Positions 1 to 64,000 of a stretch of DNA of 64,000 bases are shown one piece after another. Origin of the DNA: Chromobacterium subtsugae (lineage in GTDB: Bacteria > Pseudomonadota > Gammaproteobacteria > Burkholderiales > Chromobacteriaceae); the NCBI RefSeq assembly GCF_001676875.1, contig NZ_JYKA01000011.1:1-64000 (forward strand). Direction: 5' to 3'. Both the position numbers and the translations under genes were made by a program. The notes beneath the pieces are model-generated. The model was not told the origin of the DNA. It was given only the letters and a program-made list of their open reading frames with translations, and searched no databases. Each line of letters starts with the position of its first letter. Position 1 is the first letter of the stretch.

Positions 1-1078
1 AAGAAAGTATCAAGCCATTGGCATCACGCGCAATCAACCCGGGGGTGTTGCACCCCTGCGTGTCCCCCTCGCTAACCTGCCCAGCTAGCAAATACTCACC
101 AGTCTGAATGCGCCCCCCTGCATTCACACTACCGCCCACCGTCGCGTTTCCGTTAACCCCCAGACTTCCGTTGATATTGCCATTCTGGCCTACGGACAAA
201 TTGCCATTGGCAATCAAGTTCCTCTTGGCGGTCACGTCCAGCGCCGCGGTCACACTGCCGCTATTCACGTTCATGTTGCCGAAGTTGCTGGTGATGTCGC
301 CGTTCATCACCAGCGCCCCCGCACCATTGATATCCTTGGCATTGACAATGCTTTTCGCCCCCATATCCAGATTGCCCAGCATCTTTTTGCTGCCATCCAA
401 CCGCAGGAAAACATTCAGGTCAGAGCGGTTGTAGCCGCCACGCACCGCCACGATGCCCGCCACGTTAGTCATGGGGTTGGCAATCGGTATCGAGTTACTA
501 TTGGCGGCGGTTCTGAAAGTCAGCTTGCTGAAGTCGGGAGGCATGGCGGCGCCGCCGTCCGGGCCAATCTGCTGCACCGCGGAAGCCACGGCGACATAGT
601 CGACGTCGTCGCTCGCCGATGGATAAGGCAGGCGCAGCGGCTTGTCGACATAGGTCAAGGCGTTGATATTGCAGGTGCCAGGACTACTAGCGACGCATTG
701 CCTATTACCTTGCGTCGGGTCGTCGCCGCTGATCACGATTTGATATGACGCGCCAGCCAGCGGCGGCTTGGTGCCAAGCGAGGGCAAGCCCACCACGCTG
801 GCGATTTCAGCTGGGGTCGGGCTCAACGGGTTTGCCACCCCATTCAGCGGGGGAATCACGGTTTGATTGAGCACGGCCAGCACCAGCTGGTCATGGTGCT
901 GCACCACGTAGCTCTGTACGCCCTTGCCCAGGTCCGCCAGCGCGCCGCCCAACAGTTGGCCGCGGCTGGCCCGCCATTCGCCGACCTGGCGCACGCCCAG
1001 ATACGCCAGCCCCATGCCTATCAGCGCCACGGCAATGGCCAGGCCTATCAGCATTTCCCCCGCTTGCTTCCTGCGCAT
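1..1078 (-). CDS. pilV: PilV-type minor pilin/adhesin, 3' end outside window
   Basis: Thin-pilus tip protein; in R64 PilV is the minor pilin whose C-terminus determines recipient recognition. The reading frame is open from ATG at 1078 to the left edge (about 359 codons) with no stop, so the C-terminus is missing. It starts with a short basic leader and Gly (MRRKQAG), then a prepilin-like hydrophobic helix (about residues 9-28). A Gly/Asn-rich repetitive stalk follows, with many NGN, GNL and NVN turns, ending in a GLIARDANGLILS segment typical of shufflon-protein N-terminal regions. The ATG overlaps the TAA of the upstream ATPase gene (TAATG), so translation is coupled. The pilin helix lacks Glu at +5. 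Family assignment is by my own recognition. Whether alternative C-terminal cassettes follow cannot be seen. Confidence 0.85.
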   Translation of the reverse strand, partial: MRRKQAGEMLIGLAIAVALIGMGLAYLGVRQVGEWRASRGQLLGGALADLGKGVQSYVVQHHDQLVLAVLNQTVIPPLNGVANPLSPTPAEIASVVGLPSLGTKPPLAGASYQIVISGDDPTQGNRQCVASSPGTCNINALTYVDKPLRLPYPSASDDVDYVAVASAVQQIGPDGGAAMPPDFSKLTFRTAANSNSIPIANPMTNVAGIVAVRGGYNRSDLNVFLRLDGSKKMLGNLDMGAKSIVNAKDINGAGALVMNGDITSNFGNMNVNSGSVTAALDVTAKRNLIANGNLSVGQNGNINGSLGVNGNATVGGSVNAGGRIQTGEYLLAGQVSEGDTQGCNTPGLIARDANGLILS

Positions 1079-2025
1079 TACGCCCCCCTGCCCTGAATGT
1101 TTTTGCGTCTTTGTATGTCTATCTCTCCCTCCAGGCGCGCGTATTCGCCCTTGTTGATGAATTGGGAGAGGTCTTTGCGATCGCGCAGATCAAGCGAAGT
1201 GACCTGCGGAATGCCGTTGTCCAGGCGCTGGTGAAACACCATGCGCAGGGAGTCGGCGATGAATTCGTCGGCCTGCGCCTCGCCGCCGGCTCTGGCCAGC
1301 GACGCCAGGCGGCGCAGCGCCGACGGGATGTCTCGGGAATGGATGGTAGACAGCACCAAGTGGCCATCCACCGCGATGCGCAACAGCTCCGCCGCGCTAT
1401 GCGCGTCGCGCACCTCGCCTATCATTAGCATGGAGCGGTCCCGCGCCGGGAAGGAGCGCAGAGCGGTGGTGATGGCCTCCGCGTAGCGGCGGTCGAAATT
1501 GAATTCCTGCCCGGATGGCGAGTCGGCCACGTCTATCTGCGTGCAGTAACCGTCGCCATGCCAGCCCTCGATAACAATTTCCACCGGGTCTTCAACCGTC
1601 TGGGCGAAACCGCCGAACTTCTCCAGCCGGCTCACCACCATGGCATTCATGGTGGTGGTCTTGCCGGAGCCGGTCAGCCCGGAAAACAGCACCAGGCCGC
1701 CGCTTTTCTTCAGCTCGTCCGACTGCATCATGGTGGTGTGAAAGTCCAGCAGGCGCAGATCATTCAGGCGCGGCGCCTTGTTCATCACCAGCCGGCAGGC
1801 GTAGCGGTACTGCTGCATGCGCTGCACCCGCCAGCGCAGCCCGCCGATGGTGATGGTGAAGCCGGTGCGCCGGCCCACTTCCTGCTGTTCGGTGAGCACC
1901 ACTTCGGTCAGCTTCATCAGGAAATTCTTGTACTCCTCGCCGGGCTTGATCTGCCCGGGGAAAAGCACGCTGGATTTCCAGTCGCGCACGTGCAGCTGGA
2001 CATCGGTAATGATCTGTTGCGCCAT
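1078..2025 (-). CDS. PilT-like secretion/retraction ATPase
   Basis: A GspE/PilT superfamily ATPase of 315 residues, a length closer to PilT/DotB than to assembly ATPases. Walker A GLTGSGKT is at about 116-123, the Asp box TVEDPVE at 143-149, Walker B with MIGEVRD at about 201-207, and the His box GHLVLSTIH at 221-229. There is no tetracysteine zinc site. It lies between the major prepilin and PilV genes, where R64 has a lytic transglycosylase and a prepilin peptidase. It is distinct from the pilus ATPase PilQ and from DotB, both encoded in the same block. A role in pilus retraction or remodelling is inferred; an accessory ATPase of the secretion channel is the alternative. Confidence 0.85.
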   Translation of the reverse strand: MAQQIITDVQLHVRDWKSSVLFPGQIKPGEEYKNFLMKLTEVVLTEQQEVGRRTGFTITIGGLRWRVQRMQQYRYACRLVMNKAPRLNDLRLLDFHTTMMQSDELKKSGGLVLFSGLTGSGKTTTMNAMVVSRLEKFGGFAQTVEDPVEIVIEGWHGDGYCTQIDVADSPSGQEFNFDRRYAEAITTALRSFPARDRSMLMIGEVRDAHSAAELLRIAVDGHLVLSTIHSRDIPSALRRLASLARAGGEAQADEFIADSLRMVFHQRLDNGIPQVTSLDLRDRKDLSQFINKGEYARLEGEIDIQRRKNIQGRGA

Positions 2026-2073
2026 GGACTTTACACGCCCTCATGCCTGCGCGCGTTCACGCAGGGCTGTCGA

Positions 2074-2643
2074 TTACAAGGAAAATGCATAGGTAAGGGT
2101 ATTGGACGTCGAGGCATTGCAGGCGGTAGCCAATGCAGCCGCATTCAAAGCAACACCAGCCTTCAGATCTTTCACCGTGGTGGTGCCGACCTGGATCTGG
2201 ACAAACAGCGACTGGATATTAGGAACCAGACGCAAGCAGGCCTCGGACGAATAACCGGTCGATACCAACTGCACCGCGTCCTTGGAGGCGTAGTAATCGA
2301 TAGCGGACCAGGTCACGGTGCCGCCGAAACGGTTGAGGATGGTGGTGCCAGACACACGGTCCGCCGCCATCAGTTTCAGGCTGATAGCCAACTGGTTAGT
2401 CAAGCCGGCCGCCGGCACGCCGGAACCGAACACCCGCTGCGCTTGCGAAACCTCCTGCTGCAAGTCGGAAGTCTCGGAGTTCGACTTGATGTTGGTCATG
2501 ATTGACGGCACCACGAGAAAGCCGATCGACAGGATGAAGGCGATGATGCCCACCGCCACCGACAGCTGAATCAGGTCAATACCCGCCTGGCGTTTGAGCG
2601 AGCCGCTTCTGCCAGAAGCCGAACGCCATTTCGAAGCATTCAT
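2074..2643 (-). CDS. pilS: Type IVb major prepilin PilS
   Basis: Major pilin subunit of the thin pilus, 189 residues. A 21-residue basic leader ends in Ala-Gly, followed by the mature start IDLIQLSVAVGII and a long hydrophobic helix, as in type IVb prepilins. Two cysteines in the C-terminal half (in SSEACLRL and ATACNAS) probably form the pilin D-loop disulfide. Mature position +5 is Gln instead of the usual Glu. It is the first gene of the last sub-operon, followed by the PilT-like ATPase and pilV. A promoter-like element lies at 2678-2696. No prepilin peptidase gene is in view, so processing must rely on one outside the window. Confidence 0.88.
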   Translation of the reverse strand: MNASKWRSASGRSGSLKRQAGIDLIQLSVAVGIIAFILSIGFLVVPSIMTNIKSNSETSDLQQEVSQAQRVFGSGVPAAGLTNQLAISLKLMAADRVSGTTILNRFGGTVTWSAIDYYASKDAVQLVSTGYSSEACLRLVPNIQSLFVQIQVGTTTVKDLKAGVALNAAALATACNASTSNTLTYAFSL

Positions 2644-2677
2644 GGGATCTCCAATTTGCTTGTTAGTTGTTAAATGG

Positions 2678-2696
2678 AATATATACTATATCAAAC
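2678..2696 (-). promoter_or_regulatory. Shared GTTTGATAT element upstream of pilS
   Basis: On the minus strand this reads GTTTGATATAGTATATATT, 35-53 bases upstream of the pilS start. TGATATAGT fits an extended -10 (TGnTATAAT-like), and TTGCCA lies 18 bases upstream as a plausible -35. It matches the element before dotN at 18 of 19 positions. Related copies precede the other three units of the block. It could be a promoter, an operator or both. Confidence 0.6.
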
Positions 2697-2722
2697 TTTG
2701 AAAACGATTGGCAAAGGCTAAA

Positions 2723-3829
2723 TCACATGCTGCCGCCACCGGTCATCTGCTGAATCTGGTTGCCGGCCTCCAATGCCGTCATCATCATCCCGGCGATAGT
2801 AAGCAAGATGAAAAGACCCACCACTACGATCAAAACGTTACGCATCACGGCGGAGCGGGCGCTGATCACCTCGGAGATTTCCTCGATGGTGGTCAGGCCT
2901 ATCTTGCGGATGCCGTTTTCGAAGTTGCTGCGTTCGGAATATTCCGAAATCCGGTCGAAAATCTCCTCGGAGAACAGGCCGGTATCCATCGCCTTCAGAA
3001 TGCTGCGGTTGCTGGTCAGCGCCAGGCGGATGCGCGCCAGGTGCCAGCGCATCCACGGCGTGGCGCCCTGCTCCAGCAGCAGCACGGCGTCGTACACCGC
3101 GGTATTGGCTTGCGACAACGCCGCCAGCGAAACCAGAAACTCGCTGGCTTTCAGGTCGCGGTATACCGAATACGGCAGATGGCGATCCAGCCGATTGCGC
3201 AGCGGACTGGCCCAGCGCGGCAGCGACCAGAAGTAAGCCACGGCCAGCAAGCCCGGCAAGCCGTAAATCAGATACCAGTAATTGCGGATGGCCTGCGACA
3301 GGTAGTACAGCACCTTGCCCACCAGCGGAAAGTGGTCCGCCGGCATGATCTGCTCCATGATGGGCATCATGCCCAACGCCACGCCCAGCTGGACGCCGGT
3401 CATCAGCAGCAGCAGGAATACCGGCAGCGCGATCGCCATCTTGATCGCCTCGGCGTTGCCCTCGCGGATTTTCACCACCTTGGCCAGAAAGCGCAGCGCT
3501 TCCGGCAGGTCGCCGCGCTCGCCGGAGCCGATCACCATCAGGTCGTCGGCCGGGATGGTGCCCTCCCAGGCGCCGCGCAGGTTCATCGACGCCGCGCGGT
3601 CGCGCCAATAGGCGAACAATGGCGCCATCACATTGCCGCGCTCGCGCGCCAGCATGTATTTGTGGGAAAACAGCTCGTATGGGTTGGCGCCATCCTCGAT
3701 GGAGTCGGCCAGGTCGCCGTAGAACTTGGTGCGCAGCTTCATGAACTTGCGCTTGGCTTTGGCCAGGCCGGCGTATTTCTGCTCATGCGCCGGGGCGATG
3801 CCGAAAAACCGCTTGATCAGGTTCAGCAT
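2723..3829 (-). CDS. pilR: Type IVb pilus inner-membrane platform protein PilR
   Basis: GspF/PilC-family platform protein of the pilus assembly complex, 368 residues. It has the usual arrangement of two cytoplasmic GspF domains and three hydrophobic segments. The first hydrophobic stretch is around residues 130-155 (ALPVFLLLLMTGVQLG), the second around 185-205, and the third near the C-terminus (VLIVVVGLFILLTIAGMMM). The ATG at 3829 overlaps the upstream TGA (TGATG); a GTG one codon earlier is also possible. It follows the two ATPase-like genes, as R64 pilR follows pilQ. The C-terminal tail is Gln/Met/Gly-rich and short. Confidence 0.88.
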   Translation of the reverse strand: MLNLIKRFFGIAPAHEQKYAGLAKAKRKFMKLRTKFYGDLADSIEDGANPYELFSHKYMLARERGNVMAPLFAYWRDRAASMNLRGAWEGTIPADDLMVIGSGERGDLPEALRFLAKVVKIREGNAEAIKMAIALPVFLLLLMTGVQLGVALGMMPIMEQIMPADHFPLVGKVLYYLSQAIRNYWYLIYGLPGLLAVAYFWSLPRWASPLRNRLDRHLPYSVYRDLKASEFLVSLAALSQANTAVYDAVLLLEQGATPWMRWHLARIRLALTSNRSILKAMDTGLFSEEIFDRISEYSERSNFENGIRKIGLTTIEEISEVISARSAVMRNVLIVVVGLFILLTIAGMMMTALEAGNQIQQMTGGGSM

Positions 3830-5748
3830 CACAAGCTCCCCGCGCTACGGTAATCCACCCGCCCGGCCTGAATCGCCTGGAACAGCAGCGAACTGATGCG
3901 CTGATCCGGCCGCAAGCCCTTGTCCACCAGGTCGGCCAGCATGCTGACGCCGAAATCGCGCTGGCACAGCTTGCCGTCCCACACCTCGCTAAGCCATACC
4001 TCGCCGGCGTAGCCGCTGCCGCAGCAGGGCTCGCGCAGATTGCGGGTTTTGACATTGCCGAAATCGGCGCTGCGGAAGTTGCTGACCACTTCGGTCAGCT
4101 CGCGCGCCGCCAGGTCGGCATCCACCGACAACGCGCAAATCGGACACAGCCCCGGCAGGCGCACCGTATTGACGCCCATGGAGACACGCCCCTTGGCCCA
4201 GCCTGGCTGCTCGCCCAGAAGCAGCATCAACGCCGACTCAGCCGTGCTGTTGCGGCCCGGAAACACCGCCAGCGCCGGGCCGTGATGGGCGCGCAGCTTT
4301 TGCGCGTCCGGGTTCAGCCACACCGACGGCAGGCCCGACGCGGCGGCCGAACCGGCGGCGGCGCCAGCCACTCCCTGGCTCCAGGCCTCCGCCATCAGCG
4401 CCGCGGCCATCGCCTCGGCCATCTCGCCCGCCACGAAGACAATCGCGCCGGGGCGCGACAACTCTTTCACCAGGCGGTTGACCACCATCTTGTCGTCAAG
4501 TCCGAACGCCGCAAGCGCCGCCGCCTTGCCGCGCTCCCCGCCGACTTTGCCGGCCGCGCACCAGATGCCGGCATCGGCCGGGTCCGGCTCGGCGCCCAAA
4601 GCGCCCAGCCATTGCGCCGCCTCGCCGGCATCCATCATGGCTACCGCTTCCATGCCTTGCGCCGTCTCCAGCAGCAACAGCCGCCGGCCGTCCGCAGCCG
4701 GCGCGGCGTAGACGCGGGCGGCGTCAGCCACCGCCATCGCATAGCCGACATCTCCCGCCGCGACGATCTCCGGCCACAGGAAGCGGCGCAGCGCCCAACG
4801 GTAGGAATAAGAGGTCAGCAAAACCACTCGCCAGCGTTTTCCGGCCTGGTCCAATTCGCCGCAGATTTCCGCCACGCGGCCTCTGGCCTCGCGGCTGGAG
4901 CCATCCGCCACGATCAATGCCGGCACGCCGTAAGCGGCGCCCTTCAGGTAGAAGTAGCCGTGCCGGCCAAGCCCGTCGCCGTTGCGGGTGGCCGCCGGCA
5001 ATTCGCTGCGCGCGGTCAGCGCGATGGCCGCCAGATCGGCAAACGCCTGCGGCTGCGCCTCCACCGGCCAATACGCAGCCGCCTGCTCGGCGTAGCGGTC
5101 GTCATTGACCAGGCCCAAGGCGTCCAGGCTGTCGAACACCTGGCCGGCCTCATGCCCCAACAGGCCGCGCTCCGCCGCGATCCGCGCCCAGGATGGCACC
5201 GGCAGCGCCTCGCTCACTTCATGTTCCTGAGCCAGCGCCACCGGTTGCCGCACCGCATCCACCAGCGGTTCGCGGTATCCCATGTCGAACTCTTCGCTGC
5301 TATGCACGCCCTCGCCGCGCGCTTCCTGCGCCACGCGATGCAGCAAGGCCAGCCTCTCCTCGCTGAGACTGGCGGCGCGCCTAGCCGGGGGCGGACTGGA
5401 CGGCACCGGCTCCAGCGGCGCCAGCAGCTCTTCCATCCGCAGCGGCGCGAAAGGCGCTCGCTCCTCGGCGGCCTCGGCAGGCGCTATCGCCGGCGCTTCT
5501 GGCTGGCCGGCGGCGGAAACCGCTTCCCGCACGCTGTCCAGGCTTATGCCGAAACCGCTGTCAGGAAAGTGCTGCAATGGCGCGTCCAGCAACAAATCGG
5601 GCTCCACCGCCAGCGGCAACACTTCCTCCGCTTCGTCATCCTCCGCGCCATGCTCCGCCGGCGCGGCGTCCATGGCCCTGCCGGCCGGGCCTTTGCCATA
5701 CCCGAATCTGCCCAGCAGACTCTTGAAGGCGTCATCACCATTGGCCAT
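3829..5748 (-). CDS. Degenerate GspE-like protein (candidate pseudo-ATPase) between PilQ and PilR
   Basis: 639 residues from an ATG at 5748 preceded by AAGGAG. Residues 1-200 are acidic and Pro/Ala-rich, apparently disordered. The middle is Ala-rich with no GxxxxGK[ST] P-loop; the nearest string is GKVGGERGKAA at 400-410. VFVAGEMAEAMAAAL (438-451) resembles the GE..DAET..A Walker B region of PilQ but without its acidic pattern. The last 105 residues look like a GspE zinc/C-terminal domain: CPIC at 535-538, then CC at 575-576 in CCGSGYAGEVWLSEVW, comparable with the GCxxCxxTGYxGR..EV signature. It lies 14 bases downstream of pilQ and overlaps pilR. I infer a non-catalytic partner of PilQ; the middle region is not recognised with certainty. 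Confidence 0.6.
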   Translation of the reverse strand: MANGDDAFKSLLGRFGYGKGPAGRAMDAAPAEHGAEDDEAEEVLPLAVEPDLLLDAPLQHFPDSGFGISLDSVREAVSAAGQPEAPAIAPAEAAEERAPFAPLRMEELLAPLEPVPSSPPPARRAASLSEERLALLHRVAQEARGEGVHSSEEFDMGYREPLVDAVRQPVALAQEHEVSEALPVPSWARIAAERGLLGHEAGQVFDSLDALGLVNDDRYAEQAAAYWPVEAQPQAFADLAAIALTARSELPAATRNGDGLGRHGYFYLKGAAYGVPALIVADGSSREARGRVAEICGELDQAGKRWRVVLLTSYSYRWALRRFLWPEIVAAGDVGYAMAVADAARVYAAPAADGRRLLLLETAQGMEAVAMMDAGEAAQWLGALGAEPDPADAGIWCAAGKVGGERGKAAALAAFGLDDKMVVNRLVKELSRPGAIVFVAGEMAEAMAAALMAEAWSQGVAGAAAGSAAASGLPSVWLNPDAQKLRAHHGPALAVFPGRNSTAESALMLLLGEQPGWAKGRVSMGVNTVRLPGLCPICALSVDADLAARELTEVVSNFRSADFGNVKTRNLREPCCGSGYAGEVWLSEVWDGKLCQRDFGVSMLADLVDKGLRPDQRISSLLFQAIQAGRVDYRSAGSL

Positions 5749-5762
5749 CCCTGCTCCTTCAA

Positions 5763-7502
5763 TCAATTGGCCAGACTCAACGGCCGGTATTTTTTCAGCT
5801 TGCGGAACGCCGACTCCACGTCCCGCGGGTCCAGCAATCCCAGCGACATCTTGTAGAGAGCATGCTCCATCGCGGTCTTGCCCAGCATCCTGGGGTCGTA
5901 CAGCTTGCCGTTGCTCTTGGCGCGCCAATCCTTCTCCGCCTCCCAGAAGCGCCCCTCGCGTATCAGCGGCAGCATGTCTTCCGTCACCTCGCACACTTCG
6001 GCCACCACGGTCTGGCCCTTGGTGCCCAGGTTGCGGCAGGCCGGGCAGCCCGGCCCCATCACCCGCACCATGCCCACGTCTATGCCCAGCGAGGCGATCA
6101 CCATCAGGTACTCATCATCCAGCACTTCCGCGGCCAGCAGGCTGCACTCCGGGCACAGCACCGGCACCAGCTTCTGGTAGACCAGCGCGGTGAGGAAATC
6201 CGGCGCCGCCAGCGCCTGCACCGGAATGCCGATTTCGTCGTCGGTCAGCCGCGGGATGATGCCGAAGCCGCTGGAGGCGTGGACGGTGGACAGCACCTGG
6301 TGGCCGGTCTGCGTCATCGCCTTGGCGAAGGAGCCGGTTTCGGCGTCGCGGATTTCGCCGCCCATCACCTTGTCCGGGTCCCCGCGCAGCAGCACCTTGG
6401 CCGCCGCGCCGAACGGCGTTTCGCCACCCTCTTTCTTGCCGTCTTCCGCCTTGCGCTGAATCGGAATCTGCGTGACATGCGGCTGGATGTATTCCACCGG
6501 GTCTTCGATCGAGAAGAATTTCTTGCCGGACTCGCGCTCGTAGGTCATCAGCGTGCGCAGGGTGGTGGTCTTGCCCGAACCGGTTTCGCCGGCGATGATG
6601 GTCAGGCCCGGCGAGCGGTACACCGCATCTTCCAGAGCCTCCACCTGGTCGTCGGAATATCCCAGCTGCGACAGGGTGAGGATGTCCTTCTCCACCGCCT
6701 CGTTCAGCAGCACCCGCAGGATCACGTCCACCCCGCGGTTTTCCTTCACGCTCTGGAAGCGCAGCTGGTAGCTGCGCCCTTGGACAGCCATGTTGATCGA
6801 GCAGCTTTGATGCTTGTTTTCGTCGAAGTGGTTGTGGCTGCGGCTGCTGGAGTCGGCGCGCGAGTTGTAGGCGGTGGAGATCGCATCCATCATCGCGTTG
6901 AAATCGCGCAGCAGCCGGTCTTTGGGATCGCTGTCGCGCAGCTTGCCGTGAACGCGGTAGCGCACCAGCACCTGGTTGCCGTCGCGGAATTCGAAGTGGA
7001 TGTCGGTGGCCCGCAGATCGATCGCCTTTTCGATCACCAGGTCGAAGTTGCGATAGCCGCCGGTCTTGGCGTCGCCGTCGCGGTGGCTGGATTCCACGCT
7101 GTGCTGCTGCAGCTGCGAGTGCACCAGCAGGATCTCTTCCATCGACCCCACGTAAATGCCCAGGCAGCTCCACTTGGTGCGCGAGCGCACGCCGGCGTCG
7201 AAGCGCTGCAGCAGATCGCCGCCGCGCAGCTGCAGATAAGCCACGTCCTCCAACAGCAGGATGTACTGCTTGGATTTGGCGGACCCCAGCAATAAGGCGC
7301 TGTTCTCATAGCCGGGCAACACCAGGTCGCCCTCCTGCCGCCAGCCAAGGTGACGGATGGACTCCGATTTCAGCCCGCCGATCCGGCGCACCGCCAAACC
7401 CTGGGATGCCGGCTGCCGGCTGCGGCCATCCTGCCGGGACTCCGGCGAAGCGGCCGATTTGGCGTCCCCGCGCCCCATTACCTCAGAAAACCAACTGCAC
7501 AT
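5763..7502 (-). CDS. pilQ: Thin-pilus assembly ATPase PilQ
   Basis: Cytoplasmic assembly ATPase of the R64-type pilus, 579 residues. It has Walker A GETGSGKT (305-312), the Asp box SIEDPVE (331-337), Walker B VMGGEIRDAET (379-389) and the His box GHQVLSTVH (400-408). A tetracysteine zinc site follows (C450, C453, C486, C489). The N-terminal 150 residues form a separate recruitment region. It sits between pilP and the pseudo-ATPase gene in an unbroken operon. All catalytic motifs are intact, so this is probably the motor for pilus extension. The start at 7502 is the first ATG; a start at the internal Met9 is possible. Confidence 0.9.
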   Translation of the reverse strand: MCSWFSEVMGRGDAKSAASPESRQDGRSRQPASQGLAVRRIGGLKSESIRHLGWRQEGDLVLPGYENSALLLGSAKSKQYILLLEDVAYLQLRGGDLLQRFDAGVRSRTKWSCLGIYVGSMEEILLVHSQLQQHSVESSHRDGDAKTGGYRNFDLVIEKAIDLRATDIHFEFRDGNQVLVRYRVHGKLRDSDPKDRLLRDFNAMMDAISTAYNSRADSSSRSHNHFDENKHQSCSINMAVQGRSYQLRFQSVKENRGVDVILRVLLNEAVEKDILTLSQLGYSDDQVEALEDAVYRSPGLTIIAGETGSGKTTTLRTLMTYERESGKKFFSIEDPVEYIQPHVTQIPIQRKAEDGKKEGGETPFGAAAKVLLRGDPDKVMGGEIRDAETGSFAKAMTQTGHQVLSTVHASSGFGIIPRLTDDEIGIPVQALAAPDFLTALVYQKLVPVLCPECSLLAAEVLDDEYLMVIASLGIDVGMVRVMGPGCPACRNLGTKGQTVVAEVCEVTEDMLPLIREGRFWEAEKDWRAKSNGKLYDPRMLGKTAMEHALYKMSLGLLDPRDVESAFRKLKKYRPLSLAN

Positions 7503-7529
7503 GGCGAGACCTGCCTCTCCACTTCCCGT

Positions 7530-7946
7530 TCAACGCTGTTCAGGCCCGCTGGCCGCGCCGGCATCCATCAGCAGACGTTTACGCTTGCCCGCATGGGCGA
7601 CGTCCACGTAGTCGTCGCCGACCGCCACCACTTTCCACGACTGCACCACATCCCCCTCGCGCACCATCTTGCCGTAGCGGCCATCCACCACCAGATAGGC
7701 CTTGCGCACCTTGCCATTGCCCTGGATGAACACCACGTCGAACACCTGGGAGGAGCCGTTCTTGCCCGGAAGCGCCGTGCCGCTGTTCACCACCGGCGGA
7801 GGCGGCGCCTGCGACGGCAAGGGCGGCAAACCGCCAGGTATCGCCGCGGGAGCCGGCGCCAGCGCGTTCTTGGCAAAGGAATCAATGGTTTCCGCGCAGG
7901 CCAGCGCAGGCAGCAGCAACAGCAAGACAAGCAATTTATTGAACAT
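7530..7946 (-). CDS. pilP: Type IVb pilus biogenesis protein PilP
   Basis: Small periplasmic pilus protein, 138 residues. It has a Sec signal (MFNKLLVLLLLLPALACA|E), a Pro/Ala-rich linker (about 30-55), and a compact C-terminal domain with repeated short beta strands (VFDVVFIQGNGKVRKAYLVV and VVAVGDDYVDVAHAGKRKRL). This is a PilP layout, thought to link the inner-membrane PilO and the secretin. The start lies inside the end of pilO (11-base overlap), so expression is coupled. The order O-P-Q matches R64. Confidence 0.82.
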   Translation of the reverse strand: MFNKLLVLLLLLPALACAETIDSFAKNALAPAPAAIPGGLPPLPSQAPPPPVVNSGTALPGKNGSSQVFDVVFIQGNGKVRKAYLVVDGRYGKMVREGDVVQSWKVVAVGDDYVDVAHAGKRKRLLMDAGAASGPEQR

Positions 7947-9219
7947 AAAAAGTACCCTTCGCCGTGAATTCCGGCTTTTTATCGTTGAGCGTCACCTCGA
8001 CGGCATCGAGCGTCATATTGCCGGCCCGCTCCATCAAACCCGGCACCGAATCCAGGAACGCCAGATGGCCCTGCATGCTCCAGCTGCCCTTGGCCAGCGC
8101 GGGCAGCTTGCCCACCCGCCCCTTCAGCTCTTGGGGCAACGGCACCAAGGGGTCAACCTTGCCCAATACCACGGCCATCAGCTTGTCCTCGTTCTTGCCT
8201 GTTTTCCCCATATCATCCAGCGCCTGCATCCGCACGCCGGCCGTCATGTAGAACTTTGATACGTCCACCGGAGCGGACTGCAGCGCGGCCTGCGCCTCCG
8301 GCAGGGGCACGACTTCCGTCGCGCTGCCCATGTCCAGGAACTGCACCGTCTTGCGTTGCTCCAGCAAGGTCTGGAAGTTGCCGCCGTCCTGGCGCTTCCA
8401 GTTGATCGTGCATCCCTTTTCCTTGCAGGAAATATTGCCCACCCGCCAGCCGCCCACCTCGAACGGCAACTGCTGCACCACCGCCAGCACCGTCCTGGCG
8501 TATGCCGCGCCATGATTGAGCGGCGCCTGCTTCAGCGCGCTCTGCATCTGGTTGCGGTAAGTCGTCATCGGGTCCGGCTGCTGGCTGGCCGCCGCGTCCA
8601 GCGCGGCCAGCCTGTCTTTTTCCTGCTGCTGCATCCACCACCAGCCGCCACCAGCCGCCACGCCCAGCGCCACGAACAACAAGGCGACGCCCAACAGCCG
8701 CGTCCCCGGCAGCGGCTGCAGCCGGTAGGCCGCCTTTTCCTCGTCGGTCAGCGAGGTGACGATGTCTTCCAGGTTGACGTGCCGAGTGACCTGCAGCATG
8801 TCGTCGTCGATATCGCCCAGGATGGTGACGCCGGTGCCGACCTCCTGGATGAACTGGCGCGCGGCGTCCAGCGCCGCCTCGCGGGCGATGACCCGGTCCT
8901 GCATCGGCTTGCCGTCGTGGATCGCCACCAGCACCAGCCGGGACGGGTCCTCCGGATCCTGATGCAGGAACAGGATGTTCGGATCGTCCGACACCTCCCG
9001 CAGCAAGCCGGCCAGCGCGAAAAGCTCGCTCTTGCGCCCCTTGGCCGGCAGATTCGCCAGGCCAGCCACCCGGACGCCCAGCGCGTTCTGCAACACCAGG
9101 CATTGCTTGGCGCCGCGGCGCGAAGCCAGTTCGCGAACCTCTTCGGACTCCTTGCTCAGCCCCAGCAGCGGTTCCCACTGGACCTCGACCGCCAGGTTGC
9201 CGAAAAGCACTCTGGCCAT
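7936..9219 (-). CDS. pilO: Type IVb pilus inner-membrane protein PilO
   Basis: 427-residue protein of the PilO2/R64 PilO family, a bitopic inner-membrane component of the pilus machine. The N-terminal about 190 residues are cytoplasmic and end in a DEEKAAYRL segment. One transmembrane helix follows (about 198-215, LLGVALLFVALGVAAGGGWWW) and then a periplasmic domain with a likely disulfide (CKEKGC). It begins one base after the pilN stop and overlaps pilP. Size and order match R64 (about 430 residues). Confidence 0.85.
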   Translation of the reverse strand: MARVLFGNLAVEVQWEPLLGLSKESEEVRELASRRGAKQCLVLQNALGVRVAGLANLPAKGRKSELFALAGLLREVSDDPNILFLHQDPEDPSRLVLVAIHDGKPMQDRVIAREAALDAARQFIQEVGTGVTILGDIDDDMLQVTRHVNLEDIVTSLTDEEKAAYRLQPLPGTRLLGVALLFVALGVAAGGGWWWMQQQEKDRLAALDAAASQQPDPMTTYRNQMQSALKQAPLNHGAAYARTVLAVVQQLPFEVGGWRVGNISCKEKGCTINWKRQDGGNFQTLLEQRKTVQFLDMGSATEVVPLPEAQAALQSAPVDVSKFYMTAGVRMQALDDMGKTGKNEDKLMAVVLGKVDPLVPLPQELKGRVGKLPALAKGSWSMQGHLAFLDSVPGLMERAGNMTLDAVEVTLNDKKPEFTAKGTFYVQ

Positions 9220-9220
9220 G

Positions 9221-10930
9221 TCACACTCCCTCGGTGAGCTGCGGCGTGATCACGATGATGGTTTCGTCGTCGCCCTGTTCCGCCGTTTTGGTGCCGCCCT
9301 CGTAATTGAACGCGCCCTTGCGGGTAGTGTTGTTCTTGGCGCGGCGGAAACCGCTCAGAATCAGCGTCTGCCCCGACTTCAGCGACGCGCGCTGCATGGT
9401 CTGCACCGCCGAGGTGATCGGCGTCTGGATGCTGCTGCTATTGCTGCTGTCGCCGCCCGACGAGGCTTCCTTGATTTCGATCAGCTCGGACAGGTCGATC
9501 TGCACTTGCAGCATCACGCTGCGGTTGTCCAGCAAGGTGGGCAGCAGGTTCATCACGAAACCGGTGGTCACCACGCCCGGCGTCAGGCCGACGCTGGGCG
9601 CCGAGCCATTGGAGCCCGGCGTCGAGGTGATGCTGGCCAGATAGCCCTGGTTGTTGGTGACGGCCACCGGCGCCGGCTGGTTGTTCAGCGTCACCACATT
9701 GGTGTTCACCACCGTGCTGACCCGCCCCTGCTGGCTCAATGCCTGCAGCAAAATCTTGGAACCGTTGAACTGCCCGGAATTCATGGTGACGCCGAACTGG
9801 CCGGCGCCTTCCATCGGCTTGCCGAACGCCGAGCTGAATGTGCTGCCCCAACCGCTGTTGGCCGATTGGTACACAAGCTTCCAATCGATGCCGGCCGCGC
9901 TCTTCTCGCTGAGGCTGACCGTGAACACCTGCACCGACAAGCTCACCTGGCGGCCCAGCACCGCGTTTTCGCCATCGATGTACTGCCGCACCCGCTCCAC
10001 CACGTCGGCGGAGTCGGTGACGGTGATGGAGCTGGTCATTTCCGACGGCATCGCCTTACCCATAGGCGACAGCATGCTATTGACGGTGTCGCTCAGCTTG
10101 TCCCAGTAGCGCAGTTCGGAGGTCATGCTGACCGAAGAGTCCGAACCGAAGTTGATCGACGAACCGCCGCCGCCGCCGCTGCCGCTGCCGCTACTGCTGC
10201 CGCCGCTGCCGCCGGACGTGGTTTGCGAGCTCTTGCCGACCTTGGCCGAATAGGTGGATACGCCGGGCATGGTCTTGATCTGGAAGGTGCGGGTCACCAG
10301 GCGAGAGAATTCCACCACGCCGTTGCGGTAGCTCCAGTTGGTGCCGGTTTTGTTCGCCACCGCGTCCAGCAGGCCGCGCAAGGTGCCGGAGTAGTTCAGC
10401 TGCGCCCGCGGCTCGGCGTCCTGGGTCTGCGCGCCGGGATACGTGGCAGCGCCCATGCCTCCCATGCCTCCCATCACACCCGAGCCACCCATTCCCATTC
10501 CGCCCGGCAGCGGCGGCATGCCGGCCGGCGGCGTGGGCATGCCCGCTTGCGGGCTGCCGCCATTGGCGTTGTTCTTGCTGGGCGTGATGCCGAAGATATC
10601 GCGCGCCAGCCGGATGGTGACGCCCTGTTCCCTGCCGATCTGCTCGGTCATCAGCGACAACGGCAGCTGGCGGCCGGAGCTGAAACTGGCGCGCTGATCG
10701 AAGCGTGGCGGCAGGCTGTCTATGTCATCCATCACCACCGAGCGCTGGGCGAACCAGGCGCCGGCATCGCGCTCCACCAGCGGCAGCGAAGGGTAGGTCA
10801 GATTGGATTCGGCGCTGCGCATCACCTGCTGCGTTTCCGTCACGCGGTCGTCGGTCTTCTGCAACATGCCGGGCGTGCCGCAACCGGCCAGCAACGTGGT
10901 TCCGCAAAACGCGGCGACAATCTTCTTCAT
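9221..10930 (-). CDS. pilN: Outer-membrane secretin lipoprotein PilN
   Basis: Secretin forming the outer-membrane pore of the thin pilus, 569 residues. It is a lipoprotein (lipobox LAGC, Cys17). Secretin N-domains follow and the C-terminal beta domain includes VTNNQGYLASI and LILSGFRR..NNTTRKG. Two low-complexity insertions stand out: a Gly/Met/Pro-rich stretch (about 125-165) and a Ser/Gly-rich linker (about 236-258). No pilM gene precedes it, unlike R64; the pilL/tcpQ-like gene ends 10 bases upstream. Confidence 0.9.
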   Translation of the reverse strand: MKKIVAAFCGTTLLAGCGTPGMLQKTDDRVTETQQVMRSAESNLTYPSLPLVERDAGAWFAQRSVVMDDIDSLPPRFDQRASFSSGRQLPLSLMTEQIGREQGVTIRLARDIFGITPSKNNANGGSPQAGMPTPPAGMPPLPGGMGMGGSGVMGGMGGMGAATYPGAQTQDAEPRAQLNYSGTLRGLLDAVANKTGTNWSYRNGVVEFSRLVTRTFQIKTMPGVSTYSAKVGKSSQTTSGGSGGSSSGSGSGGGGGSSINFGSDSSVSMTSELRYWDKLSDTVNSMLSPMGKAMPSEMTSSITVTDSADVVERVRQYIDGENAVLGRQVSLSVQVFTVSLSEKSAAGIDWKLVYQSANSGWGSTFSSAFGKPMEGAGQFGVTMNSGQFNGSKILLQALSQQGRVSTVVNTNVVTLNNQPAPVAVTNNQGYLASITSTPGSNGSAPSVGLTPGVVTTGFVMNLLPTLLDNRSVMLQVQIDLSELIEIKEASSGGDSSNSSSIQTPITSAVQTMQRASLKSGQTLILSGFRRAKNNTTRKGAFNYEGGTKTAEQGDDETIIVITPQLTEGV

Positions 10931-10940
10931 GCCTGTTTCC

Positions 10941-11354
10941 TTAGCGTGTCGCGTGGATCACGCGAATGACCTTGTTGGCCTCGTAAACCTTGATGCGGAT
11001 CGGCGTATCGCTGTTCTGCAGCGATTTGGCCACCTGCTCCATCACCTCTAGGAATGTCCCGCTGAACGTCGCCGGGTAGTCGATGGGGAAATCGCGCTCC
11101 ATCTCCCAGGCCAGTTCCCAGCCATTGGCCCTGGCGTAATCGCGCAGGGCCGCCGAAATGCGCCCCTTGCCCGGCACCAGCTTCAGCACGCCGCGCCCCT
11201 GGCCGAACTCGATGGCGCGCCCATCCGCGGCGGGGCCGGCAGTCTCGCTGGCCCCGCCATCCTTGGCCGAGTCGTTGTCCAGATAGAGAAAACCCGCCTC
11301 GGCATGCAGCGCGCACATCAGCAACGACGCCGCGATCAATGTCTTTTGCTTCAT
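10941..11354 (-). CDS. TcpQ/PilL-like periplasmic pilus protein
   Basis: 137-residue secreted protein with a signal peptide (MKQKTLIAASLLMCALHAEA|G). It resembles the TcpQ/PilL C-terminal domain, in GKGRISAALRDYARANGW followed by a beta strand and helix ending in IRIKVYEANKVIRV. TcpQ-type proteins stabilise or target the secretin, which fits its position just before pilN. R64 PilL is longer, so this would be a short version. It is the first gene of the pil unit and follows a promoter-like element at 11380-11398. Confidence 0.7.
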   Translation of the reverse strand: MKQKTLIAASLLMCALHAEAGFLYLDNDSAKDGGASETAGPAADGRAIEFGQGRGVLKLVPGKGRISAALRDYARANGWELAWEMERDFPIDYPATFSGTFLEVMEQVAKSLQNSDTPIRIKVYEANKVIRVIHATR

Positions 11355-11379
11355 GACCCGAACCTTATTGATTCACTTT

Positions 11380-11398
11380 AATAGGTATGATATCAAAC
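11380..11398 (-). promoter_or_regulatory. Shared GTTTGATAT element upstream of the pil unit
   Basis: Minus-strand GTTTGATATCATACCTATT, 26-44 bases before the tcpQ-like start. It matches the pilS element at 15 of 19 positions, and TGATATCAT fits an extended -10. It is flanked by a GGTAT/ATACC inverted repeat (11384-11388 and 11407-11411), which could be an operator. Confidence 0.55.
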
Positions 11399-11433
11399 TT
11401 TTTATGATACCAGTCAAATAAAACGCAACCCGC

Positions 11434-12348
11434 TCAGCCACCCGGCACCGGCATGCCTCTTTGTTGCAGAATCTGCTGGATGGTCAGATTGAGATAACGC
11501 CGCATGATCACCAGGCAACCATACAGGCGCACATCCCGCAAAGGCTTGCGCTCGGCCAGCTCCATGTAATAGTGCGCCATCACCCCGACACCCTCCATGA
11601 ACACCGTTTTGCGCCCCACGCTGGCCAGCGCCGCCCACAGCTCGGGGTGGTCATGGCGAAACAGGATGGGCCGCGCCCAGTCGCAGCGCACCACGCCGTT
11701 CTTCTCGCGATGGTGATGCAGCAGCCTGACCATGGCGGTGGAGCGGTAGGCATGCTTGTCGCAGGCCAGCTTGACCAGCTTGGGGCTGACGCCCAGCTTG
11801 CGCGCGAAGCCCACCAGCAGCGGATCGTTCGGGTTCGACGGCTCGCCCACCTGCTTCTCCAGCGCCGCCAGGAATTTCTCGTCGAAATCCGCCGCCTCGT
11901 GATCCAGGCCGTTGAGGCGCATCCATTCCGCCACCTGGTAGAGCTGTCGCTCCTTCGGATCCAGGCCGCGGGCGCGGATCACCTTGTTGAAGGTCTGGCG
12001 GTTGGCCGGGCGGCCGGACCATACCCGCCGCACCGCATGCTCCTTGCGGATGTGCTTGAGCAGCAAGGGCGCGATCGGCAAGGCGATCAGCCAGCCCAGC
12101 GCGTAGTCGAGCGCGATGGCGCGCGCCAGCGTGGGCTGCTCGCGCAGCCATTCCGCGCCGTGGGCGAACGGCGCGCCCAGCACCGGAATCTTGGCCAGAA
12201 ACAGGTAGCGGCTGTAGGTGCTCTGCATCCACTTCAGCCACAAATGCGGCGCGAAATATATCGCCAGGCCAGCCAAGGCCAGCGCCGCGATGATGACGAA
12301 CACCTTGTCGTCGCCGCCGCCCCCGCCGCCTCCATTGCGCGCCGCCAT
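11434..12348 (-). CDS. dotM: DotM/IcmP/TrbA-family coupling-complex protein
   Basis: Inner-membrane component of the type IVB coupling complex, which works with the DotL/TrbC ATPase. 304 residues: a Gly/Asp-rich N-terminus, two transmembrane helices (about 16-34 and 79-97), then a cytoplasmic domain carrying HAYRSTAMVRLLHHHR, close to the HAF..TAM..LL..AR signature of IcmP/TrbA. The start overlaps the icmT stop (TGATG). DotL itself is not encoded next to it or anywhere in the window, which is unusual because trbA and trbC are close in IncI plasmids. Confidence 0.85.
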   Translation of the reverse strand: MAARNGGGGGGGDDKVFVIIAALALAGLAIYFAPHLWLKWMQSTYSRYLFLAKIPVLGAPFAHGAEWLREQPTLARAIALDYALGWLIALPIAPLLLKHIRKEHAVRRVWSGRPANRQTFNKVIRARGLDPKERQLYQVAEWMRLNGLDHEAADFDEKFLAALEKQVGEPSNPNDPLLVGFARKLGVSPKLVKLACDKHAYRSTAMVRLLHHHREKNGVVRCDWARPILFRHDHPELWAALASVGRKTVFMEGVGVMAHYYMELAERKPLRDVRLYGCLVIMRRYLNLTIQQILQQRGMPVPGG

Positions 12349-12605
12349 CAGTCCGGACTCCGGTAGGCGGGCCGCGCGCGGTACAGGCGGCCGCTGAACT
12401 TGGCCTTGACGTAACGGAAGGCCTGCTCGATCGGCACGCCTTTGTATTCAAACAGGATCAGCGCGCCGAAGATGGCCAGCATCGTCAGCACCGTAAACCA
12501 GTTGAACTTCAGGATCAGCACCGGAAGTATGTAAAACGCCTTGGAATCCAGCCAGGGGGTGAATCGCGGCGACTGGGCGGCAAACACCCACAATTGTCCT
12601 TCCAT
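12348..12605 (-). CDS. icmT: IcmT/TraK-family small membrane protein
   Basis: 85-residue protein with the IcmT layout. A short N-terminus contains SPRFTPWLDSKAFYILPVL, comparable with the R.FGLDARA.FP motif of IcmT. One hydrophobic segment follows (about 38-53) and then a basic C-terminal tail ending in R/K-rich residues. IcmT is an inner-membrane part of the Dot/Icm core; R64 TraK is the conjugative counterpart. It follows the dotB region as traK follows traJ in R64 and is coupled to dotM. Confidence 0.75.
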   Translation of the reverse strand: MEGQLWVFAAQSPRFTPWLDSKAFYILPVLILKFNWFTVLTMLAIFGALILFEYKGVPIEQAFRYVKAKFSGRLYRARPAYRSPD

Positions 12606-12612
12606 GCCTACC

Positions 12613-12864
12613 TCACCAGAGAGAATCTTTTGTCACGACATAATGGGGGCGGCCTTGTTCATCCTTGCCCTTGTAGCGGATGCTGGCGTCCGCCGGCGCC
12701 GCCGCGCTCGTCCCGCTGCCGCCGCCCCAAGAAGCGCCGACCGTGACGCCGGCCAGGAAAATCAGGATGCCCACCGCCGCCAGCAGCGCCTCGTAGGGCA
12801 AGCGGTCGAAAGCCGCCTTCGCCAGCTCGGCGAACTTTGTCGAAGTCTTGTGTTGTGTCATCAT
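12613..12864 (-). CDS. Unrecognised small single-TM protein between dotB and icmT
   Basis: 83 residues: a basic N-terminus, one hydrophobic helix (about 28-45, ALLAAVGILIFLAGVTVGAS), a Gly/Ser/Ala linker and a hydrophilic C-terminus containing YKGKDEQGRPHYVV. I do not recognise a family. It starts five bases after the dotB stop and ends eight bases before icmT, so it is part of the operon. In R64 the position after traK is taken by traL, but I see no clear similarity. A bitopic protein with the C-terminus in the periplasm is the likely topology. Confidence 0.7.
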   Translation of the reverse strand: MMTQHKTSTKFAELAKAAFDRLPYEALLAAVGILIFLAGVTVGASWGGGSGTSAAAPADASIRYKGKDEQGRPHYVVTKDSLW

Positions 12865-12868
12865 CCGC

Positions 12869-13987
12869 TCAACCGCTCATCAGGTATGTAATCACGTCTT
12901 CCTGCCGGACGCGGCCCTGCTCGATCAGGTCCAGCGCGCTTTGCCGCATCGGCTGGCCGTACAGGTTCACCTTCTCCCGCATCAGCTGGAATACCCGTTC
13001 CGAATTGGCGGCGATCTCCTGCGCCACCGTGCCCGCGCTGCCCAGCTTGGTGAAATCCAGGCATTCGCGCACCGGCACGCGCTTGCCGTCGGTGGTCGGC
13101 ACCAAGTGCTGGCACACCACGTATTTCAGCGTGGTGGCCAGGTTGTAGATCATCACCGCGCGCATCGCCTGCGGGAAAAACTTGGACCAGTAGTCGAACA
13201 GCTCCGGGATGGTGTTCGGGTGCATGGTGGCGTACACCAGGTGGCCGGATTGCGCCGCCCAGATCGCCGCCTGCGCGGTTTCCGCGTCCCGCACCTCGCC
13301 CACCAGCATGTGGGTGGGCGCCATCCGCAAATGCGCGCGGATGCCGTCGGAAAAGCTCTCCACCGACGTGCCCACCTGCATCTGGTCTATCACCGCCGTC
13401 GGCGCCGCCACTTTGCCGTAAACGAATTCCACCGGGTCTTCGATGGTGCGCAGAATGCAGGACGAATCCGGCCGCTCCACGTGGTCGCGCAGCAGCGACG
13501 ACAGCGTCGCCGACTTGCCCGAACCAGTGGGGCCGGTCACCAGAATCAAGCCGGAACGCTGGGTGCGGCTGACGTAGATCAGGTCTTCCGGCGTGTCGGC
13601 CTCTTTCAGCGTCCACGGCTCCGGCTTGATGCGGCGGAAGGTGGCCGACGGGCCAGAGGTTTCGCTCTGCATGTCGCGCGCCACGGCCACCCGGTAGCGC
13701 TGGCCGTCCACGCCCTCGTAAACGAAGTCCAGCGAGCGCGCCTTGCCCATCACCATGTCGTAACCGTTGACGTTGTCCTTGTAGGCCGCGGTCAGCAGCT
13801 GGCGCATTTCGTTCTGCTGCAGGCGCCGCTGCATCACCAGCCGGTTGCGGCCGAACACCTTGGCCACCGGGTAGGTGTCTTGCTTGAGGAAGACGTCGCT
13901 GGCGTCGGAGAAGCGGTTGAGCAGGCTTTCCAGATCGGCGCGGCTGACTTTCGAGCTATTGTCGAAATCGTCGTCATGCCCGGACAT
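12869..13987 (-). CDS. dotB: DotB/TraJ-family secretion ATPase
   Basis: Cytoplasmic hexameric ATPase of the type IVB machine, 372 residues from the ATG that overlaps the dotC stop (TGATG). Motifs are Walker A GPTGSGKS (152-159), the Asp box TIEDPVE (181-187), Walker B MLVGEVRD (227-234) and the His box GHLVYATMH (248-256). Length and motif order fit DotB/TraJ. The preceding dotD-dotC-dotB order is exactly R64 traH-traI-traJ. All catalytic residues are present. Confidence 0.92.
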   Translation of the reverse strand: MSGHDDDFDNSSKVSRADLESLLNRFSDASDVFLKQDTYPVAKVFGRNRLVMQRRLQQNEMRQLLTAAYKDNVNGYDMVMGKARSLDFVYEGVDGQRYRVAVARDMQSETSGPSATFRRIKPEPWTLKEADTPEDLIYVSRTQRSGLILVTGPTGSGKSATLSSLLRDHVERPDSSCILRTIEDPVEFVYGKVAAPTAVIDQMQVGTSVESFSDGIRAHLRMAPTHMLVGEVRDAETAQAAIWAAQSGHLVYATMHPNTIPELFDYWSKFFPQAMRAVMIYNLATTLKYVVCQHLVPTTDGKRVPVRECLDFTKLGSAGTVAQEIAANSERVFQLMREKVNLYGQPMRQSALDLIEQGRVRQEDVITYLMSG

Positions 13988-14808
13988 CAGCGGCCTCCTT
14001 CGAAAAATTCGCCGGCGCCCAGATCGTTGATCGCCTTCCAGCGCGGCAGGTCCTTGACGAACACCACCGGCTGCGACACCACCTTGCGCGACACCCTCAC
14101 ATCGATGCCGCCGTCGGCGTCCACCACCTTCTGCTCCTGGCGGACCACCTTGGGCGCGTCCACCATCTGCTTGAGCCACAGCATCTTGTACAGCAGCATG
14201 CCGTTGAAGGTTTCCTTCAGCTGCGCGAGCTTGCTCTCATACGCGCCCTTGGCCGCCGCCACGCCGCTGGCCCAGCCCTGGCGCACGCCGTCGTCCCAGG
14301 CGGCCTTTTCCTCCGGCGTGGCCGGTTTCAGCGCCGCGTCCGGCTCGCGCACTTCCGGCACCGGCTGCTGCATGTAATCCCACCAGCTGGGCGCGGTGGT
14401 GACAAAGCGCGCATCCTCGCGCACCCGGTACGAAGCTTCCACAGACACCATGCTGGTGGGGCTCTCCAGCCGCACGGTATTCTTGGATGACGACAGCACC
14501 GGCGGCAGCAGCGAATCGGGCAACAACAGCCGGGAGAAGTCGAATACCTGCGACAACGTCGCGTCCTGCGACTGCAGCATCGCGTTCAGCCGCTCGCACT
14601 CCCGCGCCTGGCCCAGCTGCGCGCCGTAGGACAGGCCGGCGTTGTAGACCGCGCGCACCTTGAGCGCCGCTTCTTGCGACAGATAGCTTTTCGGCTGCCA
14701 GTTCAGAGCGCTTTGCAACGCGCCGCCATCCTCCTGCGGAATGGAGTCGGCCGCCCAGGCTCCGCCCGCCAGACCGATGGACAACACCCACCAACACAAG
14801 CGCCTCAT
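13987..14808 (-). CDS. dotC: DotC/TraI-family outer-membrane core protein
   Basis: 273-residue secreted protein of the DotC family, part of the DotC-DotD-DotH outer-membrane core. Features include a N-terminal secretion signal (MRRLCWWVLSIGLAGGAWA|A) and the family regions AALKVRAVYNAGLSYGAQ and VFDFSRLLLPDSLLPPVL. A helical region ends near FNGMLLYKMLWLKQM. Legionella DotC is a lipoprotein, but here no Cys follows the hydrophobic stretch. The signal looks cleavable by signal peptidase I, so the protein may be periplasmic or anchored through partners. Confidence 0.88.
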   Translation of the reverse strand: MRRLCWWVLSIGLAGGAWAADSIPQEDGGALQSALNWQPKSYLSQEAALKVRAVYNAGLSYGAQLGQARECERLNAMLQSQDATLSQVFDFSRLLLPDSLLPPVLSSSKNTVRLESPTSMVSVEASYRVREDARFVTTAPSWWDYMQQPVPEVREPDAALKPATPEEKAAWDDGVRQGWASGVAAAKGAYESKLAQLKETFNGMLLYKMLWLKQMVDAPKVVRQEQKVVDADGGIDVRVSRKVVSQPVVFVKDLPRWKAINDLGAGEFFEGGR

Positions 14809-14815
14809 GCCCGCC

Positions 14816-15550
14816 TCACTCTACCCGCTGGTGCAGTCCCAGCGTTTCGCGCACCTTGCGCTCGCCCGCGCCGTCGTCGACATAGGGGCCCACCGCGATC
14901 TGGAACTTGCGGCCCGCCGGCCGGACCTGGGCGGCGAAGCCCTGGTTCTTGTAGCCATCCGCCACTCGCGCCGCCAGCTTGCGGTCGGCGAAGATCCCGC
15001 CGTCCATAGAATACTTCTGGATCAGCGGCTTGGAAGCCGAAGCCTGGAAGGCGGTTTTCGGCTCGCGGGTATCGTTGATGGAGCGCGTGTAGTCCAGCAC
15101 GATGGTGCGCGACTTCTCATCCACCGCCAGCACGAAGGGGAACTGGTCGCCGATGGAGCGCAGCACCGCGATCACCGGCTGCGACGCGCTCTTGATGCGG
15201 ACGATGCTGTCCACGTCGGCCGAGCCGCGCTCCTCGAAGCGCCAGCCTATGCTTTGCGCGATGTCCTGCACGATGCCGTGCGGCACGCCGACGTATTCGG
15301 TGGAATACAGGCGGTTCAGGTCATTGCTGGGCGTGGAGGCCAGGCTGGCCTTCAGGTCCTGCATGGCCTTGTCGCCGCTGTTGACCACCGTCATGCGCGC
15401 CAGCAGCTGCTGGCTGCGCGCGGCATCCTCGGCAGCCTTGGCCAGCATCGCCAGCTCCGGGCTGGCGGCCGCTTGCCGCGCGGCGGGCGCGGCGCAGCCG
15501 GCCAGGGCGCAAGCAAGGCCGGCGATCAGGAATGGCGTAGCAGCTCTCAT
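14816..15550 (-). CDS. dotD: DotD/TraH-like lipoprotein with C-terminal SPOR-like domain
   Basis: 244 residues. I chose the ATG at 15550 because GGAG lies nine bases upstream and it gives a clean lipoprotein signal (LAGC, Cys19). The first half matches DotD: a helical AEDAARSQQLLARM segment and a secretin-N0-like domain (about 86-155, YVGVPHGIVQDIAQSIGW). Residues 176-238 match the SPOR pattern: Y..DGGIF.D..LA..V...YKNQGF.A.V, then FQIAVGPY. SPOR domains bind denuded septal peptidoglycan. DotD proteins are normally shorter, so this is a fusion or extension that could anchor the channel to the wall. Confidence 0.75.
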   Translation of the reverse strand: MRAATPFLIAGLACALAGCAAPAARQAAASPELAMLAKAAEDAARSQQLLARMTVVNSGDKAMQDLKASLASTPSNDLNRLYSTEYVGVPHGIVQDIAQSIGWRFEERGSADVDSIVRIKSASQPVIAVLRSIGDQFPFVLAVDEKSRTIVLDYTRSINDTREPKTAFQASASKPLIQKYSMDGGIFADRKLAARVADGYKNQGFAAQVRPAGRKFQIAVGPYVDDGAGERKVRETLGLHQRVE

Positions 15551-15576
15551 CAAATCGCGCTCCATATATTTACTTT

Positions 15577-15595
15577 GGTAGTAATCATATCAAAC
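15577..15595 (-). promoter_or_regulatory. Shared GTTTGATAT element upstream of the dotD unit
   Basis: Minus-strand GTTTGATATGATTACTACC, 27-45 bases before the dotD start. TGATATGAT fits an extended -10. The core GTTTGATAT is the same as in the other copies, although the downstream half is less conserved (12 of 19 against the pilS copy). Confidence 0.5.
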
Positions 15596-15615
15596 ATTTT
15601 AAAAGCATGCCGGTT

Positions 15616-16017
15616 TTATTGAAGCGTGGCCGGCGGCAGTACCTGCGCCGCCAGATCCGCATCGCCCAACACCTGTTCCAGCTCGCCGCGGCGATAGTCG
15701 AAATCCGACTTCCAGCGCCCGATCTGCTCCGGCACCCGCTCCAGCTTGCGGAACAGCATGGTGCGCGGATGCGCGCCCGCCCACTCGCACAGGCTCAGCA
15801 ACGATTCGTGCGGCATGTCGATCAGCCGCGCCAGCAGCAGATGCGAAGGCAGAAACCCGTGCAGCCGATACCAAACCCCGTCCTGAAAACCGACCGCCGG
15901 CGCGTCCCGCCCTATCCGGCCGCCATGCTCGCGCGCCCAGTCTTCCGGCACCGACACATCGCCCTCCTCGTCGGCGAACCAGTAGGCCAGCATGTCCTGC
16001 CATACTCCGTTGTCCAT
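15616..16017 (-). CDS. Unrecognised 133-residue protein after dotO
   Basis: The ATG at 16017 overlaps the dotO stop (TGATG), fixing this start. The protein is acidic and soluble with no signal or transmembrane segment and is rich in Trp and His. It has an amphipathic helical middle (LLLARLIDMPHESLLSLCEWAG) and a charged region (RKLERVPEQIGRWKSDFDYRRGELEQVL). I recognise no family. The slot after the DotO/TraU ATPase is occupied by traV in R64, without evident similarity. Coupling to dotO suggests a cytoplasmic partner or adaptor of that ATPase. Confidence 0.7.
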   Translation of the reverse strand: MDNGVWQDMLAYWFADEEGDVSVPEDWAREHGGRIGRDAPAVGFQDGVWYRLHGFLPSHLLLARLIDMPHESLLSLCEWAGAHPRTMLFRKLERVPEQIGRWKSDFDYRRGELEQVLGDADLAAQVLPPATLQ

Positions 16018-18965
16018 CAATGCCCCCCCGCAATCTCGGCTACGATTTCTTTTATGATGTCCGCCTCGCGCTTGGCGCCGCCCCAGGCGTCGATGCGCTT
16101 GTCCAGCTCGCTGACCGCGTCGCCGCCGGGGAAGCGCCGGGCCAGCCGGCTCAGCGCCTCGCGATAGCCGACGAAGCGCGCCACCTGGCTGCGGATTTCC
16201 ACATTGGCCGGCGTGGTGGCGTAGGCCCACAACTCCACCCCGCCCGGCTTGAAGTACAGCACCCGCTCCACCACCGCGCCCTTGATGCGGCTGTACAGCA
16301 GCATCGGCGCGCCCAGCGGCGTCAGGCCCTGGATGCGGTTGGCCAGCGCCTCGTCGGCGTACTCGCTCAAGTCCATGGTTTTTTTCAGGTCATCGCGCAC
16401 TTCCTTGGAGTCGGCGCGCAGCACCCAGATATTGGTGGCCAGGTTCATGATGGACTTGGGAAAGTCGGTATGTTCCTGCGAGGCCAGCGCGATATGCACC
16501 TTGTACTTACGTCCCACCCGCACCAGCGTTTCGATCAGCCCCAGCACCATCGGCGAGCTGATGTTGTGCAACTCGTCGTAGACGATGCGCTTCACCTCGT
16601 TGCGGTTCTTGCGCAATTCGCGGCGATGGTACTCCATGTATTGCCCCGGGCAATCCATGGTCGGCACCACCTCGTCATCCATATAGAAACCGCGCGCCAG
16701 GAAGGCGCTGGTCGCCAGATACATCACCTCGCCCTGCTTCTGCGACGCCGCGCCCTGACCGCCGGTGACGTCGGCCAAGTCCACCGCGACGATCTTGGCG
16801 TTGGAGAAGTCCAGCGCGGTTTCGTAGGCCAGCAGCGGGAAGCGGCTGCTGATCGAACCCAGCATGCGGTTGCAGAAATCCAGCATCGACGAGCCGCCGG
16901 GAATCACCGCGTCGGTGTAGTTGTCCTTGATGCTGGGCGTGGCCTGCATCACCTGGCTGAGGTCGGGAATGATGGGCACCGCGTAACGCTGCGCCACCGT
17001 GGCGGCGCGGATCTCGTTGCGATCGAACAACATGTCCACCACGCTCCACCACGACGCCTCCTCCTCCGGATGCAGATTGTTGCGCTGCAGCGCCTCATCC
17101 ACCTCCGGATTGCGCCGCGGCTGGTATTTCTTGGGTTTTTCGATCGAGAAATAGCGATAGGCGGCGGTCACCAGCGTATCCACCAGCTCGGCGATTTCCG
17201 GCACCGGCTGCTGCTGCCCCACCGGCGTCAGCAGCAAGGTGACGAAGTCCACGAGAAACGCCTTTTCGTCCGGCACCGCCGCGCGGCAACCCAGCATGGT
17301 GTCGAACGGATTCATCGCGTTGCGCTTGTCGATCGACAGCCGGTAATGCTGCGCCAGGTATTGCTTGTCCACCGGCAACGAGGCCTTGACGGTGTCGATC
17401 AGCCCCTTGGACGAATAGCCGACGTCCAGGATGGCCATGCGCGGGATGTCGTCCTTGCCCGGCTGCAGAATGGAGCCCAGGTTGAGCGCCTGCAGCAACA
17501 CCGATTTGCCGGAACCCATGGTGGCGAACATCACATCCACCCAGGCCTGCTGCAGCTGCGAGCCCACCTGGTAGACGAACAGCTTGCCGTCCTCGGTCAG
17601 CATCATCATATTGCCGTAGCCCCATGGCGAGGCCGGCCGCTCGATCGGCAGGATGGCCGCCAGCATCTGCGACGGCATGATCAATTCGGGCGCCAGATTG
17701 CGGAAACCCGGCAAGGTGCCCATCGCCACCTCGCAAGGGTTGCCGAATTCCTGTATCACCTGGCCGCCGCCCCAGCCGTTCAGCGCCGCCGCCAGCTCGG
17801 TGAAGCGGTCGGTCGCCTCCTGCTTGCTGCCGCCCCAGGTCACCACCGAAATCTTCACGCCGACAAAGGTGGTGGCGCCGATGCGCTCCAGCTCCTTCAC
17901 CTCGTTGATGGCGTCGACGATCTTGGAGTTCTGCCCGCCGAAGGTGGAAAACTTGAGGAATTGCGCCACCGACTTCTTGGCGGAAAAGCGCCCGGAAGCG
18001 CTGCCGGACAATAGCTGGAACGCCACCCGGAACGGAATTTCGCCATGGATGCGCGCGGTGGGCAGGATGCGCAGCAGGTTGTTGAACACCTCGGGCTGGG
18101 AAATCGGAAATTCGAAATAGCCGCTGGAATAGAAGCGGTTGCCCACCCTGGCCACGCCTTCTTCCGGGATGTTTTCCAGTTGGCGGCGGAAAATCTGCAA
18201 ACCGGGCAGCGGCGGAATGATGTCGTCGCGCTGGCCGGCGATGGTCGATTTCGCCCGCGCCGGCAACACGCCGGTCTTCTTCACCGAATCGGGGGTGATC
18301 GGGCTGAGGCCCTCTCCGGAGCCGTCCCACAAGTCGGCGTCCAGCACGATGGCCTGCTCCAGCGTCAAGGGCTGCGCCTTGAGGCTGAAAATGCTGACCA
18401 ACCCTTCCACGTATTCCTTGCACACCCCCAGGTGGCGGTTGCGCATCGCTGGCACGAAGCTTTCGCTTTGCGCCATCTCGCCGCCGGACCAGTTGGCAGC
18501 CACCTTGCGCATTTCCTTGGGCAGGATGGAAGGCGAGGTGGTGACCACGATCAGCGCGATCTCCGACGTCACGGTGCGCGACAGAATCTCCTCGCGCTCG
18601 TCCAGGATGAAGTTGACGTCCATGCCGATCCGGGCGGTGGCCGAGCGTATGCTGTTGGCCTGCTTCCTGACCTCCTTGCGCGAGGTTTCCTTGTCGCGCT
18701 GGAAAATGATGTCCACCACGATGCCGGAGCGCCGCGGCAGGCTGGCCAGCATCGCCGACAGCTTGCCCAGCCGCTCCTGGTAGGCCTCGCCGTCGAACGA
18801 TTGCAGCGCGCCGTCCAGCTTGTAGATGGTCATCAGGCTGCCGCCGCGCAAAGAGATGACATTGCCCGAGCCGGTGGTCCACGCGCACTTGTCCCATAGC
18901 GCGGCCCCGCGGATCTTGGGTATGCGCTTCATGAAGTTGTCAAACGCGTCAAATATTGTCGTCAC
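16017..18965 (-). CDS. dotO: DotO/IcmB/TraU-family VirB4-like ATPase
   Basis: 982-residue cytoplasmic ATPase that energises the type IVB channel with DotB. Walker A ATMGSGKS is at about 481-488, preceded by a YGNMMMLTEDGKLFVYQVG segment typical of IcmB. A Walker B-like stretch RIVYDELHNI is followed by LIETLVRVGRKYKVHIALASQE in the C-terminal RecA domain. Length fits IcmB/TraU (about 1000). It is preceded by dotN and followed, with overlapping stop/start, by the 133-residue gene. Confidence 0.92.
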   Translation of the reverse strand: MTTIFDAFDNFMKRIPKIRGAALWDKCAWTTGSGNVISLRGGSLMTIYKLDGALQSFDGEAYQERLGKLSAMLASLPRRSGIVVDIIFQRDKETSRKEVRKQANSIRSATARIGMDVNFILDEREEILSRTVTSEIALIVVTTSPSILPKEMRKVAANWSGGEMAQSESFVPAMRNRHLGVCKEYVEGLVSIFSLKAQPLTLEQAIVLDADLWDGSGEGLSPITPDSVKKTGVLPARAKSTIAGQRDDIIPPLPGLQIFRRQLENIPEEGVARVGNRFYSSGYFEFPISQPEVFNNLLRILPTARIHGEIPFRVAFQLLSGSASGRFSAKKSVAQFLKFSTFGGQNSKIVDAINEVKELERIGATTFVGVKISVVTWGGSKQEATDRFTELAAALNGWGGGQVIQEFGNPCEVAMGTLPGFRNLAPELIMPSQMLAAILPIERPASPWGYGNMMMLTEDGKLFVYQVGSQLQQAWVDVMFATMGSGKSVLLQALNLGSILQPGKDDIPRMAILDVGYSSKGLIDTVKASLPVDKQYLAQHYRLSIDKRNAMNPFDTMLGCRAAVPDEKAFLVDFVTLLLTPVGQQQPVPEIAELVDTLVTAAYRYFSIEKPKKYQPRRNPEVDEALQRNNLHPEEEASWWSVVDMLFDRNEIRAATVAQRYAVPIIPDLSQVMQATPSIKDNYTDAVIPGGSSMLDFCNRMLGSISSRFPLLAYETALDFSNAKIVAVDLADVTGGQGAASQKQGEVMYLATSAFLARGFYMDDEVVPTMDCPGQYMEYHRRELRKNRNEVKRIVYDELHNISSPMVLGLIETLVRVGRKYKVHIALASQEHTDFPKSIMNLATNIWVLRADSKEVRDDLKKTMDLSEYADEALANRIQGLTPLGAPMLLYSRIKGAVVERVLYFKPGGVELWAYATTPANVEIRSQVARFVGYREALSRLARRFPGGDAVSELDKRIDAWGGAKREADIIKEIVAEIAGGH

Positions 18966-19004
18966 TGCTCACCTCTCCACTCTTCCAGGCCGCGGCATCT
19001 CGCC

Positions 19005-19607
19005 TCAGCCCTCGCTCTGCGCCGCATCATGGCGCCGCAGCGCCTCCACCCCGTCCGGCCGGTACGACAAGGGGAAAATCAATCTCAGGCCGTTGCGGGT
19101 GAGAAGCTTGACCGTTTCCTCGTAGGAGTCTTCCCGGTTCTTCATCAGCACCTTGAAAAAGGTGGCCAGATTGTCCACCGTGCCGCGCCCGCCCATATAG
19201 CTTTCCACCAGCTTGACCGACTGCTCCAGGTGCAGCTCCAGGTTATGCCCCAGGCCGCCCCGCGCCAGCCGCGGCATCGCGCGGCAAATCCGGTTGATCG
19301 CCTCTTGCGAACGGCCCTTCTCCACGCCCCAGAACGCGCCGGCCCGCAGCGCCGCGCCCACATGCTGGGTGGCGCGGCAGTAATGGCACAGCACCAACCA
19401 GTTATCCGGACTCTCATTGCCGTAGTCATCGTCCAGCGGTTCGCCTTCCAGGAATTCGCGGCTGCGGTAGCCGCAAAACTGGCAGGCGTGCCGGCGGTAT
19501 TCAAACAGCGAAGCAAGGAAACCGGCGGCTGGGCGGCCGGAAACGGCATACACGCCGTCGTCGACGCCGGGATAGTTCCGATTGCGGTATATTTGCACGC
19601 TCAGCAT
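19005..19607 (-). CDS. dotN: DotN/IcmJ/TraT-family zinc-binding protein
   Basis: 200 residues from the ATG at 19607; an upstream in-frame extension would run through the promoter element and is rejected. A four-Cys site, HACQFCGYRS and LVLCHYCRATQH, matches the zinc site of IcmJ/DotN, a coupling-complex subunit that contacts DotL. The rest is helical. It is the first gene of the second unit, with dotO 39 bases downstream. A terminator and the shared element lie just upstream. No DotL gene is in the window, although DotN normally acts with it. Confidence 0.85.
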   Translation of the reverse strand: MLSVQIYRNRNYPGVDDGVYAVSGRPAAGFLASLFEYRRHACQFCGYRSREFLEGEPLDDDYGNESPDNWLVLCHYCRATQHVGAALRAGAFWGVEKGRSQEAINRICRAMPRLARGGLGHNLELHLEQSVKLVESYMGGRGTVDNLATFFKVLMKNREDSYEETVKLLTRNGLRLIFPLSYRPDGVEALRRHDAAQSEG

Positions 19608-19624
19608 ATTTAAATGTTTTATAA

Positions 19625-19643
19625 AATATATACTATAACAAAC
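19625..19643 (-). promoter_or_regulatory. Shared GTTTG.TATAGTATATATT element upstream of dotN
   Basis: Minus-strand GTTTGTTATAGTATATATT, 18-36 bases before the dotN start. It is one mismatch from the pilS copy, and TGTTATAGT fits an extended -10. A wider ATGTTT/AAACAT inverted repeat surrounds it (19614-19619 and 19640-19645). Confidence 0.6.
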
Positions 19644-19675
19644 ATTATACACATACCGCGCCATGTCATGGCAAT

Positions 19676-19697
19676 AAAAAACCCGCCAGAGGCGGGT
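19676..19697 (-). terminator. Rho-independent terminator after dotP
   Basis: On the minus strand ACCCGCC, a 3-base loop, GGCGGGT, then six T. It lies 20 bases after the stop of the dotP-like gene and ends the first transcription unit. Confidence 0.85.
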
Positions 19698-19715
19698 CGC
19701 GGCGCAAGCCAGGGT

Positions 19716-20075
19716 TTACATCAGGGTGTGGCCGCCCATGCCGATCCAGTCCGGCGCGAAATAGGCGATCACGCCGCCCAGGCCGGCGAACAGCGCCGTC
19801 TTCATATGGCCGCGGTCTTCGCGGCCCGGCTTGCCGGACACGTAGATGTTCCAGCCGGAGAAGCCCATGCACATCACGCCCACCAGCTGCAGGCCCATGC
19901 CCATCACTTCCTTGAACGAGGAGATCAGATCCTTGGTCTGCTTGGCGGTATCCATCAGGCTCTTGCCGGAGCTGCCGGCCGTGGTGGCCACCGTGTCCGC
20001 CAGCGAGGTTTCCGTCGCCAGCAAGGCCAGCACCGCAACCATCAGAATCAGATTTCCTTTTTTGAACTTCAACAT
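19716..20075 (-). CDS. dotP: DotP/IcmD/TraR-like small membrane protein
   Basis: 119 residues with a signal-like N-terminus (about 9-26), a Ser/Gly linker and two hydrophobic segments: VMGMGLQLVGVMCMGFSGWNI at about 58-78 and TALFAGLGGVIAYFAPDWIG at about 92-111. It ends in a Gly-rich MGGHTLM tail, like the GTTG..F end of IcmD. The start is preceded by AAGGAGTGG. The position, two genes after DotG and one before DotN, is that of traR/icmD. Assignment rests on layout and position rather than a strong motif. Confidence 0.6.
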   Translation of the reverse strand: MLKFKKGNLILMVAVLALLATETSLADTVATTAGSSGKSLMDTAKQTKDLISSFKEVMGMGLQLVGVMCMGFSGWNIYVSGKPGREDRGHMKTALFAGLGGVIAYFAPDWIGMGGHTLM

Positions 20076-20108
20076 TGTTCCACTCCTTAAGCCTCATCGG
20101 CTGCGTTA

Positions 20109-20372
20109 TCAGGACAGATTGGGGAAGGTGTTGCGCACCAGCGCCCAAGCGTCCTCCATGTAGTAAAGAAATATGCCGGACAGAAACAGTATGAAAATCT
20201 TCCAGCCGTCTCCCGCCTGGGCAAAGCGGGCATCGCCGCTCTTGTACATCGCCCAGCCGGCCCTGCCCATCGCCGCCAAGCCCAGCAGCTGGCTGAGCGC
20301 GTACACCACCTGGCGTATCGCGTTGCCCGCCGCCAGCGCGTCTCCCGCCAGCAAGGTTTGATCAAACATCAT
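20109..20372 (-). CDS. DotE/IcmC/TraQ-position small membrane protein
   Basis: 87 residues with two hydrophobic segments: AIRQVVYALSQLLGLAAMGRAGWAM at about 18-42 and IFILFLSGIFLYYMEDAWALV at about 57-77. A short Gly/Asp loop separates them. It starts inside the dotG stop (ATGATG, 4-base overlap; the second ATG is also possible). R64 has traQ and Legionella icmC (dotE) near this position, but those are longer, so the name is positional. DotF/TraP, which normally lies between DotG and DotE, is missing. Confidence 0.6.
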   Translation of the reverse strand: MMFDQTLLAGDALAAGNAIRQVVYALSQLLGLAAMGRAGWAMYKSGDARFAQAGDGWKIFILFLSGIFLYYMEDAWALVRNTFPNLS

Positions 20373-21547
20373 TGTCCCCCGGCAAATGCATCATCAAGAA
20401 ACAGCACGCCCACCAGTTCGCTTCTGCTCAGGATCACCTCCGACTTGTTGAATCTCGCCGCCGCGGCGGTCGCCACCTGCGCCACCGCCTCCACCGTTTT
20501 CCCGACCGCGTACTTGGCCGGCTGATCGATCTTGGGCACCGTCGTCACCGCCGCGCCGTTCACCACCGAGGTCTCGCCGCCGCTGGTCATCGCCGTGGCG
20601 TAGTTGCCCAGGAAGGCGCCGGCGGCGATCATGCCGAAGCGGTCGATATAGTGCCCCTTGACCGCGCTGGCCACCGCCTGGGAATTGGTTTCCTTGTCCA
20701 CCAGCACCGCGTCCACCGGCACTACCCGGCCATCCGCCAGCCGCATCTTGTTCAGCTTCACCACCAGCGCGTCATAGCCCTCGGTGTAAGAACCGAACAG
20801 CTGCGCGTCGCGCTTGCCGCCGTCCTCCACGATCCGCACCATCACCGTGGTGCCGGTCTGGTAGGACGAGGTTTCATTCAGCGTCACCGCCGCCACCCGC
20901 TCGCCGATGGACGCCACCTTCCAGCCCCGCTGCGGCCGCGCGCCATCCGACGCGCCGCCATCGAAGCGGCCCGCCGCGGCCGCCGCGCCGCCGTACCAGT
21001 TGACCAGCTTGCGCTCCTGCTGCGGCGCGTCGCCGCGGCTCCGGTTGTTCTGGAACTTCTGCAGCCACGCGCTCTGCTTCTGCATGCCGGCGGCGTCCAG
21101 CAGCGGCTGCATGGACGGCATCTGCGGCACCGGCGGCATGCCGCCGCCGCCCGACGGCGCCGCGCCGGGATCTCCCCTGTCGTTCAGCGCGCCCACTTCG
21201 GCCACGTAAGCGCCGCCGCTGGCGATGGCCGCCTTCTGCCTGTCATCCCGCTGGCCATTGAGCAGGGCGTCCGCGGTGCCGTACAGAGCCGGCTGGCTGT
21301 GGTCGTCGGCCTGGGCCAGATTGCCGGCGTCGGCCGCGCCGGTATCGGCCATCTTGCCGGGCGTGCTGGCCATCGCGGTCTGATCCTGCCCTTCCGTCTT
21401 CGGCGCGCTGACCTTCTTGTAAACCAGCATCGCCGCGAAGAAGGCGATCGCCACGCCGCCGAACAGGATCAGCTTCATCTTGCTGGGGTCTTTGCCGGCG
21501 CCCTTGGGTTGGTTATTGAAATCGACCATATCGGGTTTATTGCTCAT
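20369..21547 (-). CDS. dotG: DotG/IcmE/TraO-family channel protein (VirB10-like)
   Basis: 392 residues. The N-terminal cytoplasmic tail is followed by one transmembrane helix (about 25-43, MKLILFGGVAIAFFAAMLVYK), a low-complexity Pro/Gly/Gln linker and a VirB10-like C-terminal domain (GWKVASIGERVAAVTLNETSSYQTGTTV, then DGRVVPVDAVLVDKETNSQAV). DotG spans the envelope and forms the central channel. Legionella DotG has a long pentapeptide-repeat region that is absent here, making this the short conjugation-type form. It overlaps dotH by 11 bases. Confidence 0.9.
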   Translation of the reverse strand: MSNKPDMVDFNNQPKGAGKDPSKMKLILFGGVAIAFFAAMLVYKKVSAPKTEGQDQTAMASTPGKMADTGAADAGNLAQADDHSQPALYGTADALLNGQRDDRQKAAIASGGAYVAEVGALNDRGDPGAAPSGGGGMPPVPQMPSMQPLLDAAGMQKQSAWLQKFQNNRSRGDAPQQERKLVNWYGGAAAAAGRFDGGASDGARPQRGWKVASIGERVAAVTLNETSSYQTGTTVMVRIVEDGGKRDAQLFGSYTEGYDALVVKLNKMRLADGRVVPVDAVLVDKETNSQAVASAVKGHYIDRFGMIAAGAFLGNYATAMTSGGETSVVNGAAVTTVPKIDQPAKYAVGKTVEAVAQVATAAAARFNKSEVILSRSELVGVLFLDDAFAGGQ

Positions 21548-22619
21548 AGCTGCCCCAGCGGATCACGATGGCGCGGGAGGTGCCGCCCATGCCCGCCACC
21601 ATCGAAGATGGCCGGTAATCGAATTCATAGGCCGAGCCGCCATCGTCGTCGCGCGTGCTGGTGCGGAAATTGCGGGGCGACAGCAGCGTGACGCCGGGGC
21701 GAACCTTGACGAAAACCCGGTTGTCCGACTGCCGTTTCCAGATCTTCACCGCGTCGCCGCCGTTATGCGGCACCGTCTGCATTTCCTCGCCGACGGTTTC
21801 CTTCAGCACCGCCATCAGCGCGCCGGACAACGGCGATTGGTACTCGTCGCCGCGATTGAGCGCGTCGCCGCCCATCCAGGTCAGCCGCAGGTCTGCGGCG
21901 AAATCCACCCGCTCGCCGCCTCTCGGATACAGCGAGCGCACCTTGATCACCACCGGCCGGAACGAACCGGCGGCGAACACCGTCAGCGAAGTCGAGCCCG
22001 AGCCCGAGGAATCGATCACGATCGCGTCCTTGGCCTCGCCGCCGGAGCCTGCCGGAGCCGGCGGCAGGCCTGCCGCCGCGCCGGCCAGCGACGCCGCCTG
22101 GGTTGCCACAGACGCCTGCGCGTCGCCGGGAATCGGGTGGATCGCGAGAAAGGCCATGCCCGGCACGCTGCCGGAAATCTTCAAGGGTTGGCCGGCGACG
22201 TCGGTCAGGCGGACCGTCACCGGATAGCCCACCGCCACCGTCAGATCCACCGTCCGCCCCGGGCGCACCGGGATGGTCCGCTGCTCGCCGGCCACCGGCG
22301 GCGAATCCTTCAGCTTTTCCACTTTTTCCACTTGGCGGCGGTACATGCGGATCTGGCCCGGATCGAATGGCACCGCCTCTTTCATCACCGAGCCGAATAC
22401 CGGATCGGCCTCCATCGCCCTTTGCAGCGGATCGCGCGCCTGCGGCCTCGCCGCTTGCGGCGCGGCCGCCGCCGACGCCTGCATCGCCAGCCGGGGATCG
22501 TTGGCGCTGCCGGTATAAAACTGCCCGCCCGCCGCGTCGCCCGGCTGGGCCGCCGCGGCGGCCTGGGAAAGCAGGCAGGCCGCCATCAGGCGCATGCCCC
22601 TCTTAATCTGGCTTCTCAC
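21537..22619 (-). CDS. dotH: DotH/IcmK/TraN-family outer-membrane core protein
   Basis: 360 residues with a signal peptide ending in SQAAAAAQPG. A periplasmic region has the DotH signature: VKEAVPFDPGQIRMYRRQ, PVRPGRTVDLTVAVGYPVTVRL, then SSGSGSTSLTVFA. The C-terminal domain has FVKVRPGVTLLSP and YEFDYRPSSM. DotH forms the outer-membrane ring with DotC and DotD. The start is GTG at 22619, four bases after dotI; an ATG eight codons later (22595) would give a shorter, more typical signal. It overlaps dotG. Confidence 0.9.
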   Translation of the reverse strand: MRSQIKRGMRLMAACLLSQAAAAAQPGDAAGGQFYTGSANDPRLAMQASAAAAPQAARPQARDPLQRAMEADPVFGSVMKEAVPFDPGQIRMYRRQVEKVEKLKDSPPVAGEQRTIPVRPGRTVDLTVAVGYPVTVRLTDVAGQPLKISGSVPGMAFLAIHPIPGDAQASVATQAASLAGAAAGLPPAPAGSGGEAKDAIVIDSSGSGSTSLTVFAAGSFRPVVIKVRSLYPRGGERVDFAADLRLTWMGGDALNRGDEYQSPLSGALMAVLKETVGEEMQTVPHNGGDAVKIWKRQSDNRVFVKVRPGVTLLSPRNFRTSTRDDDGGSAYEFDYRPSSMVAGMGGTSRAIVIRWGSYEQ

Positions 22620-22623
22620 GCCC

Positions 22624-23283
22624 TTACCCTCTGTCCTTGGCCATGTAAAGAGCGAGAATCCGGTAGTCCTTCGTCCCGCCCACCGTCACCAGCCCCACCA
22701 CCACCCTGAATTTCATCGAATTGTCCGTACGCTTGGTGCGGTTCAGATAACTGAGCGTGCCATTGGCTTCGAACTCCCAGGCCTCCACCCCGGCCTGCTG
22801 GCCTTTGCCCACCAGAATGGGCGAGCTGGTGAACTTCATATTGCTGATCAGCTCGTTATCCAGCACCGACTTGAAGGTTCCCGCCGCCTCCAGCTGGCTC
22901 TTGAAAGTCAGCCAGGAGTCTTCGGTGAAATACTTGCGCGACGCATCGGCGAAATGCGGCTCCAGTTCGGTCCAGTTGTAATTCAGCACCTGGGGCAAGG
23001 CATAGGCTATCCACTGCCCGGCCTGGCCTTCATTCAACACCGGGGTGTTGCTGGTCAGCAGCTGGTACTGGCGGCCATCCGGCGTCACCGCGGTGAACTG
23101 CGGCAACGGCGCTTCCTTGCGCGCCAGCGCCGCCAGCGCCACCGCCTCCAGCAGGCAGGCCGCGCCCAGGGCCAGAATGATCAGGGTTTTGCGGCGCGAA
23201 TCATGGCGCAGATTTCCCGACTCACCCATGGTGTCCCTCAGCGCCCGGTCCACCTCTTGATCATTCAAATTCATCATCGACAT
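22624..23283 (-). CDS. dotI: DotI/IcmL/TraM-family inner-membrane protein (VirB8-like fold)
   Basis: 219 residues from ATG at 23283, chosen because an earlier start would translate the promoter element. A cytoplasmic tail is followed by one transmembrane helix (about 31-48, LIILALGAACLLEAVALAALA) and a periplasmic NTF2/VirB8-like domain (LNYNWTELEPHFADASRKYFTEDSW, then ELISNMKF). IcmL/DotI nucleates the inner-membrane complex. It is the first gene of the whole block and borders the sbcC gene of the host chromosome. Confidence 0.9.
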   Translation of the reverse strand: MSMMNLNDQEVDRALRDTMGESGNLRHDSRRKTLIILALGAACLLEAVALAALARKEAPLPQFTAVTPDGRQYQLLTSNTPVLNEGQAGQWIAYALPQVLNYNWTELEPHFADASRKYFTEDSWLTFKSQLEAAGTFKSVLDNELISNMKFTSSPILVGKGQQAGVEAWEFEANGTLSYLNRTKRTDNSMKFRVVVGLVTVGGTKDYRILALYMAKDRG

Positions 23284-23310
23284 CGAATTTTTCCAAATAT
23301 GGTTCGATAC

Positions 23311-23329
23311 AATATCTATCTTATCAAAC
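23311..23329 (-). promoter_or_regulatory. Shared GTTTGATA element upstream of dotI
   Basis: Minus-strand GTTTGATAAGATAGATATT, 28-46 bases before the dotI start, matching the pilS copy at 15 of 19. TGATAAGAT resembles an extended -10. It has a dyad: on the plus strand GTTCGATA (23302-23309), 12 bases, then TATCAAAC (23322-23329), with one mismatch. Confidence 0.55.
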
Positions 23330-23403
23330 ATTTTAACCATGACGCCAGCAGAATGCCAACAAAAATTATGGCCGCTCGCCGCGGCCATCGGTTCAACCGG
23401 CAT

Positions 23404-23433
23404 GCCGGCGCGTCATGCAGACGGCGCGCCGGC
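23404..23433. repeat. Perfect 9-bp inverted repeat at block boundary
   Basis: GCCGGCGCG (23404-23412), a 12-base loop, then CGCGCCGGC (23425-23433). It lies between sbcC and the dotI promoter. There is no T tract in either direction. It could be a weak sbcC terminator, a protein site or a boundary structure. Confidence 0.5.
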
Positions 23434-23447
23434 CCGTCCAGGCAAAC

Positions 23448-26400
23448 TCAAACCGCCACCTCCAGCCCCGACACGCCAAGTCCGGCGCGGCCGCCCACCC
23501 GCACCTGCGTCGCGATGCGTTCCTTCAGCCCTTCGACATGGCTGATCACCCCTATCATCTTGCCGCCGGCGTTGAGCGCGTCCAGCGCGTCCAGCGCCAC
23601 CTCCAGGGTTTCGCCGTCCAGCGTGCCGAAGCCCTCGTCCAGGAACAACGAGTCTATCGAGGTGCGGTGGCTGACCAGGTCGGACAAGGCCAGCGCCAGC
23701 GCCAGGCTCACCAGGAAACTCTCGCCGCCGGACAGGGTGCGGGTGTCGCGCGCGGCGTCGCCCTGCCAGGCGTCGACGATCTCCAGCTCCAGCTCGCCTC
23801 CCGGCCGGCGCCGCAGCAGATAGCGGCCGTGCAGCCTGGCCAGGTGGCGGTTGGCCAGACCCATCAAGTGGTCCAGCGTCAGCCCCTGGGCGAACTTGCG
23901 GTATTTGTCGCCCTTGGCCGAGCCTATCAGCCCGTCCAGCCGCTGCCACAGATCGGCCTCGGCCGCCTGCTCGGCTATCCGCTCGAGCAAGGCCCGCTGC
24001 CCTTGCCTGCGCTGCGCATCGTCGCGCAGCAGCGCCTCCAGCGCGCCCTGTTTTTGCGTCAAGGCCTGGCGCTGACCGTCCAGCGCCTGCCAACCGCTCT
24101 CCAGCGCCTCCAGATCGGCCCCGCCCAAATCCTGCTCCCGCAGCGACGCCAGCCGGCCGGCCGCCGCTTGCCGCACCGCCGCCGCCTGCGCCGACTCGCC
24201 CTCCAACCGGCTCCTGCGCGCCTGCAGGCGTTCGCGCTCGCCCTCCGGCAGCAAGGCCGCCAAAAAGGCCGCCGAATCGGCGAACGGGCTGGCCGCCAGC
24301 GCCGCCTGCCATTCGGCGTCCACCCGCTGCCGCAGCTCTCCCTGCCTGGCAAGGTCCGCTTCCAGCTGCGCCTTGCCGCCCTGCAAGCTGGCCAGTTCCC
24401 GATCCCACTCCTCCGCCCTGGCGCCGCAACGCGCCAGCGCGTCGGCATCGGCCAATGCGGCTTCCGCCCCGGCCGGCTCGGCCGCGCCCAGCGCCTGCCA
24501 GCGCGCGCGCCAGTCGGCGGCCTGAACCTCCGCCTGCTCGCGCACCGCCTGCTGCCGGCTCAGGCTTTCCGCCAGCTGCCGCAGGCTTTGCTGCGCATCC
24601 TGCCAGCTTTGCCAATCGGCCTGCCGCCGCTCCAGCCAGCCGGCATCCGCCTCCTCTCCGTCAAAGCCGGCGGCGGCGATGTCGGCATGCAGGCTGGCGG
24701 CCAACCCCGCGCATTGGCTTTGCAGTGCCTTGTCGCGCGCCTGCGCCTGCTCCGCCTCGCGCCGGGCGCCTTCCCGCGCTTGCAGCAGCAAGGCCAGCGC
24801 CGAGTCCGCCGCTTGCTTTTGCAAATCCTGCCGGCTGACGGCGGCGCTCGCCTGGGCATGGCTGGCCTCCGCGGCTTCAGCGGCTTGCAAGGCCTGGCGC
24901 AGCCGAGCTTCGGCCTGCTCCGCGTCCGCGCGGCGGCGGCGCGGCGCCTCCGGATCCGCCCAATCCGCCTCGCCCGCCCCGCATTCGGCCAGGCCGGCGC
25001 GCCACGCCTGCCGCGCCTCCTCCATGGCGGCGGCGGACTGCGCGGCGGACTGCCGCAGCCGCTCCCGGCCGGCTTGCAACGCCGCCAGTTCGGCCGCCGC
25101 CCGCTGGCCGTTTTCCGCCAACGTCTCCAGTTCCGCCTCCAGCGCCTGCAAGGCCGCTTCGCCGGCGGAAACGTCCAGCGCCTGGTAAGCCGCCACCGCC
25201 GGATGCTCCAGCGCGCCGCACAGCGGGCAGGCTTCGCCCGGCCGCAAAGCGGCCCGATGCGTCTCCAAACTGCGGATGCGCTGCTCCTGCGCCAGCAGCC
25301 GGCGCTTGTCGTCCACCCGCTCCTTCAGCTGGCGATAATCGCGGCGCAGCGCCTCCACCAGTCCGCCTTGCCTCTCCAGCCGGCGCGCGGCTTCGGCCAA
25401 CTCGGCTTCCAGATCGCGCGCGGCGGCGGCGGCCTGCCGCAGCCCCGCCGCCTGGCCATCCAGTTGCCGCCATGCCAAGGCCTCGCGCTGGCTGCGCTGC
25501 CAATCGCCGCGCAATCGGTCCAGCGAGTTCCCCGCCAACAAGGCATCGCGCTCGCGGCCGCCGGCTTCCTGCGCTTGCCGCGCCTGGCGCAGCGCCTGCT
25601 CCGCCTCGTCCAGCGCCGTCCGTTGCCGCTCGATCTCGCCGTCTCTTTGCGCCAGGCCGCTCATCAGCGCGGCCCATCCCCGCTCCTCTTCCTGCCGCTG
25701 CCGCCTCAGTTGCGCCAGCTGGGCGAACTGGCTGCGCCAGCCGGCCAGCCGCTCGCCCAAGCGGGCATAACGGCCATGTTGCCCGCTCCAGTCATCCAGC
25801 TGCCGCTTGCGCTCGCTCAATTCCCGGCCGCGGCGCGCCTCTTCGGCCGCCAGCGCGGCCGCTGTCGCCTGGGCCCGCCAATGCTCGGCCGCCTGCTCCG
25901 CTCGGCACGCGTCCAATCGTTCCCCAGCCTCATTCAATGCCTGTCTCGCGCCGCCCAGCAGCTCATCCGCCCGCAGTCGCGCCTGATAAACCGGCGCGAT
26001 CGCCGCGGCCGGTTCGCCCGCGCGCAGCGCCTCCAGCTCCGGCTCGGCCAGGCGGATGGCTTCCATCGCGGCTTGCGCCGCCTGCGCGGCGGCGGCCTCC
26101 TCATGTTCAGCTTGCCGCAGTTCGTGCCGCCACTGGCGCTGGCGCCGCAAAGTTTCCAGCTCGGCCAGCAATGCCGACGCCTGCGCCGCCAGTGCGGCCT
26201 GCTCGTCCCGCATCCGCGCCGCCTGCTCGTCGCCCAGCAGCTCCACGCCGTCGGCGCGGGCCTTGAGCTGGGCCAGCTCCTGACGGACATCGCGCGCGCG
26301 TTCGAACACCCGCTGCGAGATCTGGCCGTAGATGTCGGTGCCGGTCAGCTCCTCCAGCAACTCCGCCCTTTCGTTGGCGCTGGCGTTGAGAAAGGCGGCG

Positions 26401-26870
26401 AATCCGCCTTGCGCCAGCATCATCGACTTGGTGAAACGGGCGAAATCCAGACCGGTGATTTCCTCCACCCGCCTGAGCTTTTCATGGCTCTGACTGGCCA
26501 AGATGGCGCCGTCGCCGTCGGCCAGCTCCACCTTGGGCGCCTGCAAGGCCCCGTCGGCCTTGTCGCGCGCCCGGCGCTGGCTCCAGAAGGCCCGGTAGGC
26601 GCGGCCCTTCACCTCGAACTCCACTTCCGCCAGGCAATCGGCGGTGTGGCGGGTCATGATTTCGTTGGACGAGGCGGAAATGGCGTCCAGCCGCGGCGTC
26701 TTGTGGTACAGCGCCAGGCAGATGGCGTCCAGCAATGTGGACTTGCCGGCGCCGGTGGGGCCGGTGATGGCGAACAGGCCGTTGTCCTTGAACGGCGCGC
26801 GGGTGAAGTCGAGCTTCCACTCGCCTTTCAATGAATTGAGGTTCTTCAGCCGCAGGGTCAGGATTTTCAT
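23448..26870 (-). CDS. sbcC: SbcC exonuclease subunit (SMC-like ATPase)
   Basis: 1140-residue ATPase of the SbcCD nuclease that opens hairpins and cleaves blocked DNA ends. Walker A is at 37-44 (GPTGAGKS). A very long Ala/Gln/Arg-rich coiled coil is interrupted by the zinc hook CPLC (in [14 protein letters not shown]). The C-terminus has the signature [19 protein letters not shown] and Walker [12 protein letters not shown]. It overlaps sbcD by four bases (ATGA). The large plus-strand frame opposite is a GC-composition shadow. Confidence 0.95.
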
Positions 26871-28087
26871 GCTTCGCCCTCGCGCAGGCTCTCGACGACG
26901 CTGCGGTAGCGCGTCTCCAGGCCCCGCTGCAGCTCATCGTCGATATCCTCCAGCGCCAGCCGCCTGGCGAACACCTCGAACGGCGTCAACTCATCCAGCG
27001 TTTCGCTGGCCTGAGCCTGCAGCGCCGCCGCCGCGTCGCCGCGCTCGCGACGGATGCGCAGCACCTCCAGCGGCAGGCCCTCCGTCATCTGCTGGATGCG
27101 CGCCGGCAGATCGGCCACGTAGTCGTCGCCCCGCACCACCACTTCCAGCCACAGCGGCAGGCCGGCGTCTGCCTGGCGCGCGGCCGCCGGGATGGCTTCG
27201 GCCAAGCGCGCCAGGTCGCCCTTCAGCGACAGCAGCGGCTGGAAGATCGGCACCGGCAGCGGCGTGACGCTGCGCAGGCCGGCGTCGTCCAGCTCCACCA
27301 GCAGTACTTCCTTTTGCTGGCCGGCTTCGTCGAAGCTCAGCGCGATCGGCGAGCCGCAATAGCGGATGTGCTCCAGCCCGCCCACCTTTTGCGGCCGGTG
27401 GATATGGCCCAGCGCGATGTAGTCGGCCGGCGGAAACGCGCTGGTGGGAAAGGCTTCCAGCGCGCCGACGTAGATTTCGCGCACCGATTCGCTGGCGCTG
27501 GCGCCGACGGTGGTCAGGTGGCCGGTGGCCACGATGGGCAGCGCCAGCCCCAGCTCTTCGCGCCGGGCGCAGGCCAGCCGGTATAGCCGCTGGTAATGAT
27601 CATGAATGGCTTGCCGCAGCGATAGCTGCTTTTCCTCGGCGCTTTGTCCGGCCTGGCTTTGCAGCACATCGCGCGGGCGGATGAAGGGCACCGCGCAGAC
27701 AATGGCCCCGGGCTGGCCGTCGCGCCGGCGCAGCAGCCGCACCTGATCGGCGGGATCGTCCTCCACCGCGGGCACCACCGTGGCGGACAGATAGGACAGC
27801 AAGGGCCGGCTTTCACCCAGCGTCGCCGCCGAGTCATGGTTGCCGCCAAGCAGCAGCAGCTGGACGCCGGCATCATGCAACGCCACCACCAGCTGGTTGT
27901 AAAGTTCGCGCGCGTAGCTGGGCGGCGCGCCGGTGTCGAAGATGTCGCCGGCGACGATCAGCGCGTCCGCCTGATGCCGGCCGATCTGTTCGACCAGCCA
28001 GGCGATGAAGGCCTGGTGCTCCGCCTGGCGGGTTTTGCCGATGAAATGCTGGCCCAGGTGCCAGTCGGAAGTGTGGAGGATGCGCAT
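26867..28087 (-). CDS. sbcD: SbcD nuclease subunit
   Basis: 406-residue calcineurin-like phosphoesterase, partner of SbcC. Metal-binding motifs are DWHLG near the N-terminus, GDIFD, GGNHD and GHIH. The C-terminal region forms the SbcC-binding domain and ends in a charged helix. ATG at 28087 is the first codon of the conserved [12 protein letters not shown] start. It is translationally coupled to sbcC. Confidence 0.95.
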
Positions 28088-28135
28088 GGCGGGGAAAGAG
28101 GAAAACGGATGGCAGGCATTGTAGCAGCCCGGCCG

Positions 28136-28291
28136 TCACCGCTGCGGCTTGAGCGCCATCAGGAAATACCGCGCCAACAGCGGCTCGTCCCGGCCGCCGC
28201 GCTTGGCGAAAAACACGCGGCAGGCCATGCCGAAACCGGTGCCCGCCATCAGCGTGGCGGACAGTGCGAGGTTGTGACGATCAAAAGCTGT
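28136..28291 (-). pseudogene. C-terminal remnant of an unrecognised gene
   Basis: A 51-codon open stretch bounded by stops, with codon usage like real genes here, reading TAFDRHNLALSATLMAG and then CRVFFAKRGGRDEPLLARYF to a TGA. It has no upstream coding part, and no ribosome binding site was seen. It looks like the 3' end of a lost gene, possibly a methyltransferase or membrane protein; I cannot name it. Together with the hairpin at 28371-28394 it is all I see in the 313-base gap between sbcD and the sulfotransferase. Confidence 0.4.
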
Positions 28292-28370
28292 TCATGACGC
28301 CGGTTTCCCTTGATTTCCCAACCCCAGCGGCTCTGAAATTTCTGTCGAAAGAGAAATGAATTGAGTGTGA

Positions 28371-28394
28371 GGAGCCGGCCCATCGGCCGGCTCC
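28371..28394 (-). terminator. Strong hairpin after the sulfotransferase gene
   Basis: A 10-bp perfect stem (GGAGCCGGCC, loop CATC, GGCCGGCTCC) lies seven bases past the sulfotransferase stop. The downstream T tract is weak, so it may stabilise RNA ends rather than terminate efficiently. Confidence 0.55.
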
Positions 28395-28400
28395 ATCGCG

Positions 28401-29498
28401 TCAATGCGTGTCCGCCGTCCTCGCCGCCGGCGGCTCAGCCAGCCCGGTGACCGACACCGCGGCGGTCCGCAACAGGCGCTGTTTCAAGTTTGCCAGATAG
28501 TCCGCCCGCCCTTGGCGCAGGATGTAGTCGCGGTAGTTGTCGCGCTTGAGGTCTTCCCAGGCTTGCTCTCTCGCGCGGCGGGAATGCGTTTCGGCCGCGG
28601 CGGCCAGCTCATCGGTGATCGGCAGCTGGGCCGGCGTCAGCATCGGGTAGCCGTAGCGTTCCATATAGTCGCGGCAGGCGGTTTCTATGATCTCGATCTC
28701 GCGCAGCGACAGCTGCTGCCGGAACTTGTCGGCATGCGCGACGATGGGAGGGAAGTGGTTCGACGACCACAGCGCCGACAGCTGAGAAATCTGCGCCGCC
28801 TCGGCCGAGCTGCGGATGTCCAGCATCTGCGGCAAAAAGGCGATGCCGAAGAAGTCGCACACCTGGCGCAGGATGGTCTGCTGGTCGGCCAGGAAGTCCT
28901 CGTAGCGTATCGTCAGCACCTTGTCCGGGTGGTTGGCCAGCAGGCGGTCCGCCGCCTGGTAGGCGGCCAGCCAGGTGCGCACATTCAGCGCGGTGTCGAA
29001 ATCGTGGATGATGGCGCGGTTGACCGAAGCCACCTGGGCGCGCGGGTCGCGCACCACGTTGAGGAAGCGCATGTTAGGAAACAGCGCCAATAATTCGTCG
29101 GCGTAGCGGACGCTGTCCAGCGATTTGTCCATCACCACCCGCGCCTGATTGTGCTCCCCCGCCCGCAGCAGCAGCTCCCACACCACCTGGTGCACGCTGC
29201 GCGGCCTGTCGCCTATCGCTTCGAAGATCTCCACCGGGTCGAAAGCCATGCCCGGCCATTTGACCATGCTCGCCGCCTGCAGGCCCACCACATCGACGAT
29301 CAGCTGGAAATAAGCCCTGTCGTCCGCCAGGTCACCGTACAAAGGCAGCAGCGGCATGAAATCGACGATGTGCAGCGGGTAGGGCGAATAGAATTCCCGG
29401 CTGAAGTTAAGCCGCAGCCGCAGCGCGTGGCTGCCGCAGCGGCGCAACGGAATCATCAGGACCGGCAGAGGCCGGCCGGCGTCAGATGTGATATTCAT
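28401..29498 (-). CDS. Sulfotransferase-family protein
   Basis: 365-residue PAPS-dependent sulfotransferase. I chose ATG at 29498 because AGGAAAGG precedes it. The N-terminal PLRRCGSHALRLRLN fits the 5'-phosphosulfate-binding loop, and RFLNVVRDPRAQVASVNR (about 155-172) fits the 3'-phosphate-binding motif. LTIRYEDFLADQQTILRQVCDFFGI is the usual helix following the core. It has no signal or membrane segment. It overlaps the upstream APS kinase gene by 17 bases, so the donor PAPS is probably made and used by one operon. The acceptor (glycan, peptide or small molecule) is not indicated. Confidence 0.85.
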   Translation of the reverse strand: MNITSDAGRPLPVLMIPLRRCGSHALRLRLNFSREFYSPYPLHIVDFMPLLPLYGDLADDRAYFQLIVDVVGLQAASMVKWPGMAFDPVEIFEAIGDRPRSVHQVVWELLLRAGEHNQARVVMDKSLDSVRYADELLALFPNMRFLNVVRDPRAQVASVNRAIIHDFDTALNVRTWLAAYQAADRLLANHPDKVLTIRYEDFLADQQTILRQVCDFFGIAFLPQMLDIRSSAEAAQISQLSALWSSNHFPPIVAHADKFRQQLSLREIEIIETACRDYMERYGYPMLTPAQLPITDELAAAAETHSRRAREQAWEDLKRDNYRDYILRQGRADYLANLKQRLLRTAAVSVTGLAEPPAARTADTH

Positions 29499-30147
29499 GA
29501 TCGTGCCTTTCCTCGGCCGCCAGCGGGCTGCAACAGTGCAGAACCATGCGGAACAGCATGTCGACCGACTCATCCAGCCGCAGCGCGCCGGTATCCAGCG
29601 CCAGCGCCGGCCTGGGCGGCGCTTCGTACGGAGCGGAAATGCCGGTGAAGTGGTGGATCTCGCCTGCCCTGGCCTTGGCGTACAGGCCCTTGCAATCCCG
29701 CTGCTCGCACACAGCCAGCGAGGTGCTGACGTAAACCTCGGCGAACTTGCCTTCGCCGATGATGCCCCGCGCCGTTTCGCGGTCGCGCAGCAGCGGCGAA
29801 ATGCAGGCGCATACCACGATCAGCCCGGCGTCGTTCATCAGCCGCGCCACTTCAGCCACCCGGCGGATGTTTTCCTGCCGGTCCTCCGCGCTGAAACCCA
29901 GGTTGCGGTTGAGGCCGTGGCGCAGGTTGTCGCCATCCAGCACCACCGCGGAATACCCGCCGCGGACCAGCCGGGCTTCCAGTTCGTAAGCGATGGTGGA
30001 CTTGCCGGCGCCGCTCAGGCCGGTAAGCCAGATGGTGAGCGCGCGGTGGCCGAACAGCTGCTGGCGGTCTACCAGCCTGATGCGGCCGCCGGTTTTGAAA
30101 ATATTGGCGGGAAGCCCGGTTTGCGTGGGCGCGGTGTCCATCGGCAT
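29482..30147 (-). CDS. cysC: Adenylylsulfate (APS) kinase
   Basis: Phosphorylates APS to PAPS in the cytoplasm. 221 residues with P-loop GLSGAGKST, DGDNLRHGLNRNLGFS and the CysC segment KGLYAKARAGEI..FTGI. The start is ATG at 30147 or 30141, both with GGAAGGA upstream. It is not next to cysDN, cysH or cysI, and is coupled to a sulfotransferase, so it is more likely dedicated to sulfation than to sulfate assimilation. No promoter is obvious in the 213 bases to the right. Confidence 0.92.
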   Translation of the reverse strand: MPMDTAPTQTGLPANIFKTGGRIRLVDRQQLFGHRALTIWLTGLSGAGKSTIAYELEARLVRGGYSAVVLDGDNLRHGLNRNLGFSAEDRQENIRRVAEVARLMNDAGLIVVCACISPLLRDRETARGIIGEGKFAEVYVSTSLAVCEQRDCKGLYAKARAGEIHHFTGISAPYEAPPRPALALDTGALRLDESVDMLFRMVLHCCSPLAAEERHDHEYHI

Positions 30148-30360
30148 GTCCTTCCCGTGATTGAATGCAGCCAGCCGGGAAGGACAAGCGCTTTGCAGCA
30201 ATCACGCACTAGATAGTTTGGTAATAGTGCGAAATAACTGGTTAGAACTGACCAAAAGAACAGGGACAGTATTTGTACGGATCATTAAGAGCATATTGAA
30301 GATGAACCGCTCATTCAAATGGCTTATCTTGCACACCCTCGCCGCGCCGCCTCTGCCGGC

Positions 30361-32184
30361 TCAAAAGCGGACGCCGGCGCTGAGCATCGCCAGGCTGCGG
30401 TCGGACAAGACGTTGTAGCTGCCGCCCCCGGTAGCCAGGTACAGCAACTCGAAAACATAACGTTTGCGGTATTCGCCCTGCAGCCGCCACAACGCGCTGC
30501 GCCGCCCCTCCATGAACTGACCGTCCTGCGAATAGCCTTTCGGGTCGTAGCCCAACACCAGCGACGGCGTCAGGTCCAGCCCCGGCGCGACGCCGGCATA
30601 ACGCTCTGCCAGCTTGGCGCGCAGGCCCCAGGCCACCGAGGTGACGAAGCCATCCAGCGCGCAGCTTGGCCCGCCGCCGCCGCAGAACGGGCTGGCGGCG
30701 CTGGGCGCCGGACCGAAACCCACCCGGCCGTAGCGCATCGTGTACGGGTCCGGCAGGCCGGCCAGGTATTTGACGCCAGCCTCGCCCGACAGGCGGGCTT
30801 CGCCCCCCAACCATCTGCCCAACGGCTGCTGGACGCCCAGCGACAACTGGCTGCTGCGGAAAGTGTCGTAGCCGCGCGCCAGATAGCCGGTGGGCGTGTG
30901 CGCCAGATAGCCCAGCGGCCCGGCGCCGGTCTGCACGCCGTACAGGAAGTCGGCGCCGTTCCATGCCACTGGCTGGTTCGGCCGGTAGCTTAGCTCGCCG
31001 TAGATGCCGGTTCCGCCCGGCAGCCGCGTCTTGAAATTGACGCCGAACATATGGATGTTGTCCGGATAGCTGCGGCGGAATTGCCCGGCGATGCCGACCG
31101 GCGCGGCCCGCCCCTGATTGGCCGCCGCCGGCAGCAACACGCCGGGGCCGGTGCGCAGCATCTGGTTGAAGCTCATCGGGCTGGTCTGATTGGAATAGAA
31201 CAGCCCCAGCAAGCCCACGCCTTCGAACAGATAGTTGAGGCTGGCGCCGAATTCGCCGCCATAGGGCTTGTCGTCCGGCGCGCGCTGGATGTAGTCGAGC
31301 GGATTGGCGGCCGACTGCTGGTCGCTGGTGGCGATATTGCTATGCGACAGGATGCTCAGCAGGCTGCCGTTCAAGGTCAGCTTGTCGCAGCCGGGCTGCG
31401 CGTAGTCGCTGCCGGAATAGAATGTGCCGCAGGCCGGATAGGCGTTGGGTTCGAATTTGAACTGGTAGTAGCCGTCCAGCGTCAGACGCGGGGTGGCCTC
31501 CAGCTTGGCGTACAGCGCCGGCGCCGGCACATTGGCCATTTCCGGGATGGTGCCGGCGCGGCCCAGCGCGTTGAAATCCAGCGCGTTCACCTGCTGGATG
31601 CCGCCGAGGAAGGTGGTGGGCGTGATCCACGGAATCACCTGTTGCCCCAAGCGCACCGACAACGTCGACTGCCCCAGAGGGTAGCGGCCGTAAACATAGG
31701 CATCGTCCAGCACCACGCCGCTGAAACGGCCCAATGCGGTGAAGCGGCTATCGTCCAGCGGCGCGCCGGGCGCATAGCCGTTGGGAGAATGGCCGTGCGG
31801 AACCGCGCCATGACTCAGGCCGTAGTCGTACCAGGCCTTGGCGCTGACAAACAGGCCGGCGTCGCGGTAGCGCAGGTCGCCTTGCAGATAGCCCTGCCAG
31901 GATTCGGACACCAGGCCGCCGCGGCGGTAGTTGAGGTCGCCGTCGTTCAGGGTATCCATCATATTGGCGTGGCTGACATAGGCCGGATCGGGATTGCCCG
32001 TCCGGTAGACGCTGCCGGCCGACATCGCCCCCTTCACTTCCAGGCTGGCCGCCCCCCAATCAAAGCGGCTGCCTTCCCCCAGCCCTGACGGTAAAGTGCT
32101 CATCGTGATCTCACCGGCGTGGACAGCGCCCGCCAGCAACGCTGCCGCCATGGGACAGCATGCGCGCATCCTCATCATCCGCAT
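30361..32184 (-). CDS. DUF1302-family outer-membrane protein
   Basis: 607 residues with a signal peptide (ALLAGAVHA|GE). The body is made of alternating amphipathic strands rich in Tyr, Gly and Asn and ends in AGVRF, a C-terminal Phe typical of outer-membrane barrels. Motifs such as GQQVIPWITPTTFLGGIQQVNALDF match the DUF1302 family. These are probable porins for hydrophobic or aromatic compounds, often near degradative enzymes. It follows the M20 hydrolase gene by 58 bases on the same strand and may be co-transcribed with it. Confidence 0.8.
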   Translation of the reverse strand: MRMMRMRACCPMAAALLAGAVHAGEITMSTLPSGLGEGSRFDWGAASLEVKGAMSAGSVYRTGNPDPAYVSHANMMDTLNDGDLNYRRGGLVSESWQGYLQGDLRYRDAGLFVSAKAWYDYGLSHGAVPHGHSPNGYAPGAPLDDSRFTALGRFSGVVLDDAYVYGRYPLGQSTLSVRLGQQVIPWITPTTFLGGIQQVNALDFNALGRAGTIPEMANVPAPALYAKLEATPRLTLDGYYQFKFEPNAYPACGTFYSGSDYAQPGCDKLTLNGSLLSILSHSNIATSDQQSAANPLDYIQRAPDDKPYGGEFGASLNYLFEGVGLLGLFYSNQTSPMSFNQMLRTGPGVLLPAAANQGRAAPVGIAGQFRRSYPDNIHMFGVNFKTRLPGGTGIYGELSYRPNQPVAWNGADFLYGVQTGAGPLGYLAHTPTGYLARGYDTFRSSQLSLGVQQPLGRWLGGEARLSGEAGVKYLAGLPDPYTMRYGRVGFGPAPSAASPFCGGGGPSCALDGFVTSVAWGLRAKLAERYAGVAPGLDLTPSLVLGYDPKGYSQDGQFMEGRRSALWRLQGEYRKRYVFELLYLATGGGSYNVLSDRSLAMLSAGVRF

Positions 32185-32242
32185 CGCTCCTCGCTTATTA
32201 TCGTTCTGGCGGCGCCGGACGCCGGCGCCGCGCGTCAGCCGG

Positions 32243-33421
32243 CTATTTCAGGTAGGCCTCGGCCAGCTTCACCCAATAGCTGGCGCCCAGGCTGAGGATG
32301 TCGTCGTTGAAGTCGTAACCCGGGTTGTGGATCATGCAGCCGCCCTTGCTGCCGACGCCGTTGCCCAGCACCACGTAGCAGCCCGGCACCTTTTCCAGCA
32401 TCCAGGAAAAGTCGTCGCCGCCCATCGCGCCGGCCGGCAGCGGCACGATGCCCTGCGGCCCCACCATGCCCTCCGCCACCTCGCGCGCGATGCGGGTTTC
32501 CTCCGGCGTGTTCACCAGCACCCGCGTCACCGGTTTCCACTCGATGCGCGCCTCCACTCCATAGCTTTGCGCCTGCAGCGTCACCAGTTCGCGCAGCCTG
32601 CCCTCGATCTGGCGCTGGATGGCGGAGCTGTAGGCGCGCACCGTCAACTCCAGTTGCGCGCAATCGGGAATCACATTGCTGGCGCTGCCGGCATGCGCCG
32701 AACCGACCGTCACCACCGCCGGCTGGTCCGGCGCCAGATTGCGCGAGACTATGGTTTGCAAGGACAGGATGATGGATGCCATCGCCACGATGGGATCGAC
32801 GCAGGTGTGCGGCATGCCGCCGTGTCCGCCCTTGCCGGTGAGGGTGATGGACACGATGTCGGCGGACGCGGCCAGCACGCCCGGTTGCACGATGAAGCTG
32901 CCCACCGGCAAAGTGGGGCCGTTATGCATGGCGAACACCGCGTCGCAGGGGAAGCGTTCGAACAAGCCTTCCGCCATCATCCGCGCCGCGCCGCCCTGCC
33001 CCTCTTCGGCCGGCTGGAAAATCAGGTTGAGCGTGCCGTCGAAACCGCGGCTCTCGGCCAGATGGCGCGCCGCCGCCAGCAACATCGCGGTGTGGCCGTC
33101 GTGGCCGCAGGCGTGCATCTTGCCCGGCAGCTTGCTGGCGTAAGGCAGGCCGGTTTCCTCGTGTATGGGCAAGGCGTCCATGTCGGCGCGGATGCCCAGG
33201 CTGCGCGCGCCGCTGCCGCAGCGCAGCTGTCCCACCACGCCGGTGCCGCCCAGGCCGGCGGTCACCCGGTAGCCCCAGGCTTTCAGCGATTCCGCCACCA
33301 GCTTGCTGGTGGCCTCCTCCTCGAAGCCCAGCTCCGGATGGGCATGGATGCTGCGGCGGATGGCGATGAACTGTTCTTCGTGCTGCACGATGGCGGGAAT
33401 GACCCCCGGCAGTTTGGACAT
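32243..33421 (-). CDS. M20 family amidohydrolase (hippurate hydrolase-like)
   Basis: 392-residue metal-dependent amidohydrolase of the HipO/IAA-amino acid hydrolase type. It has HAHPELGFEE, HACGHDGH and QPAEEG, the usual metal-ligand and catalytic regions. A dimerisation domain follows (GGHGGMPHTCVDPI) and then MGGDDFSWML near the C-terminus. It is cytoplasmic with no signal. It probably cleaves an N-acyl or aryl amino acid; the exact substrate is not evident. A porin lies downstream and a divergent AraC-type regulator upstream, suggesting an uptake-and-hydrolysis unit. Confidence 0.88.
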   Translation of the reverse strand: MSKLPGVIPAIVQHEEQFIAIRRSIHAHPELGFEEEATSKLVAESLKAWGYRVTAGLGGTGVVGQLRCGSGARSLGIRADMDALPIHEETGLPYASKLPGKMHACGHDGHTAMLLAAARHLAESRGFDGTLNLIFQPAEEGQGGAARMMAEGLFERFPCDAVFAMHNGPTLPVGSFIVQPGVLAASADIVSITLTGKGGHGGMPHTCVDPIVAMASIILSLQTIVSRNLAPDQPAVVTVGSAHAGSASNVIPDCAQLELTVRAYSSAIQRQIEGRLRELVTLQAQSYGVEARIEWKPVTRVLVNTPEETRIAREVAEGMVGPQGIVPLPAGAMGGDDFSWMLEKVPGCYVVLGNGVGSKGGCMIHNPGYDFNDDILSLGASYWVKLAEAYLK

Positions 33422-33712
33422 GTCTTCTCTCCGTTTCCATCAGGTGGGAAAGGCGGCGCCGGCAGAAGAAGATGCCGGCCACGCGCGGCGCCGCTCCGAC
33501 ACCAGTCTATGAACGGAGCAAGCATGAGGAAGGGGGGAAAATGGCCATTCAGCGGGCTGATATCGCCAGCCTGCCGAACTGCGGAGCTTGACGGCGGGCG
33601 CCGCCTCAAATCTGCATAAAGAATAAATAAATCAGAATCAACATGCCAACAGGCTTGAATTTGCGCGCCGCTTTCGCCAAGGTTAAAGCGGATATCGCCA
33701 AGGTTGCCCCGG

Positions 33713-34765
33713 ATGAACACCTGCATAGACCTGCTTTGCCTGCCCAACTGCCTGAGCGGAACCTTGTTTTCCGCCATCGACGCGCTGCAGGCGGCCAATA
33801 AACTGTGGCATCTGCGCCACCCGCGGCAGAAATCGCCGCGCTTCCAATGGCGGTTGCTGGACGCAAGCGGCGATCCGCTGCCGCCGCCGCCCTGGCTCAA
33901 CGCGCCGACGCCCGCCGCGCCGGCCAGCGGACAATCGGCGCTGCTGGTGCCGGGCCTCGACATGGACAGCGTCCCCCATCTGAAACAGCAGCTGGAGCAA
34001 TGCGGCCCGGCGCTGCGGCTGATCGCCCGCCGCCACGCCGCCGGCGATGTCATCGCCGCCAATTACAACGGCGCCGCCATGCTGGCCCGCGCCGGCATTC
34101 TGGACGAGCGCAACGCCACCATCACCTGGCTGATCGCCGGCTGGTTCTCCGGCCAGCATCCGCGGGTGCGGTTGCTGATGGACCGGCCGGTCAGCGTGGA
34201 CGGCAACATCTTGTGCAGCGGCGCGCCGGCGTCGGCCACCGATCTGGCGCTGGCGCTGGTGCGCCATTTCGCCGGCGACGAGCTGGCGCAAAGCTGCGGC
34301 AATGGCCTGCTGTACCAGGCGGCCCGTTTCGAGCAGTCCGGCCAGACCCTGCCCCTGCTCAATACACCTACCCGCGACAGCGCGGTATTCAAAGCGCGCC
34401 GCTGGCTGGAGCAGCACGTGACCGAGCCCTACCGGCTGGACCAGGTGGCCGAAGCCGCCGCGGTGAGCAGCCGCACCCTGCTGCGCCACTTCCGCGAAGT
34501 GGCCGACATGACGCCGCTGCAATACCTGCAGCAATTGCGGGTGGAAAGGGCCAAGCTGCTGCTGGAAGTCACCACCGTCGATTTGTCCGGCATCGTCGAG
34601 CAGTGCGGCTACGAGGACGCCGCCTCCTTCCGCCGGCTGTTCCGCCGCCAGACCGGCCTTACCCCCACCGCCTACCGCCGCGCCCATTCTTTGCGCGCCT
34701 CCCGGCGCTGGTGGCGGGCGGGAGACGACATTCCCGCCGCCGCGCCGGGCCCGCTCACGGCGTGA
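33713..34765 (+). CDS. GlxA-type AraC family transcriptional regulator
   Basis: 350 residues. The N-terminal about 210 residues have a DJ-1/PfpI-like fold (IDLLCLPNCLSGTLFSAIDALQAAN, then NATITWLIAGWFSGQHP). The C-terminal AraC DNA-binding domain has two helix-turn-helix motifs (LDQVAEAAAVSSRTLLRHF and LSGIVEQCGYEDAASFRRLFRRQTGLTPTAYRR). I chose ATG at 33713; the codon at 33704 is TTG. It is divergent from the amidohydrolase/porin pair and likely regulates it. It ends 11 bases inside the convergent PraB-like gene. Confidence 0.85.
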   Translation: MNTCIDLLCLPNCLSGTLFSAIDALQAANKLWHLRHPRQKSPRFQWRLLDASGDPLPPPPWLNAPTPAAPASGQSALLVPGLDMDSVPHLKQQLEQCGPALRLIARRHAAGDVIAANYNGAAMLARAGILDERNATITWLIAGWFSGQHPRVRLLMDRPVSVDGNILCSGAPASATDLALALVRHFAGDELAQSCGNGLLYQAARFEQSGQTLPLLNTPTRDSAVFKARRWLEQHVTEPYRLDQVAEAAAVSSRTLLRHFREVADMTPLQYLQQLRVERAKLLLEVTTVDLSGIVEQCGYEDAASFRRLFRRQTGLTPTAYRRAHSLRASRRWWRAGDDIPAAAPGPLTA

Positions 34766-35267
34766 CGCGCATATAAGGCGTAGTGGTCAAGGTGGCGGAA
34801 ATCGCGCAGCCGCCAGTCAGCGGCGCCGCCGCCAGGCCTATCGTGGTGTCGCTGCCGCTGTCAGTTATCGTCCCGGCTATCCGGCTGGGCCCGCATTGTC
34901 CGCCCAGGATCGGCGTGTTCACGTTCACCATCACCCCGTCTATGGCCAACTGGTTCTGCGCCGTCACTCGGCCCACCCAGGGCGCGGACGCGGTGGCGCT
35001 GGCCTTGATCATCCGGCACACCGGAATGCCCTTGAAGGCGGCGCTGGTGATCAGGATATTGCCGGCGCCGTCCACCGTGCCGCTGAACACGGCGCTGCAG
35101 TCGACATCCACCTCGCCCTTGCTAACCGTGGCCGGCCCCACCGCGGAAAACGGAATGGCTGCCCCGCCCGCGCCCGGCGGCGTGATCGTCGCCGCGCCCG
35201 CCGCCGAAGACATCATCCACGCCAGCGCGCACGCGCCGGCCATCGCAAGCTTGTTCATTGTGTTCAT
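34755..35267 (-). CDS. PraB-like secreted protein
   Basis: 170 residues with a signal peptide ending in SSAAGAA. The rest is small-residue-rich beta sequence: ISITPPG-like start, FSAVGPATVSKGEVDVDCSAVFSG, then a Cys pair in VCRMIKA and GGCAISATL. This resembles the PraB family (called alkane-oxidation activator in Pseudomonas; outer-surface or matrix proteins elsewhere). Role unknown here. It is monocistronic and overlaps the araC-type gene at the 3' ends. Confidence 0.6.
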   Translation of the reverse strand: MNTMNKLAMAGACALAWMMSSAAGAATITPPGAGGAAIPFSAVGPATVSKGEVDVDCSAVFSGTVDGAGNILITSAAFKGIPVCRMIKASATASAPWVGRVTAQNQLAIDGVMVNVNTPILGGQCGPSRIAGTITDSGSDTTIGLAAAPLTGGCAISATLTTTPYMRVTP

Positions 35268-35423
35268 CGAAATTTTCCGTCTTGTTTGGTTTGGAATGCG
35301 GCCCGGAGCGCCAGGCCGCGGGCGAAAGATTAAAATGCCAACAACATGGTAGATTTGACCCAGATCAGCAGCGCCTGCGCCGCTAGTTCGCGCCTGCCTG
35401 TTGGGCCAGTTGGCGCCGCCGGC

Positions 35424-35453
35424 TTGACATTACGGCTGGACACCAGACATGAT
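35424..35453 (+). promoter_or_regulatory. Promoter of the His attenuator
   Basis: A perfect -35 TTGACA (35424-35429), an 18-base spacer and CATGAT (35448-35453) as -10. The start site would fall at about 35459-35461, on or next to the leader ATG at 35460. Transcript start is inferred. Confidence 0.6.
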
Positions 35454-35459
35454 GAAGAC

Positions 35460-35633
35460 ATGAAAACCTGCCGATTCCACCGCCACCACCATCACGGCCT
35501 GCCCCAGGGCGCCGGGGCGCCGGGGCGGCGCGCGGTCGTCGGGAGGAAAGCGCGAGCTGACCCATCCGTCAGCCGCAAACCGCACAGGCGCCGCAAGGCG
35601 CCTTTTTTATCGCCCGCGCGCAAGACGCGCTGA
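35460..35633 (+). CDS. Histidine-rich attenuator leader peptide
   Basis: The ORF begins MKTCRFHRHHHHG, with five His codons within six codons, the hallmark of his-operon leader peptides. It then runs on as a basic low-complexity tail to TGA at 35631-35633, 57 residues in total, 11 bases before the next gene. Classical leaders stop soon after the control codons, so either the tail is genuine (ribosomes then cross the terminator) or a base error has removed an earlier stop. The function is as a ribosome sensor of charged tRNA-His, inferred from codons plus downstream hairpins. Confidence 0.65.
   Translation: MKTCRFHRHHHHGLPQGAGAPGRRAVVGRKARADPSVSRKPHRRRKAPFLSPARKTR
35508..35573 (+). promoter_or_regulatory. 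Pause/antiterminator hairpin region of the His attenuator
   Basis: A GGCGCC/GGCGCC hairpin (35508-35513 and 35516-35521) lies just after the His codons. A second hairpin follows, GCTGAC/GTCAGC (35556-35561 and 35568-35573). Because GGCGCC is self-complementary and occurs again in both arms of the terminator, the upstream copies can pair with terminator arms instead. Confidence 0.55.
35587..35608 (+). terminator. Attenuator terminator before the HisRS-like gene
   Basis: GGCGCC, loop GCAA, GGCGCC, then six T (35603-35608). It lies inside the transcribed leader, 36 bases before the downstream ATG, so it is placed as an attenuator rather than an end-of-operon terminator. Confidence 0.75.
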
Positions 35634-35644
35634 AAGGAAACACC

Positions 35645-36485
35645 ATGACCATGATCCGAGGCACCCGCATCGTCGCCGGCCGCGAGGCCGCCCTTCTGCG
35701 CCAATTGGAAAACCGCTTCCGGGGCTGGCTTCATTGACGCCGGCGCCGACGAAGCCATCCTGCCCGCGCTGTGGGGACAGGACACCTTTGTCGCAAAGGC
35801 CGGCGGCAGCGAAATTCTCGAACAGATGTGGGCATTCCCCGACCGCAAGGGCCGCGCCTGCTGCCTGATCCCGGAAGCCACCGCGCTGTTTCAGGAGAAA
35901 AACCGGGAATTTCTCAACGGCCGGCGCGAGGCCAGTTTCTTCTACGTCGCGCGCTGCTATCGCTATGAAAGGCCGCAAGCCGGGCGCTACCGCGAATTCA
36001 CCCAACTGGGCTTCGAATGCCTGGGGCCGGACCCGGCCGCCGCGCGGGAGCGCAGCCTGGCGCTATGCCGCTGCTTTCTGGATGGACTGGGGCTGCGCTA
36101 TCAGCTGGACGCTTCGGCGCGACGCGGGCTTAGCTACTACCTGGGCGGGGAAGGCTTCGAAATGCGCGTGCCGGAGTTGGGGGCGCAAAAACAGGTAGTC
36201 GGCGGCGGCGCGTACCGCGAAGGCGCCGGCTTCGGCATAGGGCTGGAGCGGCTGGCGCTCGCGCTGGCGGCGCAGACATCCAGCCGTGACGGCGTAAAAA
36301 AGGCCGGGCGTCTGCCCGGCCTTGCGATGCCTGCTCAGGCTCAGACGCCGGTGCCGCCGACCGTCAGGCCGCCGTCGATGCGCAGCGTCGGCTGGCCCAC
36401 GCCCACCGGCACGCTCTGGCCTTCCTTGCCGCACACGCCCACACCCTGGTCCAAGGCCAGGTCATTGCCTATCATCGACACGTAG
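35645..36485 (+). pseudogene. Histidyl-tRNA synthetase-like core, frameshifted
   Basis: The frame opens at 35645 (MTMIRGTRIVAGREAALLRQ; AAAGGA upstream) but stops at TGA 35735-35737. A one-base expansion of the G run at 35721-35724 would restore reading into GFIDAGADEAILPALWGQ. The continued frame has class II HisRS motif 2 (CYRYERPQAGRYREFTQLG) and the HisA/motif 3 region (QVVGGGAYREGAGFGIGLERL), about 215 residues without an anticodon-binding domain. After motif 3 the frame has no stop until 36485 and reads antisense through the tldD terminator and end, so the natural stop also seems lost. It is preceded by a His attenuator. It could be a decayed paralogue or a gene with assembly errors. 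Confidence 0.6.
36296..36321 (-). terminator. Rho-independent terminator of tldD
   Basis: On the minus strand GGCCGGGC, a 4-base loop, GCCCGGCC, then six T. It begins 20 bases after the tldD stop. Confidence 0.9.
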
Positions 36486-37783
36486 TTCAGCACTTCCGGG
36501 CCGCTGCCGATCAGCGTGGCGCCCTTGACCGGATAGGTGAGCTTGCCGTTTTCGATGCGCCAGGCTTCCGACGCCGAGAACACGAACTTGCCGCTGGTGA
36601 TGTCCACCTGGCCGCCGCCGAAATTCACCGCGTACAGGCCATCCTTGACTGAAGAGATGATTTCCTGCGGATCGCGCTCGCCGGCCAGCATATAAGTGTT
36701 GGTCATCCGCGGCATCGGAATGCTGGCGTAGGACTCGCGCCGGCCGTTGCCGGTGGAGGCCTCGCCCATCAACCGCGAATTGAGCGCGTCCTGCATATAG
36801 CCCTTGAGGATGCCGTCCTCGATCAACACCGTGCGCTGGGTGGGGTTGCCCTCATCGTCGATGGCCAGCGCGCCGCGGCGGCCGCCCATCACGCCGTCGT
36901 CCACCACGGTGACGCCGGAGGCGGCGACGCGCTGCCCCACCATGCCGCTGAAGGCCGACGTGCCCTTGCGGTTGAAGTCGCCCTCCAGGCCATGGCCGAT
37001 GGCCTCGTGCAGCAGCACGCCGGGCCAGCCCGGCCCCAGCACCACGGTCATCTGGCCTGCAGGCGCCGGGCGCGATTCCAGGTTGACCAACGCCTGCTTC
37101 ACCGCTTCGCGCACATAGCGCTCCACCACCGCGTCGTCGAAATAGTTGAGGTCGAAGCGGCCGCCGCCGCCGGACGAGCCCTGTTCGCGCCGGCCGTTCT
37201 GTTCGGCGATCACCATCACCGACACCCGCACCAGCGGACGCACGTCGGCGGCGCGCACGCCGTCATGGCGGGCGACGTAGACCACGTCGTATTCGGTGGC
37301 GAGGCCGGCCATCACCTGGATCACGCGCGGGTCCATCGCCTTGGCCAGGCGTTCCACCTTTTCCAGCAAGGCCACCTTGCCGGCGGCCTCCATGCTGTGG
37401 CAAGGGTCGATCGATGGATACAGCGATTGCGGCTTGCGCTTCTCCACCGCGCCGGCGCTGCCGTCGCCGCCGGTCCGGCCGATGGCGCGCACCGCCTCGG
37501 CGGCGCGGGTCAGCGCGTCCTGGCTGATGGCGTCGGAGTAGGCGAAAGCCGTCTTCTCGCCGGACACCGCCCGCACGCCCACGCCCTGGTCGATGCTGAA
37601 GCTGCCCGACTTGACGATGCCCTCCTCCAGGTGCCAACCCTCGTTGCGGGTGTACTGGAAATACAGGTCGGCGTAGTCGATATCGTGGCGGCGCATATGC
37701 GCCAGGGTCTGCTCGATGGCGGACTCGTCCAGGCCGTAAGGCTTGAGCAGCAATTCATCTGCGGCGGTGAAGGCATCTTGCAT
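36341..37783 (-). CDS. tldD: Metalloprotease TldD
   Basis: 480-residue subunit of the TldD/TldE protease, which acts on peptides such as antitoxins and modified-peptide precursors. The zinc motif HEAIGH is at about 258-263, with [16 protein letters not shown] after it. The C-terminal [23 protein letters not shown] is typical of TldD. No tldE is in the window. It lies 10 bases downstream of the nitrilase-family gene in a yhdP-nit-tldD row common in proteobacteria. Confidence 0.95.
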
Positions 37784-37793
37784 CGGTATTCTT

Positions 37794-38603
37794 TCAACGT
37801 ATGACTCGGTGCTCCAGCGCCGGCAGGCTGCTGCGCACCGATTGGATCAAATCGGGGTCGATCTCGGCGACGATCACGCCCTCGCCCTGCGGCAGTTCGG
37901 CCAGAATGCGGCCCCAGGGGTCGATGATCATCGAATGGCCATGGGTCTTGCGGCCGTTTTCATGCACGCCGCCCTGGGCCGAGGCCAGCAGGTAGCATTG
38001 GTTTTCTATCGCCCTCGCCCTCAATAGCGGCTCCCAGTGCGCCTCGCCGGTGGTGGCGGTGAACGCCGCCGACATGATCAGCAAGTCGAACGGCGCCAGC
38101 AGCCGGTACAGCTCGGGGAAGCGCAAGTCGTAGCATATGCTCAGCGCGATGTCGGCCAGCGGCGTTTCCGCCTTCACCGGCACGCAGCCCGCGCTGATGG
38201 TGTTGGATTCGCGGTAGCTCTCGCCCTGGCCGGTGAAGCCGAACAGGTGGATCTTGTCGTAGCGCGACACCACCTCGCCCTGTGGATTGTAGAGCAGACT
38301 GGTGTTGAGCACCTTCTCCGGATTATCGGCGGCCAGCGGCACCGTGCCGCCCAGCAGCCACACGCCGTTGGCGCGGGCCATGTCGGACAGCGCCTGCTGG
38401 ATCGGCCCCTCGCCATAGGCTTCGCGCAGCGCCACCTTGTCGGTCTCATGCGCGCCCATCAGGCAAAAATACTCGGGCAGCACCACCAGGCGGGCGCCTT
38501 TGCCAGCGGCTTCCGCCACCAGTTCGGCGGCGCGGGCCAGATTGGCCGAAGGATTGCAACCGGACACCATCTGCACAGCAGCGGCGACGAACTTCTGCTT
38601 CAT
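37794..38603 (-). CDS. Nitrilase-family carbon-nitrogen hydrolase (Nit)
   Basis: 269 residues with the Glu-Lys-Cys triad of the family: Glu in LPEYF (about 43), Lys in YDKIHLFGF (about 115) and Cys in [13 protein letters not shown] (about 150). Deaminated-glutathione amidase (NitB-like) is the usual role of members in this position. Cytoplasmic. It overlaps yhdP by four bases (ATGA), so the two are translationally coupled. Confidence 0.85.
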
Positions 38604-41600
38604 GGTTTTTTCCCCTTGATGTTGACCGGATCGCCGACGTTCACCCTCACCACCTGCGGGTCCTTCAGCGAACCGCTGACTGCGTAATCGAGCGACAGGA
38701 TTTTTCCCACCGGGTCTTGCAACACCTTTTGCGCCGCCAGGGTGGCGATGCCCACCACCGGATTGAGCAAGGCCGCGCCGGCCGCCAGCGCCACGCTTTC
38801 CGCCACATGCGGCACCACATGCACTTTCAGCGCCTGGGTTTCCTTGCCCAGGTCCACTTCGCCGGAGATGGTCACCTCCGCCGCCGGGCTTCTCATCTCC
38901 ACCTTGCTGGAGGTGAACAGGCCATTGCGCACGCCGGCCGCGCCTTGCAGCGTATCGAACGCGAAGCCTTCGCTGAAGACGTCGGTGAAATCCAGCCGGA
39001 TCCGGCGCGGCAGCGATTGCAGGCTGAGCACCCCCAACAGCCGCGCCACGCCGGGATCCACCTTGGCGAAGCGGCCATTCTTGAAATCCAGGCTCAGCTG
39101 GCCTGACAAGTGGGCCGCGTCCAGGTCGCTGAGGCCGCCGGGCCAGTTCAGCTGGCCAGACAGCTTGCCCTGGCCGTTGCGGAACACGTCTCCCTGGCCG
39201 AAGCGGGCCAGCAGCTTGCCGGCGTTGGCGGTTTCCAGCGCGAAACGGCTATCCACGCTGCCCGCGCCCTGTTCGTTGACCTCGGCGCTGCCGGACAGGC
39301 TGCCCTCCGGCGTGGTCAGCTTCAGCGGGTCCATGATCCAGACTGCGCCGTCGCGCCGCGCCGTCATGTCCAGCTTGCCGATTTCCCGCCCCTGCAGCGA
39401 TAGCTCGGCGATATGGATCTTCATCGCCGGCAGCTGCGGCTTCGCCGCCGCGCCAGGCGTCGGCGCCGCGTCGGGGCGCAGCGGCCAGTTCAAGGCCAGC
39501 CGGTCCAGATTGGCCTCCAGCGCGCCGCCCCCGCCCGGTTGGTAGCTGACCAGCCCGGTGGCCTCGCGCGAGCGCAGCTTCACCGACCACAGCTCCGTTC
39601 CGGGCCGGTTGAAAACGTGGGCATTCACCTGATGCAGCGTGAAGCCTTGAGCCGACAGCTCGGGCGCGTCCAGATCAAAGGACAATATCATATTTCCGTT
39701 TGACAGCCCATCGGCGCCGCCCAGCCGCGACAGCCGCTGCCACCAGTCGTCCAGATCCACCCGCGCCTGCTGCGCGCGCAACGCCAGGCCCGTCGCCGGC
39801 CATTCGCCGGCATCGCGCTCCAGCCCCAGCGCGCCGGCTTGCAGATTGCCATGCTCATCCAGCCGCAGCTTGCCGTTCAGCGCGGTGCCCAGCGCGAATT
39901 CCAGCCGCATCGCCTGGCCGAAGCGCGCCGGGGCCGGATGCAGCTGCAACTGCAAGGCCTGCGCCGCCGCGGCGGCCTTGCCCAGCGGCGGCGGCGCATC
40001 CAGCGCCAGCCCCTGCAGGCTGGACGACAGCTGCAGGCTCTCCAGGCCGTCGCGCACCACGAACTGGCTGTCGAAGCGGCTGCGTCCCTCGGCCAGCGGC
40101 GCCAACGGCGCCAAATATTGCTGCAAGACTCGTTTGCCGTCCGCCTCGCCCCCCACCTCGAAGCGCATGCGCTTGTCCGCGCCGGTATGGGCGCTCAGGC
40201 GGAAAGCGCCGCCGAAGGCTTCCATGGCCACGCCCTTGCTGTCTATGCCGCGCTCGGTGAAGGTCAGCCGGCCCTGCACCGCCGTCAACTCAGGCAGCGG
40301 CAGTTGGGTGAACAACAGCCGGTTATGCTTGAAATCGATATCGCCGCGCACCTTGGTGCTGTCCTCGCCGGCCAGCGGCACCGCCAGTTGCAGCTTCAGC
40401 GCGGCCGGGCCGGCGGCGCGGATCTTGCCGGTGAAGCCGCCCAGCCAGCCATCCACCGGGCTCTTGGTGGTGAAGGCCAGCATCCGGTCCAGCTTGTCGT
40501 CGATCTCTCCCTCTATCTTCAGCCACGGCGCCGTCGCGCCCAGCTGGTCGATTCCCACCCTCACCTGGCGCAAAGGCACGCCGACCGTGCTGGCGCGCGT
40601 GCTTTCCACCCGCATCGCCTCGTTATGGAAAGTCAGCTTGGCGTCGATATCGTCAATGGCGGGCCAGCCCGGCTGATACAGCAGCTTGGCTTTTTCAACG
40701 TCGGCCTCCACCAGGAATTCCCCGCCCTTGCCTGCCGGGAAGGGGAATTGATCCAGATCGCCCTTGAGCGTCAAGCGGACATTTTTCGCCATCCCGTCCA
40801 GCAGCGCCTTGCGCAGCCAGGCGCTGGTATGTTCGCCTACTTGGTGCGGCAGATAGGCGGGTATGCGCGTCGCCTTGACTTCGTCGACCGAGGCGGTCAG
40901 GTCGATATGGCCGGCGCCGCCGCCGCCATGGTGGTAGCTGCCCTGCAGCCTGCCGGCGAGATCGGCGTTGGCGAAGGCCAGCTTGTCGAAGTCGATGTCC
41001 AGCGCCGCGCCGCGCTGGCGCCAGGAAATGTCGGCCGCCAGGCTGTCGAAAGGCAGACTCTGCGCGTACAAGGCCGGGTAGATCACTTCGGACTTGCCGG
41101 TGTCCAGTTGCAAGCGGCCGCCCTGCTCGTTGAAATCTATGCTGCCGGTGACGCCGGCCACGCCCGGCAAGTCGGCGAACGGCTGCCAGCCCAACGCTTC
41201 GAAACGGGTTTTCAGCTGGAAGCTGCGCGGTGCCTCCGCCGGCCCCTGCCAGCCCAGGGTCAAGCCATGCAGCGCGCCGCGCGGCGAAAATCGGGCGAAC
41301 AGCGGGTTGGCGTCCACGCCGAGGGCGCGGATGAACGGGTTCAGATGGCCGACGTCGACATTGTCCAGCGTCAGCTCGCCGCCGCCTTGGGCGCCGGGAC
41401 GCCACTGGCCCTTGATCGAAGACTTGTCGAAGGCGAGGCCGGTGGCGCTGGCCAGGGTCAGGTCGCTGGCCAGGATCTTGTAGCTGCCGTCGCCCTGGCG
41501 GTCCAACTGCAGCTTGCCCTGCAGCTGCGGCAACACCAGCTCGCGCGCGCTGGGCGGGGTATAGGCGGCGTTGCGCACGTTGACGTCCGCCCGCAGGCTG

Positions 41601-42442
41601 CCGATGCTGCCGTCGGCGAACGACATTTCCAGCGTGCCGTCGCCCTCGCCGCTGCGCAGCACCCCCATCTCGCGCATATAGCGCGACCACACGTCGGCGC
41701 GCGCGCCGTTGAGCGCCACCCGCAGCGATCCCGACCACTGCAGCCAGCTGTTGATGTCGTCGCCGCGCCAGCTGGCGTCCAGCTCGAAGCCCTTGCCCAG
41801 CGTGGCGGCCGGCAGGCCGGCCAGATGCAGCCGATGGCCCAGCAAGGTGCGTTCCAGCAGCAACTGTCCCTGCTTCAGGTCCAGCCGGGGCAGGCCCAGC
41901 CTGTCGTCCTGCCAGCTCAGCCGCGCGTTGCGGATGTCCAGCGAAAGCTGGCGCAGCAGCCAGTTGCCCAGCGCGTTGTCCGACGACGGCCCGCTGCTCA
42001 GATCAAAACCATTCAGATAGATCACCCCGGCGGCGGTGCGGCGCAGCTCCACCGCCGGGCCGTTCACCAGCACCGACAGGCGCGGCTCCCAGGCCAGCAT
42101 CGACGTCCACGACGGCTGCACCGTGACCAGGCTCAGCGTCAGCGCCTGGCCGGACACCGGGTTGGCGATCGCCACCCCGCTCAGTTCGAACAACGGCGCC
42201 ACGCCTTCCCAATGGCCGGACAGCTTGGCGATGCGGACATCGTGCCCCAGCGCGCCGGACAGGCTTTGCTCCAGCCTGGGGCGGTATTGATCGAGATTCG
42301 GCAGCAGCCAGAAGGTGAACGCGCAGAAAGCGGCGGTCAACAGGACGCAGACAGTCGACAGCAGCAGCGCCAGAACGAGCAGGCTGCGCTTGAGCACGCG
42401 CAAGACGTGAATGCGGGACAACGGCAACAAGGGCTTTTTCAA
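38600..42442 (-). CDS. yhdP: YhdP-family AsmA-like envelope protein
   Basis: 1280 residues. An N-terminal basic/transmembrane anchor (about 13-45, LRVLKRSLLVLALLLSTVCV) is followed by a long series of AsmA-like beta repeats and a C-terminal conserved domain (PHVAESVALAAGAALLNPVVGI). Members are thought to bridge the envelope for phospholipid transport. It is divergent from glnE with a 110-base gap to its chosen start. Its 3' end couples to the nit gene. Confidence 0.9.
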   Translation of the reverse strand: MKKPLLPLSRIHVLRVLKRSLLVLALLLSTVCVLLTAAFCAFTFWLLPNLDQYRPRLEQSLSGALGHDVRIAKLSGHWEGVAPLFELSGVAIANPVSGQALTLSLVTVQPSWTSMLAWEPRLSVLVNGPAVELRRTAAGVIYLNGFDLSSGPSSDNALGNWLLRQLSLDIRNARLSWQDDRLGLPRLDLKQGQLLLERTLLGHRLHLAGLPAATLGKGFELDASWRGDDINSWLQWSGSLRVALNGARADVWSRYMREMGVLRSGEGDGTLEMSFADGSIGSLRADVNVRNAAYTPPSARELVLPQLQGKLQLDRQGDGSYKILASDLTLASATGLAFDKSSIKGQWRPGAQGGGELTLDNVDVGHLNPFIRALGVDANPLFARFSPRGALHGLTLGWQGPAEAPRSFQLKTRFEALGWQPFADLPGVAGVTGSIDFNEQGGRLQLDTGKSEVIYPALYAQSLPFDSLAADISWRQRGAALDIDFDKLAFANADLAGRLQGSYHHGGGGAGHIDLTASVDEVKATRIPAYLPHQVGEHTSAWLRKALLDGMAKNVRLTLKGDLDQFPFPAGKGGEFLVEADVEKAKLLYQPGWPAIDDIDAKLTFHNEAMRVESTRASTVGVPLRQVRVGIDQLGATAPWLKIEGEIDDKLDRMLAFTTKSPVDGWLGGFTGKIRAAGPAALKLQLAVPLAGEDSTKVRGDIDFKHNRLLFTQLPLPELTAVQGRLTFTERGIDSKGVAMEAFGGAFRLSAHTGADKRMRFEVGGEADGKRVLQQYLAPLAPLAEGRSRFDSQFVVRDGLESLQLSSSLQGLALDAPPPLGKAAAAAQALQLQLHPAPARFGQAMRLEFALGTALNGKLRLDEHGNLQAGALGLERDAGEWPATGLALRAQQARVDLDDWWQRLSRLGGADGLSNGNMILSFDLDAPELSAQGFTLHQVNAHVFNRPGTELWSVKLRSREATGLVSYQPGGGGALEANLDRLALNWPLRPDAAPTPGAAAKPQLPAMKIHIAELSLQGREIGKLDMTARRDGAVWIMDPLKLTTPEGSLSGSAEVNEQGAGSVDSRFALETANAGKLLARFGQGDVFRNGQGKLSGQLNWPGGLSDLDAAHLSGQLSLDFKNGRFAKVDPGVARLLGVLSLQSLPRRIRLDFTDVFSEGFAFDTLQGAAGVRNGLFTSSKVEMRSPAAEVTISGEVDLGKETQALKVHVVPHVAESVALAAGAALLNPVVGIATLAAQKVLQDPVGKILSLDYAVSGSLKDPQVVRVNVGDPVNIKGKKP

Positions 42443-42552
42443 CTATGGCAAACCGTTACAATGACGCGGTGAAAGATACGGCGACGAAAACCGGCCACAG
42501 CCCGCCCTCCGCGCGGCCGTTATTCTGCCGCGCTAAACCGTCCGGAGCCATT

Positions 42553-45237
42553 ATGCCAGCAAACACGGCCGCTGCCATTGCCCGCAGCTGCGAGTTTTCC
42601 CACTATCTGACCCGCCTTCTGGCGGCCCGGCCGGAAGAAGGCGAGCGGCTGGAGCGGCAGTTGAGCCAGCCCTTCACCGTTGAGGATATGCAGGACTTCG
42701 CCGACTGGCCAGCCCTGCAGGCGCCGGAACAGCTGGCGCCTGCGCTGCGCCGGCTGCGCCAGGCGGTGATGGCCCGCCTCATCTGCCGCGACCTCAACGA
42801 CCTGGCGCCGCTGGACGAGGTGGTCGCCACCATCAGCCAGCTGGCCGAATTCGCCGTGCGCCAGGCCTTGCGCTGCGCCTGCGCCTCGCTGCCCCAATAC
42901 GGCAAGCCGATAGGCGAGGACAGCGGCGAGGAGCAGCAGCTGATCGTGATCGGCATGGGCAAGCTGGGCGGCGGCGAGCTGAACGTCAGCTCCGACATCG
43001 ACCTGATCTTCATCTACCCTGAAAGCGGCGAAACCGACGGCGCGCGCAAGATCAGCAATCACGAATATTTCACCCAGGTGGGCAAGCGGCTGATCGCGCT
43101 GATCCACGACCTCTCCGCCGACGGCCAGGTGTTCCGGGTGGACATGCGCCTGCGCCCCTACGGCGACTCCGGCCCGCTGGTGATGAGCTTCGCCGCGCTG
43201 GAGAACTACCTGCTCAGCCAGGGCCGCGAATGGGAGCGCTACGCCTGGATCAAGGCCAAGGCCATCACCGGCGACGCCGAAGGGTTGAATCAGATGGTCC
43301 GCCCCTTCGTCTACCGCAAATACCTGGACTACAACGCCTACGGCGCGATGCGCGAACTGCACGCGCAGATCCGCCGCGAAGTGGCGCGGCGCGACATGGC
43401 CGACAACATCAAGCTGGGGCCGGGCGGCATCCGCGAGGCCGAATTCATCGCCCAGGTATTCCAGCTGATCCGCGGCGGCCGCGACAAGACGCTGCAATTG
43501 CGCGGCACCCGCGCCACCCTATCCCGGCTGGCCGACCTGCGGCTGCTGGAGCCGTCGGCGGTGGAAGAGCTGCAAGATGCCTACGCCTTCCTGCGCAAGC
43601 TGGAACACCGGCTGCAATACCTGGACGACCAGCAGACCCAAACCCTGCCGGCCGCGCCGGAAACCCGGCAAAAAATCGCCGCCAGCATGGGCTACGCCGA
43701 CTGGGACGCCTTCCAGCCCGCGCTGGCCGAGGTGCGCCGCAAGGTCAGCCGCCACTTCGAGCAAGTGTTCATCCTGCCCAGCGAGGACAGCCCGGACCAC
43801 CCGCTATCGGAATTGTGGCTGGACGTGGCCGACCAGGACCCCTCGCTGCGGCTGGCGGAGCTGGGCTACGCCGACCCCGCCGCCGTGGCCCGCCAGCTCA
43901 AGGGCCTGGCGCAAAGCCAGCGCTACCTGCAGATGCCGCTGTCCGGCCGCAAGAAGCTGGACGCGCTGATGCCGGCGCTGATCGAGGTGGCGTCGCGCTT
44001 CCCCAATGCCGACGACACGCTGTCGCGCATCATCGGCCTGATGGAAGCCATCAGCCGCCGCGCCTCCTACCTGGCTCTGCTGACCGAATACCCGCAAACG
44101 TTGCAGCGGCTGGCATCCCTTTACTCGTCCAGCGCCTGGGTGTCCGCCTACCTCAGCCGCCACCCCATCCTGCTGGACGAACTGCTGGATGTGCGGGTGC
44201 TGTACGCCGCGCCGGACTGGCCGCTGCTGGCCAGCCAGCTGGAAGCTCAGCTGACGCAGGCCGACGGCGACGTGGAGGCCAAGATGGACGCGCTGCGCCA
44301 TTTCCAGCACGCGCAGACCTTCCGCCTGGTGGCGCAGGACTTGGCCGGCATGTGGACGGTGGAAGCGCTGTCCGACCAGCTGTCGCTGCTGGCCGACCAC
44401 GTGCTGGACGCGGCCGTGCGCCACGCCTGGCTGGACATCTCCAGCCGCCACCAGCAGACGCCGAGCTTCGCGGTGATAGGCTACGGCAAGCTGGGCGGCA
44501 AGGAACTGGGCTACGCGTCCGACCTCGACATCATCTTTCTCTACGACGACCCCCACCCGGACGCGGCCGAACTGTACTCGCGGCTGGCGCGCAAGCTGTC
44601 CACCTGGCTGACCAGCGCCACCGCCGCCGGCGTGCTGTACGACATCGACCTGCGGCTGCGCCCCAACGGCGCCAGCGGCCTCTTGGTCAGCTCGATCTCC
44701 GCCTTCCGCCAATACCAGGAAAACCAGGCCTGGGCATGGGAACACCAGGCGCTGACCCGCGCCCGCTTCGTCGCCGGCGACGAAGCCATCGGCGAGCAAT
44801 TCGAAGCCGAACGCCATGAAATCCTGACGCTGGCGCGCGAGCCGGCCAAGCTGCGCCAGGAGGTGCTGGACATGCGCCAGCGCATGCTGGACAGCCACCC
44901 GGCGCGGCCAGACGACGTGAAAAACGCCCGCGGCGGCATCATAGACATCGAGTTCATCGTCCAGTACCTGATCCTGGCCCACGCCAGCCGGCTGCCGGCT
45001 TTCACCGGCAACACCGGCAACATCGCGCTGCTGGCGGTGGCGGCCGACGCCGGCCTGATAGACCGCGACCTGGCCGACGGCGCCCGCGCCGCCTACCGGC
45101 TATACCGCCGGCTTCAGCACGCGGCCCGGCTCAACGAGCGGCAGAAAGTGGAAGTGGACAATACCCTGCTGGCCGCCTATCGCAAGGGTTGCCTGTTGTG
45201 GCAACAGGTTTTCGAGCAAGCGCTCGATTTTTCCTGA
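42553..45237 (+). CDS. glnE: Glutamine synthetase adenylyltransferase/deadenylase
   Basis: 894 residues from ATG at 42553 (GGAG six bases upstream; MPANTAAAIARSCEFSHYL fits the family). It controls glutamine synthetase by adenylylation. Two nucleotidyltransferase domains are seen: GMGKLGGGELNVSSDIDLIF from about residue 134 (deadenylylation) and GYGKLGGKELGYASDLDIIF from about 643 (adenylylation), both with the DxD pair. Complete and in-frame, with no PII gene beside it. Confidence 0.95.
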   Translation: MPANTAAAIARSCEFSHYLTRLLAARPEEGERLERQLSQPFTVEDMQDFADWPALQAPEQLAPALRRLRQAVMARLICRDLNDLAPLDEVVATISQLAEFAVRQALRCACASLPQYGKPIGEDSGEEQQLIVIGMGKLGGGELNVSSDIDLIFIYPESGETDGARKISNHEYFTQVGKRLIALIHDLSADGQVFRVDMRLRPYGDSGPLVMSFAALENYLLSQGREWERYAWIKAKAITGDAEGLNQMVRPFVYRKYLDYNAYGAMRELHAQIRREVARRDMADNIKLGPGGIREAEFIAQVFQLIRGGRDKTLQLRGTRATLSRLADLRLLEPSAVEELQDAYAFLRKLEHRLQYLDDQQTQTLPAAPETRQKIAASMGYADWDAFQPALAEVRRKVSRHFEQVFILPSEDSPDHPLSELWLDVADQDPSLRLAELGYADPAAVARQLKGLAQSQRYLQMPLSGRKKLDALMPALIEVASRFPNADDTLSRIIGLMEAISRRASYLALLTEYPQTLQRLASLYSSSAWVSAYLSRHPILLDELLDVRVLYAAPDWPLLASQLEAQLTQADGDVEAKMDALRHFQHAQTFRLVAQDLAGMWTVEALSDQLSLLADHVLDAAVRHAWLDISSRHQQTPSFAVIGYGKLGGKELGYASDLDIIFLYDDPHPDAAELYSRLARKLSTWLTSATAAGVLYDIDLRLRPNGASGLLVSSISAFRQYQENQAWAWEHQALTRARFVAGDEAIGEQFEAERHEILTLAREPAKLRQEVLDMRQRMLDSHPARPDDVKNARGGIIDIEFIVQYLILAHASRLPAFTGNTGNIALLAVAADAGLIDRDLADGARAAYRLYRRLQHAARLNERQKVEVDNTLLAAYRKGCLLWQQVFEQALDFS

Positions 45238-45360
45238 CGCCGGGTTCACAAGTCCGGCGGCGGCGGTATACACTGCCCCATCAAGCAAGGCTAAAGGCGC
45301 GGCCGGCGGAGTTGCCTGGACAGCGCGCCCGGATAAAGCACAACACAGGAGAGTACCGAG

Positions 45361-46284
45361 ATGTCGATGGCTGATCGTGACGGATATATCTGGTTTGACG
45401 GCAAATTGGTGGACTGGCGCGACGCCACCACCCACGTCCTGACCCACACCCTGCACTACGGCATGGGCGTGTTCGAAGGCGTGCGCGCCTACGAAACCCC
45501 CAAGGGTCCGGCCATTTTCCGCCTGCAGGACCACACCGAGCGCCTGTTCCGCTCCGCCAAGATCCTGGGCATGGCGCTGCCGTTCTCGCCGGAACAGATC
45601 AACCAGGCGCATCTGGACGTGGTCAAGGCCAATGGCCTGAAGTCCTGCTATTTCCGCCCGATGGCCTTCTACGGCTCCGGCAAGCTGGGCGTGGCGCCGC
45701 TGAAGAACGACGTGCAGGTGATCGTGGCCGCCTGGCCGTGGGGCGCCTACCTGGGCGAGGAAGGCCTGGAGAAAGGCATCCGCGTGAAGACCAGCTCCTT
45801 CACCCGCCATCACGTCAACATCACCATGTGCAAGGCCAAGGCCAACGGCAACTACATGAACTCCATCCTGGCCAATAACGAGGCCACCGCCGACGGCTAC
45901 GACGAGGCGCTGCTGCTGGACGTGGACGGCTTCGTCGCCGAAGGCTCCGGCGAAAACATCTTCATCGTCCGCAAGGGCAAGCTATATACTCCCGACCTGA
46001 CCAGCGCGCTGGAAGGCATCACCCGCGACACCGTGGTGCAGATCTCCCAGGAAATGGGCCTGCAACTGGTGGAAAAGCGTATCACCCGCGACGAAGTGTA
46101 CAGCGCCGACGAAGCCTTCTTCACCGGCACCGCCGCCGAAGTGACGCCGATCCGCGAGCTGGATCGCCGCCCGATCGGCAACGGCGCCCGCGGCGCGATC
46201 ACCGCCGAAATCCAGAAGCGCTACTTCAACATCGTCAAGGGCCACGACGCCGAACACGAACACTGGCTCACTTACGTAAAATAA
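45361..46284 (+). CDS. ilvE: Branched-chain amino acid aminotransferase
   Basis: 307-residue fold-type IV PLP aminotransferase, last step of Val/Leu/Ile synthesis and first step of their breakdown. Motifs: [13 protein letters not shown], a Lys/Gly-rich PLP region around residue 160 ([15 protein letters not shown]), EGSGENIF and [12 protein letters not shown]. Start ATG at 45361 has CAGGAGAG upstream. It may serve biosynthesis and also feed the valine-degradation operon at 53-59.5 kb. Confidence 0.95.
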
Positions 46285-46384
46285 GCGGTAGAATCCGCAC
46301 CACGCGCGCCAGCAGCGTGCGGCCCCGGCCGCCCTGCTGGCACACGTTTTTCGGACGCCCCGCTTGCCGCAACAAGGAATGACC

Positions 46385-46585
46385 ATGGCAGAACTCAAAG
46401 AAAACACCGCACGCTATATTGAAGTCACCCAGCACGACCTGCCGCTGCACTGCCCGATGCCGGACATGAAAGCCTGGAACTCCCATCCGCGCGTCTACCT
46501 GCCGGTGCACAAAACCGGCGAAGCCCTGTGCCCCTACTGCGGCACCCAGTACAAGCTGGTCGGCCCGGTCGGCCACCACCACTGA
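46385..46585 (+). CDS. zf-CHCC zinc-finger protein
   Basis: 66-residue small protein with the CHCC zinc site (HCPMP ... WNSHPRVYLPV ... CPYCGTQYKL), related to the mitochondrial complex I subunit NDUFS6 domain. Start ATG at 46385 is preferred because AAGGA lies seven bases upstream; the ATG two codons earlier abuts it. It sits between ilvE and waaF as in related betaproteobacteria. Function unknown. Confidence 0.85.
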   Translation: MAELKENTARYIEVTQHDLPLHCPMPDMKAWNSHPRVYLPVHKTGEALCPYCGTQYKLVGPVGHHH

Positions 46586-46611
46586 AGCGCCCCGCTTCGC
46601 CGGGACACAAG

Positions 46612-46637
46612 GGTGTGGCGCCGGCCACACCTTTTTT
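46612..46637 (+). terminator. Terminator after zf-CHCC gene
   Basis: GGTGTGGC, a 3-4 base loop, GCCACACC, then six T. It separates the ilvE side from waaF. Confidence 0.85.
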
Positions 46638-46704
46638 GCTTGCCGACGCCAAACGCAAGCCGGTATGCCCGCAGCCGGCTTGCGTTTGGAACCGGAAACA
46701 CCCC

Positions 46705-47742
46705 ATGAAGAAAAAAATCCTGGTCATCGGCCCGTCCTGGGTCGGCGACAGCGTAATGGCCCAGCCGCTGTACCGACGCCTGCACCAGCGCCACCCCGAG
46801 CTGGAGCTGCACGTGTTCGCCCCAGCCTGGACCCTGCCGCTCTTGGCGCGGATGCCGGAAGTGGCCCAATCCCACCTCAACCCCTTCGGCCACGGCGCGC
46901 TGCGGCTGATGGAGCGCTGGAAAGTGGCGCGCCAGCTGGCGAAGGAAGGCTTCGACCAAGTCATCGTGCTGCCCAACTCGCTGAAATCCGCGCTGATCCC
47001 GCTGTTCGCCGGCATTCCGCTGCGCACCGGCTTTCTCGGCGAATCGCGCTACGGCCTGCTCAACGACGCCCGCGAACTGGACGAACAGGAACTGCCGATG
47101 ATGGTGGAGCGCTTCTGCGCGCTGGCCGAAGACAAGAAGCGCCCGCTGGCCCGCCCCATTCCCAACCCGCTGCTCAGCGCCGATGCCGCCTCGCAACAGC
47201 AGGCCGCGCAGCGCTTGGGCCTGGACACCGGCCGCCCGGTGGTCGCCTTCTGCCCCGGCGCGGAATACGGCCCGGCCAAGCGCTGGCCGGCGCGGCACTT
47301 CGCCGAACTGGCGCGCCGCTTCGACGCCGCCGGTTACGCGGTATGGCTGTTCGGCTCCGGCAAGGACAAGGATATCGGCGACGAGATCGCCGGGCTGTCG
47401 CAAGGCAGCGCCGTCAATCTGTGCGGCGCCACCGGCCTGGAAGAAGCGATAGACCTGATCGGCCTGTGCCAGCTGGCGGTCTGCAACGACTCCGGCCTGA
47501 TGCACGTCGCCGCCGCGCTCGACAAACCGCTGGTGGCGCTGTACGGCTCGTCCAGCCCGGACTTCACCCCGCCGCTGTCCGACAAGGCGGCCATCGTGTC
47601 GCTGAACCTGGACTGCAGCCCCTGTTTCGAGCGCAGCTGCCCCTATGGCCACACCGACTGCCTGAAAAACATGCAGCCGGACATGGTATGGCAGGCCGCG
47701 CAAACCCTGCTTGCCCCGCCCTCCAACCAGACCCGGGACTGA
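46705..47742 (+). CDS. waaF: ADP-heptose:LPS heptosyltransferase II
   Basis: 345-residue GT9 glycosyltransferase that adds the second heptose to the LPS inner core. It starts MKKKILVIGPSWVGDSVMAQPLYRRL, which is characteristic. The C-terminal half has FCPGAEYGPAKRWPARHFAELA, NDSGLMHVAAAL and ALYGSSSPDFTPP, typical of the family. It is one base from the TetR gene, suggesting co-transcription, although no functional link is obvious. Confidence 0.93.
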   Translation: MKKKILVIGPSWVGDSVMAQPLYRRLHQRHPELELHVFAPAWTLPLLARMPEVAQSHLNPFGHGALRLMERWKVARQLAKEGFDQVIVLPNSLKSALIPLFAGIPLRTGFLGESRYGLLNDARELDEQELPMMVERFCALAEDKKRPLARPIPNPLLSADAASQQQAAQRLGLDTGRPVVAFCPGAEYGPAKRWPARHFAELARRFDAAGYAVWLFGSGKDKDIGDEIAGLSQGSAVNLCGATGLEEAIDLIGLCQLAVCNDSGLMHVAAALDKPLVALYGSSSPDFTPPLSDKAAIVSLNLDCSPCFERSCPYGHTDCLKNMQPDMVWQAAQTLLAPPSNQTRD

Positions 47743-47743
47743 A

Positions 47744-48361
47744 ATGAGCGCCGCGGAAACCCCGAAGCAACCCGAAGAGAACACCCGCCGCATGGAGCTG
47801 GTGCGCGCGGCCGCTGTGCTGTTCCGCGACCAGGGCTATGAGCGCACCACGGTGCGCGACCTAGGCAACGCCGTCGGCCTGCAGTCGGGCAGCCTGTTCT
47901 ATCACTTCCGCACCAAGGAAGAGATCCTGGTGGCGGTGATGGCGCTGGGCATCAGCAGCACCACCGAGCAACTGGCCGCCGCCATCTCGCAGGCAGACAG
48001 CCCGCGCCAGCGCCTGGCGGCGTTGTTCCAGGTCCACCTCAACTCCTTGCTGGGCGACAACCAAGCCGCGCTGGAAGTGATGCTGTACGAATGGCGCAGC
48101 GTGTCGCCGGCGGCCAAACCCGCCCTGGTGGTGCTGCGCGACCGCTACGAGGCGCTGTGGCAGCAGGTGCTGGACGAAGCCGCGCAGGCTGGGTTGGTGA
48201 AGCAGGACACCCGCCTGCTGCGCCGCACCCTGCTGGGCAGCCTGCACTGGACCGTGCAGTGGTACCGCCGCGACGGCGAACTGAGCGTGGATGCGCTCGC
48301 GCAACACATGTTGCAGCTGGTCTTGCTGGAAGCGGACGCAAAAACTTCCACCGAAAGATAA
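47744..48361 (+). CDS. TetR family transcriptional regulator
   Basis: 205 residues. An N-terminal helix-turn-helix (about 20-65, ELVRAAAVLFRDQGYERTTVRDLGNAVGLQSGSLFYHFRTKEE) is the classic TetR DNA-binding motif. The C-terminal ligand domain has no signature I can name. It starts one base after the waaF stop. Regulatory targets are unknown; a link to fatty acid or branched-chain acid metabolism is possible but not shown. Confidence 0.88.
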   Translation: MSAAETPKQPEENTRRMELVRAAAVLFRDQGYERTTVRDLGNAVGLQSGSLFYHFRTKEEILVAVMALGISSTTEQLAAAISQADSPRQRLAALFQVHLNSLLGDNQAALEVMLYEWRSVSPAAKPALVVLRDRYEALWQQVLDEAAQAGLVKQDTRLLRRTLLGSLHWTVQWYRRDGELSVDALAQHMLQLVLLEADAKTSTER

Positions 48362-48406
48362 AAAGTGATCTAATATCAGCGATATAGGAACATTGGGACT
48401 GTAGCC

Positions 48407-49078
48407 ATGGCAAACATCGCCAGCGTAGGCAACCCCGCGACGCAACCGCTCTATGCCGGGCAAACGCCCCGGCAGGTGCAGTCGTCGCTGGACAATGCCC
48501 AGCCCGCCGTTCAGCAGGCCTCCAGCCCGCCGCAGACCCAGGTAGCCGTCCGGCAGAATCCGGACACCGCCCGGGTCGAGCAACAGCTGCAGCAGCAATT
48601 GAGCAATAGCCGCAGCCAGCAGGCCCTGCAAAACGCCCAGGCCCAGAACGCCGCCGCCAACGCCGCGCCGGCCGCCCCCCAGGCGAACCCGGCCCAGATC
48701 AACAACTCCGCGGCGGTGCTCGCCACCAACCCGCAACCGGCCGCCGCGGCCGCCGTCGCCCCCGCAGTCAACGGCAACACGGCGCCTGCCGCCGCGCCCC
48801 CGCAGCAGGCCGGCAACAACAACGCTGCGGCGCAGGCCACCCCGACGCAAACCGCGCAAGCCCCCTCCCAGGCCGCTCCCGCGCAACAGGCGGCCACGCC
48901 GCCGCAACCGGCCACGCCGGCGCAAAGCGCCACCGCGCCCTCAACCCTGGCGACCCAGGCGGTGAACCGCGCGCAGCAGCTCACCAGCAGCGGCCGGCAG
49001 GAGTTGTCGCAATACCAAGCCACTCAATCGCTGCTGGAGCCCAGCGTTTCCAGCACCAGCATCTCCACCACCGCCTGA
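48407..49078 (+). CDS. Ala/Gln/Pro-rich low-complexity protein
   Basis: 223 residues starting MANIASVGNPATQPLYAG. Almost the whole middle (about 35-190) is Ala, Gln, Pro and Asn with no charged patches, signal peptide or membrane segment, so it is probably disordered. The ends are more ordinary, with a Ser/Thr-rich C-terminus. It has its own leader of 45 bases and a strong terminator, so it seems to be a true gene rather than a GC-frame artefact. No family recognised. Confidence 0.6.
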   Translation: MANIASVGNPATQPLYAGQTPRQVQSSLDNAQPAVQQASSPPQTQVAVRQNPDTARVEQQLQQQLSNSRSQQALQNAQAQNAAANAAPAAPQANPAQINNSAAVLATNPQPAAAAAVAPAVNGNTAPAAAPPQQAGNNNAAAQATPTQTAQAPSQAAPAQQAATPPQPATPAQSATAPSTLATQAVNRAQQLTSSGRQELSQYQATQSLLEPSVSSTSISTTA

Positions 49079-49100
49079 TCCGGACGCACCGGACAAGCGA

Positions 49101-49125
49101 AAGCCCCGCGGACGCGGGGCTTTTT
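49101..49125 (+). terminator. Terminator after the Ala/Gln-rich gene
   Basis: Long perfect stem AAGCCCCGCG/CGCGGGGCTT with a tiny loop, followed by T5. It may also help stop the convergent helicase transcript. Confidence 0.85.
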
Positions 49126-49143
49126 CCTTGCCGCCGGCTGCGC

Positions 49144-51090
49144 TCAGCGCCGCTTGCCGCCTGGCTTGCGCCGCATCGGCTCGCCGCCGCCCCTGCCCTT
49201 GCGCTTCTGCGAATTCTGCACCTGCAGCAGCGCGTCGATGCGCTCCGAGGTGCTCTGCATCAACAGCTGCGCCATTTCGCCGTCCGGGAAGGTGTCCGGC
49301 ATCCGGTAAGACAGCCAGGCATAAGCGGCGTACAGCTTGCAGCTGTCCTCCAGATACTGCAACTCGTGCCGGCCGCCGCCGCCCAGCATCCGCAACAGCG
49401 GCGCGGCCTTGCCGCGGGCGCGGTGCTGCGCCCAGTCATGCAGCGCCGTCTCCAGCATCGCGATCTTGGTGGAGACCGGGCACAGGCTGAAGGTGAAGCG
49501 GTCGGCCAGGCTCAACGGCAAGGCGTCCAGCCATTCGGCCTTCGCCATCTGCTCGGACAGATTGGCGGGCAGGAAGAATTCATCATGCACATTGATATGG
49601 CGGGCGAACAAACCCAGCAGCGCCTTGAGCTTGCCCTCGCCAGTGGCCTCGGAGATCGCCTCCAGATACTTCAGGCCCGGCGCCACGAAAAAGCCGCTCT
49701 CGGGCAAGGGCTCCGGCTTCTGGCGCAGCAACGCGGCGATGGTCTTGTGAGTCTGGCCGTCGAAGCCGGCGACGTAGCCGGTTTCATGCTTGCCGAAACG
49801 CCCGGCGCGGCCGGCGATCTGCTTGGCCAGAGGCGCGGCGACCACGCCTTCGGCGTAGCCGTCCCACTTGCTGGCGGTGGTGAAGATGATGCGCCGCGCC
49901 GGCGTGTTCAACCCCATACCGATGGCGTCGGTTGCCACCACCACCTGGGTTTCGCCGCTGACGAAGCGCTCGGCCTGCGATTGCCTCACCTCCGGCGACA
50001 GGTTGCCGTAGATGGCCGACACCGATAGCCCCTGCTCGATCACCTTGTCGCGCCAGTTCAGCACCTCGCGGCGGGAAAAGGCGATCAGCACGTCGCCGGG
50101 CCGCAGGTTCTTCAACGACAACAGCGGCGCCTTGTCCATCTGCAGCGCGGTCTTGCGCTCCAGCGTCCGCACTTCCAGCGTGCCGCCGACGCGCGCCACC
50201 AGTGACTCGATCGCCTCGCGCGATTCCGGCGCGCCCACCAGGTAGATGGTCTGCGCCGGCACGCCGCAGACGGCGGCGGTCCAGGCCGCGCCGCGGTCCG
50301 GGTCGTCCAAGAGCTGGATTTCGTCGATCACCGCCACTTCCACCTGCCGCTCCGGATTCAGCATTTCCACCGTGCTGGCGACGTGGGTGGCCTCCGGATG
50401 CAGCTTGCGCTGCTCGCCGGTGATCAGGCTTACCGCCACGCCGGCTTGCTGCAAACGGGTGTAGTTTTCCAGCGCCAAAAGGCGCAGCGGCGCCAGGTAA
50501 ACCCCGCTCTTGGCTTTTTGCAGATGCTCCATCGCCGCGTGGGTTTTGCCGGAATTGGTCGGCCCCAGCACCGCGATGAAATGTCGCTGCATCGCGTAGG
50601 CGGTGGCGAAAGATTCCGGGTAGCGCGACAGGTTGACCGCGTCGCGGGTTTTGGCGGCGGCCTTGTCGGCGCTCTGCCGGCTGCGCGCGGCGGCCACCCG
50701 ATCCAGCGCCAGGGTGCAGCGCACCTTGGCGCGCTCGTACTTCGCCATGAAGGCGCTGAGCGCGCGCAACGGTTCGATGCCGTCCACCGCGAACACTTCG
50801 CGCGCGCAAGCCAACAGCTGCTCTTCCAGCTTTTGCCGCGCGGCATCGTTCCAACGTTCCCGCACCAGCGCCAGCCGCGCTTCCGCGTCCAGCTTGCGCC
50901 ACTTGGCGCTCTTGCCCAGGAAGCCTTCGTCCGGCACCAGGTGGTAGGGAATGGCGTGACCGTTCAGCGCCAGCTCGCCATGCACCGACACCGCGTGGCT
51001 GCCCTCGGTGGTGACGATGGTGGCGTTATGCGCCGCCAGGTAGTCGTCCAGCAGGATTTCGGGCGGCAACGCTTCGTGGAGATCGGTCAT
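49144..51090 (-). CDS. SUV3-like ATP-dependent RNA helicase
   Basis: 648-residue superfamily 2 helicase of the SUV3 type. Walker A GPTNSGKT is at 176-183, the DEIQ box at 256-259 and motif VI IAGRAGRFGKH in the second RecA domain. SUV3_C-like and C-terminal helical parts follow, and a basic Lys/Arg/Gly tail (KRKGRGGGEPMRRKPGGKRR) could bind RNA. Likely role in RNA turnover. It is monocistronic and its 3' end faces the Ala/Gln-rich gene. Confidence 0.87.
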   Translation of the reverse strand: MTDLHEALPPEILLDDYLAAHNATIVTTEGSHAVSVHGELALNGHAIPYHLVPDEGFLGKSAKWRKLDAEARLALVRERWNDAARQKLEEQLLACAREVFAVDGIEPLRALSAFMAKYERAKVRCTLALDRVAAARSRQSADKAAAKTRDAVNLSRYPESFATAYAMQRHFIAVLGPTNSGKTHAAMEHLQKAKSGVYLAPLRLLALENYTRLQQAGVAVSLITGEQRKLHPEATHVASTVEMLNPERQVEVAVIDEIQLLDDPDRGAAWTAAVCGVPAQTIYLVGAPESREAIESLVARVGGTLEVRTLERKTALQMDKAPLLSLKNLRPGDVLIAFSRREVLNWRDKVIEQGLSVSAIYGNLSPEVRQSQAERFVSGETQVVVATDAIGMGLNTPARRIIFTTASKWDGYAEGVVAAPLAKQIAGRAGRFGKHETGYVAGFDGQTHKTIAALLRQKPEPLPESGFFVAPGLKYLEAISEATGEGKLKALLGLFARHINVHDEFFLPANLSEQMAKAEWLDALPLSLADRFTFSLCPVSTKIAMLETALHDWAQHRARGKAAPLLRMLGGGGRHELQYLEDSCKLYAAYAWLSYRMPDTFPDGEMAQLLMQSTSERIDALLQVQNSQKRKGRGGGEPMRRKPGGKRR

Positions 51091-51201
51091 GGCGGCTTTC
51101 TTGTTCAGGGCTGAAGGGGGGCGATGATAGAACAGCCGGCGGCGATGCGCCAGCCGCGCCTCCTATCAAAATCCGCCATCGCCGCCGACAAGGCAAGCGC
51201 C

Positions 51202-51236
51202 ACAAACAAAACAGGCCGCCGATGCGCGGCGGCCTG
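51202..51236 (-). terminator. Terminator of the thiolase unit
   Basis: On the minus strand CAGGCCGCC, a 7-base loop, GGCGGCCTG, then TTTTGTTTG. It starts 18 bases after the thiolase stop. Confidence 0.75.
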
Positions 51237-51253
51237 CGGGACAGAGAAACGGC

Positions 51254-52438
51254 TTAGATCAATTCCACTGCCAGCGCGGTGGCCTCGCCGCCGCCTATGC
51301 ACAAGCTGGCCACGCCGCGCTTGCCGCCGCGCTGTTTCAGAGCCGACAGCAGCGAGATCACGATGCGGGCGCCGGACGCGCCGATCGGGTGGCCCAGCGC
51401 GCAGGCGCCGCCATGCACGTTCACCTTGTCGTGCGGCAGCTTCAGGTCGTGCATCGCCGCCATCGTCACCACGGCGAAGGCTTCGTTGATCTCATACAGG
51501 TCTACCTCGCCGGCCTTCCAGCCGGTCTTGGCCAGCAGCTTTTCGATGGCGTGCACCGGGGCGGTGGTGAACCAGCCCGGCTCGTGGGCATAGCTGCTGT
51601 GGCCGACGATGCGGGCGATGGGCTGCAAGCTGCGCTTGGCCGCCTCGGCCGCCGTCATCAGCACCAGCGCGGCGCCGCCGTCGGAGATGGAGCTGGAATT
51701 GGCCGGGGTGACGGTGCCGTCCTTCTTGAATGCCGGCTTCAGCGTCGGGATCTTGTCCAGATTGGCCTTCAGCGGCTGCTCGTCGGTATCCACCACGGTA
51801 TCGCCGCCGCGGCCCGGCACGGTGACCGCGGCGATTTCGTCCTTGAACTGGCCGCCCTTGATCGCCTGCTGCGCGCGGGTCAGCGAGGCGATGGCGAATT
51901 CGTCCTGGTCCTGGCGGCTGAAGCCGTACTTCTCGGCGCACTGCTCGGCGAACACGCCCATCAGCGTGCCCTTCTGGTAAGCGTCTTCCAGGCCATCGAG
52001 GAACATGTGGTCCTTGATCTCGCCGTGGCCCAGGCGCAGACCGCCGCGCGCCTTGGGCATCAGATAGGGCGCGTTGCTCATGCTTTCCATGCCGCCGGCC
52101 ACCACCACCTGGCCGTTGCCGGCCAGCAACTGGTCATGCGCCATCATCACGGCCTTCATGCCGGAACCGCACATCTTGTTGATGGTGGTGCACGGCGTAG
52201 CCTGCGGCAGGCCGCCGCCCAGCGCCGCCTGGCGCGCCGGCGCCTGGCCCTGGCCTGCCGGCAGCACGCAGCCCATGATCACCTCGTCCACCTCGCCGGC
52301 GGCGACGCCGGCGCGTTCCACCGCGGCGCGGATCGCCGCCGCGCCCAGCTGGCCGGCGGTCAAACCGGACAAGGCGCCCTGGAAGCCTCCCATGGCGGTG
52401 CGCGCCATGCCGACGATCACGATTTCCTGTTGTTGCAT
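51254..52438 (-). CDS. Acetyl-CoA C-acetyltransferase (thiolase)
   Basis: 394 residues. It joins or cleaves acetoacetyl-CoA and related 3-ketoacyl-CoA. The active-site Cys is in NKMCGSGMKAVMM (about 88), the His in HGGACALGHPIGASGARI (about 351), and the second Cys in LCIGGGEATAL (about 381). ATG at 52438 has GGAG five bases upstream. It lies ten bases after liuR on the same strand, so it is likely in the LiuR unit and works with the divergent degradation operon. Confidence 0.93.
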   Translation of the reverse strand: MQQQEIVIVGMARTAMGGFQGALSGLTAGQLGAAAIRAAVERAGVAAGEVDEVIMGCVLPAGQGQAPARQAALGGGLPQATPCTTINKMCGSGMKAVMMAHDQLLAGNGQVVVAGGMESMSNAPYLMPKARGGLRLGHGEIKDHMFLDGLEDAYQKGTLMGVFAEQCAEKYGFSRQDQDEFAIASLTRAQQAIKGGQFKDEIAAVTVPGRGGDTVVDTDEQPLKANLDKIPTLKPAFKKDGTVTPANSSSISDGGAALVLMTAAEAAKRSLQPIARIVGHSSYAHEPGWFTTAPVHAIEKLLAKTGWKAGEVDLYEINEAFAVVTMAAMHDLKLPHDKVNVHGGACALGHPIGASGARIVISLLSALKQRGGKRGVASLCIGGGEATALAVELI

Positions 52439-52447
52439 CACAGCTCC

Positions 52448-52846
52448 TTATGCTTGGTTGTGGCCGTTGGCGCGCTTGCCCAGCGATTTTTCGCACTGGC
52501 CGCGCAATTGGCCGATTTCTGTCAGCACCACCTTGATGTCTTCCATCTGCGCCAAGAGCTGCTGCTCCTTGCGCGCCAGGATGCGGATGAATTCCTGCAG
52601 CTGCGGCGCGTCGTCGCGCGCCGCGTCGTACAGCGCGAACAGCTCGCGGATTTCCTGCAGGGACAAGCCGATGCGCTTGCCGCGCAAAATCAGCATCAAC
52701 CGCACGCGGTCGCGGCGGTTGTAGATGCGGCGCTGCCCAGCCCGCTCCGGCACCAACAGGCCCTGGTCCTCGTAAAAGCGTATCGCGCGGGTGGTGATGT
52801 CGAACTCCTGCGCCAGTTCGGTGATGTTGAAAACCTGCTCCGCCAT
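52448..52846 (-). CDS. liuR: LiuR-like MerR family regulator of branched-chain acid catabolism
   Basis: 132 residues. An N-terminal MerR helix-turn-helix (FNITELAQEFDITTRAIRFYEDQGLLVPERAGQRRIYNRRD) and a coiled-coil dimer helix after it match LiuR. ATG at 52846 has GGAG nine bases upstream; an earlier in-frame Met is less likely. A 16-bp palindrome in the intergenic region is the probable operator. It lies divergent to the valine operon and upstream of the thiolase. The ligand is not known from sequence. Confidence 0.85.
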   Translation of the reverse strand: MAEQVFNITELAQEFDITTRAIRFYEDQGLLVPERAGQRRIYNRRDRVRLMLILRGKRIGLSLQEIRELFALYDAARDDAPQLQEFIRILARKEQQLLAQMEDIKVVLTEIGQLRGQCEKSLGKRANGHNQA

Positions 52847-52921
52847 GAATGCCGCTCCCTGCTGTCGCTCTGCGGCCATGGGCGCCACAGTTGGCTGGTT
52901 TATGCTCATTGTCTGTTGACG

Positions 52922-52937
52922 TTGACGTAAACGTCAA
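52922..52937. promoter_or_regulatory. LiuR-type operator palindrome
   Basis: TTGACGTAAACGTCAA, a near-perfect 16-bp dyad (one mismatched pair at the centre), between divergent liuR and the dehydrogenase gene. An overlapping extra half-site TTGACG lies just to the left (52916-52921). LiuR-family sites in proteobacteria have this TTTACGT/TTGACGT form. Confidence 0.75.
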
Positions 52938-52979
52938 GTTATCGTGACCACAATAGAGCAAATAATCCAGGAGAGCCAG

Positions 52980-53828
52980 ATGAGCAAGAAAATCGGTGTG
53001 GTGGGCGCGGGCACCATGGGCAACGGCATTGCCCAGGTCTTCGCGATGAAGGGCTTCGAGGTGCTGCTGGCCGACGTCAGCGACGCCGCGCTGGTGAAAG
53101 GCATGGCCAACATCAATATCAGCCTGCAGCGGATGGCCAAGAAAGAACTGATCGCCGAGGCCAACATCCCCGGCATCGTCGCCCACATCCGCGCCACCAC
53201 CCAGCTGGCCGATCTGGCCGGCTGCGACGTGGTGATAGAAGCCGCCACCGAGAACGCCGCCATCAAGGAGCAGATCTTCCGCGATCTGGACGCCGCCGTC
53301 GGCGAAAAGTGCGTGCTGGCCTCCAACACCTCGTCCATCTCACTCACCCGCATCGCCAGCTGGGTCAGCCATCCGGAACGGGTGGTCGGCATGCACTTCA
53401 TGAACCCGGTGCCGCTGATGCAGCTGGTGGAAATCATCCGCGCGCTGCAAACCGGCGACGAGGCCTACAACACCGTGTTCCATCTGTCCCAGGCGCTGGA
53501 CAAGACCCCGGTGACGGTGAAGGACGGCGCCGGCTTCGTCTCCAACCGCGTGCTGATGCCGATGATCAACGAAGCCGCCTTCGCGCTGTATGAAAACCTG
53601 GCCACCGCCGAAGACATCGACACCGTGATGAAGCTGGGCATGAACCACCCGATCGGCCCGCTGGCGCTGGCCGATCTGATCGGCCTGGATACCTGCCTGT
53701 CCATCATGGACATCCTGCACCGCGAATTCCGCGACAGCAAATACCGCGCCTGCCCGCTGCTGGCGCAGCTGGTGCAGGCCGGACACCTGGGCCGCAAGAG
53801 CGGCAAGGGTTTCTATAGCTACAACTGA
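52980..53828 (+). CDS. 3-hydroxybutyryl-CoA dehydrogenase
   Basis: 282 residues with an NAD-binding motif [14 protein letters not shown], the HAD signature region ([29 protein letters not shown]) and SGKGFYSYN at the end. It oxidises 3-hydroxyacyl-CoA. The start is ATG at 52980, after GAGAGCC. It is the first gene of the plus-strand operon and is under the LiuR-type operator. Confidence 0.92.
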
Positions 53829-53868
53829 GCAGCGCCATCAGCCCGAACACTATAGAGGAGGCAGTGCC

Positions 53869-55371
53869 ATGAGCCAGTCAGTACCCAGCGTCAAACTGTT
53901 GATCGGCGGCGAGTTCGTCGAATCCCGCACCACGGAATGGCGCGACATCGTCAATCCGGCCACCCAGGAAGTGCTGGCGCGCGTGCCGCTGGCCACCGCG
54001 GACGAAGTCAACGCCGCCGTCGCCGCCGCCAAGGAAGCGTTCAAGACCTGGAAGAAAACGCCTATCGGCGCCCGCGCCCGCGTTTTCCTGAAATACCAGC
54101 AACTGATCCGCGAGCACATGAAGGAGCTGGCCGCCATCCTCACCGCCGAGCAGGGCAAGACTCTGGCCGACGCGGAAGGAGACATCTTCCGCGGCCTGGA
54201 AGTGGTGGAGCACGCCGCCAATATCGGCACGCTGCAAATGGGCGAATACGCCGAGAACGTCGCCGGCGGCGTCGATACCTACTCGGTGCTGCAGCCGCTG
54301 GGCGTGTGCGCCGGCATCACCCCGTTCAACTTCCCGGCGATGATTCCGCTGTGGATGTTCCCGATGGCCATCGCCACCGGCAACACCTTCGTGCTGAAGC
54401 CGTCCGAGCAGGACCCGATGGTGACGATGCGGCTGGCGGAGCTGGCGCTGGAAGCCGGCATTCCCAAAGGCGTGCTGAACGTGGTGCACGGCGCGGCATC
54501 GGTCGTCGACGCCATCTGCGACCACCCCGACATCAAGGCGGTGTCCTTCGTCGGCTCCACCAAGGTGGGCACCCACGTCTACCAGCGCGCCACCCTGTCC
54601 GGCAAGCGCGCGCAATGCATGATGGGCGCCAAGAACCACGCTATCGTGCTGCCCGACGCCAATAAGGAACAGGCGCTCAACCAATTGGTGGGCGCGGCCT
54701 TCGGCGCCGCCGGCCAGCGTTGCATGGCGCTGACCGTGGCGGTGCTGGTCGGCGAGGCGCAAAGCTGGATTCCGGAGCTGGCGGCCAAGGCGCGCGGCCT
54801 GAAGGTGGGCGCCGGCAAGGACAACCTGGACCTGGGCCCGCTGATTTCCCGCGCCGCCCGCGACCGGGTGGAAGGCCTGATCGCCAAGGGCGTGGAACAA
54901 GGCGCCAAGCTGGAGCTGGATGGCCGCGGCGTGCAGGTGGCCGGCTTCGAGCGCGGCAACTTCGTCGGCCCGACCATCTTCTCCGGCGTGAAGCCGGGCA
55001 TGGCCATCTACGACCAGGAAGTGTTCGGCCCGGTGCTGTGCCTGGCGGCGGCGGACACCTTGGACGAAGCCATCGCCATCATCAATGCCAATCCCAACGG
55101 CAACGGCACCGCCATCTTCACCCAAAGCGGCGCGGCGGCGCGCAAGTTCCAGGAAGACATCGACGTCGGCCAGGTGGGCATCAACGTGCCGATTCCTGTG
55201 CCGGTGCCGCTGTTCAGCTTTACCGGCAGCCGCGCGTCCAAGCTGGGCGACCTCGGCCCCTACGGCAAGCAGGTGGTGGCTTTCTACACCCAGACTAAAA
55301 CCGTCACCAGCCGCTGGTTCGATGACGAAGCCAGCATGGGCAAGGTCCACACCACCATCTCGCTGCGTTGA
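53869..55371 (+). CDS. mmsA: Methylmalonate-semialdehyde dehydrogenase (CoA-acylating)
   Basis: 500-residue aldehyde dehydrogenase producing propionyl-CoA from methylmalonate semialdehyde in valine breakdown. The Cys nucleophile lies in [17 protein letters not shown] (about 285), and [24 protein letters not shown] is the MmsA-specific stretch. Length fits. GAGGAGGCAG lies upstream of the start. It is 40 bases after the dehydrogenase gene, in the operon. Confidence 0.94.
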
Positions 55372-55424
55372 TTTTCCGCAGGGCGGACACGCGCGTCCGC
55401 CCTGCCACCGATTGGGAATGGAAT

Positions 55425-56585
55425 ATGAATTTCGAACTGAACGAAGACCAGATCGCCTTCCAGCAAAGCGCCCGCGACTTCGCCGAGCGCGAGCTGGCCC
55501 CGCACGCCGCCGAATGGGACGCCGAATCCCACTTCCCGCTGGACGTGATCCGCCAGAGCGGCGACATGGGCTTTCTGGGCCTGTACACGCCGGAAACCTA
55601 CGGCGGCTTGGGCCTGCCGCGGCTGGACTCCGCCATCATATTCGAGGAGCTCGCCGCCGGCTGCACCTCCACCGCCGCCTACCTGACCATCCACAATATG
55701 GTCAGCTGGATGATAGCCAGCTTCGGCGGCAAGCAGCTGGCCGAACAATGGGTGCCGAAAATGGTGACCGGCGAAGTGCTGGGCAGCTACTGTCTGACCG
55801 AGCCGGGCGCCGGCTCCGACGCCGCCTCCTTGAAAACCCGCGCCGAGAAAAAGGGCGAAGTTTACGTGCTCAACGGCGGCAAGATGTTCATCTCCGGCGC
55901 CGGCAGCACCCAGGTGCTGGTGGTGATGGCCCGCACCGGCGGCCCCGGCCCCAAGGGCATCTCCGCCTTCGTGGTGCCCGCCGACGCGCCGGGGATCAGC
56001 TACGGCAAGAAGGAAAAGAAAATGGGCTGGAACAGCCAGCCCACCCGCGCCATCACCTTCGACAACGTCGAAATCCCGGTGGAGAATCGTCTGGGGGAGG
56101 AAGGCCAGGGCTTCGCCTTCGCGATGAAAGGCCTGGACGGCGGCCGCATCAATATCGCCACCTGCGCCGTCGGCACCGCTCAAGCCGCGTTGAACGCCGC
56201 CCAGCGCTATGTGCAGGAACGCCAACAGTTCGGCCAGCCGCTGGCCGAGCTGCAAACCGTGCAATTCCGCCTGGCCGACATGCTGACCGAACTGGTGGCC
56301 GCGCGCCAGATGGTGCGCCTGGCCGCCTGGAAGCTGGACAGCGGCAGCGCCGACGCCACCGCTTATTGCGCGATGGCAAAGCGCCTGGCCACCGATTTGA
56401 GTTTCAATATCGCCAACAACGCGCTGCAGCTGTTCGGCGGCTACGGCTATCTGCAGGACTTCCCGCTGGAGCGCCATGTGCGCGACCTGCGCGTGCACCA
56501 GATCCTGGAAGGCACCAACGAAGTGATGCGGATGATAGTCGGCCGCAAGCTGCTGCAAGACGGCGCGCTGGAAACGCTGCGCTAA
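55425..56585 (+). CDS. Acyl-CoA dehydrogenase (isobutyryl-CoA type)
   Basis: 386-residue FAD enzyme. YCLTEPGAGSDAASLKT and GYGYLQDFPLERHVRDLRVHQILEGTNEVMRMIV are the family motifs; the catalytic Glu is in the latter (EGTNE). The start at 55425 (MNFELNEDQIAFQQ) is the conserved one. In an operon with mmsA, mmsB and a hydroxyisobutyryl-CoA hydrolase, isobutyryl-CoA is the expected substrate. Confidence 0.9.
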   Translation: MNFELNEDQIAFQQSARDFAERELAPHAAEWDAESHFPLDVIRQSGDMGFLGLYTPETYGGLGLPRLDSAIIFEELAAGCTSTAAYLTIHNMVSWMIASFGGKQLAEQWVPKMVTGEVLGSYCLTEPGAGSDAASLKTRAEKKGEVYVLNGGKMFISGAGSTQVLVVMARTGGPGPKGISAFVVPADAPGISYGKKEKKMGWNSQPTRAITFDNVEIPVENRLGEEGQGFAFAMKGLDGGRINIATCAVGTAQAALNAAQRYVQERQQFGQPLAELQTVQFRLADMLTELVAARQMVRLAAWKLDSGSADATAYCAMAKRLATDLSFNIANNALQLFGGYGYLQDFPLERHVRDLRVHQILEGTNEVMRMIVGRKLLQDGALETLR

Positions 56586-56655
56586 GCCCAATATCAGCCA
56601 GCGCGAGGGCAGGCGCCGCCTGCTCTCGCCAAGAATAAATACTCGAGGAATCTCC

Positions 56656-57438
56656 GTGCAAAACTACGCCCACCTGAACGTGGAAAAACGCGGCCACACA
56701 GCCGTAGTCACCATCGACAACCCGCCGGCCAACACCTGGAACCGCGCCAGCCTCACCGCGCTGAAACAGCTGATTGCCGACCTCAACGCCGACCGCGACA
56801 TCTACGCGCTGGTGATCACCGGCCAGGGCGAGAAGTTCTTCTCCGCCGGCGCCGACCTGAATATGTTCGCCGACGGCGACAAGAAAATCGCCACCGAGAT
56901 GACCATGCTGTTCGGCGAGGCTTTCGAGGCGCTGTCGGCTTTCCGCGGCGTCAGCATCGCCGCCGTCAATGGCTACGCGATGGGCGGCGGCCTGGAGTGC
57001 GCGCTGGCCTGCGACATCCGCATCGCCGAAGAGCAGGCGCAGATGGCGCTGCCGGAAGCCGGCGTCGGCCTCTTGCCCTGCGCCGGCGGCACCCAGAACC
57101 TGGCGTGGCTGGTGGGCGAAGGCTGGGCCAAACGGATGATTCTGTGCGGCGAGCGCGTCAACGCCGCCACCGCCGAGCGCATCGGCTTGGTGGAACAGGT
57201 GGTGGCCAAGGGCGAGGCGCTGGAAACCGCGCTCAAGCTGGCCGAGGGCGTGGCCAAGCAGTCGCCGTCGTCGGTCGGCGTGTGCAAACAGCTGGTGCAG
57301 GCCGCCCGTCTGCAGCCCCCCGCCTGGAACCTGATCAAGGAACGCGAAGCCTTCATCAAGCTGTTCGACACCCACGACCAGGGCGAAGGCACCCGCGCCT
57401 TCCTGGAAAAGCGCGCGCCGAACTGGAAGAACGCCTAG
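56656..57438 (+). CDS. Enoyl-CoA hydratase
   Basis: 260-residue crotonase-fold hydratase. Motifs: FSAGADLNMFADGD for the oxyanion loop, AVNGYAMGGGLECALACDIRIA, and MALPEAGVGLLPCAGGTQ, which contains the catalytic Glu. The start codon is GTG at 56656 with AGGA seven bases upstream. It hydrates methacrylyl-CoA in this operon context. Confidence 0.88.
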   Translation: MQNYAHLNVEKRGHTAVVTIDNPPANTWNRASLTALKQLIADLNADRDIYALVITGQGEKFFSAGADLNMFADGDKKIATEMTMLFGEAFEALSAFRGVSIAAVNGYAMGGGLECALACDIRIAEEQAQMALPEAGVGLLPCAGGTQNLAWLVGEGWAKRMILCGERVNAATAERIGLVEQVVAKGEALETALKLAEGVAKQSPSSVGVCKQLVQAARLQPPAWNLIKEREAFIKLFDTHDQGEGTRAFLEKRAPNWKNA

Positions 57439-57469
57439 CCCCCGCCCACTACTCGAACAAGGAGCCGCC

Positions 57470-58588
57470 ATGCAAGACGTGGTGCTGTTTGACGAACTGA
57501 CTACCGGCGACGGCCATCGCATCGCCATCGCCACCCTGAATGCCGAGAAATCGCTGAACGCGCTGACGCTGGACATGATCCGGCTGCTGGACGCCCGCCT
57601 CACCATCTGGGAGCGCGACGCAGGCATCGTCGCCGTGGTGCTGCGCGGCGCCGGCGAACGCGCCTTCTGCGCCGGCGGCGACGTGCGCAGCCTGCGCGAC
57701 AAGCTGATCAGCGAACCGCACTATCCCAATCCGCACGCGGTGGCCTTCTTCACCGAAGAATACACGCTGGACTACCGCATCCATCGCTACAGGAAACCCT
57801 TGATTGTATGGGGCGGCGGCATCGTGATGGGCGGCGGCCTGGGCCTGATGGCCGGCGCCGGCCACCGCGTGGTCACGCCGGCCACCCGCATCGCCATGCC
57901 GGAAATCACCATCGGCCTGTACCCGGATGTCGGCGGCAGCTGGTTCCTGCAACGGATGCCGGCGCACCTGGGCCTGTTCCTGGCGCTGACCGGCGCGCCG
58001 CTGAACGCGCACGACGCGCTGATCGCCAACCTGGCCGACCATGTGCTGGCAGCGGACGCCTATCCGGCGCTGCTGGAGGCCTTGCAAGCGGCAAACTGGG
58101 GCGACGACGCCCATGCTCGCCCGGCCTTGGTCAGCGCGCTGCTGAACCAGTTGGAGGGCCAGCTGGGCGACGCGCTGCCGGCGTCCAATGTCGAGCGCAA
58201 TCTGCTGGCGGTGCACCGGCTGATGAACAAGGGCGACCTGGCCGCCGTCAGCGCCGCGCTGAGCGAAACGGCGTTCGAAGACCCATGGCTCGCTGACGCC
58301 GCCAAGAACTTCCGCCACGGCTGCCCCACTTCCGCCGCCGTCAGCTGGGAAATCCTCAACCGCTCCAAACACATGTCGCTGGCCGAGGCGCTGCGGATGG
58401 AACTGGCGCTGTCGGTCAACTTCTGCGCCCGCTCCGACTTCCCGGAAGGCGTGCGCGCGCTGCTGGTGGACAAGGACCGCAATCCGCATTGGAGCCGGCA
58501 GTTGGCCGACATCGACCAGGCCTGGGTGGACGGCCACTTCGATTCGCCGTGGCGCGAAGCCGACCACCCGTTGGCTGGCTTGAAATAA
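57470..58588 (+). CDS. 3-hydroxyisobutyryl-CoA hydrolase
   Basis: 372-residue crotonase-fold enzyme longer than hydratases. AFCAGGDVRSLRDKL, GGGIVMGGGLGLMAGAGHRVVT and MPEITIGLYPDVGGSWFLQRMP match HIBCH, including the Glu/Asp pair of that type. It releases 3-hydroxyisobutyrate for the MmsB-type dehydrogenase encoded next. GGAGCC precedes the start. Confidence 0.92.
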   Translation: MQDVVLFDELTTGDGHRIAIATLNAEKSLNALTLDMIRLLDARLTIWERDAGIVAVVLRGAGERAFCAGGDVRSLRDKLISEPHYPNPHAVAFFTEEYTLDYRIHRYRKPLIVWGGGIVMGGGLGLMAGAGHRVVTPATRIAMPEITIGLYPDVGGSWFLQRMPAHLGLFLALTGAPLNAHDALIANLADHVLAADAYPALLEALQAANWGDDAHARPALVSALLNQLEGQLGDALPASNVERNLLAVHRLMNKGDLAAVSAALSETAFEDPWLADAAKNFRHGCPTSAAVSWEILNRSKHMSLAEALRMELALSVNFCARSDFPEGVRALLVDKDRNPHWSRQLADIDQAWVDGHFDSPWREADHPLAGLK

Positions 58589-58616
58589 CAACGACAAGCA
58601 TAAAGAGGAGAACCGC

Positions 58617-59510
58617 ATGGAAAACATCGCCTTCATCGGCCTGGGCAATATGGGCGGGCCGATGGCCGTCAATCTGCTGAACAAGGGCTTCAAAGTCAGC
58701 GCTTTCGATCTGTCGGCCGACGCGCTGGCCCGCGTGGCCGCCGCCGGCGGCCGGGCCGCGTCCAGCGCCGCCGACGCGGCGGAGGGCGCTAGCGTGGTGA
58801 TTTCCATGCTGCCGGCCGGCAAGCACGTGGCTGGGCTGTACCAGAGCGACGACGGCCTGTTCGCCAAGCTGCCCAAGGGCGCGCTGGTCATCGATTGCAG
58901 CACCATAGATGCCGGCACCGCGCGCAAGGTGGCCGAGGAAGCGGCCGCCCGCGGACTCTCGATGCTGGACGCGCCGGTATCCGGCGGCACCGCCGGCGCG
59001 GCGGCCGGCACCCTCACCTTCATCGTCGGCGGCGCGGCGGACGATCTGGAACGCGCCCGCCCGATGCTGGAAGCGATGGGCAAGAACATCTTCCACGCCG
59101 GCGGCCCCGGCGCCGGCCAAACCGCCAAGATCTGCAACAATATGCTGCTGGGCATCCTGATGGCCGGCACCGCCGAAGCGCTGGCCCTGGGCGTGAAGAA
59201 CGGCCTGGACCCGAAAGTGCTGTCGGAGATCATCAGCAAAAGCTCCGGCCGCAATTGGGCCACCGAGCTGTACAACCCCTGGCCCGGCGTGATGGAAAAT
59301 GCGCCGGCCAGCCGCAACTACACCGGCGGCTTCATGTCAGAACTGATGTTGAAGGACCTGGGCCTGGCCGAAGAGACCGCGCTGCAAAGCCACTCCGCCA
59401 ATCCGCTGGGCGCGCTGGCGCGCAATCTGTATGAAGAGCACGTGCACCTGGGCAACGGCAAGCTGGACTTCTCCAGCATCGTCAAGCACTTCCACCGGCT
59501 GGACGGATAA
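58617..59510 (+). CDS. mmsB: 3-hydroxyisobutyrate dehydrogenase
   Basis: 297 residues. NAD-binding GLGNMGGPMAVNLLNKGFKV, the substrate loop LDAPVSGGTAGAAAGTL, and the catalytic Lys in GAGQTAKICNNMLLG (about 171). It yields methylmalonate semialdehyde, the MmsA substrate, so the operon covers isobutyryl-CoA to propionyl-CoA. AGAGGAG lies upstream of the start. It is the last gene before the terminator. Confidence 0.94.
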   Translation: MENIAFIGLGNMGGPMAVNLLNKGFKVSAFDLSADALARVAAAGGRAASSAADAAEGASVVISMLPAGKHVAGLYQSDDGLFAKLPKGALVIDCSTIDAGTARKVAEEAAARGLSMLDAPVSGGTAGAAAGTLTFIVGGAADDLERARPMLEAMGKNIFHAGGPGAGQTAKICNNMLLGILMAGTAEALALGVKNGLDPKVLSEIISKSSGRNWATELYNPWPGVMENAPASRNYTGGFMSELMLKDLGLAEETALQSHSANPLGALARNLYEEHVHLGNGKLDFSSIVKHFHRLDG

Positions 59511-59572
59511 CAGGTCTAGATATCTGCCACATAAAATATGACGTGTGATAGATTGAATCCCGCGTCTGCGGA

Positions 59573-59600
59573 CGGGAGGCCCAGGGCGGCCTCCCGTTTT
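59573..59600 (+). terminator. Terminator of the valine-degradation operon
   Basis: CGGGAGGCC, a 6-base loop, GGCCTCCCG, then TTTT. It begins 63 bases after the mmsB stop. Confidence 0.88.
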
Positions 59601-59645
59601 GCATGAAGACGCGATAAAGTATCAACAAAAGCAAAGTCTGCAAGG

Positions 59646-62165
59646 ATGAACATGCCTCAACTGCACGCCCTGAAGAGCATCGCCGCCGCCACGCTGCTGG
59701 CCTGCGCCCTGCCCGCCGCCGCAGGTTATCAGCAACCTCCGGCCAATATCCTCAAAGCGATGCGCGCGCCATCGCTGCCCGGCCCCAGCCTCAGCCCGGC
59801 CAAAGACAAAATGCTGCTGGTCGCCTGGCAGGAATACCCATCCATCGAACGCGTGGCCGCTCCGTATCTGAAACTGGCCGGCACCCGCGTGGAAACAGCC
59901 AACCGCAGCAAACACGACACCCCTGGCGGCTACGGCATCGCCCCCTGCGCCGAAAGCTTCAAACTGGTGACGATTCCCGGCGGCAAGGAAACCGCCATCG
60001 CCCTGCCGGCCGGCGCCTGCCCGGACGCGCCGATCTGGTCGGCCGACGGCAAGCGCTTCGCCTTCGCCAACGCCACCCGCGACGCGGTCGAGGTATGGGT
60101 GGGCGACGCCGCCAGCGGCAAGATCCGCAAGATTCCCGGCATCCGCCTCAACCCGATGCTGAACGACGAACTGCAATGGATGCCGGACCAGAAAACCCTG
60201 CTGGTCAAGGCCGTGCCGGCCAAACTGGGCGCCGCGCCCGCCAAACAGGCGGCGCCGGATGGCCCGAACGTGCAGGAAGCCGATGGCGAAACCGGTCAAA
60301 GCAGCACCTATGAAACCCGCGACACCCTGTCCAGCCCGCACGACGAGGCGCTGTTCGACTACTACGGCGCCTCGCAGCTGACGCTGGTGGACGCCGCCAG
60401 CGGCAAAACCGCCTTGCTGGGCAAGCCGGCCATCTACGATGCCGTCGACCCCGCGCCGGACGGCAAGCATGTGCTGATCAGCCGCATCGCCAAGCCCTAC
60501 TCCTACGTCACCACCTACGAGCGCTTCCCGCATGAGGTGGAGGTGTGGGACATCACCAGCCCCGCGCGCATCGCCACCCATCACATCGCCTCGCAGCCGC
60601 TGGCCGACCGCGTGCCGGTGCACGGCGAGCCGCTGGGCCCGCGCGACTTCTTCTGGCGCGCCACCGACCCGGCCACGCTGCTGTGGGCGGAAGCGCTGGA
60701 CGGCGGCGACTGGCAGAACACTGCGCCGGCGCGCGACAAGGTCATGCAGCTGAAAGCGCCGTTCACCGCCAAACCGGCGGAAGTGCTGCGCACCACGCAA
60801 CGCTTCGCCGGCATAGGCTGGACCGAACGCGCCGATACCGCGCTGGTGAGCGAAGTCGACCTCAACAAGCACTGGCGCCAGACCCGCGTCGTCAACCTGG
60901 ACGATCCCAAGCAGCCGGCCAAGCTGCTGTGGGACATGGCTTACGACAACCGCTACGCCGATCCGGGCAGCCCGGTGCACCGCACGCTGGCCAACGGCGA
61001 GCGGGTGATCCAGCTGGACGGCGACGCCATCTACCTGGCCGGCGCCGGCGCTTCGCCGCAGGGCAACCGCCCCTTCCTCGACAAATTGAACCTGAAAACC
61101 GGCGTCAGCCAGCGCCTGTTCCGCAGCGACAAGTCCGCATTCGAGCGCTTCATCGCGCTGTCCGGCAAGGACGCCGGCAGCTTCCTCACCTGGCGCCAGA
61201 CGCCGACCGAGGCGCCCAACGCCTTCCTGCGCAAGCTGGGCGCGCCGGTCAGCGCCGACAAGGGCGAAGCCGCGTTCGCATCGAGCGAAACCGCTGTCAC
61301 CCATATCGTCGATCCGACGCCGGAACTGCGCCAGATCAAGAAGCGGCTGGTGAAATACAAGCGCGCCGATGGCCTGGACCTGTCGTTCACGCTGTACACG
61401 CCGCCGGGCTACAAGGAAGGCACCCGCCTCCCCGCCATTCTCAACGCCTATCCGCTGGATTACGCCGACGCAGCCAGCGCCGGCCAGGTCAGCGGCTCGC
61501 AGCAGACCTTCACCCGCCTCTACCAGTACAAATACCTGCTGCTGGCCGGCTACGCCATCATCGACCAGGCCTCGTTCCCGGTGGTGGGCGACCCGAAAGC
61601 CGCCTACGACACGTATCTCGATCAGTTGAAGATGGACGCGGAAGCTGCGGTGGGCGAAGCGGTGAAACTGGGCGTAGTGGACCCGGACCGCGTCGCCGTC
61701 ACCGGCCACAGCCACGGCGCGCTGATGACAGCCAACCTGCTGGCGCACACCGATCTGTTCCGCGCCGGCGCGGCCACCAGCGGCTCTTACAACAAGACGC
61801 TGACGCCGTTCGGCTTCCAGAGCGAGCGCCGCTCGGTATGGGAGGCGCCGGAGGTCTACCGCAAGGTGTCCACCTTCTTCTACGCCGACAAGCTGAAAAC
61901 GCCGATCCTGATCGTGCACGGCAGCGATGACGCCAACCCCGGCACCACGCCGCTGCAGGCCAGCAAGTTCTACGAGGCGATCCGCGGCAACGGCGGCACC
62001 GCCCGCCTGGTGATGCTGCCGCACGAGCCGCATTGGTACGCGGCGCGCGAATCGAACGAGCAACTGGTGTACGAGATGCTGAGCTGGTTCGACAAGTACG
62101 TGAAGAACGCGCCGCCGCGCGCGGCCAAAACCGCGCAAAGCCAGCCGGCGCCGGCCCAGCCGTAA
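59646..62165 (+). CDS. Secreted S9 (prolyl oligopeptidase-family) peptidase
   Basis: 839 residues. A signal peptide (ALKSIAAATLLACALPAAA|GY) suggests a periplasmic or secreted enzyme. A beta-propeller-like middle is followed by an alpha/beta hydrolase domain. The catalytic Ser is in GHSHGALM (about 689), Asp in HGSDDANPGT and His in LPHEPHWY. This is the glutamyl-aminopeptidase-like S9 layout. A short Ala/Pro-rich tail ends the protein. It is monocistronic between two terminators. Confidence 0.88.
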   Translation: MNMPQLHALKSIAAATLLACALPAAAGYQQPPANILKAMRAPSLPGPSLSPAKDKMLLVAWQEYPSIERVAAPYLKLAGTRVETANRSKHDTPGGYGIAPCAESFKLVTIPGGKETAIALPAGACPDAPIWSADGKRFAFANATRDAVEVWVGDAASGKIRKIPGIRLNPMLNDELQWMPDQKTLLVKAVPAKLGAAPAKQAAPDGPNVQEADGETGQSSTYETRDTLSSPHDEALFDYYGASQLTLVDAASGKTALLGKPAIYDAVDPAPDGKHVLISRIAKPYSYVTTYERFPHEVEVWDITSPARIATHHIASQPLADRVPVHGEPLGPRDFFWRATDPATLLWAEALDGGDWQNTAPARDKVMQLKAPFTAKPAEVLRTTQRFAGIGWTERADTALVSEVDLNKHWRQTRVVNLDDPKQPAKLLWDMAYDNRYADPGSPVHRTLANGERVIQLDGDAIYLAGAGASPQGNRPFLDKLNLKTGVSQRLFRSDKSAFERFIALSGKDAGSFLTWRQTPTEAPNAFLRKLGAPVSADKGEAAFASSETAVTHIVDPTPELRQIKKRLVKYKRADGLDLSFTLYTPPGYKEGTRLPAILNAYPLDYADAASAGQVSGSQQTFTRLYQYKYLLLAGYAIIDQASFPVVGDPKAAYDTYLDQLKMDAEAAVGEAVKLGVVDPDRVAVTGHSHGALMTANLLAHTDLFRAGAATSGSYNKTLTPFGFQSERRSVWEAPEVYRKVSTFFYADKLKTPILIVHGSDDANPGTTPLQASKFYEAIRGNGGTARLVMLPHEPHWYAARESNEQLVYEMLSWFDKYVKNAPPRAAKTAQSQPAPAQP

Positions 62166-62185
62166 GCGCGCCGGTCCAGCAAAGC

Positions 62186-62211
62186 AAACGCCCCGCAATG
62201 CGGGGCGTTTT
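62186..62211. terminator. Bidirectional terminator
   Basis: AAACGCCCCGC, loop AAT, GCGGGGCGTTT with T on both strands. It lies between the S9 peptidase and the convergent DUF817 gene. Confidence 0.85.
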
Positions 62212-62222
62212 CGCATCCGGGG

Positions 62223-63089
62223 TCAAGCCGGCACGTTGATGCGGCGCCGGACATGCTGCAGATGGGCGATGATGGTGAAGCTCATGATCACCAGCAGCGA
62301 CCAAGCGCTCCACTTGCCGACGTGGACGATCGACCAGGCGCCCAGCTGATGAGGGTAACGCCACACGCCGTAGAAGGTGCCGATGTTTTCCGCCAGCCAG
62401 ATGAAAAAGCCGATCAGCACGAAAGCCAGCAGCAGCGGCATGCGGCGCTCCCGATCCAGCGGCTGGAAAATCACGGTGGCGCGCGCGTATAAACCCAAGG
62501 CGCAGGCGGCGATATACCAGCGATAGTCGCCGATATAGTGGTGGGAGAAGAAATTGGCGTAGATCAGCGCCGCCACCATCGCCGCCATCCAGTACGGGGG
62601 GTGGTGCTCCACCCGCAATTTCAACAAGCGCCAAGCCTGGATGATGTAGCTGCCGACCGCCGCGTACATGAAACCGGAAAACAGCGGCACGCCGAACAAC
62701 TTGCTGTAGGCTAAATCCGGATAACTCCAGGACTGAATGCCGCTTGAGGTCTTGAACGCCTCCAGCGCGAAGCCCAGCAGATGGAACAAGGTGATCGCCT
62801 TCAGTTCGTCCAGGCTCTCCAGTCCGGTCCACAACATCCACCCCTGGATCGCCAGCGCGATCAACAACAGCAGGTCATAACGCGGCACGCCCAACCAGCC
62901 GCCGCGCGGCGTCAGGAATATCGCGGCGAAAAACAGGCCGGCGAATAGGCAGGCCCGCATTTCCTTCAGTCCGAAAAACCAGAACTCGCGGACCGACAGC
63001 CGCCAACCACCCAATCCGCCGCCGCCGCGCGACAACAAATACGCGTCCAAGTCTCGCAAATGACGCCGCCCCGCCGCTTCTACCCGCAT
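62223..63089 (-). CDS. DUF817-family membrane protein
   Basis: 288-residue integral membrane protein with about eight hydrophobic helices. It contains FKTSSGIQSWSYPD and YANFFSHHYIGDYRWYI, conserved in the DUF817/YoaT family. Function is unknown. The first ATG was taken as the start; the N-terminal 30 residues are hydrophilic and Gly/Arg-rich, and a later start is possible. Next to it on the same strand is the RsgA-type gene. Confidence 0.82.
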   Translation of the reverse strand: MRVEAAGRRHLRDLDAYLLSRGGGGLGGWRLSVREFWFFGLKEMRACLFAGLFFAAIFLTPRGGWLGVPRYDLLLLIALAIQGWMLWTGLESLDELKAITLFHLLGFALEAFKTSSGIQSWSYPDLAYSKLFGVPLFSGFMYAAVGSYIIQAWRLLKLRVEHHPPYWMAAMVAALIYANFFSHHYIGDYRWYIAACALGLYARATVIFQPLDRERRMPLLLAFVLIGFFIWLAENIGTFYGVWRYPHQLGAWSIVHVGKWSAWSLLVIMSFTIIAHLQHVRRRINVPA

Positions 63090-63188
63090 TCACTCCGCCT
63101 TTCACGCCGGGGCAGCGGCCAACCAGCTACCCGTCTCAAAGAGAAACGGCCATTTTCAAGACTCCCTCCGGCGTTTGCAATACTCGCC

Positions 63189-64000
63189 TCAGCCCCGCCG
63201 CGCCGCCTTGTTGCGCACCTTCCACTCCCGCCGCTGCTGCTGGCGCTGCAGCGCGGTCTGCTCGTGACGCTCCAGCTCGCGCCTCAGCTTGTGGTAGTTG
63301 CGCAGCCGGTCTCCCGCTACGCCCTCCCTCACCGCGCAGCCTGGCTCCTCGCGGTGAGTGCAATCGCGGAACTGGCAGCGGCCGGCCAATTCCTCGATAT
63401 CCGCGAAGCTGCCGGCCAAAGCGCCGGCGTCGGGCGGCGCTTGCAGGGTGCGCACGCCAGGCGTGTCGATGATGCAAGCGCCGTCCGGGCATTTCAGCAG
63501 CGTGCGCGCCGTGGTGGTATGGCGGCCGCGGCTGTCATCCGCCCTCACGCCGCCCACCGCCTGCGTCTCCTCGCCCAATAGCGTATTGCTGAGCGTGGAC
63601 TTGCCGGCGCCGGACGAGCCCAGCAGCACCAGCGTCTGGCCCATGCCCAGCCACGGCCGCAAAGCGTCGCGGCAGGCCGGATCGGTGCCGTTCAACAACA
63701 GGATGGGCGGCAACGGCCGCAGCCGCTGCTCCAGCTCGGCCAGCCTGGCTTCGGCGTCCGGGCACAAGTCCGCCTTGCTCAATACCACCACCGGCGCCAC
63801 GCCCGCCGCCGCGGCCAGCCCCAGGTAGCGCTCCAGCCGACGCGGGTTGTAATCGCCGTCCAGCCCCATCACCAGCAAGGCGGTATCGACATTGCTGGCG
63901 TAGGCCTGGCGCGCGCCTTCGTCGTTGACGCGGACCAGCTGGTTGAACGGTTCAAGGCGCTCAAGCAAGCGCCAGGGCTCATGCTCCCGCGGCTGGCACA
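63189..64000 (-). CDS. rsgA: RsgA-type circularly permuted GTPase, 5' end outside window
   Basis: The frame is open to the right edge with no stop, so the N-terminal OB domain is cut. The permuted order is visible: G4-like LSKAD, then G1 GSSGAGKSTL, G2-like THTTT-region, and G3 DTPG. The zinc site is CQFRDCTHREEPGC. A basic coiled C-terminus ends in KVRNKAARRG. RsgA assists maturation of the 30S ribosomal subunit. Some RsgA homologues exist in two copies, so this may be a paralogue. Confidence 0.85.
   Translation of the reverse strand, partial: CQPREHEPWRLLERLEPFNQLVRVNDEGARQAYASNVDTALLVMGLDGDYNPRRLERYLGLAAAAGVAPVVVLSKADLCPDAEARLAELEQRLRPLPPILLLNGTDPACRDALRPWLGMGQTLVLLGSSGAGKSTLSNTLLGEETQAVGGVRADDSRGRHTTTARTLLKCPDGACIIDTPGVRTLQAPPDAGALAGSFADIEELAGRCQFRDCTHREEPGCAVREGVAGDRLRNYHKLRRELERHEQTALQRQQQRREWKVRNKAARRG

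What the first reader, a model, noticed from the sequence alone, without database searches (positions are those of the whole stretch)
35424..36485. Complete histidine attenuation module in front of a HisRS-like gene
A TTGACA promoter, a leader with FHRHHHH, self-complementary GGCGCC hairpins that can swap partners, and a U6 terminator precede a short HisRS-core gene. This is classical his-operon attenuation applied to a synthetase paralogue without an anticodon-binding domain, not to a his operon. Such a paralogue could act as a sensor or modifier of tRNA-His or other substrates.
Basis: partly seen in the sequence, partly recalled or inferred. Interest (0 to 1): 0.75.

Follow-up and report, generated by a model that had tools for sequence, protein, structure and literature searches.

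The report
Histidine-starvation frameshift switch for mini-HisRS
A small histidyl-tRNA-synthetase-like gene, found in some bacteria and in large phages, appears to be made properly only when ribosomes run short of histidine: they must shift reading frame at a histidine codon, much as the release-factor-2 gene is controlled at a stop codon.

Summary
The histidine attenuator is real: a His-rich leader peptide precedes the same gene in 76 of 79 related loci, with a GGCGCC-type terminator in 74 of 76 such leaders. The gene starts at 35645, not 35826, runs 30 codons and hits TGA; the HisRS-like body lies in the +1 frame. All 78 bacterial genome loci with the junction share SD-like CGGAGC, a 3-nt spacer, CTT, then a His codon (CAT 74, CAC 4). 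This is the prfB (RF2) frameshift cassette with UGA replaced by a His codon. In 13 phage loci the slip codon varies (CTT 5, GTT 8) but the His codon stays. One phage contig has the cassette at another position (L159). Best reading: low His-tRNA lifts attenuation and triggers +1 slippage at the hungry His codon, giving a ~213-aa mini-HisRS that keeps HisRS active-site motifs but lacks the anticodon and insertion domains. In many phages tRNA-His genes lie nearby. A 2016 review says no example is known of such frameshifting making a starvation-specific protein. Response to histidine and enzyme activity are inferred, not shown; no structure could be predicted.

The parts
35424..35453 (+). Promoter-like site: -35 TTGACA (35424-35429), -10-like CATGAT (35448-35453); ends 6 nt before the leader ATG, so the leader mRNA may be leaderless
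   Evidence: sequence; in relatives the best-scoring -10 ends 4-7 nt before the leader ATG in 58 of 75 loci, though mean scores are only a little above shuffles (6.9 against 6.0)
35460..35633 (+). His leader peptide frame MKTCRFHRHHHHGLPQ... (His codons 35478-35480 and 35484-35495); in this copy without the early stop seen in relatives
   Evidence: leaders of relatives
35508..35521 (+). Candidate antiterminator strand(s): two GGCGCC motifs able to pair with the 5' arm of the terminator
   Evidence: equivalent pairing in relatives 73 of 74; with a stricter cut 69 of 74 against 40.2 expected in shuffles
35587..35608 (+). Intrinsic terminator GGCGCC-GCAA-GGCGCC-TTTTTT
   Evidence: stem plus T-run in 74 of 76 leaders of relatives; a run of at least 5 T upstream of ORF1 in 77 of 79
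35645..35737 (+). ORF1, zero frame: 30 codons MTMIRGTRIVAGREAALLRQLENRFRGWLH then TGA; N-terminal part of the HisRS-like protein
   Evidence: zero frame under purifying selection in 78 loci; ATG start in 76 of 78
35720..35738 (+). Frameshift cassette CGGGGC-TGG-CTT-CAT-TGAC: SD-like hexamer 35720-35725, spacer 35726-35728, slip codon CTT 35729-35731, His A-site codon CAT 35732-35734, zero-frame stop TGA 35735-35737
   Evidence: pattern found once in the 4.8-Mb genome; same layout as the genome's own prfB site
35733..36485 (+). HisRS-like body in the +1 frame (IDAGADEAILPALWGQ...GIGLERL); conserved part ends near 36281, this copy reads on past the usual stop

Best explanation
A mini histidyl-tRNA synthetase gene under two nested sensors of charged tRNA-His. 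Step 1 (inferred from conserved anatomy): a ribosome stalling at the His run of the leader peptide frees an RNA strand that pairs with the 5' arm of the terminator, so transcription continues. Step 2 (the frame switch is shown by conservation; the trigger is inferred): in ORF1 the ribosome has tRNA-Leu on CUU, an internal SD 3 nt upstream and a His codon in the A site. If His-tRNA is plentiful it reads CAU/CAC in frame and soon stops, making a short dead peptide. If the His codon is hungry, the P-site tRNA slips +1 from CUU to UUC and translation continues in +1, giving a ~213-aa protein. This is RF2 (prfB) autoregulation with the UGA replaced by a His codon. Step 3 (inferred): the protein, with HisRS active-site motifs but no anticodon or insertion domain, charges tRNA-His and so closes a negative feedback loop. 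The phage copies keep the frameshift switch, and many lie beside phage tRNA-His genes.
For: Junction: 78 of 78 bacterial loci have CTT followed by a His codon (CAT 74, CAC 4), placed by protein match and not by motif; 13 of 13 phage loci have slip codon CTT 5 or GTT 8 and His codon CAT 9 or CAC 4 (L122 and L123 are copies). SD-like hexamer exactly 3 nt before the slip codon; mean anti-SD pairs peak at that register (4.04 of 6 bacteria, 5.15 of 6 phages). The window genome's own prfB reads ATT CGG GGG TAT CTT TGA C and phage contig L099 reads ATT CGG GGG TAT CTT CAT. The coding frame switches at the site: ORF1 synonymous:non-synonymous single-nt codon differences 23566:5784 in frame 0 against 4373:26712 in +1; body 41556:5891 in +1. 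A second cassette at a different position, CGG AGG CGA CTT CAT, in L159. CTT is 3 of 409 Leu codons in six long window ORFs that I picked. Leader in 76 of 79 loci; the two bacterial loci missed by the script show HH peptides. HisRS motifs kept where the genome's HisZ has lost them; insertion and anticodon regions unmatched. tRNA-His within the fetched flank in 10 of 12 frameshifted phage loci, in Phosso, L172 and L159, in several directly beside the gene.
Against: No experiment shows frameshifting, its dependence on histidine, or any enzyme activity. In 39 of 79 loci (nearly all Pseudomonas) the zero frame reads five sense codons past CTT before it stops, so the 'off' product differs. Re-pairing of GTT to TTC in eight phage loci is poorer than CTT to TTC. 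The antiterminator count has a high chance level (69 against 40.2 expected of 74). Why a synthetase should be made when histidine itself is scarce is unclear; it would help only if charging limits. No tRNA-His near the frameshifted gene in L132, L133, L164, L165, L278 or in the bacterial loci L004, L058, L065, L117; and 4 of 8 in-frame phage relatives checked also have one, so the link belongs to the gene, not to the switch. In-frame relatives without the switch are common: 28 of the 37 loci by my reading, and L166 lies among frameshifted forms in the tree. The second origin rests on one contig. No structure prediction could be run. The window's own copy has an abnormal leader and 3' end.
Confidence: 0.74

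Rival explanations
1. A +1 programmed frameshift that is simply efficient and constitutive: the SD and CUU do the work and the His codon is only moderately slow, so there is no histidine regulation at this step.
For: SD and slip codon are strong elements in prfB (review passages). In 39 of 79 loci the zero-frame stop lies five sense codons past CTT, so there is no race with a release factor at the site.
Against: The A-site codon is His in 78 of 78 bacterial and 13 of 13 phage loci, through CAT/CAC changes that alter the +1 residue (Ile to Thr) and through a change of slip codon; a second cassette at another position again uses His; most bacterial copies also carry a His attenuator.
Confidence: 0.13
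2. The +1 frame is translated by internal initiation, for example at AUU/AUC just after the SD-like element (as in infC, recalled), or by re-initiation after ORF1, not by frameshifting.
For: SD-like hexamer about 8 nt before ATT/ATC, which are the +1 codons in 73 of 78 loci; record annotations start the CDS in the +1 frame.
Against: Four of 78 bacterial loci have ACT/ACC there and the four phage loci with CAC have ACT, which are not known start codons. ORF1 is under protein-level selection, aligns with the N-terminus of in-frame homologues, begins with ATG in 76 of 78 and has a loosely defined SD before it in 73 of 78. CTT rather than another Leu codon would not be needed.
Confidence: 0.05
3. 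The product does not charge tRNA-His but acts as a histidine or tRNA sensor, a HisZ-like partner of HisG, or transfers histidine to another acceptor. (This concerns the product only and can hold together with the frameshift switch.)
For: No anticodon and no insertion region matched; two records call it 'ATP phosphoribosyltransferase regulatory subunit'; no neighbour shared across bacterial genera that would name a pathway.
Against: Closer to hisS (105 bits) than to hisZ (51 bits); HisRS motifs kept, unlike the genome's own HisZ; near tRNA-His genes in many phages.
Confidence: 0.3
4. Decayed gene or sequencing artefact: the frame change is an ordinary indel.
For: The window copy has an atypical leader and tail; one genus member (L014) is decayed.
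Against: Same junction in 78 of 78 bacterial loci (71 distinct 60-nt contexts) and 13 phage loci, with purifying selection on both sides.
Confidence: 0.01

Closest known systems
Release factor 2 (prfB) autoregulatory +1 frameshift
   Same: Short zero-frame ORF at the start, SD-like hexamer, 3-nt spacer, CTT slip codon, body in +1, product that would relieve the cause of the pause; the 15 nt up to and including CTT in phage contig L099 equal those of the window genome's own prfB.
   Different: The A-site codon is a sense His codon, not UGA; the sensed factor would be His-tRNA, not RF2; the slip codon can be GTT in phages; a transcription attenuator is stacked on top in bacteria.
his operon transcription attenuation (hisL)
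   Same: Leader peptide with consecutive His codons, mutually exclusive terminator and antiterminator.
   Different: Precedes a lone HisRS-like gene, not a his operon; leader mRNA possibly leaderless; no Rfam family matches at gathering score in the window or in five relatives.
Histidyl-tRNA synthetase (HisS)
   Same: Class II core with HisRS motifs; best PDB relatives are HisRS, E 1.9e-21.
   Different: About 213 aa against 423 aa for the genome's own HisS-like protein; insertion and anticodon-binding regions missing; below the hisS model cut-off (105.2 against 286.75 bits).
HisZ (ATP phosphoribosyltransferase regulatory subunit)
   Same: HisRS-derived paralogue; used as annotation for two members.
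   Different: The genome's HisZ has lost HisRS motifs that this family keeps; hisZ model only 51.3 bits against a cut-off of 271.65.
Hungry-codon frameshifting (starvation-induced, E. coli)
   Same: Slippage when an A-site codon lacks its aminoacyl-tRNA (PMC5009743, passages).
   Different: There a phenomenon without a known programmed use for a starvation-specific protein; here a conserved site placed to express a gene.

Membership tests
RF2-type +1 programmed frameshift cassette | SD-like sequence 3 nt before the slip codon | tested here: met
   CGGAGC 67, CGGAGT 5, AGGAGC 4, CGGGAC 1, CGGGGT 1 of 78 bacterial loci; pairing peak at that register
RF2-type +1 programmed frameshift cassette | CTT slip codon | tested here: met
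   CTT in 78 of 78 bacterial loci; in phages CTT 5 and GTT 8 of 13
RF2-type +1 programmed frameshift cassette | UGA stop in the A site | tested here: not met
   a His codon (CAT or CAC) in 78 of 78 bacterial and 13 of 13 phage loci
RF2-type +1 programmed frameshift cassette | gene encodes release factor 2 | tested here: not met
   HisRS-like; prfB lies elsewhere in the genome
his-type transcription attenuator | leader peptide rich in His codons | tested here: met
   window; 76 of 79 loci by script
his-type transcription attenuator | intrinsic terminator with alternative antiterminator pairing | tested here: met
   terminator in 74 of 76 leaders and antiterminator in 73 of those 74; control 69 against 40.2 of 74
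his-type transcription attenuator | leader stop codon before the terminator, in the window copy | tested here: not met
   leader frame open to 35633; the 76 leaders of relatives have an early stop
his-type transcription attenuator | readthrough responds to histidine supply | not testable with these tools
   needs expression data
HisRS (HisS) | HisRS motifs 2 and 3 and RGL-YY motif (motif roles recalled) | tested here: met
   aligned to the genome's own HisRS; invariant columns
HisRS (HisS) | C-terminal anticodon-binding domain and insertion domain | tested here: not met
   two matched stretches with a gap, nothing C-terminal
HisRS (HisS) | curated hisS model cut-off | tested here: not met
   105.2 and 99.1 bits for two members against 286.75
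HisRS (HisS) | charges tRNA-His | not testable with these tools
   needs an aminoacylation assay
HisZ | curated hisZ model cut-off | tested here: not met
   51.3 and 37.3 bits for two members against 271.65
RNA leaders described in Rfam | match at gathering score | tested here: not met
   0 matches in the window and in five relatives

The most novel reading that the evidence does not exclude
The first natural gene whose expression is programmed through hungry-codon frameshifting: the RF2 autoregulatory cassette re-tuned from a stop codon to a histidine codon, so that a mini-HisRS is autoregulated by the charge of tRNA-His. It arose at least twice (main clade and L159), is carried by large phages often next to tRNA-His genes, and in bacteria is stacked under a leaderless His attenuator.
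Probability: 0.68. Interest if true: 0.95.

Novelty: new variant of a known kind. Interest (0 to 1): 0.9.

Why it matters
A large review of recoding (PMC5009743, 2016; passages seen) says that starvation-type 'hungry codon' frameshifting could help make trans-frame proteins with a function specific for starvation, but that no examples are known. This family is a strong candidate with an easily tested cassette. It would show that the RF2 switch is modular: change the A-site codon and it senses another factor. It would also add a synthetase-like protein thought to be autoregulated through charged tRNA, and it explains why members are annotated with starts in the wrong frame or as HisZ.

Tried and rejected
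Rfam: no match at gathering score in the window or in five relatives; five hits at E up to 10 in 35350-35700, best E 0.14 and far below their cut-offs, taken as chance. Conserved neighbours: clusters shared only among close relatives, apart from a LysR-like family at scattered places in 9 loci. Exact DNA pattern CGGGGGTATCTTCAY in viral contigs: 83 stretches, too short a pattern; one (L245) is on a contig known to carry the gene, the other 82 were not examined. The first tree used wrong outgroup ORFs (neighbours of hisS and hisZ) and was discarded; the second has long outgroup branches (HisZ 10, HisRS 3.48), so its rooting is weak, and support for L159 lying among in-frame forms is moderate (85/87). 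GeneTack paper (PMC3711429; passages, section 11): its '+1 tRNA synthetase' cluster of 215 genes in 81 genera is classed as phase variation; I could not tell whether any member is this family, and 'histid' does not occur in the main text. Ten literature searches, judged from their listings, showed no report of this gene or switch; the library lacks most subscription papers. PMC8211752, PMC3500957, PMC12421855 and PMC13245932 were searched for terms only; of PMC5009743 the first 300,000 of 475,107 characters are held. Rows dropped or repeated: L090 (contig begins inside the gene); L019 (junction lost); L123 equals L122; L132 is the contig of L099; L162, L168, L169, L170, L171 are the contigs of L124, L127, L128, L125, L131. 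The 13 own-genus and plasmid junctions were picked by the motif itself (13 of the 14 loci) and partly repeat the 78, so I do not count them as further support.

Full report
The observation. The window holds TTGACA (35424), a leader frame from ATG 35460 with FHRHHHH, GGCGCC motifs, and a terminator GGCGCC-GCAA-GGCGCC-T6 at 35587-35608. A HisRS-like frame follows (PF13393, 31.1 bits). The genome also has two full-length relatives of 423 and 383 aa, which I take as HisS and HisZ from their sequence. The leader frame of this copy has no stop before the terminator (open to 35633), unlike relatives. The gene does not start at 35826.

The missed feature. An ATG at 35645, with AAAGGAAA before it, opens MTMIRGTRIVAGREAALLRQLENRFRGWLH and stops at TGA 35735. 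The HisRS-like body is in the +1 frame from 35733. Of the first 14 loci examined (the window's own, 10 others of the genus, 3 Paraburkholderia plasmids) 13 have the same 30-codon ORF1 ending in ...LH; L019 lacks the region, and L014 is decayed in its body.

Conservation. A scan of one genome per species gave 79 loci, in Chromobacterium, Burkholderia, Paraburkholderia, Trinickia, an unnamed Burkholderiales, Achromobacter, Variovorax, Pseudomonas, Chitinimonas, Parachitinimonas and Andreprevotia. One (L090) begins inside the gene. In the other 78 the slip codon is CTT 78 times and the next codon His 78 times (CAT 74, CAC 4); the hexamer before the 3-nt spacer is CGGAGC 67, CGGAGT 5, AGGAGC 4, CGGGAC 1, CGGGGT 1. 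They have 71 distinct 60-nt contexts, so some are near copies. CTTCA is invariant, including two positions that are wobble positions in +1, whereas most other +1 wobble positions vary. Substitutions fit frame 0 before the site (23566 synonymous, 5784 non-synonymous single-nt codon differences over all pairs) and +1 after it (41556 and 5891); the wrong frames give the reverse. Pairs of related sequences are not independent, so these counts show direction, not a probability. CTT is rare: 3 of 409 Leu codons in six long window ORFs.

Likeness to prfB. The genome's own prfB has ATT CGG GGG TAT CTT TGA C. Phage contig L099 has ATT CGG GGG TAT CTT CAT: the same 15 nt, with UGA replaced by CAU. The prfB motif in print is an AGGGGG-like SD, 3 nt, then CTTT (PMC12421855, passages). 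The pattern CGGRGC-N3-CTTCAY-N2-AC was found once in the 4.8-Mb genome, at this gene.

Phages. A profile scan of viral contigs gave 16 loci; 12 carry the frameshifted gene and 4 are in-frame. With Sinorhizobium phage Phosso that makes 13 junctions, two of them copies: slip codon CTT 5 or GTT 8, A-site codon CAT 9 or CAC 4. Further junctions are L164 and L165 (CTT CAT), L172 (GTT CAC) and L278 (CTT CAT). L159, which groups with in-frame forms in the tree (85/87), has CGG AGG CGA CTT CAT about nine codons earlier in the protein; by my count a slip there gives the same length as its in-frame relative L103. If that single contig is correct, it is a second origin of the same switch. tRNA-His genes lie in the fetched flank of 10 of the 12 loci L122-L133, in Phosso, in L172, and twice directly downstream in L159. 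In L125, L126 and L128 a tRNA-His begins within about 15 nt of the gene's end. None was found near L132, L133, L164, L165 or L278. Some loci hold large tRNA arrays, where a tRNA-His nearby means little, and 4 of 8 in-frame phage relatives checked have one as well.

The attenuator. A His leader (at least 3 His in 6 residues) was found by script in 76 of 79 loci, one of the misses being the phage locus L099. The two bacterial misses, L049 and L095, show HH peptides, one with a GTG start, one partly masked by N. A GGCGCC-type stem with a T-run was recognised in 74 of 76 leaders; of the other two, L092 plainly has one and L080 does not. In 73 of the 74 an upstream strand pairs with at least 4 of 6 bases of the terminator's 5' arm, and mostly also with the His-codon region. 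Against shuffled spacers the stricter count is 69 against 40.2 of 74: a real excess over a high chance level. The best -10 ends 4-7 nt before the leader ATG in 58 of 75 loci, which suggests leaderless leader mRNAs, although promoter scores are only a little above shuffles (6.9 against 6.0).

The protein. Read through the CTT-C step the product is 204-218 aa in nine loci and aligns end to end with in-frame relatives. It is nearest to HisRS (NCBIfam hisS 105 bits, hisZ 51; PDB 1adj E 1.9e-21) in two stretches that leave out the insertion and anticodon regions. Beside the genome's own HisRS it keeps PE-T, R-ERPQ-GRYR-F-Q-G-E (one phage subgroup varies here), RGL-YY and the motif-3 Arg; the genome's HisZ has lost several of these. 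That these are the histidine- and ATP-binding residues is recalled, not tested. No structure could be predicted.

Distribution. In the genus 12 of 19 genomes match at E 1e-10, one decayed (G018) and one a remnant (G012); 7 have none. In the family 11 of 61 genomes match at E 1e-20, all in the own genus. In a spread of 398 genomes of the phylum a search with the in-frame relative L103 found 2, one of them the window's own. Plasmid copies exist and no neighbour is shared widely. It looks like an accessory, mobile gene. In the tree the bacterial frameshifted forms are one group (100/99) beside the phage forms, so at least one transfer between phages and bacteria is likely.

Mechanism. The A-site codon is the constant element: it stays His when the slip codon changes, when its wobble base changes, when the zero frame reads on for five codons past CTT (39 of 79 loci), and when the cassette sits elsewhere (L159). 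That singles out His-tRNA supply as the sensed variable. Re-pairing of tRNA-Leu from CUU to UUC is at least as good as CUU to UUU in prfB (reasoning from base pairing). The attenuator would sense the same signal one step earlier. Shown here: conservation of leader, terminator, cassette and frame switch. Inferred: the response to histidine, the exact slip and the enzyme's role. Whether the window's own copy still works is open, given its leader and tail.

Novelty. Hungry-codon frameshifting, RF2 frameshifting and his attenuation are each known. The 2016 review (passages) states that no example is known of such frameshifting used for a protein with a starvation-specific function. Ten library searches, judged from their listings, showed no report of this gene or switch (listed under Tried and rejected).

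Noticed in passing
35460-35633 and 36282-36485: The window copy differs from relatives at both ends: no early leader stop, and the body frame reads on about 66 codons past the usual end toward the convergent gene at 36341-37783. It may be starting to decay.
   Followed up: partly
L014 (G018), L015 (G012): A decayed copy and a short remnant of the gene in two other members of the genus.
   Followed up: partly
L103:2890-3522: Pseudomonas silesiensis plasmid pPL1 has an in-frame relative without frameshift but with a His leader (MNTSTQFFALHHHQSHCR...) and a terminator, so attenuation and frameshift can occur separately.
   Followed up: yes
L166, L167: In-frame phage member that lies among frameshifted ones in the tree (L166): a possible loss of the switch.
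   Followed up: partly
L119 (own prfB): The genome's prfB has a classical RF2 frameshift site ATTCGGGGGTATCTTTGAC.
   Followed up: yes
L127, L130, L131: Viral contigs of more than 400 kb with 31 to 37 predicted tRNA genes within about 8 kb around the mini-HisRS gene.
   Followed up: no
L017:6033-6644, L018:6033-6644, L100:2968-3558: Public records annotate members with a start in the +1 frame, as 'ATP phosphoribosyltransferase regulatory subunit' or 'histidyl-tRNA synthetase'.
   Followed up: yes
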